DNA from: Asanoa siamensis
GTDB taxonomy: Bacteria > Actinomycetota > Actinomycetes > Mycobacteriales > Micromonosporaceae
DNA length: 36,393 nucleotides
Assembly (NCBI RefSeq): GCF_016862555.1
Contig: NZ_BONE01000078.1
Location: forward strand, 1 to 36,393
Direction: 5' to 3'
Shown here: positions 1-36,393 of the stretch, in pieces
How positions within the stretch are numbered: position 1 is the first letter of the stretch
Layout: every line of letters starts with the position of its first letter
Position numbers and translations under genes: made by a program
Notes under the pieces: generated by a model
What the model saw: the letters and a program-made list of their open reading frames with translations, nothing else
Told to the model about the DNA's origin: nothing
The model's database searches: none

Positions 1-158
1 ACCGCGGAGCGAACCTCACCGCGCGATCCTCACCGCGCGAACCTCACCGCGCGAACCCACCGCGCAAACCCACCGCGCGAACCTCACCGCGCGGACCCAC
101 CGCAGGCACCCCACCGCGCGACGCGCACCGCGCGGACCCCACCGCGCGACGCGCACCG
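1..158. repeat. Tandem 13-14 bp GC-rich repeat
   Basis: About eleven consecutive units resembling ACCGCGCGAACCTC run from the window edge to about position 158. Units are 13 or 14 bp with point variants (AACCTC, AACCC, GACCC, ACGCGC endings). The unit length is not a multiple of three and varies, which argues against a repetitive protein. It may continue beyond the left edge. No spacers are present, so it is not CRISPR. Function unknown. Confidence 0.8.
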
Positions 159-424
159 AGCTGAGGATCGGGCGGCCAGTACGAACATGCGCAGCGCGGC
201 TGGCTATGGCGGAGCCGGCCCCAGGTTCGCGGTCGCGACCAATCCGGAGGGGTGCGCGCTGGAGCGCACATGCGAAAGCATGTGCCTACATGTTTTCGCA
301 TGTGTGCTGCGGCGAGGGTGGTCCTGGCCGGCGACGGACCCGGCAAGCGGAGCGCAGCGTAGCGATCTCTCGCGGGAGGAACGGTCCGCGCCACCGCGGA
401 CCCGAGTAAACGAAAGACTTGGGA
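159..424. other. Non-coding interval
   Basis: No gene with a recognisable product is seen here. The interval holds the hairpin at 263-308 and otherwise GC-rich DNA. It lies downstream of the leftward DUF3263 gene, so part of it is probably that gene's 3' untranslated region. Confidence 0.6.
263..308. repeat. Long hairpin made of two operator-like palindromes
   Basis: Positions 263-283 and 288-308 form an inverted repeat of 21 pairs around a 4-base loop; all pairs are Watson-Crick except two G-T pairs. Each arm contains its own shorter palindrome: ACATGCGAAAGCATGT at 268-283 (6-bp arms around GAAA) and the near copy ACATGTTTTCGCATGT at 288-303. The two palindromes are 20 bp apart, about two helical turns. 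It is AT-richer than its surroundings and has no T-tract. It could be a terminator or attenuator hairpin for the leftward DUF3263 gene, a double operator, or a REP-like element; the sequence does not decide. Confidence 0.7.
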
Positions 425-724
425 TTATCGGCGCCGCGACCGCGCCCGGGTGGAGCGCAATCGCCGCAACCGCCCCACGACGACCGGTTCGGCCGCGAGC
501 GCCGCCGGGTTGTCGAGCAAGCCGTTGAGCAGCTGGTAATAGCGCGTCGCGGACAGGTCGAAGGCGTCGCGGATCGCCTGTTCCTTGGCGCCCGCGTGCT
601 TCCACCACTTGCGCTCGAACGCCAGGATGCCGAGCTCGCGCTCGGTCAGGCCAGCCCCGGGCTCCACAGTGGACTCCGTGACGGCGTCGTCGTTGGTGTC
701 GGCCTGGTCAGCGGCGGGCATCAT
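425..724 (-). CDS. DUF3263 family protein
   Basis: A 99-residue protein whose core (LTERELGILAFERKWW, then AGAKEQAIR and SATRYYQLLNGLLDNP) is the actinobacterial DUF3263 pattern. It ends in an Arg-rich tail. The family is small, has a predicted helix-turn-helix-like fold and has no established function that I know of; DNA binding is an inference from the basic tail and helical core. I chose the ATG at 724 because GAGGAG lies just upstream and conserved sequence begins soon after; an upstream in-frame start at 793 would add 23 residues that do not look conserved. The gene stands alone and faces the window edge. Confidence 0.8.
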   Translation of the reverse strand: MMPAADQADTNDDAVTESTVEPGAGLTERELGILAFERKWWKHAGAKEQAIRDAFDLSATRYYQLLNGLLDNPAALAAEPVVVGRLRRLRSTRARSRRR

Positions 725-818
725 GGCACTCCTCGACACACGCGGGCGACGTGGGATGTCACTCAGACTATCCGCGCGGCGACCCGCGTGCATCGCTCAT
801 TCACTGTGATCAAGACGT

Positions 819-916
819 CTAGGGTCTGTCTCGAAGTGGGGGCCGGAGCGAGGCGTGGTTCCAGGCGGCGTCTGGGTCCGCCGCAGCCCGGTCATCCACT
901 TCGAGGCAGACCCTAG
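819..916. mobile_element. 98-bp inverted-repeat element (MITE-like or terminator)
   Basis: The 20-bp ends at 819-838 and 897-916 are inverted copies with 19 of 20 identical (the difference would be a G-T pair in a hairpin). The outermost bases are CTAG on both sides. A nested 6-bp stem (865-870 with 879-884) sits in the middle. The GGGTCTGTCTCGAAG-like end resembles terminal repeats of IS5-type elements in actinobacteria, which often target TA or CTAG-like sites; that resemblance is from memory. It carries no gene. The right end contains the TAG stop of the ABC permease, so the element may supply that stop codon and may also terminate transcription. Confidence 0.5.
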
Positions 917-1929
917 ATCACGTCCCGGCGGCGGATCGACCAGACGGCGCCGAAGACGGCCAGGACCAGGGCCGCGCCGAGGAGTACCGATGACTGCTGC
1001 CAGGTGACGATGTATTCCGGTGGCGTGCACGGGCCCGTGGCCAGCTCGCACGCCCGCCAGTTCGTGATTTTCAAGCTCTTGTCGAACCAGGCCACCAGAT
1101 ACGTCGACAGGATCCAGCGGTCGCCGAACTGCACCCTGACCAGCTCGAACAGGATGCGCAGGCCGATCTCGCTGATGACGATCGCGCCGATGCCGACGCC
1201 CAGGGCCATCGCGGTGTGGCGGCCGATCGAGGCCAGGCAGAAGCCGAGGGTCGCGGCGAGCAGCACGAGCGCCGCGCCGCGGGCGCCGCTCAGTGCGAAC
1301 GACTGCCACACGCCCGCGGTGAGCTTGCCGAGGTTGCCGTCGTAGCGACCGATCGCCCAGAACGCCGCCGTCCAGAGCGCGCCGACCACCACCGTCAGGC
1401 CGAACATCGCGCCGATCAGCACGCCGAGCTTCGTCAGCAGCACCGGGATCCGGCGTGGGCGCCAGAGCAGCAGGTTCATCATGCCGCCGCTGTTCCACTC
1501 GGCGCCGACGAACGACGCGCCGATCACGAACGCGACCATGGCGAGGATCGCGGCCAGCACCGCCAGCGACGGCGGGAACTCGTCGCGGAAGTTGAACTCG
1601 TACGGCATGAACTGCTCGGCGGTGTACCACTCCCGCTGCGGGCCGAAGTCGGCTCCACAGTTGGGCCCGTAACGGTCGTCGAGACCGGTCTCGCCGCGGG
1701 CCTTGGCCGCCTCGCACTCGGCGACCATCGCCTGGAACTGGACCACGGACTGGTCGAAGTTGCGCGTCGCCTCCGCCTCGGCCGCGGCGCGTACCTCCGG
1801 GGTCGAGGGCTTGCTGTTGAACACGAAGGCCACCGGGAAGATGGCCAGGCCGATCAGCGTGATGGCGAGGAAGATGCGGGTGACGCGGCGCTTGAACAGC
1901 CGGCGCACCTCGGCCTTGGCGAGGCTCAC
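913..1929 (-). CDS. ABC-2 type exporter permease
   Basis: A 338-residue membrane protein with an N-terminal membrane segment just after a basic stretch (LFKRRVTRIFLAITLIGL), a soluble loop of about 90 residues rich in acidic residues and two cysteines, and then about five further hydrophobic segments ending in IRRRDVI. This is the layout of ABC-2 permeases. The GTG at 1929 overlaps the TGA of the upstream ATPase gene (GTGA), so the two are translationally coupled and should form one exporter. An in-frame GTG at 1938 is the other possible start. The stop codon lies inside the inverted-repeat element at 819-916, so the last codons could have been altered by its arrival. Substrate unknown. Confidence 0.85.
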   Translation of the reverse strand: MSLAKAEVRRLFKRRVTRIFLAITLIGLAIFPVAFVFNSKPSTPEVRAAAEAEATRNFDQSVVQFQAMVAECEAAKARGETGLDDRYGPNCGADFGPQREWYTAEQFMPYEFNFRDEFPPSLAVLAAILAMVAFVIGASFVGAEWNSGGMMNLLLWRPRRIPVLLTKLGVLIGAMFGLTVVVGALWTAAFWAIGRYDGNLGKLTAGVWQSFALSGARGAALVLLAATLGFCLASIGRHTAMALGVGIGAIVISEIGLRILFELVRVQFGDRWILSTYLVAWFDKSLKITNWRACELATGPCTPPEYIVTWQQSSVLLGAALVLAVFGAVWSIRRRDVI

Positions 1930-2918
1930 ACGCCCCACCCGCCCTGGGCCGGCGCGGCCACCGCGGAGTCGTCGACCTGGCGGGCCTGGCCCGCCACCGG
2001 CGCGGTCTGCGTCAACTCGAGGAAGACGCTCTCCAGGTCGACCTTGACCGGCGCCAACTCGCTCACGAAGTAGCCCTTCTCGGCCAGCGTGCGGGTTACC
2101 CAGGCCGGCTTCTCGACGTTGCTCACGACCAGGCGGTCGGCTTCGGGCGTGACCCGGGCGCCGGCCGCGATGAGGACCTCGGCGGCGGCCGACAGGTCGT
2201 CGGCGGACTCCAGCTTGACCGTCACGCCCGCGCCCGCGTGCTGCGCGAGCACGTCGGCGACCGGCCCGTAGGCCACCCGCCGGCCACGCGAGATGATCGT
2301 GACCGAGTCGCAGATCAGCTGCACCTCGCCGAGGATGTGGCTGGACAGCACGACGGTCATGCCGGACGCGGCGAGCCCGCGCATCAGCGTGCGCATCTCC
2401 CGGATGCCGCCCGGGTCGAGGCCGTTCGCGGGCTCGTCGAGTATCAGCAGGTCGGGCTGCTTGAGCAGGGCGGACGCGACCGCCAGCCGCTGCTTCATGC
2501 CGAGCGAGTAGGTGCCGACCCGCTCCTTGGCCCGGTCCCGCAGGCCGACCTGCTCCAGCACCTCGGTCACCCGCTGCTTGTTCACCCCACCGGCGTCGGC
2601 GAGCAGGGAGAGCGTGTCGCGGGCGGAGAAGTTGGGGAAGAACTGCGGGCTCTCCACGATCGCGCCGACCCGGCGGGCGACGTGCGGCAGGGCGGCGGGC
2701 ACCCGTTGGCCGAGCAGCGTCATCGTGCCGCCGTTGGGCGTGATCAGGCCGAGCAGCGTACGGAGCGTGGTCGTCTTGCCGGAGCCGTTGGGGCCGAGGA
2801 AGCCGTGCACCTCACCCGACTCGACGACCATGTCGAAGCCGTCGAGGGCCTTGCGCGCCCCGCGGCGTCTGCTGCGGTAGGTCTTCTCGAGACCTGATAT
2901 CTCCAGTACGGCCGGCAC
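1926..2918 (-). CDS. ABC transporter ATP-binding protein (ABC-2/drug-export type)
   Basis: A 330-residue ATPase. Visible motifs in order: Walker A GPNGSGKTT near residue 42, Q-loop region VESPQFFPNFSA, signature YSLGMKQRLAVASALL, Walker B LLILDEPANGLDPGG and switch histidine in LSSHILGEVQ. A C-terminal extension of about 100 residues follows, as in CcmA/DrrA-type exporters. It should drive the permease encoded immediately downstream with a 4-bp overlap. The GTG at 2918 is preceded by GGGGAG. The 66-bp gap to the DeoR gene behind it could hold its own promoter. Natural substrate cannot be told; antibiotic or lipid export are typical for the family. Confidence 0.9.
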   Translation of the reverse strand: MPAVLEISGLEKTYRSRRRGARKALDGFDMVVESGEVHGFLGPNGSGKTTTLRTLLGLITPNGGTMTLLGQRVPAALPHVARRVGAIVESPQFFPNFSARDTLSLLADAGGVNKQRVTEVLEQVGLRDRAKERVGTYSLGMKQRLAVASALLKQPDLLILDEPANGLDPGGIREMRTLMRGLAASGMTVVLSSHILGEVQLICDSVTIISRGRRVAYGPVADVLAQHAGAGVTVKLESADDLSAAAEVLIAAGARVTPEADRLVVSNVEKPAWVTRTLAEKGYFVSELAPVKVDLESVFLELTQTAPVAGQARQVDDSAVAAPAQGGWGV

Positions 2919-2984
2919 GTGCGCTCCCCGTCTTCGGTCGGATCGCGCACACAGTACTGGGTATGCAGGTATTCGGATAGACCG

Positions 2985-3770
2985 TTATGCCGTTACCACC
3001 CGGACGCCTACGGCACGGAACGGCGCGATCGCTTCCGGTGTCGCTCCGGAGTCGGTGACCAGCGTCTCGACGCGGTCGATCGGGCAGATCCGGGCGAACG
3101 CGTGACCGCCCAACTTGGACGAGTCCGCGATGATGACGACCCGGCGCGCGCGGGCGACCATCAGCGCGTTCATCGCCGCCTCGCCCTCGTGGTGGGCGGC
3201 GGCGCCGAGGGTCGCGTCGATCGCGTTGACGCCGAGCAGCGCCACGTCCAGGGTGACCTCGCGGAGCAGCGCACCGCCGAGCGGGCCGACGAGCTCGAAC
3301 GACTGCGGCCGGACGACACCGCCCGCCACCACGACCTTCATCCGCGACCGGACCAGCAGTTCGTTGGCGATGTTCAGCGCGTTGGTGACGATGGTCAGCT
3401 GCGCGCCGTCGGCGCTGGAGTTGAGGTCGGGGCGCACCGCCAGGGCGCGGGCCACCTCGGTCGTCGTGGTGCCGCCGTTGAGCCCGACCACCATGCCCGG
3501 CTCGACCAGCGCCGCCGCGGCCGCGCCGATGCGCTGCTTCTCCGCGGAGTGCTTGGCGGTCTTGTAGCGCAGGGGCAGGTCGTACGAGACGCCGTTGGCG
3601 ACCGCGCCACCCCGGGTACGGGTGATCATCTGCTGCTGGCCGAGCTGGTCGAAGTCGCGGCGGATGGTCGCCTGGGAGACGTTGAGCCGCTGCGCGGCGT
3701 CTTCCACGCTCACCCGGCCGCTCTCGGTGAGCAGTTCGAGCAGGGCGTTCCAACGCGCGTACCGGTCCAC
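2985..3770 (-). CDS. DeoR family sugar-metabolism repressor
   Basis: A 261-residue regulator with the N-terminal DeoR helix-turn-helix (VSVEDAAQRLNVSQATIRRD, residues about 18-37) followed by the DeoRC sensor domain, including GLNGGTTTTEVARAL and IVTNALNIANEL, the sugar-phosphate pocket type. The GTG at 3770 is preceded by a G-rich stretch; frames extending further upstream run into the divergent operon and are unlikely. It is transcribed away from the SIS-ROK-nagA operon, with two related operator candidates in the shared intergenic region, so it most likely represses that operon and itself until a phosphorylated amino sugar binds. Confidence 0.9.
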   Translation of the reverse strand: MDRYARWNALLELLTESGRVSVEDAAQRLNVSQATIRRDFDQLGQQQMITRTRGGAVANGVSYDLPLRYKTAKHSAEKQRIGAAAAALVEPGMVVGLNGGTTTTEVARALAVRPDLNSSADGAQLTIVTNALNIANELLVRSRMKVVVAGGVVRPQSFELVGPLGGALLREVTLDVALLGVNAIDATLGAAAHHEGEAAMNALMVARARRVVIIADSSKLGGHAFARICPIDRVETLVTDSGATPEAIAPFRAVGVRVVTA

Positions 3771-3793
3771 ATCGACCCCCAGTCTCGATTGCG

Positions 3794-3813
3794 TGCACAA
3801 TAGTGCGCGAAAC
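3794..3813 (+). promoter_or_regulatory. Candidate DeoR operator, copy 1
   Basis: TGCACAATAGTGCGCGAAAC lies 24 bp upstream of the DeoR start and is nearly repeated at 3885-3905. The shared core is TGCACAATA followed by an alternating GC stretch and AAAC. Its position next to the DeoR start suggests autoregulation. Assignment is inferred from repetition and context. Confidence 0.55.
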
Positions 3814-3884
3814 GACCGGCAAGCAACGTATTGCCTGCGCGGTCGTGCGCGATCCGCGCATGCTTGCCGCACAGAAGGTTCTCC

Positions 3885-3905
3885 TGCACAATAACGCGCG
3901 GAAAC
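3885..3905 (+). promoter_or_regulatory. Candidate DeoR operator, copy 2
   Basis: Second copy of the TGCACAATA-GCGCG-AAAC box, in the same orientation, 91 bp from the first and 46 bp upstream of the SIS gene start. It would control the amino-sugar operon. A pair of boxes at this distance would allow looping between both promoters. Confidence 0.55.
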
Positions 3906-3951
3906 AGCGATTTCCGAGCTGATTCGCGCAAGCTCCCGTGGGGGTGGACCG

Positions 3952-4833
3952 GTGCCGCACATCCAGGCCGAGATCGATTCCCAGCCGGCGACCTGGGCGC
4001 GCGCGACGGCGCTGGCCACCGACCTGCTGCCGCGCCGCGGGCAGCGGGTCGCGGTCGTCGGTTGCGGCACGAGTTGGTTCATGGCGATGGCGTACGCGGC
4101 CCGCCGCGAGAGCCTCGGGCACGGTGAGACCGACGCATTCCAGGCATCCGAGTTCCCGCAGGGCCGGGCGTACGACCTCGTGGTCGCGATCACCCGGTCC
4201 GGCACCACGACCGAGGTCGTCGACCTGCTCGCCGGATTGTCCGCTCCGACCCTGGCGATCGTCGGCGATCCCGCCGGCCCCGCCGCGGCCGCGGCCGGCG
4301 CGACCGTCGCGCTGCCGTTCGCCGACGAGCGGTCCGTGGTGCAGACCCGGTTCGCCACCACAGCCCTGGCCCTGCTGCGGGCCGGCCTCGGCGAGGACGT
4401 GGCCGCCCTGGTCGACGACGCCCGCCGGGCACTGGACGCGCCGCTGCCGCTCGACCCGGCCGCCCTCGAGCAGGTCACCTTCCTGGGGCGGGGATGGGCG
4501 GTCGGGCTCGCGTACGAGGCCGCGCTCAAGTGCCGCGAGGCGGCGGCGTTCTGGGCCGAGGCCTACCAGGCGATGGACTACCGGCACGGGCCGATCGCGA
4601 TCGCCGCGCCCGGCCGCGCGGTCTGGTCGTTCGGGCCGCCGCCGGCCGGCTTGGCCGCCGAGGTGACCGCGACCGGGGCGCGTTTTGTCGGCGCCGCCGC
4701 TGGTGACACGCTTGATCCGATGGCCGAACTGATCCTGGCGCAGCGCCTCGCGGTCGCCCTGGCCGCGCACCGCGGTCTCGACCCCGACGCGCCCCGCAAC
4801 CTGACGCGCTCCGTCGTGCTGGACGACCGATGA
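3952..4833 (+). CDS. SIS-domain sugar-phosphate isomerase/deaminase (NagB-II or AgaS-like)
   Basis: A 293-residue protein with two SIS half-domains. The first has VAVVGCGTSWFMAMAYAA (about residues 33-50) and the SIS serine motif ITRSGTTTEVVDLL; the second has VTFLGRGWAVGLAYEAALKCREAA and the AEAYQAMDYRHGPIAI motif typical of the GlmS isomerase-like group. It lacks the glutaminase domain of GlmS, so it should act as a stand-alone aldose/ketose isomerase or glucosamine-6-phosphate deaminase. No NagB-I type gene is present nearby, so it could supply the deaminase step for the ROK kinase and NagA that follow. Start GTG at 3952 follows GGGGGTGG. It overlaps the next gene by ATGA. Confidence 0.85.
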   Translation: MPHIQAEIDSQPATWARATALATDLLPRRGQRVAVVGCGTSWFMAMAYAARRESLGHGETDAFQASEFPQGRAYDLVVAITRSGTTTEVVDLLAGLSAPTLAIVGDPAGPAAAAAGATVALPFADERSVVQTRFATTALALLRAGLGEDVAALVDDARRALDAPLPLDPAALEQVTFLGRGWAVGLAYEAALKCREAAAFWAEAYQAMDYRHGPIAIAAPGRAVWSFGPPPAGLAAEVTATGARFVGAAAGDTLDPMAELILAQRLAVALAAHRGLDPDAPRNLTRSVVLDDR

Positions 4834-5747
4834 CCGAGGTCGTCGTCGCGCTGGACGTGGGCGGCACCGCGATGAAGTGCGGTCTCGTCACCGAGTCCGG
4901 CGAGTTGCGGCACGCCGAACGCCACCCGACCAACGCCGCCGCCGGTGGCGCCGCGGTCGTCTCGGCGATCCTGGACGTCGCGGCCGGGCTGGCCGACAAG
5001 GCGCGCGCCGAGGGGCTCACCCCGGTCGCCGCCGGCGTCACGGTGCCGGGTGTGGTGGACGAGGCCCACGGTGTCGCCGTCTGGGCCGCCAACGTGGGCT
5101 TCCGCGACGTACCCCTTCGTGACCTGGTGGCCGACCGCCTCGGCCTGCCCGCGGCGCTGGGCCACGACGTACGCGCGGGCGGTGTGGCCGAGGCCCGCCT
5201 CGGCGCCGGCGCGGGCCGTCGGCACGTGCTGTTCGTGGCCATCGGCACCGGCATCGCGGCCGCGCACGTGGTCGACGGGCGGGCGTTCGCGGGCGCGCAC
5301 GGCTCGGCCGGCGAGGTCGGGCACGTCGTGGTCCGCCCCGGCGGCCCGGAGTGCGGGTGCGGCGCGCGCGGCTGCCTCGAGTCGGTGGCGTCGGCGTCCG
5401 CGCTGGCCCGCCGGTACGCGTCGCTGGCGGGCGCGCCGCTCTCGGCGGCGGAGGTGGCGGCGGCGGCGCTGGCCGGCGACGCCGTGGCGGCCCAGGCCTG
5501 GAACGAGGCGGTCGAGGCCCTGGCCGACGGTCTGACGATCGCCCAGACGCTGTTCGACCCGGAGGTCGTCGTCGTCGGCGGCGGCCTGGCCGAGGCGGGC
5601 GCGCAACTGCTGGCGCCACTGGCCAACGGGGTCCGGGCCCGGTTGACCTTCCAGCGCGAACCGGCGCTGGTGCGAGCGGCACTCGGCGACGCGGCCGGCT
5701 GCCTCGGTGCCGGGCTGCTCGGCAGGGACGCGATGGAGGCGGCGTGA
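4830..5747 (+). CDS. ROK family sugar kinase (probable N-acetylglucosamine/amino-sugar kinase)
   Basis: A 305-residue ROK kinase. ATP-binding motif ALDVGGTAMKCG is at residues 7-18, the catalytic aspartate is D113 in GHDVRAGG, the sugar-contacting GEVGH is at 161-165, and the zinc-binding cysteines are in CGCGARGCLES (C175, C177, C182). ROK members phosphorylate glucose, N-acetylglucosamine or N-acetylmannosamine; the adjacent nagA favours N-acetylglucosamine, producing the substrate of NagA. Start ATG at 4830 overlaps the SIS stop by 4 bp, and its stop overlaps the nagA start, so the three are translationally coupled. Confidence 0.88.
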   Translation: MTEVVVALDVGGTAMKCGLVTESGELRHAERHPTNAAAGGAAVVSAILDVAAGLADKARAEGLTPVAAGVTVPGVVDEAHGVAVWAANVGFRDVPLRDLVADRLGLPAALGHDVRAGGVAEARLGAGAGRRHVLFVAIGTGIAAAHVVDGRAFAGAHGSAGEVGHVVVRPGGPECGCGARGCLESVASASALARRYASLAGAPLSAAEVAAAALAGDAVAAQAWNEAVEALADGLTIAQTLFDPEVVVVGGGLAEAGAQLLAPLANGVRARLTFQREPALVRAALGDAAGCLGAGLLGRDAMEAA

Positions 5748-6841
5748 GGATCGACGGACGGGTGGTGACCCCGACCGGTGTGGTGACGGGCTCGGTGGAG
5801 GTGACCGGCACGTCGATCGGCGCCGTGACCCCGGGCGACGTCGCCGATCCACAGTGGATCGTGCCGGGCTTCGTCGACATCCACAACCACGGTGGCGGCG
5901 GCGACACGTTCACGACCGGCGACCCGGACGCGGCGCTGCGGGCGGCCGCGTTCCACCTGCGGCACGGCACGACGACGCTGTTCGCGAGCCTGGTCAGCTC
6001 GCCGTTCGACCTGATGCGGGCCGCCACGGCCGCGTTCACGCCGCTCGTCGACGCCGGGGTGCTGGCCGGGATCCACTTCGAGGGGCCTTATCTCTCCGCG
6101 GCCCGGTGCGGCGCGCAGAACCCGGCGTTCCTGCGCGATCCGTCGCTCGACGAGCTGGAGACGCTGCTGACGCTGGGCGGCGGCGCGGTGCGGCTCGTGA
6201 CGATCGCCCCCGAGCGGGCCGGCGCGCTGGACGCGATCCGGATGCTGGTCTCGCACGGGGTGGTCGCCGCGGTCGGGCACACGGACGCGACGTACGAGCA
6301 GACGCTGGCGGCGGTCGAGGCGGGCGCGAGCGTCGGCACTCACGTCTTCAACGGCATGCGCCCGCCGCACCACCGCGAGCCCGGCCCGGTCTTCGCCCTG
6401 CTCGGCGCGCCGAGCGTGGTCTGCGAGCTCGTCGCGGACGGCGTCCACCTGCACGACGGCACGCTCGCGTTCGCGGCCTCGGTCACCGGCCCGGACCGGG
6501 CGGCCCTGGTCACCGACGCGATGGCGGCGGCCGGCATGCCCGACGGCGCGTACGAGCTCGGCGGCCAGGAGGTCGAGGTCCGCGACCGGGTGGCCCGCCT
6601 GGCCCGCGACGGCGCGATCGCCGGCAGCACCCTGACGATGGACGCGGCGCTGCGCCAGGCGGTCGGCGCCGGCATCCCGATCGTCGACGCCTGCCGGATG
6701 GCCGCCACGACACCGGCCCGCGCGATCGGCCTGGGCGAGACGGTCGGCTCACTCCAGCCGGGCTGGCGCGCCGACCTGGCCATCCTCGACACGGACCTCC
6801 GCGTCGTCCGCGTGATGCGGGCAGGTTCCTGGGTCAGCTGA
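5744..6841 (+). CDS. nagA: N-acetylglucosamine-6-phosphate deacetylase
   Basis: A 365-residue amidohydrolase that converts N-acetylglucosamine 6-phosphate to glucosamine 6-phosphate and acetate. Metal and catalytic residues are visible: H47 and H49 in DIHNHGGGG, E113 in HFEGPYLS, H179 in VGHTDATYEQ, H200 in GTHVFNGM, and the catalytic D258 in LVTDAMAAAGMPDG. Length is near the family norm. The GTG at 5744 overlaps the ROK TGA (GTGA). It ends inside a 14-bp palindrome that also holds the stop of the convergent APC permease gene. It is the last gene of the amino-sugar operon. Confidence 0.92.
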   Translation: MRIDGRVVTPTGVVTGSVEVTGTSIGAVTPGDVADPQWIVPGFVDIHNHGGGGDTFTTGDPDAALRAAAFHLRHGTTTLFASLVSSPFDLMRAATAAFTPLVDAGVLAGIHFEGPYLSAARCGAQNPAFLRDPSLDELETLLTLGGGAVRLVTIAPERAGALDAIRMLVSHGVVAAVGHTDATYEQTLAAVEAGASVGTHVFNGMRPPHHREPGPVFALLGAPSVVCELVADGVHLHDGTLAFAASVTGPDRAALVTDAMAAAGMPDGAYELGGQEVEVRDRVARLARDGAIAGSTLTMDAALRQAVGAGIPIVDACRMAATTPARAIGLGETVGSLQPGWRADLAILDTDLRVVRVMRAGSWVS

Positions 6842-6844
6842 CCC
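6831..6844. other. Palindrome containing both convergent stop codons
   Basis: GGGTCAGCTGACCC is a perfect 14-bp palindrome. Its TCA (6834-6836) is the stop of the leftward APC permease and its TGA (6839-6841) is the stop of nagA. The two genes therefore overlap by 8 bp tail to tail, with no separate terminator visible. Confidence 0.85.
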
Positions 6845-8102
6845 GTCGACGCCGAAGGGCCAGCAGGTGGCGGGTCCCGTACCAGAGCGCGCCCGCCACC
6901 AGGATCGCCGCGCCCGCGAGCAGGCCGCGGGTCGGGACCGTCGCCGCGAGCAGGAGGCAGCCCGCCAGGCCCAGTGCCGCCAGCACCCGCACCGGGAGAT
7001 GGCGGCCCCGCGGAGTGCGCAGCGTCAGCGCCGACGCGTTCGCGATCGCGTAGTAGACCAGCACCAGGCAGCTCGACGCCGCGATCGCCGTGGTCAGGCC
7101 GCCGACCAGGACGAGGACGAGCACCGCCGCCGCGACCACCAGTTCGGCCACGTGGGGCACCTGCGTCGACGGGTGCACCGCCGCCAGCGGGGCCGGGAGG
7201 TCGCGGCGGCGGCCCATCGCCAGGGCCGTGCGGCCGACGCCCGCGAGCAGCGCCACCAGCACGCCGAGCACCGCCACCACCGCGCCCGCGCGGACCGCGG
7301 TGGCCAGGCCCGACGGGCCCGCCACCGACGCCACCAGAGCCAGCGGCGCGGTCGCCGCCGCCAGCCGGGCCGGGCCGAGGACGGCCAGCGTCACCACCGC
7401 CAGCACCGCGTAGACCGCCAGCACGATGCCGAGTGCCAGCGGGATCGCCCGGGGGATCGTCCGCGCGGGGTCGCGGACCTCCTCACCCAGCGTGGCGATC
7501 CGGGCATAGCCGGCGAAGGCGAAGAACAGCAACCCGGCGGCCGTGAGCACACCCCGGGCGGACGGCGCCGCGCCCAGCGACAGCGTCGGCATGCTCGCCA
7601 CGCCGGCCACCACGACCGCCGCCAGCACCAGCAGCGTCACCGTGACCAGCACCGCGGTGACACGGGCGGTCTTGGCGATCCCGCGCAGGTTGACCGCGGT
7701 CACCGCGACCACGGCGAGCACCGCGACGACCCGGGGATGGGACGGCCACGCGTACGCGCCGATCGCCAGGGCCATCGCCGCGCAGCTCGCCGTCTTGCCG
7801 CAGACGAACGCCCACCCCGCCAGGAAGCCCGGGAACGCGCCCAGCCGCTCCCGCCCGTAGACGTAGGCCCCGCCGGACTCCGGATAGCGGGCCGCGAGGC
7901 GTGCAGAGCTCGTCGCGTTGCAGAACGCTACGAAGCCCGCGACTCCGAGCGCCACCAGCAGGCCGACACCGCCCGCCGCCCGCGCCGCCGGCGCGAAGAC
8001 CACGAAGACCCCCGCGCCCAGCATCGAGCCGAGCCCGACGACGACGGCGTCACGCAGGCCCAGGCGACGCGCTAGGGCGACTGGCGGGTCGGAAGCTGCC
8101 AC
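6834..8102 (-). CDS. APC superfamily amino acid permease
   Basis: A 422-residue polytopic membrane protein with about twelve hydrophobic segments. The N-terminal segment has the APC helix-1 motif GLGSMLGAGVFVVFAP, followed by the ATSSARLAARYPESGGAYVY motif of helices 2-3 and GEEVRDPARTIPRAI, typical of basic/neutral amino acid transporters of the LAT/CAT type. The GTG at 8102 lies 31 bp inside the end of the PAP2 gene in another frame, so they are probably cotranscribed. Substrate is not predictable. There is no evident link to the amino-sugar operon other than convergent position. Confidence 0.88.
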   Translation of the reverse strand: MAASDPPVALARRLGLRDAVVVGLGSMLGAGVFVVFAPAARAAGGVGLLVALGVAGFVAFCNATSSARLAARYPESGGAYVYGRERLGAFPGFLAGWAFVCGKTASCAAMALAIGAYAWPSHPRVVAVLAVVAVTAVNLRGIAKTARVTAVLVTVTLLVLAAVVVAGVASMPTLSLGAAPSARGVLTAAGLLFFAFAGYARIATLGEEVRDPARTIPRAIPLALGIVLAVYAVLAVVTLAVLGPARLAAATAPLALVASVAGPSGLATAVRAGAVVAVLGVLVALLAGVGRTALAMGRRRDLPAPLAAVHPSTQVPHVAELVVAAAVLVLVLVGGLTTAIAASSCLVLVYYAIANASALTLRTPRGRHLPVRVLAALGLAGCLLLAATVPTRGLLAGAAILVAGALWYGTRHLLALRRRRVS

Positions 8103-8767
8103 GGGACCCGGTCTATCAGGCGGGCGATGAACACGCCGAGAAGCAGACCGGCGATGGAGTCGGTCAACCAGTGGAAGTTCAGGTAAATGGTGGTCACGAA
8201 GACGATGGCCGGCGGGGCGATGCGCAACCACAGCCGGGCCGTCCGGTTGAGCCACGGTGCCAGGAGCAGGGCGATCACGCCGTACCAGACGACGGTGTTG
8301 ACCAGATGCCCCGACGGGTAGCCGGTGTCGTAGGTGCCCGCCGGCAGGGCGCTGTTGAACAGGTCGACCGCGTTCGGGCCGGTGTAGCCCGGTGCGGCCC
8401 GCTCCGTCCAGATCTTCAGCGGCATGATCACGATGCCGGTGAGCAGGAACGCCGCCACGACCGGCAGGATCGGCCAGCCGTTGCGCCGCCGCACCGCCAG
8501 GAACACCGCGATGACCAGGCTGATCAGGGTGAGCGGGCCGCCGTTGCCGAGGTAGTTGAAGACCCGGGCGAGCCAGTAGGTGGCGTCCGTCTGATGGGAC
8601 AGGCACCAGTCCCGCACGGTGTTGTCGACGCCGAGCAGGCCGCCGGCCGCGAGAACGCCCGTGAGCAGCGCGAACAGGCCGATCAGCAGGCCGTCGAACC
8701 ACCAGCCGGCGGGCCGCACCGGCCGCAGCCGGAGCGCGGCCGCCCGTTCGGTGATCGCGTTGCGCAC
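8072..8767 (-). CDS. PAP2 superfamily phosphatase (lipid or undecaprenyl-pyrophosphate phosphatase type)
   Basis: About 231 residues with six hydrophobic segments. The acid-phosphatase motifs are present in order: KIWTERAAPGY (a variant of KXXXXXXRP in which RA replaces RP), YPSGHLVNTVVWY (PSGH) and LNFHWLTDSIAGLLLG (third motif with catalytic H and D). Such enzymes dephosphorylate membrane lipid phosphates at the outer face. I favour the GTG at 8767; an in-frame TTG at 8791 would add eight residues. The gene overlaps the following APC permease gene by 31 bp. Confidence 0.82.
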   Translation of the reverse strand: MRNAITERAAALRLRPVRPAGWWFDGLLIGLFALLTGVLAAGGLLGVDNTVRDWCLSHQTDATYWLARVFNYLGNGGPLTLISLVIAVFLAVRRRNGWPILPVVAAFLLTGIVIMPLKIWTERAAPGYTGPNAVDLFNSALPAGTYDTGYPSGHLVNTVVWYGVIALLLAPWLNRTARLWLRIAPPAIVFVTTIYLNFHWLTDSIAGLLLGVFIARLIDRVPWQLPTRQSP

Positions 8768-8820
8768 GTGACCACGGTAACGGCGCGACAAAGACGCGCT
8801 CCGGCCCGCCTACCGGACAT

Positions 8821-10179
8821 TCACAGGAGCTTCTTGATCCGGTTGTAGACGAGATCGATCCGGACGCCGCTGTTCGGGCAGCCGCCGAAGTGGTGCAGGG
8901 CGATGACCCGGTCGGTCTTGCGGGAGATCACCGGCGAGCCCGACGAGCCACCCGCGGTGTCGCAGTAGTAGGAGACGTCGGTGTCCTGGCCGTAGCCGTC
9001 GTACAGCGGGTCGTCGACGGCGCAGATCCCGCCGTCGTCGCTGTCGCTGCCCATCGCGATCTGGCCCGGGTCGCCGCCCGGGTGCTGCGGGATGTAGACC
9101 TCGGTGCCGCTCTTCGGCCGGCTGGTCTCGATCGACAGGTAGCCGAACTTCTGCACCTGCGCGAAGTTCTCGACGGTGAACAGCGTGTAGTCGAGCTCCC
9201 GGTTGGTGCTGAGCACCTTGTCGCCCCACACCTTGGTCGGCTTGAACACGGCGTGCCCGCCGCACTTGTTGCACTGGTAGTCGAACCACACCTCGGTGTC
9301 GTACGCGTCACCCGAGGTCACCATGCAGTGGTTGTTGGTGAGCATCCGGTTGGTCGTGCCCAGTCGCCAGCCGGTGCACAGCTCGGTGCCGTTGATCAGA
9401 AGCCGGGCAACAGCCTTGGACTTCTTGTACGCGGCCGGGTCGGCCGACTTGTAGCAGACCGCGTCGCGGGCCTCGTTGCTGCCGCAGACGCTCTCCTCGC
9501 GCCCGGTCTGACCCGCCGACGTCGCCTCCCGCGCGCTCGAGTCCGCCGCCTCCTGCTCGGCGGAGGAGAAGCCGCGGGCCACCTTGTCGACCCGCACCCC
9601 GAGGCCGGCCACCTCCCGGACGCCGAGCGGGTCGGGCAGGGCCCGGTGCAACTCGACGACCGCGGTGTCGCCGGTGACCGACATCGCCCACCGGCCCGCG
9701 CCGGACTCCTCGGCCCGGCTGCCGAGCAGCCCGCCGACCACGTCCAGCGGGTCGCTCTCGATCCGGTGGACCTCGGTGCCCGCCGGGTCGGCGACCGTGA
9801 CGTAGTCACCCGGAAGCATCGTGAGCTGGTCGAAGTGCACCTTCACGTAGTCGGCGCCCGGGTAGCTGAACTCCTGCCGGTCACTCTCGGCGTGGTAGCC
9901 GACCAGGCTGTCGACCGACTCCAGCGCGCCGACCCGCTGCCGACCGACGGAGTCGATCACGCCGCTGATCTGCTTGGGGAGGTCGGCGACCGGCCCGGGG
10001 GCCGCCTCCTTGGCCTGCGGTGCCCGCGGTGCCGCGGCGGCCGCCGCGGGGGCCTTGCCCAGTTGAGCCGTGCCAGCCGGTGACTGCGCCGACCCGTCGC
10101 CGGTCATCGCGTACGCCGTCGCGCCGGCCAGAACCACTGCCGTGCACGCGCCGGCGACCAGCGCCAGAGTCCGCCGCAT
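8821..10179 (-). CDS. Secreted trypsin-like serine protease
   Basis: A 452-residue exported protease. It starts with a signal peptide (MRRTLALVAGACTAVVLAGA, cleavage near residue 24) and an Ala/Pro-rich stretch. A poorly conserved region of about 170 residues follows, probably a prodomain or cell-surface binding part. The chymotrypsin-fold domain lies at about 230-452 with H284 (TNNHC), D330 (NRELDYTLF) and S415 (GGSSGSP). Several cysteines (231, 242, 268, 285, 303, 306, 386, 406, 434) suggest disulfides; the layout resembles lysyl-endopeptidase-like proteases. ATG at 10179 is preceded by GGGAGATCTGGG. It stands alone in its direction. Confidence 0.85.
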   Translation of the reverse strand: MRRTLALVAGACTAVVLAGATAYAMTGDGSAQSPAGTAQLGKAPAAAAAAPRAPQAKEAAPGPVADLPKQISGVIDSVGRQRVGALESVDSLVGYHAESDRQEFSYPGADYVKVHFDQLTMLPGDYVTVADPAGTEVHRIESDPLDVVGGLLGSRAEESGAGRWAMSVTGDTAVVELHRALPDPLGVREVAGLGVRVDKVARGFSSAEQEAADSSAREATSAGQTGREESVCGSNEARDAVCYKSADPAAYKKSKAVARLLINGTELCTGWRLGTTNRMLTNNHCMVTSGDAYDTEVWFDYQCNKCGGHAVFKPTKVWGDKVLSTNRELDYTLFTVENFAQVQKFGYLSIETSRPKSGTEVYIPQHPGGDPGQIAMGSDSDDGGICAVDDPLYDGYGQDTDVSYYCDTAGGSSGSPVISRKTDRVIALHHFGGCPNSGVRIDLVYNRIKKLL

Positions 10180-10318
10180 CCCAGATCTCCCTCGGCTCTC
10201 CTAGGTGGACCGTCATAACCGGAGGAAAACCCCGGAGCAGACAATCGGATCATCTCGCCACTGTGTAACGAGCCACGGTCGCCTGCGTAGCGGCGCTGTC
10301 AACGGGCAGACTTAGCCC

Positions 10319-11533
10319 GTGCGCATCACCTCGGCCCTCATCGACCCGGCGTTGCTCGACCTGCCGTGGTCGACTCCGCTCGAGGAGTGGCCGGCCGACC
10401 ACCTCGTCGCCCTCCCGCAGGGCATCTCCCGGCACGTCGTGCGGTTCGTCCGGCTGGCCGGCACCGTCTACGCGGTGAAGGAGACCGGCGAGCGGATCGC
10501 CGAGCGGGAGTACGACCTGCTCCGCCAGCTCGAACGGATCGACTTCCCGGCCGTCGAGGCGGTCGCGATCGTGGCCGACCGCACCGACGCCAACGGCGAG
10601 CCCCTCGACCCGGTCCTGGTCACCCGGCACCTGCAGTTCTCGCTGCCGTACCGGGCCGTGTTCTCGCACACACTGCGGCCCGAGACCATGAACCGGCTGC
10701 TCGACGCGCTCGCGGCCCTGCTCGTCCGGATGCACCTGACCGGCTTCTTCTGGGGCGACTGCTCGCTGTCCAACACGCTGTTCCGGCGCGACGCCGGCGC
10801 GTTCGCGGCCTACCTGGTCGACGCCGAGACCGGCGCCCTGCGCCCGAGCCTGTCCAAGGGGCAGCGCGGCGAGGACGTCGAGATCGCCCGGCTCAACATC
10901 TTCGGCGAGGCGCTCGACCTGCAGGCCGCCGAGCTGCTCGACGAGGCCATCGACCCGGAGTGGGTGGCCGACGAGGTCATCGCCCGGTACGAGCGGCTCT
11001 GGCACGAGGTGACCTTCGAGCAGGAGGTCGCCCGCGACTCCCGGCACGAGATCGAGAAGCGGATCCGCAAGCTCAACGAGCTCGGGTTCGACATCGCCGA
11101 GGTGTCGATGTCGGTGGGTGAGGAGGGCCGGGCGTACGTGCGGCCCAAGGTGGTCGACGCCGGCCACCACACCCGGCGGCTGCTCCGGCTGACCGGGCTG
11201 GACGCCGAGGAGAACCAGGCCCGGGCGCTGCTCAACGACCTCGACGCCTACCGCGCCGACAGCGACCTGCCCGACGAGCAGCAGGCGGCGCACCGCTGGC
11301 TGGTCGAGGTGTTCGAGCCGGTCGTCCGGGCGGTGCCGGCGGACCAGCGGCGCAAGCTGGAGCCGGCCGAGCTGTTCACCCAGGTGTTGGAGCACCGCTG
11401 GTTCCGCTCCGAGGAGGCCGGCCGGGACGTGGGCCTGGCCGCCGCGGTGCAGTCCTACCTCAAGGACGTGCTGGTGCACCGGCCCGACGAGCAGGCGGTC
11501 CTGGGCGTCGACGTGCCCACGCTGTCAGTCTGA
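10319..11533 (+). CDS. DUF4032 domain protein with kinase-like lobe
   Basis: A 404-residue cytoplasmic protein. The first half looks like a degenerate protein/aminoglycoside-kinase fold: a lysine in TVYAVKETGERIAEREYDLL, a catalytic-loop-like LTGFFWGDCSLSNTLF (compare HxDxxxxN, with the histidine replaced by tryptophan) and YLVDAETGAL as the DFG-like element. The second half is the actinobacterial DUF4032 region. Function is not established to my knowledge; phosphotransfer is an inference and the missing histidine may mean weak or no activity. GTG at 10319 has no clear ribosome-binding site and may be leaderless. The stop is fused with that of the convergent channel-like gene. Confidence 0.8.
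   Translation: MRITSALIDPALLDLPWSTPLEEWPADHLVALPQGISRHVVRFVRLAGTVYAVKETGERIAEREYDLLRQLERIDFPAVEAVAIVADRTDANGEPLDPVLVTRHLQFSLPYRAVFSHTLRPETMNRLLDALAALLVRMHLTGFFWGDCSLSNTLFRRDAGAFAAYLVDAETGALRPSLSKGQRGEDVEIARLNIFGEALDLQAAELLDEAIDPEWVADEVIARYERLWHEVTFEQEVARDSRHEIEKRIRKLNELGFDIAEVSMSVGEEGRAYVRPKVVDAGHHTRRLLRLTGLDAEENQARALLNDLDAYRADSDLPDEQQAAHRWLVEVFEPVVRAVPADQRRKLEPAELFTQVLEHRWFRSEEAGRDVGLAAAVQSYLKDVLVHRPDEQAVLGVDVPTLSV
11525..11533. other. Nine-base palindrome carrying both convergent stops
   Basis: TCAGTCTGA holds the stop of the leftward channel-like gene (TCA, read as TGA) and of the DUF4032 gene (TGA). The genes overlap tail to tail by 9 bp. The same TCA-TGA arrangement occurs at 6834-6841. 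Confidence 0.85.
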
Positions 11534-13336
11534 CCCGGCCACGCTGCCGTCGCCGATCGTCGGGTCGTCGGCCGGGCCGGGCTGCACCGGCACGGTGGGC
11601 GGCGGCGCGGCCTGCTTGATCAGCCGGCTCAGACCGGCGCGCCGGGACACCACGGTGAGCTCGTCGCCCGGACCGAGCACGGTCTGCGCGGGCGGCGACC
11701 AGCTCGGCCGCTGGCCGGCCTTGAGCAGGGCGATCACGCGTACGCCGTGGGGCTGGTCGGCGACGCCCACCGGCTGTCCGTCCAGGGCGGAGCCCTTGGC
11801 GACGACCACGACCGTGACCAGCATCGCGTGCCGGCCCACCGGGACGGTGGCGACCACCTGCCGCTTGCGCAGCACGGCCGCGAACGCCGGCGCGGCCAGG
11901 TACGACACGCTGTGGGACCGGAAGATGCCGAACGTCGCCTGGATCCGCTGCGCCAGGTCGCCGTCGAAGAGCCGCAGCACCACCCGCAGGTCGGGCTGGA
12001 GCGCGCGCCCGTTGAGCGCGGCCTGCAGGTTGGTCACGTCGTCCGTCGAGACGACCACCAGCGCGCGGCAGGCGCCGACCGACGCCTCGACCAGGGTCTC
12101 CTCCAGCGCCGCGTCGCCGACGATGAGCGGGATGCCGAGCTGCTTGGCGATCACGGCGCCGCGCGCGTCCGGCGCCTTGTCGATGGCGACCACCTCGACG
12201 CCGAGGTTGTGCAGCTGGCGGATCACCCGGGTGCCGACGTTGCCGAGCCCGACCACCACGACGTGCCCCTCGCGCGGCACCGCGAGCCGTCCGGCGTTGA
12301 GCGCCAGCCGCGCCTTGACCATCGCGTCGACCACCGCGGCGGTGATCAGCGGCACCAGCGCCAGCCCGGCCACCGTCAGCACGATCTGCATGAGCTGCAC
12401 GGTCAGGCCCTTGTCGAGCTCGACCTCGGCGCCGTTGAGCGCGGTGAGCAACGTCGTGTAGACGGCCTGCCACGGGTCGAGGTGCGCGGCACCGTCGACG
12501 CGGTAGAGCAGGAAACCGAAGAGCACGGCCACGAGGATCACGGCTGCCGTCGCGATGCCGATCTTCCGGCTGAGGAACGACTGGAGCGCGGTACGGATGC
12601 CGTACAGCGGGCGCCGCGCCTTGCGGGCCCGGGCGATCCGGCCGGCGGCGACCTCGGTGGCCGGCCGGACGCCGGTGGCCTCGGCGAGCACGAGGTCGGC
12701 CCGCTCGGGTGCGGGCAGCATCACGGGATGCCCCGGGTCGGACGTGTCGGCGAGACCGCAGATCACCCGCTCCGGCAGCACGTCGGCCCGCGGGGCGACC
12801 ACCAGCGTGCGGCCGTAGTGGTGGAAGTTGGTCGGCGCCACCTCACCCAGCGCCGCGGCGACGAACGTGGGCGCGGCCATCGCCGCGTCGGAGAGCACCT
12901 CGCAGTCGCCGAGCAGCCGCTTCACGCCGTACCCGAGACCGGTGTTGAACATCCGCATGACGACGCGGACCCGAGCGTTGATCTCGTGCGCGGTGAGGGC
13001 GGCGTGGATGTTGCCGACGTCGTCCTGCTGCATGAGCGCGAGGCCGGCGGCGGTCTCCAGACCGGCGGTGCGCAACGCGGCCTCGTCGATCCGGTCGGCG
13101 TGGATCACCCGGATGCCGCGGATCCTGGTGATGTCCGGCGCGGTGCGGTGCCGTTGCGGCGGGACGACCACCGTCACCCGCACCGTCCCGGGCCCGAGCG
13201 CGTTGACCAGGTGGTACGCGAGCGCGTCGTTGCCGCACACGATGTAGTGCGGCCGGCTGTCGCCGTTGCTGCGCAAGCCGTCGCGCAGCCGGGTCTCGAC
13301 GGCGCGGCGGGCCCGATTGCGCCAGGGAACGACCAT
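11525..13336 (-). CDS. Two-RCK NAD-binding channel-like protein (TrkA-N / ion-channel family)
   Basis: A 603-residue protein in the order TrkA-N-like domain (about 29-150, HYIVCGNDALAYHLVNAL), linker, first membrane segment (about 262-282, IATAAVILVAVLFGFLLY), pore-loop region, second membrane segment (about 315-340), second TrkA-N domain (about 355-480, VVVVGLGNVGTRVIRQL, a good GxGxxG fold) and a TrkA-C-like region (about 520-575). The pore region reads YTTLLTALNGAEVELDKG and lacks the TVGYG filter of K+ channels. The order and missing filter recall CASTOR/POLLUX-type channels more than KtrA/TrkA or classical channels; ion unknown. ATG at 13336 has no clear ribosome-binding site; an upstream start at 13414 is possible. 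Confidence 0.8.
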   Translation of the reverse strand: MVVPWRNRARRAVETRLRDGLRSNGDSRPHYIVCGNDALAYHLVNALGPGTVRVTVVVPPQRHRTAPDITRIRGIRVIHADRIDEAALRTAGLETAAGLALMQQDDVGNIHAALTAHEINARVRVVMRMFNTGLGYGVKRLLGDCEVLSDAAMAAPTFVAAALGEVAPTNFHHYGRTLVVAPRADVLPERVICGLADTSDPGHPVMLPAPERADLVLAEATGVRPATEVAAGRIARARKARRPLYGIRTALQSFLSRKIGIATAAVILVAVLFGFLLYRVDGAAHLDPWQAVYTTLLTALNGAEVELDKGLTVQLMQIVLTVAGLALVPLITAAVVDAMVKARLALNAGRLAVPREGHVVVVGLGNVGTRVIRQLHNLGVEVVAIDKAPDARGAVIAKQLGIPLIVGDAALEETLVEASVGACRALVVVSTDDVTNLQAALNGRALQPDLRVVLRLFDGDLAQRIQATFGIFRSHSVSYLAAPAFAAVLRKRQVVATVPVGRHAMLVTVVVVAKGSALDGQPVGVADQPHGVRVIALLKAGQRPSWSPPAQTVLGPGDELTVVSRRAGLSRLIKQAAPPPTVPVQPGPADDPTIGDGSVAGSD

Positions 13337-13453
13337 GAACGGGATCGTAGGGTCTGGTCGGGCCGGGAGAGCAACGGAATCTTCACTTGCCTCGTTGGTC
13401 CATTTGGTGAGCAAGGCGGCAAATGTCGCTAATGCGAAACGGAATGGACTGAC
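13337..13453. promoter_or_regulatory. Divergent promoter region
   Basis: A 117-bp gap between the divergent channel-like and secreted-protein genes that must hold both promoters. It is AT-richer than the flanks and contains an inverted repeat CATTTG-CAAATG with 13 bp between the arms (about 13401-13425). No convincing -35/-10 pair could be picked. Confidence 0.4.
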
Positions 13454-14695
13454 ATGACCAAGTGGATCTATCGCGCGGTGGGTACGGTCGGCGTCGCCGC
13501 CGGTGGGGCCCTGCTCCTGGCAGGTGGTCCCGCGCAGGCCGACGGCATCGACGCGCCGGTGAACGACCTACGCGGTTCGCTGGACGGCTTCTTCACCCCC
13601 ATGGGCGACGTCGCCCCCGTGCCCGCCGGTGAGCTGGCGCCCGGCCAGCACCTCGGCTTCCTCGGCGCGGTACCGAACGACCCGGCGGCCGGCGTCGACC
13701 CGGCGGCGCTCGAGGCCGGTCCGCCTACCCCGACGCTCAACACCGACAACCTCACCCTGCTGGGGGTCGGTGACAAGCAGATCACCATGAACACCCTCAC
13801 GGACGCGGTGAACTCGACCGGGCCGCTGGTCGACGACAAGGCCGGTGGCCAGCTGCTCAAGGGCAGCGCGCAGCCCGGCTCGGAGCTGCCCGTGATCGGT
13901 GGCAGCCCGCTCGGCGACAGCCCGCTGGGCGCGCTCGGCCTCGGCCCGACCGAGGCCGCCGACGACCCGCTGACCGGCGCGCTCGGCAACGGCACGACGC
14001 AGGTCGGCCGGACGCTCAGCGACGACAACCTCAACACGATCGGGAGCGACTCCCAGATGCGGACCCTGGGCAGCACGGTAGGCGCGGACCAGCTCAGCCT
14101 CGACCAGCTCGGCCGCGGGAGCGGCCTGGGCGGTGGCGGGCTCGGCGGCAATGGGCTCGGGGATCTCAATCGGGGCGGTGGGCTCGGCAGCGGGCCGCTC
14201 GGTGAGCTTGCCGACGACCCGCTCGGCGCCGTCGGCAAGCACGCGGCACCGGACCAGAGCGACTTCGACATCGCGGACCTGCGCGGTACGGACCTCGACG
14301 GGCTCGGCCAGTCGCTGGTGCCGCCGCTGATCGGCGAGGCGCTGGAGGCCGAGATGCCCCCCGGCTTCCTGGGCGGGTCGCTCGAGGCCGACGGCGACTC
14401 GATGATCGGGCTGCCGCTGGTCGGGCAGCTGCCACTGTCGGCGCTGAACACCACCGACCCGAACGGGGCGCTCGGGAACATCTCGTCGATCGACGCGCTC
14501 GGCGGGGGGCCCTCGTCGGGTGGCACCGCGCAGCCCGCGGCCTCCTCGTCGACGCCCACCCCGGCGCCGAAGCAGCAGCTGCCGGCGGTGTCGCCGACCG
14601 CCGACGACGGCGGCAACAACCAGCGCGGCCACCGGCAGTGGTCCCGGTCGAAGTCGGAGCGTCCCGTCGCGGGCGAGGACCTCGCGTACCGCTGA
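13454..14695 (+). CDS. Secreted low-complexity protein of unknown function
   Basis: A 413-residue protein with a clear signal peptide (TVGVAAGGALLLAGGPAQADG, cleavage after AQA near residue 29). The mature part is rich in Gly, Leu, Asp, Ser and Pro with repeated short motifs of the LGxxPLGxLG type, a Gly/Leu run near residues 215-255, and a Pro/Thr/Ser-rich C-terminal part ending in a basic tail. There is no sortase signal, catalytic motif or cysteine pair. It looks like an intrinsically disordered exported or cell-wall-associated protein. It is followed by a hairpin terminator at 14711-14742. Confidence 0.75.
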   Translation: MTKWIYRAVGTVGVAAGGALLLAGGPAQADGIDAPVNDLRGSLDGFFTPMGDVAPVPAGELAPGQHLGFLGAVPNDPAAGVDPAALEAGPPTPTLNTDNLTLLGVGDKQITMNTLTDAVNSTGPLVDDKAGGQLLKGSAQPGSELPVIGGSPLGDSPLGALGLGPTEAADDPLTGALGNGTTQVGRTLSDDNLNTIGSDSQMRTLGSTVGADQLSLDQLGRGSGLGGGGLGGNGLGDLNRGGGLGSGPLGELADDPLGAVGKHAAPDQSDFDIADLRGTDLDGLGQSLVPPLIGEALEAEMPPGFLGGSLEADGDSMIGLPLVGQLPLSALNTTDPNGALGNISSIDALGGGPSSGGTAQPAASSSTPTPAPKQQLPAVSPTADDGGNNQRGHRQWSRSKSERPVAGEDLAYR

Positions 14696-14710
14696 TCCGG
14701 CCTTTCGTGC

Positions 14711-14742
14711 GCGGCCCGTTCGGGACTCCCCGGGCGGGCCGC
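14711..14742 (+). terminator. Hairpin terminator after the secreted-protein gene
   Basis: GCGGCCCG (14711-14718) pairs perfectly with CGGGCCGC (14735-14742) around a 16-base loop that can pair further. No U-tract follows, as is common for actinobacterial terminators. Confidence 0.65.
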
Positions 14743-14747
14743 TGCGT

Positions 14748-14753
14748 CATAAT
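14748..14753 (+). promoter_or_regulatory. -10 element for a leaderless methyltransferase mRNA
   Basis: CATAAT lies so that a transcript would begin about at the ATG at 14760 (or the GTG at 14757). There is no ribosome-binding site, so leaderless translation is likely. Confidence 0.5.
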
Positions 14754-14759
14754 GCCGTG

Positions 14760-15503
14760 ATGATCGGCCGGAGCTGGGACGCCGACGCCTACCACCGCGT
14801 GTCGGTGGCGATGGACGAGATGGCGCGCGAGGTGCTCGACCGGCTGCCGCTGGACGGCACCGAGACCGTGCTGGACGCGGGTTGCGGCACCGGCCGGATC
14901 AGCGCCGCGTTGCTGGCGCGGTTGCCCCACGGCCGGCTGATCGCGGCCGACGCCGACCCGGCGATGGTGGCGATCGCCCGGCGGGCGCTGCCGGAGGTGC
15001 TGCTCGTCGACCTGCTCGACCTGGCACTGCCGGCGCCCGTCGACGCGGTCTTCTCCACCGCGACGTTCCACTGGGTGCTGGACCACGACCGGCTCTTCGA
15101 CCGGCTCGCCGCGGTGCTGCGCCCGGGCGGCCGGTTGGTCGCCCAGTGCGGCGGCGCGGGCAACATCGCGGCGCTGCGCGCGGCCGCCGACGAGGTCGCG
15201 GCCCGGCCGGAGTGGCGTTCGCATTTCGTCGACTTCGCGCCGCTGTTCTATTTCGCCGAGGTGGCGCCGACGCGGGAACGGCTGGCCCGGTCGGGTTTCG
15301 TCGACGTCGAGTGCTGGCTGCAGCCGTTCCCCGTCGCGTCCGACGAGATGCTGTCCTATCTGGAGACGGTGCCGCTCGGCCCGTGGGCGCAACGGGTGCC
15401 GCAGGGCGTGCGGCGGGCGGAGTTCGTGGCGTCGGTCTGGGCCCTGACGCCCGGCGACACGGTCGACTACGTCCGCCTCAACATCACGGCACGGCGCGGA
15501 TGA
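14760..15503 (+). CDS. Class I SAM-dependent methyltransferase
   Basis: A 247-residue methyltransferase with motif I VLDAGCGTGRISAALLARL (residues about 37-55), motif II LIAADADPAMVAIARRAL and the post-motif AVFSTATFHWVLDHDRLF, giving the Rossmann fold of the trans-aconitate/ubiquinone-type small-molecule methyltransferases. FHWV followed by VLRPGGRLVAQCGG is typical of trans-aconitate methyltransferase-like proteins. The acceptor is unknown. The start is ATG at 14760 or the adjacent GTG at 14757, both fitting a leaderless transcript. Its stop overlaps the DUF3626 start (ATGA), so the two are coupled. Confidence 0.85.
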   Translation: MIGRSWDADAYHRVSVAMDEMAREVLDRLPLDGTETVLDAGCGTGRISAALLARLPHGRLIAADADPAMVAIARRALPEVLLVDLLDLALPAPVDAVFSTATFHWVLDHDRLFDRLAAVLRPGGRLVAQCGGAGNIAALRAAADEVAARPEWRSHFVDFAPLFYFAEVAPTRERLARSGFVDVECWLQPFPVASDEMLSYLETVPLGPWAQRVPQGVRRAEFVASVWALTPGDTVDYVRLNITARRG

Positions 15504-16315
15504 GCTGGTCCGACGCGGTCGCCCACGTGGCGGCGCAGGCTTCGGGCGGGCCGCTGGACCCGACGCTGCGGGTGACGGTGCACTTCCACCCTGACCGGAT
15601 CTACGCGGGCGAGCCGATCCTCGCGGCGATGGCCCGCTCCGGGGTCTACCGGTCACAGTTCGAGACGGGCACCAGCAACGGCGGCCTGACCGCGTTCCCG
15701 GGCGGTGACCGGTGGCGCTGGGAAAGCCGGATCTTCGGCGGCGCGTACGACGCGGCGACGCCCGAATCACGCCCGAAATACGGCTCGCTCAACCACCGCC
15801 GCCGCGCGGCCGGGGGTTCGCCCCGCTTCGGCTCGGCCCACCTACGGATGCGGTCGTCAACGCTGGAGCGGACGACGTTCTGCTACCCGGACAGCTTCCT
15901 GGAGCCTTCACACTTCGGGGTGGCGGCCCGAATGTCGCTGATCGCGCTGGCGGACGCGGACGACCAGGACTATCTGGACGACTACATCGAGGCCCACGTA
16001 CACGGCGTGGTCCGCTTCGCCGACGACGTGGAGGCGGTGGTCCTGGACCCCTGCTACCGCGGCACGGCAATCGAAGCCTTGGCGGCGACGCTGCCCTGCC
16101 CGGTGGAATGGCACCACGGCTTCACGCTGACGGTGGACGAGTTCGCCCGGCACCCCGACTACCGCGGCCCGGAGGTGATCGCGGCGGGCTTGGACATCGC
16201 GGAGAACGGCCTACTGACCGCCCGCATCATCGGCGCGGCGGCCAACGCGGGGAAACACGACCCCCAGACCCTGAAGCGCGTCTGGCACCACGTGGCCCGC
16301 TTCGGCCAGCCGTAA
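15500..16315 (+). CDS. DUF3626 family protein
   Basis: A 271-residue protein recognised as DUF3626 by VTVHFHPDR (about residues 24-32), YRSQFETGTSNGGLTAFPGG, RPKYGSLN and the GSAHLRMR segment. The function of the family is not established. The histidine-containing N-terminal motif and the FETGTSNG element recall ADP-ribosyltransferase-type folds, but that is only my impression from the motif order. There is no signal peptide or membrane segment. The ATG at 15500 overlaps the methyltransferase stop by 4 bp, so a joint function is plausible. From about 15,750 onward the codon choice is somewhat less GC3-biased than in the methyltransferase. Confidence 0.8.
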   Translation: MSWSDAVAHVAAQASGGPLDPTLRVTVHFHPDRIYAGEPILAAMARSGVYRSQFETGTSNGGLTAFPGGDRWRWESRIFGGAYDAATPESRPKYGSLNHRRRAAGGSPRFGSAHLRMRSSTLERTTFCYPDSFLEPSHFGVAARMSLIALADADDQDYLDDYIEAHVHGVVRFADDVEAVVLDPCYRGTAIEALAATLPCPVEWHHGFTLTVDEFARHPDYRGPEVIAAGLDIAENGLLTARIIGAAANAGKHDPQTLKRVWHHVARFGQP

Positions 16316-16405
16316 CCGTCGCGCGCATCGGCACCGGTCTCGCCATCACGGGGCGATGCGGACGAACAGCCGCTCGCCGACGTCGCGGCGGCTGCTGCCC
16401 TGGTC

Positions 16406-17395
16406 TCAGGCCGCTGAGCTGCGGCGGATCTGGAGGGGGGCCGGTTCGACGCGGTGCCAGCTCGGGCCCGTTTCGTCCGCGAGCAGTGCTCGGGTGGCCA
16501 TCGCGGCCATGTGTTCGACCGGTTGGCGGACCGAGGTCATGGCCGGGGTGGCTACCGAGGCCAGGAAGCTGTCGTCGAAGCCGACCAGGGCGACGTCGTC
16601 CGGGACGCGGCGGCCGCTCTCGTTGAGTGCGCGCAGCACGCCCATCGCCGTCAGGTCGCAGGCCGCGAAGATGCCGTCGAGGTCCGGGTGGTCGGCGAGC
16701 AGCTGTTGCGTACCCGTGACGCCCGCCTCCAGGCAGAAGCCACCCTCCGCGCCGATCGGCTCGTGGCCCGCGTCAATCGACGCGGAGGCGAAGCCGCTGC
16801 GGCGGCCCGTCGCGCAGGAGTTGTTGGGCTTGCCGTGGACCGCGACCACCTTGCGCCGGCCCGTGCGGTAGAGGTGCTCCACCGCCGCGCGGGCGCCCGC
16901 CGCGTTCTCCGCCTCGATCGACGGCACGTGCGGGGCCGAGAGGCCGAGCGAGACCACCCGGTCGCAGCGTGCCGAGAAGCGGGCCGCGAGCTCCGGCGGC
17001 ACGTTGATCAGCAGGGCGCCGACCTCGACGATGCGGGCGACGTCGTCGAGGCGGGTCGGGGCCTCCGGCTCGTCGATCACGTGGGTGCGCATCTGGGTCT
17101 CCGTACCGGCCAGGGCCGACAGGATGCCCGAGACGACGCGGCTGTAGTAGGGGTTGCTGCCCACCTGCCCCGCGTCCTCGTCGATGATGATCAGGTCGAT
17201 GACGTCGTTGCGGCCCCTGGCCAGGGCGCGGGCGGCCAGGTCGGGGTGGTAGCCCAGCTGCTCCACCGCCCGCCAGACCCGATTGCGGGTGGGTTCGGAA
17301 ACCCGGTGCGCGCCGGTGATCACGCGGGATGCGGTCGCGCGCGAGACCCCCGCCGCGCGGCCCACGTCTTCCAGTGTCGGCCTCTTTGCCTCCAT
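16406..17395 (-). CDS. LacI family transcriptional regulator
   Basis: A 329-residue repressor with the N-terminal LacI helix-turn-helix and hinge (PTLEDVGRAAGVSRATASRV, then HRVSEPTRNRVWRAVEQLGY) and a periplasmic-binding-protein-like sensor domain including GRRKVVAVHG, VALVGFDDSFLASVATPAMT and SVRQPVEHMA. The ligand is probably a sugar. ATG at 17395 overlaps the upstream stop as TGATG and has AGGTG in front. A perfect 12-bp palindrome of LacI type sits 18 bp upstream, inside the end of the preceding gene, suggesting autoregulation. No sugar gene is adjacent, so it may act on distant targets. Confidence 0.9.
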   Translation of the reverse strand: MEAKRPTLEDVGRAAGVSRATASRVITGAHRVSEPTRNRVWRAVEQLGYHPDLAARALARGRNDVIDLIIIDEDAGQVGSNPYYSRVVSGILSALAGTETQMRTHVIDEPEAPTRLDDVARIVEVGALLINVPPELAARFSARCDRVVSLGLSAPHVPSIEAENAAGARAAVEHLYRTGRRKVVAVHGKPNNSCATGRRSGFASASIDAGHEPIGAEGGFCLEAGVTGTQQLLADHPDLDGIFAACDLTAMGVLRALNESGRRVPDDVALVGFDDSFLASVATPAMTSVRQPVEHMAAMATRALLADETGPSWHRVEPAPLQIRRSSAA

Positions 17396-18423
17396 CACCT
17401 GATCGTAGGCGTGAGAGCGCTCTCCATGACATCCTGTTTTCGCCTTGTGCGCCATCCCCGCGCCAGCAGCGCGACGCGGACCTCGCGGACCACCTCGGCG
17501 AACTCCCTGCGGGCCGAGGTACGCAGCACGAACCAGCCATCGTCGACCATCAGCGCCTCACCGACAGGGTCGGCCGCGCCCCACAGGGCCACGCGGAAGT
17601 CCGGCCAAGCCAGCGGCGGAGCCGCCGCGAAGCCCGGCGGGCGCGCCACCGCCATCGGCAGCCCGGCCAGGTAGAGCCGGACCCGCAACAGCGACTCCGC
17701 CCGCGACCGCGCGTCGCCGTCGGTTAGGGCCAGCGTGTGCCCGGCCCGGCGCCCACCCGGCCGGTCGGACAACCGATCCCGCACCGCCACCAGCGCCGCC
17801 GGCGTCACCAGCCCCTGGTAGAGCAGCGCGTCGACCACCGCGACCGCCGCAGGCAAGGGCAACCACACGGCCACATCCCACGCGGTACGCGCCGGCAGCG
17901 TCGCCGCCACCTCGCACTCACCGCTCCGACCACCGTCGCCCGCACCACCACCGCCCGGGCCGCCGCCGTCACCACCGCCCGGGCCGCCGCCGTCACCACC
18001 GTCACCCCCTTGGCCAACGTCGCCGTCGCCCAGAGGGCCGCAGCCGCCGACCAACCGCACCCAACCCACGTCCACCGGGTCGAGCGCGACCCGATGCACC
18101 CGCGTGCCCGCCTGTCCACCCACCCGCTGCCCACGAGCCAGGATCAGATGCACCGGATCGGCCGCCGCCGCAGCCTCGTGGATGCCGTGCGCATAAGCCG
18201 CCGACGGACCCGCCAGCACCGCCGAAGACGGCGGCAGCCGGGCCAGCGTCGCGCGGCAGAGCAACCCGTGATCGCGCGGCAGCCGGGCGTCCGCATAGAC
18301 GTCGTGTCGTAGCCGGACCCAACCCCGCCCCCGCAACTGGTGCACGGAGAGCAGCCCGGCCGCCACGGCCGCACTGCCACGGAACACGCGCCACTCGAGC
18401 GCCGCCGGTCGGTGCGTACTCAT
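17395..18423 (-). CDS. AbiEi/DUF559-like protein (endonuclease-fold relative, degenerate)
   Basis: A 342-residue protein. The N-terminal part (GLLSVHQLRGRGWVRLRHDVYADARL) matches the AbiEi-type winged-helix start common in actinobacterial DUF559 proteins, followed by VLAGPSAAYAHGI. The C-terminal part (RAESLLRVRLYLAGLP, later WPDFRVALWGAADP and REFAEVVREVRVALLARGW) follows the Vsr-like DUF559 pattern, but the acidic-lysine catalytic position normally written EYDG reads LWGAAD, so nuclease activity is doubtful. A Gly/Asp-rich insert at about residues 140-170 comes from a 24-bp direct repeat. I chose ATG at 18423; an earlier start at 18495 would cross the DnaA-box cluster. Its 3' end holds the LacI operator. 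Confidence 0.65.
   Translation of the reverse strand: MSTHRPAALEWRVFRGSAAVAAGLLSVHQLRGRGWVRLRHDVYADARLPRDHGLLCRATLARLPPSSAVLAGPSAAYAHGIHEAAAAADPVHLILARGQRVGGQAGTRVHRVALDPVDVGWVRLVGGCGPLGDGDVGQGGDGGDGGGPGGGDGGGPGGGGAGDGGRSGECEVAATLPARTAWDVAVWLPLPAAVAVVDALLYQGLVTPAALVAVRDRLSDRPGGRRAGHTLALTDGDARSRAESLLRVRLYLAGLPMAVARPPGFAAAPPLAWPDFRVALWGAADPVGEALMVDDGWFVLRTSARREFAEVVREVRVALLARGWRTRRKQDVMESALTPTIR
17412..17425 (-). promoter_or_regulatory. LacI/CebR-type operator
   Basis: TGAGAGCGCTCTCC contains a perfect 12-bp palindrome GAGAGCGCTCTC with the central CG typical of LacI-family sites. It matches the CebR box TGGGAGCGCTCCCA at 11 of 14 positions (consensus from memory). It lies in the last codons of the AbiEi-like gene, 18 bp before the LacI start. 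Confidence 0.7.
17939..17999. repeat. Short tandem repeat encoding a Gly-rich insert
   Basis: A 24-bp unit CCGCCCGGGCCGCCGCCGTC plus ACCA is repeated about twice with a related flank, giving the run of GGG/GDGG in the AbiEi-like protein. Being a multiple of three, it preserves the frame. It is probably prone to expansion and contraction. Confidence 0.65.
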
Positions 18424-18531
18424 GTCGAGAAGCCTCGTCCACCACCTAACCCGGTGGACAGACCTGTGGATAACTAGCGTTACACCGCTGTACACAGGCT
18501 GTGGATAACCCCCACGGAGCTGTGGAAAGCC
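18424..18531. promoter_or_regulatory. Intergenic DnaA-box cluster
   Basis: Two perfect DnaA boxes, TGTGGATAA, occur in the same orientation at 18465-18473 and 18500-18508, 35 bp apart. Two relaxed matches flank them: GGTGGACAG at 18453-18461 and TGTGGAAAG at 18521-18529 (each 7 of 9 to a known consensus). All four lie within 77 bp between the IclR stop and the AbiEi-like start, in the likely promoter of the latter. dnaA, dnaN and other origin genes are absent, so this is not oriC; DnaA-dependent regulation or DnaA titration is the inference. Confidence 0.65.
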
Positions 18532-19185
18532 CTAACCTGCCAGCGCCGCCGCTACGGCCGACGCCGCCGCCACCACCTGGGGGCCCACCTCCGCCAGCGC
18601 GAGCGAACCCAGCGCCACCACCCCCACGCTGGCGTCCAGGCCCTCCACCCCGAGCACCGGCGCCGCCACGCCGAACGCCCCCGCCTGCAGCTCACCGACG
18701 GTGGTCACCGGATCGGGCGAACCCGATCGCCCGGCCAGGATCGCCTGACCGGCCGCGCCCCGGGCCAGCGGATGCCGCGACCCCGCCCGATACGCCACAT
18801 GGAACGCCGTCCACGACGGCTCGACCACGGCGAGCGCCACGGCCTCCGAGCCCTCGGCGATCGTCAGGTGGGCCGTCGCACCGACCTCCTCGGCCAGCCG
18901 CCGCAACGCCGGCAACGCCGCCTCGATCACCACCGGATGGGCCCGCCGCGCGAGCTGCAGGACCCCCGCACCCAGCCGCAACCGCCCGGCCGGGTCCCGC
19001 CGGACCAGACCGTGCGCCGCCAACGACCCGACCAGCCGGTAGACCACCGCCCGACCCACCCCGAGCCGCTCGGCGGCCTCGGTGACCGTCAATCCCTCGG
19101 ACGTGTCGGCCACCAGATAGAGCAGCCGCAACCCGCGATCCAGCGTCTGGGCGGTCTCACCCGCGCGGTACACCGGCTGCGTCAC
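18532..19185 (-). CDS. IclR family transcriptional regulator
   Basis: A 217-residue regulator, shorter than the usual 240-260. The winged helix lies at about 15-75 (TLDRGLRLLYLVADT, then LTVTEAAERLGVGRAVVYRLV and GRLRLGAGVLQLAR). The effector-binding IclR domain follows from about 85 but is abbreviated around ARGAAGQAILAG and AAPVLGVEGLDASVGVV. GTG at 19185 is preceded at six bases by TATGCT, fitting a leaderless transcript. It is divergent from cysS over a 43-bp gap. Target genes are not apparent; autoregulation or control of a distant catabolic operon is possible. Confidence 0.85.
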   Translation of the reverse strand: MTQPVYRAGETAQTLDRGLRLLYLVADTSEGLTVTEAAERLGVGRAVVYRLVGSLAAHGLVRRDPAGRLRLGAGVLQLARRAHPVVIEAALPALRRLAEEVGATAHLTIAEGSEAVALAVVEPSWTAFHVAYRAGSRHPLARGAAGQAILAGRSGSPDPVTTVGELQAGAFGVAAPVLGVEGLDASVGVVALGSLALAEVGPQVVAAASAVAAALAG

Positions 19186-19228
19186 ACCGCGAGCATAGGC
19201 GGAAACGGATCAACGCTACCCTTGTCAG
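19186..19228. promoter_or_regulatory. Compact divergent promoter pair for iclR-type gene and cysS
   Basis: The 43-bp gap holds a leftward -10 TATGCT (19192-19197, read on the minus strand) six bases before the IclR GTG, and a rightward -10 TACCCT (19217-19222) six bases before the cysS GTG. Neither gene has a ribosome-binding site, so both look leaderless. Their -35 regions would overlap each other's transcribed region, so the promoters may interfere. Confidence 0.55.
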
Positions 19229-20656
19229 GTGACGCTGCGTTTGCATGACACCGCGACCCGATCGGTGCGGGAGTTCGTCCCGCGGGAGGCCGGCAAGGTC
19301 GCGATGTACCTCTGTGGCCTCACCGTGCAGTCCGAGCCGCACATCGGCCACCTTCGCTCCGGCGTCAACTACGACGTGCTCCGCCGCTGGCTCGAGCGCG
19401 CCGGCTACCGGGTGACCTTCGTCCGCAACATCACCGACATCGACGACAAGGTGCTCGAGAAGTCGGAGCAGCAGGAGCGCCCCTTCTGGGCGATCGCCTA
19501 CGGCAACGAGGTCATCCTCGACGCCGCCTACCGGGCGCTCAACGTGCTGCCGCCGACCTACGCGCCCCGGGCCACCGGCCACATGACCGAGATGCACGAG
19601 CTCATCCAGGCATTGATCGACAACGGCCACGCGTACGTCGCGGAGGACGGCAGCGGCGACGTCTACTTCGACGTCAAGTCGTACGCCGACTACGGCGCCC
19701 TGTCCGGCCAGCGTGTCGACGAGATGGCCAGCTCCGCCGACAGCCCCGAGCGGGCCAAGCGCGACCCGCGCGACTTCGCCCTGTGGAAGGGCTACAAGAC
19801 CGTCGAGCCGGTCGAGGCGCAGTGGGCCAGCCCGTGGGGGCCCGGCCGACCGGGCTGGCACATCGAGTGCTCCGCCATGTGCCTGCGCTACCTAGGCCCC
19901 GAGTTCGACATCCACGGCGGCGGCCTCGACCTCACGTTCCCGCACCACGAGAACGAGATAGCCCAGTCGCGCAGTGCCGGGCTGCCGTTCGCCCGCTACT
20001 GGGTGCACAACGGCCTGCTCAACCTCGGCGAGGCCAAGATGAGCAAGTCGCTGGGCAACGTCATCAACATCGACCACGTGACCGCGCTGGGCGTACGCAT
20101 GGTCGAGTTGCGCCATTACATCGTGTCCGCGCACTACCGCTCCCGGATCGACTACACCGACGAGTCGCTGCGGGAGTCGGCCGTGGCGTACCGGCGGATC
20201 GAGGGTTTCGTGCAGCGCGCGGTCGAGACCGTCGGCGCGATCCCGGCGGGCGACGTCCCGGCCGAGTTCGCGGCCGCGCTCGACGACGACCTCAACACCT
20301 CGGGCGCCACCGCCGTCGTGCACGAGACCGTCCGGGCCGGCAACACCGCGCTGGCCAAGGGCGAGGACGACACCGTCCGCGCCAGCCTCGCCGCGGTGCG
20401 GGCGATGCTCGACGTGCTCGGCATCGACCCGCTCGACCCGGCCTGGTCGACGGCCTCGACCGGGGGCTCGCCCGGCGAAGAGCTGCGCGGCATCATCGAC
20501 TCGCTCGTCGCGCTCGCGCTCGAGCAGCGCGCCCAGGCGCGCACCAGGAAGGACTGGTCCGCCGCCGACGCGGTGCGCGACCAGCTCAACGCGGCCGGAG
20601 TCAATGTGGAGGACACTCCCCACGGCCCGCGTTGGACGATCGGAACGAGGGACTGA
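19229..20656 (+). CDS. cysS: Cysteinyl-tRNA synthetase
   Basis: A 475-residue class I synthetase charging tRNA-Cys. The HIGH motif is PHIGH (37-41) and the KMSKS motif is AKMSKSLGN (269-277). Zinc ligands are C29, C214 (WHIECSAMC), H239 and E243 (FPHHENE). The DALR-type helical C-terminal domain follows. Length is normal. GTG at 19229 matches the usual N-terminus and a leaderless promoter. The stop overlaps the rlmB start by one base (TGATG), the common actinobacterial cysS-rlmB pairing. Confidence 0.96.
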
Positions 20657-21774
20657 TGGCTGGCAACTCGCAGCGACGTGGCCGGCGGGTCACCTCCAAG
20701 AAGGGCGCGACCGTCGGTTCCGGCGGCAAGAACAAGTCGGGCCTGGCCGGCAAGGGGCGCACCCTGCCCGCCGACGAGCGGCCGTGGCACAAGGGCTACT
20801 CGGGCACCGAGAAGCTGCCCAGCCGCACCGCCTGGAAGCAGGACAAGGAGAAGCGGGCCGCCGCGGCCGAGGGCCGGGCTCCCAAGATCGGCAAGCCGGG
20901 CACCAAGGACACCACCTGGGGCAAGGGCACCAAGGGCGTCAAGCCCACGAAGAACGCCGGCCGCCAGCCGAGCCGTGGCGGTGGCGGGCCCCGGGTCGCG
21001 CCGGGCCGCCGGTCCAACACCCCCAAGGACGCGCCGGAGCTGCTCGTCGGCCGCAACCCGGTGGTCGAGGCGCTGCGGGCGATGGTCCCCGCGACCGCGC
21101 TCTACGTCGCGCAGGGCATCGACATCGACGACCGGGTCAACGAGATCGTCCGCACCGCCGGCGACCGGGGCATCCCGCTGCTGGAGATCGGCCGCGCCGA
21201 GCTCGACCGGATGACCGGCGGCGTGCTGCACCAGGGCATCGGCCTGCAGGTGCCGCCGTTCGCGTACGAGCCGTTCGACGACCTGGTCGCCGCCGCGCTG
21301 GAGCACCCGACGCCGCTGCTGGTCGCGCTCGACGGGGTCACCGACCCGCGCAACCTGGGCGCCGTGATCCGCTCGGCGGCCGCGTTCGGGGCGCAGGGCG
21401 TCTTCGTGCCGGAGCGCCGGGCCGCCGGCATAACCGCGACCGCCTGGCGCACCAGCGCCGGCGCCGCGGCCCGGGTGCCGGTCAGCCAGGTCGTCAACCT
21501 GACCCGGGCGCTCAAGGCCTGCCAGCGCGAGGGCTTCGTGGTCATCGGCCTCGACGCCGACGGTGAGACGGATCTCTACAACCTCGAGGCCGCCGTCGGC
21601 CCGCTGGTCGTGGTCGTCGGCTCCGAGGGCCGCGGGCTGTCCCGGTTGGTCGGCGAGACCTGTGACATGCGGGTCGGCATCCCCATGGTGTCCGATGTGG
21701 AGTCGCTCAACGCCAGCGTCGCCGCCGCGGTCACCCTGGCCGAGGTCGCCCGCCGCCGGGCCGCGGAGGCCTGA
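20656..21774 (+). CDS. rlmB: 23S rRNA (guanosine-2'-O-)-methyltransferase, SpoU family
   Basis: A 372-residue SPOUT methyltransferase expected to methylate G2251 of 23S rRNA. About 125 N-terminal residues are Lys/Gly/Arg-rich and probably disordered, likely aiding RNA binding; this tail is typical of actinobacterial members. The substrate-binding domain starts at about 135 ([16 protein letters not shown]). The SpoU catalytic domain has [39 protein letters not shown] and [18 protein letters not shown], the three conserved motifs that form the knotted SAM site. ATG at 20656 is preceded by GAGGGACTG and overlaps the cysS stop. Confidence 0.93.
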
Positions 21775-21834
21775 CAGCCGGCGTTCACGTCGTTACCGCG
21801 GCCGGTTCATCCTGGCTGGCTAGCTTCTCGCCTC

Positions 21835-23037
21835 ATGACCAAGCGTCTCACCATCATCGGGGGCGCGGCGATGGCCGCCGCTCTCGCCGTGGGTCTCGCC
21901 GGCCCCGCTTCCGCGCACGACGCCGACGAGTTCGGCCCCGCCACGCTGACCGGTTTCGCCTCGCTGCCGGCGCTGACCTTCGTGCCCGCCAGTGAGCCCT
22001 CGGGCTCGCTGCTCGACACCGCGCCCGTCAACGGCGTGGCCGCGCCGTGGGACGACCAGCCGGTGCAGGGCTTCAGCGGCATCGTCAGGAACGGCGACGG
22101 CACGTTCGAGGCCATGTCCGACAACGGCTTCGGCAACAAGGCCAACAGCGGCGACTTCGTGCTGCGCATCCACTCGATCGCGCCGGTCTTCCACGAGAAC
22201 AAGGTCGACGTCATCGGCGGCATCAACCTGACCGACCCCAAGGGGTACGTGACGTGGCCGCTCACCCGCGAGGACCGGGTGCTGACCGGCTCGGACTTCG
22301 ACGTCGAGTCGATCCAGCGGGCCGCCGACGGCACCTACTGGATCGGTGACGAGTTCGGCCCGTTCCTGCTCCACTTCGACCGGACCGGGGCCATGATGCA
22401 GGCCCCGATCTCGCTGCCGGGCGTCTTCGCGCCGGAGAACCCGCTGCGCGGCACCACCCCGAACAACATCAACAGCAGCAAGGGCTTCGAGGGCATGGCG
22501 CAGTCGCCCGACGGCCGCAAGCTCTACCCGCTGCTGGAGGGCACCGTCGCCGGTGACACCCCGGGCACGCTGCGGTTCAACGAGTTCGACGTACGCGCGG
22601 GCAACTACACCGGCAAGCGTTACATCTACAAGCTGGACGACCCGGCCAACGCGATCGGCGACGCCATCGCCGTCGACGGCCACCGGTTCCTGATCATCGA
22701 GCGCGACAACGGCCAGGGCGACACCGCCAAGACCAAGAAGATCTACCTGGCCAACTTCTCGGACCGGGACAAGGACGGTGCCATGGACAAGACCCTGGTC
22801 GCCGACCTGATGAACATCAGCAACCCGAAGAAGCTCGGCGGGTTCGGCAAGACGTTCACCTTCCCGTTCCAGACCATCGAGGACGTCGTCATCCTCGACA
22901 ACCAGACGATCGCCGTGCTCAACGACAACAACTTCCCGGGCTCGGCCGGCCGCGCCGCCGGCGTGCCGGACAACAACGAGTTCATCACGCTGAAGCTCAC
23001 CCAGAGCCTCAACGCGGACCAGCGCTTCCTCGACTGA
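21835..23037 (+). CDS. Secreted phytase-like / esterase-like domain protein
   Basis: A 400-residue exported protein with a signal peptide (LTIIGGAAMAAALAVGLAGP, cleavage near ASA at residue 27). The remainder matches the esterase-like-of-phytase family (beta-propeller), seen in GFSGIVRNGDGTFEAMSDNGFG, DFDVESIQRAADGTYWIGDEFGP, KGFEGMAQSPDGRKLYPLLEG and FQTIEDVVILDNQTIAVLNDNNFP, with many acidic residues that could bind Ca2+. It could release phosphate from extracellular phosphoesters, but activity in this family is often unproven. ATG at 21835 has no ribosome-binding site; TAGCTT at 21821-21826 suggests a leaderless mRNA. A strong hairpin follows it. Confidence 0.85.
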   Translation: MTKRLTIIGGAAMAAALAVGLAGPASAHDADEFGPATLTGFASLPALTFVPASEPSGSLLDTAPVNGVAAPWDDQPVQGFSGIVRNGDGTFEAMSDNGFGNKANSGDFVLRIHSIAPVFHENKVDVIGGINLTDPKGYVTWPLTREDRVLTGSDFDVESIQRAADGTYWIGDEFGPFLLHFDRTGAMMQAPISLPGVFAPENPLRGTTPNNINSSKGFEGMAQSPDGRKLYPLLEGTVAGDTPGTLRFNEFDVRAGNYTGKRYIYKLDDPANAIGDAIAVDGHRFLIIERDNGQGDTAKTKKIYLANFSDRDKDGAMDKTLVADLMNISNPKKLGGFGKTFTFPFQTIEDVVILDNQTIAVLNDNNFPGSAGRAAGVPDNNEFITLKLTQSLNADQRFLD

Positions 23038-23052
23038 GGACGGCTCCCTCGA

Positions 23053-23096
23053 GGAGGGGATGCCAGGCCGTACGATGCAGGCCGGGCATCCCCTCC
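23053..23096 (+). terminator. Strong hairpin terminator
   Basis: GGAGGGGATGCC (23053-23064) pairs perfectly over 12 bp with 23085-23096, and an inner GGCC-GGCC stem (23066-23069 with 80-83) extends it. It lies 15 bp after the phytase-like gene and 24 bp before the Hsp70-fusion start, so it separates the two genes and may also shape the leader of the second. Confidence 0.75.
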
Positions 23097-23120
23097 GCCC
23101 GTTAAGAGGAGTCGGCAACG

Positions 23121-25751
23121 ATGCAAGGGCACGCGCTCGGGGTCGATCTGGGCACGTCGAACACGGTCGCCGTGCTGCGCTGGCCCGACGGGCGCACCCG
23201 CCCGTTGCTGTTCGACGGTCAACCGCTGCTCCCGTCCGGCGTGCTCCTCGACGAGGCCGGCCGGCTGCACGTCGGTCGCGACGCGCAACGGCTCGCGCAG
23301 GCTGATCCGGCCCGCTACGAGCCCAACCCGAAGCGGTACGTCGACGCGCCCGGTGTGCTGCTCGGCGACCGCGAGGTGGCCACCGTCGACCTGCTCGCCG
23401 CGGTCCTCGCCGCGGTCGCGCACGCGGCCGTCGAAGCGGTCGGCTACCTGCCGCCGGCGACCCTGACCTATCCCGCCGCGTGGGGCGCCCAGCGCCGCCA
23501 GGTGCTGACCGAGGCGCTGTCCCGGGCCGGCTGGCCGGCGGGCACCACGCTCGCGCCGGAGCCGGTCGCCGCCGCCCGCTACTTCGCCGAGGTGCTGCGC
23601 CGCCCGGTGCCGGTCGGCTCGGCCCTCGCGGTCTTCGACTTCGGCGGCGGCACGCTCGACATCGCGGTCGTCCGCAACGACGGCCCGGACCCGTCCGGCC
23701 ACGTCGGCTTCAGCGTGGTCGCGGCCGGCGGTGTCGCGGAACTCGGCGGCCTCGACCTGGACGCGGCGCTGGTCGACCACCTGGGCCGCGGGATCGCCAC
23801 GACGGACCCCGACGCCTGGCAACGGTTGCGGGCTCCGGCCAACGCCGCGCAGTGGCGCGACCGGCGGCGCTTCTGGGACGACGTACGCGGGGCCAAGGAG
23901 ATGCTCTCCCGGGTCGCCGTGGCGCCGGTCGCGGTGCCCGGCGTCGAGAAGGCGGTCCACCTCACCCGCGACGAGCTCGAACGGCTCGCGACGCCGCTGC
24001 TGCGGCGGGCCGTCGTGGAGACCGCAGGGGTGATCGCCGCCGCGAACCTGCGCCCCGACCAGCTCGCCGGGCTCTTCCTGGTCGGCGGCTCGTCCCGGGT
24101 GCCGCTGGTGGCCCGGATGCTGCACGCGGACCTCGGGGTCGCGCCGACCGTGCTCGAGCAGCCCGAGCTGCCGGTCGCGGAGGGGGCGCTGGCGGAGCAT
24201 CGGGTCGCGCACGTCCCGGCGCAGGCCGCGGCGCCGGCGCCTGTGCCGAGCCCGCAGCCCGTCTCGGCGGTGCCGGTTTCCGGGTCGCCGACCTCGCCGG
24301 CGCCCGGCTCGCCGATGCCGGCACCGACCTCGCCCGCCCCTACCTCGCCGGCCGCGCAGTGGGCGCCGCCGCCTGTTGCCGCGCCGCCGCGACGCGTACC
24401 CAAAAAGCTTTTGATCTCCGCGGCAGCCGCCGCCGTGGTCCTGGTCGTCGCCGTCGTCTCGGTGATCATGTTCTTGAACCGGAACGGGTACGACAAGGTC
24501 CCGTTCGCGGCGTTCAGCGACGTCGGCCAGCCACTGTCGATGGCCAACCGGTCCTACTACGTGTGGACGCACACGCTCGGTGACCGCGCCTACTACGCCT
24601 ATCTGACCGACCAGAAGAAGATGACCGTCGTCGCCGCCGACGCCACGACGGGCAAGCAGCTGTGGACCACGCAGGTCATCGATGCCTCCGACAACTGGCA
24701 GGGCATCCGCGCGGTGCCGGGCGCGATCCTGGCCTACGCCGACGCGATCGGCAGCGTCGAGGCGCGCCGGCTCTCGGTGCTGAGCCCCGACAACGGCGAG
24801 CGGCTCTGGTACGTCGACCTGTTCGGCGAGGACGAGACGTTCGTGATCGGCGAACGCCTGGTCGTCGTCGACCGCAAGAACAACAAGATCATCGGGTACG
24901 ACCTGGGCGACGGCACCGAGAAGTGGGCCCACGACTCGCCGAAGGACCAGTACGGCGGCACCACGACCGCGGTCTTCCGGGCGCAGACGAAGAAGGACCT
25001 GGACGGCCCGGCGGACTTCACGGGCGTGGCGCTCGACCCGGACCGCGACGACGACACCCGGCTGGTGCAGATCGGCGCGGACCGCTCCGTACGCGTGATC
25101 GACGCGACCTCGGGCAAGATCAATGCGCAACAGACAGAGGTGGCGGACCCGGGCGACCTGACCACGGTGTACGACGGCCAGCTGTTCACCACGCAGACGA
25201 GCGAGGCGGTCGAGCTGATCGCGGTGAGCCTGGACGCGCTGGACAAGCCGCGCATCGTCTACCGCGCGGACCAGGCGGCCCGGCGGGCGGTCTCGATCAG
25301 CCCGTGCGTCGGCGACCGGATCTGCCTGCTGGAACGCACGGGCGGCGACCTGAAGACCACGCAGCTGGTAGCCCTCCCGACCGGCGACGGCCGCCTGTGG
25401 CGCCAGCCGGCCCACGAGTACGACACGATCGTCCCGGTCGGTTCGCACGTCGTGGTCCAGAGCGACAAATCGGGCGAAGAACATGTTCTTGGTTTCGACG
25501 CGGAGGGCGAGAAGGTCCTCGACACGGCCGGCGTCGCGGCCCGCGTGAACGGTTCGAGCATCCTGCTCTTCGGCAAGCCCCCCAGCACGAGCCCGGGCGA
25601 CTACAACGTGGTGGGTTGGGCGCTGGGCGACCCACAGCCGGTGCAGTTGGGTGCGCTGACGGGGGTGCGCTCGGCCAGCTGCACATGGACCACGAAGGTC
25701 ATCGCCTGCGTCGGCGACGAGGACCTACGCCTGCGGCGCTTCGCGAAGTAG
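23121..25751 (+). CDS. Hsp70-ATPase / transmembrane / PQQ-like beta-propeller fusion protein
   Basis: An 876-residue fusion. Residues 1-360 are an Hsp70/actin-fold ATPase: phosphate-1 loop GVDLGTSNTVAV (7-18), phosphate-2 loop VFDFGGGTLDIAVV (171-184) and adenosine motif LFLVGGSSRVPLV (318-330). The usual Hsp70 peptide-binding domain is absent. Residues 361-425 are a Pro/Ala/Ser/Thr linker. One membrane segment (about 429-453) follows two lysines, predicting a cytoplasmic N-terminus. Residues 460-876 resemble PQQ-type propeller repeats (VVAADATTGKQLWTTQV, LSVLSPDNGERLWYVDLFG, IIGYDLGDGTEKWAHDS). ATG at 23121 follows AGAGGAG. It may couple an outside sensor or scaffold to inside ATPase activity; function unknown. 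Confidence 0.88.
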   Translation: MQGHALGVDLGTSNTVAVLRWPDGRTRPLLFDGQPLLPSGVLLDEAGRLHVGRDAQRLAQADPARYEPNPKRYVDAPGVLLGDREVATVDLLAAVLAAVAHAAVEAVGYLPPATLTYPAAWGAQRRQVLTEALSRAGWPAGTTLAPEPVAAARYFAEVLRRPVPVGSALAVFDFGGGTLDIAVVRNDGPDPSGHVGFSVVAAGGVAELGGLDLDAALVDHLGRGIATTDPDAWQRLRAPANAAQWRDRRRFWDDVRGAKEMLSRVAVAPVAVPGVEKAVHLTRDELERLATPLLRRAVVETAGVIAAANLRPDQLAGLFLVGGSSRVPLVARMLHADLGVAPTVLEQPELPVAEGALAEHRVAHVPAQAAAPAPVPSPQPVSAVPVSGSPTSPAPGSPMPAPTSPAPTSPAAQWAPPPVAAPPRRVPKKLLISAAAAAVVLVVAVVSVIMFLNRNGYDKVPFAAFSDVGQPLSMANRSYYVWTHTLGDRAYYAYLTDQKKMTVVAADATTGKQLWTTQVIDASDNWQGIRAVPGAILAYADAIGSVEARRLSVLSPDNGERLWYVDLFGEDETFVIGERLVVVDRKNNKIIGYDLGDGTEKWAHDSPKDQYGGTTTAVFRAQTKKDLDGPADFTGVALDPDRDDDTRLVQIGADRSVRVIDATSGKINAQQTEVADPGDLTTVYDGQLFTTQTSEAVELIAVSLDALDKPRIVYRADQAARRAVSISPCVGDRICLLERTGGDLKTTQLVALPTGDGRLWRQPAHEYDTIVPVGSHVVVQSDKSGEEHVLGFDAEGEKVLDTAGVAARVNGSSILLFGKPPSTSPGDYNVVGWALGDPQPVQLGALTGVRSASCTWTTKVIACVGDEDLRLRRFAK

Positions 25752-26246
25752 CCACTCGACGCCGCCATCGGACAAGGACGCCGCCGCCGACCTGCTGGAC
25801 GAGGCCGCCGCGCTTTGTCGGCCGACCGCCGAATGCACCGGCCAGCACCACCGCCACGGAGCGCGGCTTGGTCCGGGACGCCTCTGCCCGACGCCGGCAC
25901 CAGGATTCGGCACCGAATCACCTGCCTACTCCCATCTCGGCCACGCGAGGCCGTCGTGGGGCCGGACCGCCCGAAGACCCAGCGCCGACCAATCTGATGG
26001 CCGGCGAAAGAGCAGTCCTTGCGCTGCTAAGCCCGGACGGGAGACGGCCGCACGGCCGACCGACTTCGCTCAGGTGGACGGCTCCGTCGAGCGGCCCACC
26101 ACCGCACCACCCCGAACCCCCGGGCGGGCGCCGCGACGAACCGCGACGCCGAGGCGTCGGGGTCCTGGCGACAGCTGGGCCGGCCGAAACCCCCATCCGC
26201 GTGTCGTCGCCGTGTCGGTGGGGTGCGGTTTCCAGCTTGAGACGCG
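25752..26246. other. Non-coding interval of about 500 bp
   Basis: No gene is supported. The first 150 bp read in one frame as PSDKDAAADLLDEAAALCRP, which looks protein-like but has no start, and codon bias fades soon after; a decayed gene end is possible. A short palindrome CGACGCCGAGGCGTCG is at 26144-26159. The rest shows no repeats, RNA gene or promoter I can defend. Confidence 0.5.
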
Positions 26247-26278
26247 AAACGGCGGGCCGGTCAGCCGGCCCGCCGTTT
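26247..26278 (-). terminator. Perfect hairpin terminator of the MsiK-like gene
   Basis: AAACGGCGGGCCGG (26247-26260) and its exact inverse (26265-26278) form a 14-bp stem with a TCAG loop. It begins 17 bp beyond the leftward ABC ATPase stop and ends in a short T-run in that direction, a classical intrinsic terminator. Confidence 0.9.
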
Positions 26279-26294
26279 CTGATGTTGCTTTACG

Positions 26295-27386
<1,092 letters not shown>

Positions 27387-27487
27387 GAGGGGACACCGCT
27401 TCCTTTCACCGGCAGGAACGTGCCGGACGATCCGAGTGAAAAGAGCTGCCGGCACGTCACCGCGCCGACACCAGTGCTCGTCACCGT

Positions 27488-27495
27488 AAACGTTT
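27488..27495 (-). promoter_or_regulatory. LacI-family operator-like palindrome upstream of msiK
   Basis: GTAAACGTTTCT contains the perfect 8-bp palindrome AAACGTTT with central CG, the core seen in many LacI/GalR-family operators. It is 102 bp upstream of the msiK ATG. It suggests sugar-responsive control, though a single 8-bp core can occur by chance. Confidence 0.45.
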
Positions 27496-27570
27496 CTCGC
27501 ATTCGTGCCAAGTGATGATGTGACTACTGCCCCATTTGCCCTGGCAAGCGCTCGACGCCCCGTGGCTCGC

Positions 27571-27576
27571 TATGCT
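27571..27576 (+). promoter_or_regulatory. -10 element of the tRNA-Thr gene
   Basis: TATGCT lies 16 bp upstream of the tRNA 5' end, placing initiation around 27583, a normal distance for a tRNA precursor. No clear -35 was found. Confidence 0.5.
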
Positions 27577-27592
27577 GTGGTAGCTGCCAGCT

Positions 27593-27666
27593 GCCCCTGT
27601 AGCTCAGATGGCCAGAGCACTCGCCTTGTAAGCGAGATGTCGCCGGTTCGATCCCGGCCGGGGGCT
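27593..27666 (+). tRNA. tRNA-Thr (anticodon UGU)
   Basis: A full cloverleaf can be drawn: acceptor GCCCCTG with CGGGGGC (one T-G pair), D-arm GCTC-GAGC, anticodon stem CTCGC-GCGAG with loop CTTGTAA (anticodon TGT at the centre), a five-base variable loop, and T-arm GCCGG TTCGATC CCGGC. The discriminator is T and CCA is not encoded. It reads ACA and, by wobble, other threonine ACN codons. Confidence 0.95.
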
Positions 27667-27671
27667 CAACC

Positions 27672-27689
27672 GCCCGAAGCAAATCGGGC
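27672..27689. terminator. Bidirectional hairpin between tRNA-Thr and fumC
   Basis: GCCCGA and TCGGGC pair perfectly around AGCAAA. It lies 5 bp after the tRNA and directly abuts the fumC stop, so it can end both convergent transcripts. Confidence 0.6.
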
Positions 27690-29093
27690 CTACGGCCGGG
27701 TCATGCGCAGGACGTCGAGGAGTTCGTCCAGCTGTGCTTCGGTGATCTTGCCGCTGGAGACGTGGCCGCGGTCGATGACCACCGCGCGGATCGAGCGGCC
27801 GCTGGCCAGTGCTTCCTTGGCGATCGAGGCCGCCTCGTCGTACCCCAGGTGGCGGTTGAGCGGGGTGACGATCGACGGCGAACCCTCCGCGTACGCCAGG
27901 GCGACCTCCTCGTTCGCCGCCAGCCCGACCGCGCAGCGGTCGGCCAGCATCCGGGCCGCCGCGGCCAGCAGCCGGATCGACTCGAGGATGTTGCGGGCCA
28001 TCACCGGCAGCATCACGTTGAGCTCGAAGTCGCCCTGCGTGCCCGCGAACGCGATGACCGCGTCGTTGCCGATCACCTGCGCCGACACCTGGCGGACCGA
28101 CTCGCAGACCACCGGGTTGACCTTGCCCGGCATGATCGACGAGCCGGGCTGCAGGTCCGGGATGCGCAGCTCGCCGAGGCCGGCCCGCGGCCCGGAGCCC
28201 ATCCAGCGGATGTCATTGGCGATCTTGTAAAGCCCGACCGCGACGGTACGGAGTTGACCCGAAGCCTCGACCAGGCCGTCCCGGGCACCCTGCGCCTCGA
28301 AGTGGTCGGGTGCCTCGGTCAGCGGCAGCCCCGTGTCGGACCGCAGCCGCTCGATCACCTTCGCCGCGAAGCCGGGCGGGGTGTTGACTCCGGTGCCGAC
28401 GGCGGTGCCACCCAGCGGCAGTTCGGCCAGCCGCGGTACGGCCGACTCGAGGCGGGCGATGCCGTTGCGGACCTGGGTGGCGTACCCGCCGAACTCCTGG
28501 CCCAGGGTCACCGGCGTCGCGTCCATCAGGTGGGTCCGGCCGGCCTTGACCACGGTGGCGAACTCGGTCGCCTTGGCGGCCAGCGCCGAGCCGAGGTGGT
28601 CCAGCGCGGGGATCAGCTCGTTGACGACGGCCTCGGTGGCCGCGAGGTGGATCGACGAGGGATAGACGTCGTTGCTCGACTGCGAGGCGTTGACGTGGTC
28701 GTTGGGATGCACGTCGCGACCCAGCTCCCGGGCGGCGAGGGTGGCGATCACCTCGTTGGCGTTCATGTTGGACGAGGTGCCCGACCCGGTCTGGAACACG
28801 TCGATCGGGAACTGGTCGTCGAACCCGCCACCGGCGACGTGCGCGGCGGCGACCTGGATCGCGGTGGCCAACTCGGCGTCGATCACCCCCAGCGAGCCGT
28901 TGACGGCGGCCGCGGCCCCCTTGATCTGCGCGAGCGCCCGGATGTTGCCCGGCTCGATGCCCCGCCCCGACACCGGAAAGTTCTCGACCGCCCGCTGCGT
29001 CTGGGCCCGCCACAACGCCTCGGCCGGCACCCGCACCTCACCCATGGTGTCCCGCTCGACGCGGAACCCGTTCTCCTCAACCGCAGTCACCAC
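27690..29093 (-). CDS. fumC: Fumarate hydratase, class II
   Basis: A 467-residue member of the fumarase/aspartase superfamily that interconverts fumarate and malate in the TCA cycle without iron. Family motifs are [10 protein letters not shown] (102-111), the catalytic histidine H188 in GRTHLMDA, and the signature loop [11 protein letters not shown] (317-327) with its catalytic serine. MPGKVNP fits fumarase rather than a distant relative. GTG at 29093 follows GGGGGAGG; a second GTG at 29090 is equally possible. It lies 45 bp after the class I fumarase gene in the same direction and is likely cotranscribed. Confidence 0.95.
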
Positions 29094-29138
29094 CCCATCC
29101 TCCCCCGACCACGGGAAGCACGCAGAGTGATCCAGGCC

Positions 29139-30806
29139 CTAGGAGCGGCGGCCGACCGTGAGGACCGGCTTGGTGACCTCCGCGAAGAAGTCGTTGCCCT
29201 TGTCGTCCACCACGATGAAGGCCGGGAAGTCCTCCACCTCGATCTTCCAGATCGCTTCCATGCCCAGCTCCGCGTATTCCAGCACCTCGACGTGCTTGAT
29301 GCAGTCCTGTGCCAGCCGGGCCGCCGGGCCGCCGATCGAGCCCAGGTAGAAACCCCCGTGGTCCGCGCAGGAGCGGGTCACCTGGGCCGAGCGGTTGCCC
29401 TTCGCCAGCATCACCTGGGAGCCGCCCGCCGCCTGGAAGCGGGCCACGTACGAGTCCATCCGGCCCGCCGTCGTCGGGCCGAACGAACCCGACGCGTAGC
29501 CCTCCGGCGTCTTCGCCGGGCCCGCGTAGTAGACCGCGTGGTCGCGCATGTAGGAAGGCATGGGCTCGCCCGCGTCCAGCCGCTCCGCCAGCTTCGCGTG
29601 CGCGATGTCCCGGGCGACCACCAGCGGGCCGGTCAGCGACAGCCGGGTCTTCACCGGGTACTTCGACAGCTCCGCCCGGATCTCGTCCATCGGCCGGTTG
29701 AGGTCGATCCGCACGACCTCGCTCGTGTCGAGCTGGGCGTCGGTCACCTCCGGGAGGAACCGGGCCGGGTCGGTCTCCAGCCGCTCCAGCCAGACGCCCG
29801 ACGGCGTGATCTTGGCGACCGCCTGGCGGTCGGCCGAGCACGACACCGCGATGGCGACCGGGCAGGAGGCGCCGTGCCGGGGCAGCCGGACGACCCGCAC
29901 GTCGTGGCAGAAGTAGCGGCCCCCGAACTGCGCGCCGATGCCGAACTGCCGGGTCAGCTCCAGCACCTCGGCCTCCAACGACAGGTCGCGGAAGCCGTGC
30001 GCCGACAACGAACCCGCGGTCGGCAACCCGTCGAGATATTTCGCCGATGCCAGCTTCGCCGTCTTCAGCGCGTGCTCCGCGGAGGTGCCGCCGATGACGA
30101 CGGCCAGGTGGTAGGGCGGGCAGGCCGACGTGCCGATCAGCCGCAGCTTCTCCTCGAGGAACTGCATCATCCGCGTCGGGTTCAGCAGCGCCTTGGTCTC
30201 CTGGTAGAGGAACGACTTGTTGGCCGACCCGCCGCCCTTGGCCATGAAGAGGAACTTGTAGGCGTCCGGGGCACCGCCCGGGTCCTCCGCGTACAGCTCG
30301 ATCTGGGCCGGCAGGTTGGTGCCGGTGTTGCGCTCTTCCCACATCGTGATCGGCGCGAGCTGCGAATAGCGGAGATTCAGCCGGGTGTACGCCTGGAAGA
30401 CGCCCCGGGCGATCGCCGCCTCGTCGGTGCCGTCCGTCAGGACGTGCCGGCCCCGCTTGCCCATCACGATCGCCGTGCCCGTGTCCTGGCACATCGGCAG
30501 CACGCCGCCCGCTGCGATGTTCGCGTTGCGCAGCAGGTCGAGCGCCACGAACCGGTCGTTCGGCGACGCCTGCGGGTCGTCGATGATGGACCGCAGCTGG
30601 GTGAGGTGCGCCGGGCGCAGGTAGTGCGCGATGTCGTGCATCGCTTCCGCGGTGAGCGCGGTGAGCACCGCCGGGTCGACGGTGAGGAACTGCCGGCCGC
30701 CCGGTCCCTTGACGACGTCGACGCCCTCGTCGGTGATCAACCGGTATTCAGTCAGATCGTCGCCCGTGGGCAACAGCGGCGAGTAGCGGAAGGCGTCGGC
30801 GCTCAT
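29139..30806 (-). CDS. fumA: Fumarate hydratase, class I (iron-sulfur)
   Basis: A 555-residue [4Fe-4S] fumarase. The three cluster cysteines are C106 ([10 protein letters not shown]), C229 (TSACPPYH) and C323 (SCSADRQ), matching the C105/C224/C318 spacing of E. coli FumA. The N-terminal alpha and C-terminal beta domains are fused, as in that enzyme. It catalyses the same reaction as FumC but is oxygen- and iron-sensitive. ATG at 30806 starts 11 bp after the PQQ-propeller stop and lacks a good ribosome-binding site. A PQQ-fumA-fumC operon is likely. The symbol follows E. coli usage. Confidence 0.94.
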
Positions 30807-30817
30807 GAGGAGCCAGC

Positions 30818-32233
30818 CTAGCGGCCCTTGCAGACCTCCTGTTTGGGCCCGCCACACTCCGGCCAGTCGTCGCCCGGGTTGCCCGGATTGCCGCCTGTGG
30901 GCGCCGGGTTCGGCGCGGCGGCGCCGCCGAACGGCAGGTACGCCATGTCGCGTCCCTTGACGATGATCATGCCGGCCGGGCCGACCGCCAGCACGTCGGC
31001 GTCGGAGCGCACGTTGACGAGCTCCGCGCCGGTGCCGGGGTTGACCGCGATGATCTTGTCGGGTTTCTCGTCGACCACCACCAGGGCGGGCGGGGTCAGC
31101 GCCACGTGGCTCTTCGGCGCGGCCGCCCGCTGGAAGCGCTGGCGTCCACCCAGCTCGACGCTGCGGACGGCACCCCCGTCGGCGGTACGCGCGATCGCGT
31201 AGCGATCGTCCACCCCGAGCAGCCGCTCGCCCGGCGCGCCGGTGAACAGGGCCCGGCCGTCGTACGCGTCGATCACGAGCTCGCGGGCGTCCGCCGCGAC
31301 CCCGACGATCACGTTGCGCCCGCCGGCGGGATCGTCGCGCTGGGCGCAGCCGCCGTCCTTCGCCGTACGCAGGTTGATGCCGGCGTTGCGCCACACCTCC
31401 CCGCCCGTGGCGGCGTCGGTCGCGACCACCGAGAAGTAGCACGTCCCGTCGGCGGCGACCGCCTTGATCCGGAGCACCCGCCCGCCGACCACCACGACCC
31501 GCTCGTCGCGTTCCGGCGTGAGCTCGCGGACGACCTGGCCGGCGGCGGTGTCCACGATGAAGACCTGGTCGTCGATCGGCAGCCCGAGCATCGGCGGCAT
31601 CTGCTCGGGCCCGCCCGCGTTGGCGTCGATCCGCTTGGTGGTAATCGGCTGGGTGCCGAGGATGTCGGGGTTGTCGGCGAACAGCACGAAGCCGATGCCG
31701 GGGATCTGCACCGTCCACCGTGGGCTGCTGCCCAGCGGGTCCCAAGCCGACAGGATGCAGTCCTCGGGCCCGTGGCAGCGCACGTCGAGCATGCCGTTGC
31801 GGTAGGTCCAGACCGCCCGCGCCTCGGTGTCCTTGCGGCGCACCGAACCGGACGTCGGGTCGACGACCTCGTACCCCTTGACCAGCAGCTTGCCCGTCAC
31901 CACGACGGAGCCGGCGCCCTCACCGGCGACGGCGGCCCAGTCGGCCTTGTGCTCCCAGAGCTGGGCGCCGGAGGTCAGGCTGCGCGACTCGACGATCGTG
32001 CGGTGCTCGATGACCACCGCGCCGCCGGCGATGGTGGCGCTGCGGGGCGTGCCGCCGAGCTGTTGCTGCCAGAGCGGCGCCGGGGTGGTCATCGGGCTGG
32101 ACGTGTTGACCATGGCCCAGACCTTGTCGAGCAGCGGGGTGAGCACGCCGGTGAAGTAGCCCACGACAAGGAGGACCACCACGAACACGGCCCAGCACTT
32201 CACACAGGGGCCATTACCCCTAGCCACGGCCAC
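30818..32233 (-). CDS. Membrane-anchored PQQ-like beta-propeller protein
   Basis: A 471-residue protein with one N-terminal membrane segment ([21 protein letters not shown], about 13-33) and an extracytoplasmic propeller-like domain: [50 protein letters not shown] and [14 protein letters not shown] are PQQ-type blade motifs. Six cysteines in the outer part may form disulfides, and the tail is Pro/Gly/Asn-rich. It lacks the Hsp70 ATPase half of the fusion at 23121-25751 but shares its propeller style. GTG at 32233 is uncertain; nearby GTGs at 32227 and 32206 would give slightly shorter proteins. Placement 11 bp ahead of fumA suggests cotranscription without an evident functional link. Confidence 0.8.
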
Positions 32234-32299
32234 ACCGTAGCGACGCGCCGGCAGAAGATCGGGGACGGCGATATACCCGTGTCGATCAGGTTTGTGAGA

Positions 32300-34118
<1,819 letters not shown>

Positions 34119-34128
34119 CACTGTCCGG

Positions 34129-34773
34129 GTGCACCCCGACCCCCAGCACAACCCCGGCGCGCGGGACCCGCGCCAGCCCGGGCCGCCGGCGACATTCCCC
34201 CCGCCGGCCGGCCCGGGCTATATCCCCCAGCAGCACGGGTACGGCGGCCCGCCGCCCGGGTTCTCCATGCCGACTGTCAGTCCAGGCATCGGAAGCAGCC
34301 CAGCTGGTTTCGGGGACCGCTTCTTGGCGTACCTGATCGACTCGTTGCTGCTCGGTCTGGTCTCGTTGATCCTGGCCTGCCCGATCATGATCTTCACGTT
34401 GATCCTCCCGGCGGCCCGCGCCAACGAGGTCGAGCGGTTCGACCCGGGCGTCATCGTGTCGTTCCTGGTGGGCTACGCCGCGATCTTCGTGCTGCAGTTC
34501 GGCCTCGCTTACCTCTACCTCGTGGAGTACCAGCTGCGAACCGGACAGACAGTCGGCAAGCGGACCATGTCGCTGCGCGTGCTGCCGGTCCGGCCCGACC
34601 GGCCGCTCGACCGCGCCATGCTGGTCCGCCGCTGGCTGGTGCAGTTCGTCGCCGGCGGCTTCGTGCCGTTCTTCGCCTGGGTCGACGGCTTGTGGCAACT
34701 CTGGGATCAGCCGCTTCAGCAGACCCTCCACGACAAGGCGGCCGAGACATTGGTCGCTAAGGTCGTCCAGTGA
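34129..34773 (+). CDS. RDD family membrane protein
   Basis: A 214-residue protein with a Pro/Gly/Gln-rich N-terminus of about 60 residues and an RDD domain: GFGDRFLAYLIDSLLLGLVS starts the first membrane segment, followed by a second (SFLVGYAAIFVLQFGLAYLY), the GQTVGKRTMSLRV motif and a third segment (FVAGGFVPFFAWVDGLW). RDD proteins are often linked to ion transport, but the role is unclear. GTG at 34129 lies 10 bp after the hpd stop. The stop overlaps the next RDD gene (GTGA). Cotranscription with hpd is likely. Confidence 0.82.
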   Translation: MHPDPQHNPGARDPRQPGPPATFPPPAGPGYIPQQHGYGGPPPGFSMPTVSPGIGSSPAGFGDRFLAYLIDSLLLGLVSLILACPIMIFTLILPAARANEVERFDPGVIVSFLVGYAAIFVLQFGLAYLYLVEYQLRTGQTVGKRTMSLRVLPVRPDRPLDRAMLVRRWLVQFVAGGFVPFFAWVDGLWQLWDQPLQQTLHDKAAETLVAKVVQ

Positions 34774-35711
34774 GTTCAGTGTCCCCGGGCTGGTACAAAG
34801 ACCCCGCCGAGCCGACCACCCAGCGCTACTGGGACGGTGACGGCTGGATCGGCGCGCCCCTTCCCGCCGACGCGACGCCCCCCGACGGCCCGCCCGAGGT
34901 GCCTCCGCCGCCGCCCCCGCCCACACAGCCGGGCCCCGCCGACCCGGCCGGTGCCCCGCCCGTCTCCCCCGGCGGTCCGGTGGCCGCGCCCGGTCCGGGC
35001 CACCCCGGCCAGCCGACGCCCAACGGGCATCCCGGCTACGGCCAACAGAGCTACGGCCAGCAGAGCTACGGGCAGCCGTACCCGCCGGTGCAGACCCTGC
35101 CGCCGCGGCCCGCCGCCCCGGCGATCCCGGCCGGGGTGCCGCTGGCCTCCCCCGGCCTGCGGCTGGTCGCCCGGCTGATCGACATCGTGGCCGTGCTGCT
35201 GCTCAACGCCGTGGTCAACGGCTGGTTCGTCTACCGGTACCTGCAGGAGATCCTGCCGTTCTACCGGGAGTTCAACTCGCGCTACGCCGACGGCGAGCCG
35301 GTCGGTGAGCTGATGCGGCTGGCGCCCAGCGCCGAGGCCAACCGGCTCCAACTCGTCATCCTGATCATCGCGTGCGCGCTCTGGTTCGCCTACGAGGTGC
35401 CGGCCGTCGCCAACACCGGCCAGACCCTGGGCAAGCGGATCGTCGGCCTGCGCGTCGTCCGCGTCGACGGCGAGGAGAAGCTGGGCTTCGGCCGGTCGCT
35501 GCGCCGGTGGAACATCCTCGGCCTGCCGATGTTGTTCTGGACCTGCTGCGTCGGCTTCGTCTGGCAGGTCGTCGACTGCTTCTGGCTGACCGTCGACCGC
35601 CCGCTGCACCAGGCCCTGCACGACAAGGCGGCGCGGACCGTCGTCGTGGTCGCCAACCCCCGCCCGCCGGCCGGCGCCAGCCCGCCGCAGACTCCTGGAG
35701 GCTCGTCATGA
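34770..35711 (+). CDS. DUF2510-RDD membrane protein
   Basis: A 313-residue protein. A DUF2510 motif ([19 protein letters not shown]) stands at the N-terminus, followed by a Pro/Gly/Gln-rich linker with [11 protein letters not shown] repeats (about 25-125), then an RDD domain with [20 protein letters not shown], a second segment [35 protein letters not shown] and a third segment IFLGLPM-like ([18 protein letters not shown]). It looks like a paralogue of its upstream neighbour with a DUF2510 head added. GTG at 34770 overlaps the upstream stop; its TGA overlaps the aminotransferase start (ATGA). Function unknown. Confidence 0.83.
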
Positions 35712-36393
35712 CCCCCCGACTCACCCGAGCCGATCTCGACGCGCTTCCCACCTACGTGCCGGGCCGCAGCCCCGCCGACCTGGCCCGCGAGCTAGGCCTG
35801 GCCGAGGCGATCAAGCTGGCCAGCAACGAGGTGCCCTACGGCCCGCTGCCCGGCGTCGTCGAGGCGATCGCGGAGGCCGCGATCAACACGCACCGCTACC
35901 CGGACATGGGCGTCGTGGAACTGCGCGACGCGTTCGCGGCCAAGCTCGGCGTCGCCGCCGACCGGGTCGCCACCGGCTGCGGTTCGGTCGCGCTGGCCGA
36001 GCACCTGGTGCGGGCCACCTGCCTGCCGGGCGACGAGGTCATCTACTCCTGGCGGTCGTTCGAGGCCTACCCGATCATCGCCGCGACGACCGGCGCCACC
36101 AGCGTGCGGGTGCCCAACACCGCCGACCACGGCCACGACCTCGAGGCGATGTCGGCGGCGATCACCGACCGGACCCGCCTGATCTTCGTCTGCACCCCCA
36201 ACAACCCCACGGGCACGGCGATCGGCCGCGCCGAGCTGACCCGCTTCCTCGACTCCGTGCCGGACGACGTGCTGGTGGTGATCGACGAGGCCTACCAGGA
36301 GTTCGTCACCGACCCCGACGTCCCGGACGGCCTCGAAGCCTTCGGCGACCGGCCGAACGTGGCCGTCCTGCGCACGCTGTCCAAGGCCTGGGG
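35708..36393 (+). CDS. hisC: HisC-type aminotransferase, 3' part outside window
   Basis: The first 228 residues of a PLP class I/II aminotransferase are present; the gene continues past the right edge. Motifs are [42 protein letters not shown] and [10 protein letters not shown], ending at the PLP lysine K226 in TLSKAW. This is the histidinol-phosphate/aromatic aminotransferase group. Beside hpd, the likely role is transamination of tyrosine (or phenylalanine) to the keto acid used by Hpd; histidine biosynthesis is the alternative, and the gene symbol is by family only. ATG at 35708 overlaps the RDD stop by 4 bp. Confidence 0.85.

Follow-up and report, generated by a model that had tools for sequence, protein, structure and literature searches.

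The window analysed here, a stretch of 36,393 nucleotides from Asanoa siamensis, contains a gene in which an Hsp70-type ATPase module is joined in one reading frame to a membrane helix and a PQQ/BamB-like domain. The features of the locus are collected in Table 1. The frame runs from its ATG to the stop codon without internal stops, and extending it upstream of the ATG adds just 5 codons (881 aa). The hairpin that separates it from the preceding phytase-like gene lacks a T run and is not among the terminator-like sites predicted, and it may mark the end of the upstream transcript. An operon with the phytase-like gene was set aside in view of this intervening hairpin, which is not proof, and there was no phytase-like match in the 20 orthologous loci fetched from other genera.

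Table 1 Features of the gene for the 876-aa protein and its upstream region (positions in the window).
Feature	Position	Strand	Evidence
Strong hairpin between phytase-like gene and 876-aa gene; main stem of 12 bp, -37 kcal/mol	23053..23096	+	
Ribosome-binding site GAGGAG, 9 nt 5' of ATG	23106..23111	+	Read from sequence
Whole gene, 876 aa: Hsp70-type nucleotide-binding domain (NBD), Pro-rich linker, membrane helix, PQQ/BamB-like ectodomain	23121..25751	+	ORF, Pfam, AlphaFold, orthologues
Hsp70-type NBD, residues 1-358	23121..24194	+	Pfam, AlphaFold, Foldseek, orthologue alignment
Pro-rich linker, predicted disordered, residues 359-428	24195..24404	+	AlphaFold, orthologue alignment
Single membrane helix, about residues 429-453, RRVPKK on NBD side	24405..24479	+	Hydropathy, AlphaFold, orthologue alignment
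Presumed extracytoplasmic PQQ/BamB-like domain, residues 455-876 (422 aa)	24483..25748	+	Pfam, profile match, orthologues
Cys729 and Cys735, kept in all 25 orthologues; might form a disulphide	25305..25325	+	
Cys854 and Cys863, kept in all 25 orthologues; might form a disulphide	25680..25709	+	

The fusion was present in all six genomes of the genus that were searched (window included) and, as one ORF, in 19 of the 20 loci retrieved from further genera of the bacterial family, which indicates that it is no frame error. The 25 orthologues compared below are accordingly the window sequence, five genus relatives and 19 loci from other genera, with the split L189/G198 left out. Third-position GC is high in the NBD (0.95), the linker (0.86) and the ectodomain (0.89-0.97), so that a single frame looks to be coding throughout. 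A frame error or the chance joining of two genes, for which the two overlapping frames of G198 (one of the 20 fetched loci) would speak, is hardly credible against a single open frame in 25 sequences and a GC content that stays high across the join. The one-frame fusion, which an earlier sequence-only reading would have given up had a sequencing error created the second half, therefore stands.

In the N-terminal half, Pfam matched the HSP70 family over residues 84-356 (E 8.7e-21). Residues D9, T12, K71, E147, D173, G175-177, T178 and D180 are invariant in all 25 orthologues, while R72, the neighbour of K71, is kept in 22. The phosphate-1, phosphate-2 and catalytic residues of an Hsp70 nucleotide-binding site are all in place, and the complete motifs claimed by the sequence-only reading are matched by the predicted fold: AlphaFold, using an alignment whose other 35 rows were Hsp70 NBDs, modelled residues 1-360 at a pLDDT of mostly 80-98 (lowest ten-residue block, 73), and all of the 50 Foldseek matches listed for the model were Hsp70-type proteins. 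In Hsp70 chaperones the ATPase powers a clamp for peptides, and the same reading was right that the C-terminal peptide-binding domain is absent, as the Pfam match reaches no further than position 368 of the 599-position profile and is followed by the linker, the helix and the PQQ-like domain. The hydrophobic interdomain linker of Hsp70 (VLLLDV type) is found in none of the 17 aligned rows of the membrane-anchored family described below, and both DnaKs have one. The residues that contact J-proteins in DnaK are an Arg, an Asn and a Thr by the catalytic Glu; neither the Asn nor the Thr is kept in any of the 25 orthologues, but loss of this contact is not clear-cut since 17 of them have Arg at the Arg position. 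The Pro-rich linker, also recognised earlier and disordered in the AlphaFold model, ranges from 53 to 269 aa without one invariant column among the 25 orthologues.

The single membrane segment proposed from the sequence is well supported, with a Kyte-Doolittle value of 2.96 over residues 434-452 and a lone AlphaFold helix at 428-454. The NBD side of the helix is the richer in Lys and Arg in 24 of the 25 orthologues (one tie), which favours a cytoplasmic NBD. No N-terminal signal peptide was recognised on reading the sequence, in which the ectodomain comes after a cytosol-type domain and an internal helix. The 876-aa protein has four cysteines in all, each invariant (25/25) and each in the ectodomain. 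Together with the charge distribution, this is consistent with the earlier placement of the C-terminal half across the membrane, and the ectodomain is presumed to be extracytoplasmic and the NBD cytosolic.

The kinship of the ectodomain was examined by profile comparison. Pfam PQQ_2 matched residues 501-612 of the protein (E 1.4e-13) and the ectodomain sequence profile (E 1.4e-14), and a profile built from six orthologous ectodomains had BamB as its best match in the PDB (E 1.1e-9), the best stretch being 39-149 of 421, in roughly the domain's first third. The quinoprotein family PF01011 scored 14.2 and 16.3 bits, below its cut-off of 26.7, and kinship with the second PQQ protein of the window or with other PQQ proteins of the genome was too weak for use. 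A home-made count found three clear blade motifs, and was not relied on because 225, 3 and 34 of 1000 shuffles equalled it at the three thresholds. Of the some 400 residues with PQQ-type blades announced in the sequence-only reading, the PQQ_2/BamB relationship is thus upheld, while the closed propeller and the number of blades are putative given the pLDDT of 43 for the single-sequence model. In the 19 loci of other genera with a single ORF, the domain is 416-427 aa long, and just 12 of its 422 positions are invariant in the 25 orthologues, four of them being Cys. One or two extra cysteines also occur before the helix in 8 of the 25 orthologues. This retention of length and cysteines despite sequence drift, like the BamB match, would suit an anchored assembly factor, with a BamB-like propeller that would scaffold envelope proteins outside, or act on them as a holdase, and an ATPase inside that would gate its clustering and nothing more, with no inward signalling. 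We consider this rather unlikely, as BamB works in an outer-membrane complex, the ectodomain is here fused to an ATPase whose catalytic residues are invariant, and paralogues with a related NBD carry no ectodomain.

The two halves evolve at different rates: mean dN/dS over 15 pairs of genus genomes is 0.14 for the NBD versus 0.49 for the ectodomain, a pattern of a conserved inner machine and a rapidly changing outer part. The value for linker plus helix, 0.53, is close to that of the ectodomain, much of which may therefore be weakly constrained. No match to the ectodomain came from 7 of the 29 family genomes listed, where it is either dispensable or was missed. No neighbour gene was common to the four genera compared, so that a self-contained new system in the window, for which the sequence-only reading had considered this gene the best candidate, is not borne out. 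In one genus, a trigger-factor-like gene lies near the orthologue in 10 of 17 loci, 9 of them with ClpP-like genes (both identified by eye); this might speak for a role in proteostasis. This neighbourhood and the intact ATPase residues of the Hsp70-type NBD are what a membrane-tethered chaperone or secretion ATPase would call for; with neither a peptide-binding domain nor an interdomain linker, and with no secretion genes recognised among conserved neighbours, such a role appears very improbable. Of the signalling or secretion function suggested earlier, the receptor-like half is plausible and the secretion half finds no support.

One scan of GTDB contigs returned a single relative, an ordinary DnaK adjoined by DnaJ. 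In viral contigs, query A1 gave 80 loci of at least 579 relatives, all at 24-29% identity, and neither query A2 nor the ectodomain query gave any. In a plasmid collection the NBD alone was matched (40 records), with zero matches for the ectodomain query. The best hit of a PADLOC defence-system search had an E value of 0.3, and full-text literature searches found no account of the 876-aa fusion protein.

The genome encodes seven membrane-anchored Hsp70-like proteins (two of the genes are broken), whose ectodomain is a propeller, small or missing. We define this family by an NBD set apart in sequence from DnaK, a Pro-rich linker and one membrane helix, all of which the 876-aa protein has. The paralogues reuse the same NBD-linker-helix unit with different ectodomains or none, and the 876-aa protein is one branch of a family in which ectodomains are interchangeable. 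The family does not depend on outside sensing, given that an ectodomain is lacking in two types of paralogue. In the tree, from which L125 was left out (motif not found), the membrane-anchored kind separates from DnaK with support of 100/99, and the 876-aa protein clusters with three paralogues (97/98); the table of architectures leaves out the SMJS1 Hsp70 (L124, annotated as two ORFs).

Other branches of the family are linked to dynamins. Dynamin-family GTPase genes adjoin membrane-anchored Hsp70 relatives in Gordonia, Rhodococcus and Nonomuraea, and from the 40 matching plasmid-collection records, 13 of which were examined (the remaining 27 include 12 from Prescottella), 9 of 12 actinobacterial ones have a dynamin-family or GTPase gene near the Hsp70, with Dynamin_N found by Pfam in 7 of the 9. 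One paralogue (C1) lies in a cluster of the order IniB-like, dynamin, dynamin, Hsp70 in all six genus genomes, and a second dynamin pair is found in the genome about 12 kb from another membrane-anchored paralogue. From these associations it could be argued that the ancestral job of the family was the control of two paired dynamin-like GTPases that remodel membranes, and that the 876-aa protein acts in trans on the dynamin pairs of the genome despite the distance of its gene. This is unlikely in our view: the contig of the window has no Dynamin_N match, the two C1-cluster dynamins, used as queries, matched nothing in the 20 orthologous loci from other genera, no such gene was near in 3 of the 12 actinobacterial records, and the dynamin-linked rows are not a single clade in the tree.

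The reading we tentatively prefer is that the 876-aa protein is an ATP-dependent membrane switch or receptor, coupling recognition outside to an Hsp70-type module inside. The architecture, its conservation, the intact ATPase residues and the membership of a membrane-anchored family with interchangeable ectodomains are observed; the mechanism that we infer is as follows. In a single-pass protein with its N-terminus in the cytoplasm, the outside propeller would bind a ligand or an envelope partner, and the flexible linker and helix would connect it to the ATPase, in which binding and presumed hydrolysis of ATP would change conformation or self-association and let the module engage a cytosolic partner. 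Peptide clients would probably not be handled in the manner of DnaK, since the protein lacks both the allosteric linker and the peptide-binding domain. A broader and more doubtful proposal is that membrane receptors made of one protein form a class in actinobacteria, with an Hsp70-type ATPase in the place of a kinase and ectodomains swapped on a conserved NBD-linker-helix chassis. In several branches their output would be two paired dynamin-like GTPases that remodel membranes, and an Hsp70 switch would thereby govern a response to envelope stress; the branch with the propeller would sense an extracytoplasmic ligand. If true, the Hsp70 engine has found a second use as a switch in the membrane, with the clamp dropped, the core ATPase residues kept and the ATPase placed at the inner end of a membrane-spanning protein. 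The dynamin-like GTPases of other branches are then a concrete partner candidate, and the tail-anchored paralogues without ectodomain are natural controls.

Among known systems, DnaK/Hsp70 chaperones share the NBD fold and ATPase motifs with the 876-aa protein, which differs from them in the missing peptide-binding domain and hydrophobic interdomain linker, the partly changed J-protein site and the added helix and ectodomain. BamB and other PQQ-type propeller proteins resemble it in the sequence profile of the ectodomain (PQQ_2 and BamB matches), but BamB is a lipoprotein and part of an outer-membrane complex, whereas the 876-aa protein is by sequence not a lipoprotein and joins this domain to a cytosolic ATPase. 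In the GTPase-centred GAP1-N2 conflict systems, known mainly from actinobacteria and firmicutes, some members have an HSP70 lacking the peptide-binding domain, and in the sections of that account consulted here transmembrane segments are given for the GTPase, GAP1 and other variable components, the HSP70 not being termed membrane-bound (PMC7159879). As far as those sections go, the membrane-anchored family is like them in the clamp-less HSP70 and the link to a GTPase, and the 876-aa gene is unlike them in that no GTPase neighbour was recognised. Relatives of the 876-aa protein also adjoin an IniB-like gene and two dynamins, as in iniBAC, the mycobacterial dynamin operon, although the IniB match of the C1 cluster (22 bits) is under the family cut-off of 40 and the propeller-bearing form has no such neighbours. 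There is also a likeness in layout to the actinobacterial receptor Ser/Thr kinases AfsK, PknD and PknB, which have a catalytic module, one membrane helix and, beyond it, a propeller or PASTA ectodomain. Kinases with PQQ or NHL repeats have been described (PMC1262709). No kinase family was among the Pfam matches of the 876-aa protein up to E 1, and where those receptors carry a kinase, its catalytic module is an Hsp70-type ATPase.

The Hsp70-propeller gene is a single ORF of 876 aa, with a ribosome-binding site upstream of the ATG. Searched as a whole against Pfam, the protein matched HSP70 at residues 84-356 (E 8.7e-21) and PQQ_2 at residues 501-612 (E 1.4e-13, or 1.4e-14 when the ectodomain was searched alone), and a profile of six orthologous ectodomains matched BamB (E 1.1e-9), most strongly over 39-149 of 421. 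In the AlphaFold model, built on an alignment of 36 rows of which the 35 besides the query span only the nucleotide-binding domain (NBD), residues 1-360 are mostly at pLDDT 80-98; beyond them the chain is first disordered, then forms one helix (428-454) and ends in a beta-rich part that is poorly resolved. The 50 matches listed by Foldseek are Hsp70-type proteins, and a single-sequence model of the ectodomain alone (pLDDT 43) gave no usable fold. The Pfam matches and the modelled helix thus bear out the sequence-only reading, which had described an Hsp70, one membrane helix and a PQQ-type domain in one protein.

Judged from the sequences, the fusion is real. The NBD has a third-position GC of 0.95, the Pro-rich linker 0.86 and the helix 0.92, and values along the ectodomain are 0.89-0.97. 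The same fusion was sought across the family: a full-length orthologue is present in 6/6 genus genomes searched (the window's own counted), and NBD, linker, helix and ectodomain lie in one frame at 19 of the 20 loci fetched from other family genera, which argues against the frame error that the earlier reading had named as a possible refutation. At one locus (G198) the orthologue is split across two overlapping frames. The six genus orthologues share 291/358 invariant positions in the NBD and 174/422 in the ectodomain, and their four cysteines, the sole ones, keep their alignment places. The ectodomain profile was matched in 24 of 200 genomes drawn from the order (E <= 0.001), a search in which misses are possible since at most 8 candidates were scored per genome. 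Within the family, a match was obtained in 22 of the 29 listed genomes (at E < 1e-87 in 18), and the other 7 had none among the up to 8 candidates scored in each; the two matches outside it are weak (E about 3e-4).

Conservation was then counted in 25 orthologues (6 from the genus and 19 others), a set without the split G198 and the weak family match G174. D9, T12, K71, E147, D173, G175-G177, T178 and D180 are invariant in all of them, and R72 is kept in 22. Invariant positions number 122/358 in the NBD, 0/70 in the linker, 1/26 in the helix and 12/422 in the ectodomain, the last including the four cysteines; one or two extra cysteines lie ahead of the helix in 8/25. The linker ranges from 53 to 269 aa, and the ectodomain from 416 to 427 aa at the 19 loci of other genera. 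Within 12 residues of the helix, the NBD side has more K+R than the other side in 24/25, with one tie. Mean dN/dS over 15 genus pairs is 0.14 for the NBD, 0.53 for linker plus helix and 0.49 for the ectodomain; the last value cuts both ways, since both a fast-changing recognition face and weak constraint would fit it. The simplest account of this anatomy, and the most likely, is a membrane switch, in which a single helix and the loose linker would couple an ATP-driven module inside the cell with a propeller-like domain on the outside. The state of an outside ligand, or crowding there, would alter how the NBD self-associates or which nucleotide state it is in, and the NBD would then bind or release a cytosolic partner. 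Alternatively, the protein may be an outside scaffold.

The window's genome has nine Hsp70-like places, seven of them of the membrane-anchored kind, and a further marginal 24-residue match on contig C46 (see table). Among the 16 helix-bearing rows that were tabulated, the ectodomain has 0, 2 or 4 cysteines. An NBD tree of 20 rows (row L125 left out), for which the program warned of long branches, above all C1 and C24, splits 16 rows at 100/99 from two DnaKs, C24 and a Nostoc Hsp70. These 16 comprise 15 with a helix and row L126, whose annotated ORF stops before one. The window protein, C54, C4 and C6 cluster at 97/98. C54- and C4-type proteins, typed via helix and length and not by the tree, are tail-anchored in 5/5 other genus genomes. 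Such paralogues, lacking an ectodomain, suggest that a membrane-bound NBD can serve a function that involves no sensing.

Membrane-anchored Hsp70s of the genome, their relatives and nearby features (C, contigs of the window's genome; L, fetched loci)
Location	Feature	Detail
C78:23121-25751 (+)	membrane-anchored Hsp70	window protein; PQQ-like ectodomain
C78:23053-23096	very stable hairpin, no T run	in the 83-base phytase-like/Hsp70 intergenic gap
C78:30818-32233 (-)	second PQQ-like protein	N-terminal hydrophobic segment; PQQ_2 31.2 bits
C54, C4	helix at C-terminus	3 or 23 residues past helix
C54, about 28577-30616 and 42397	second dynamin pair	~12 kb from tail-anchored Hsp70 paralogue
C6, C1	membrane-anchored Hsp70s	ectodomains 176 and 162 aa
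C9 (C9/C23 loci: L012, L014)	membrane-anchored kind	small ectodomain, resembling that of C6 by eye; looks broken, in-frame TAG interrupts gene
C23 (C9/C23 loci: L012, L014)	small-ectodomain paralogue	looks broken by internal loss
C24	Hsp70-like protein	no clear membrane helix
C42	DnaK	
C1 (L013:4034-14042)	run of genes	IniB-like, dynamin, dynamin, small reverse gene, Hsp70, LuxR-type regulator
L026:6192-12130	Nonomuraea gerenzanensis	dynamin-family GTPase, membrane-anchored Hsp70, caspase-domain protein, consecutive
L027, L122, L123, L124, L127, L128, L129	Gordonia and Rhodococcus plasmids	dynamin-family/GTPase genes near Hsp70-family gene

The NBD matched 40 records of the plasmid collection, of which 13 were inspected (12 actinobacterial and one from Nostoc). 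In 9 of the 12 actinobacterial records, the stretch fetched around the Hsp70 gene contains a gene of the dynamin family or for a GTPase, a raw count that stands for fewer than nine independent cases because some plasmids are near copies; 3/12 have none in that stretch. Among the nine, Pfam Dynamin_N was confirmed in seven, the gene is on the opposite strand in one and a short annotated fragment in another. Record L128 has two consecutive Hsp70 genes. The C1-type run is kept in 5/5 other genus genomes (L146-L150); in the window's own genome its IniB match is 22 bits, under the cut-off of 40. The Nonomuraea row is possibly a conflict system. By analogy, the dynamin-linked cousins suggest a role in envelope maintenance.

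The propeller form has other neighbours. The order cysS, phytase-like gene, Hsp70-propeller gene and convergent ABC ATPase is kept in 6/6 genus genomes, with an rlmB-like gene between cysS and the phytase-like gene in the window and both genus relatives inspected for this. Searches of the 20 loci from other genera gave neither a phytase-like nor a dynamin match. On another alternative reading, the propeller protein may be a dynamin regulator in trans. The gene comes after cysS and an rlmB-like gene at three loci of two other genera, and in a third genus a trigger factor (read by eye) is near it at 10/17 loci, with ClpP-like genes at nine of these and ClpX-like at four. As neighbours differ among genera, none is common to all four. 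The second PQQ-like gene of the window has fumarase-like genes on one side and, on the other, an Lrp-like regulator (both identified by eye).

The cousins are mostly annotated 'Hsp70 family protein' in plasmid records. A full-text literature search, with preprints and most subscription journals outside its scope, returned nothing that describes a propeller-bearing Hsp70 spanning the membrane or the association of its cousins with dynamins; with coverage partial, this silence is weak evidence of novelty. PMC7159879 places HSP70 without a peptide-binding domain in GTPase-centred systems, and PMC1262709 reports kinases bearing PQQ repeats and a kinase-HSP70 fusion. The peptide-binding domain of DnaK is likewise missing from the window protein according to Pfam, as the sequence-only reading had claimed, and the DnaK-type hydrophobic linker is absent in 17/17 aligned rows of the membrane-anchored family; the propeller protein may still be a tethered chaperone. 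At the DnaK positions that we take to be the J-protein contacts (Arg, Asn, Thr), Asn and Thr are replaced in 25/25 orthologues of the window protein, and Arg is found at its position in 17/25.
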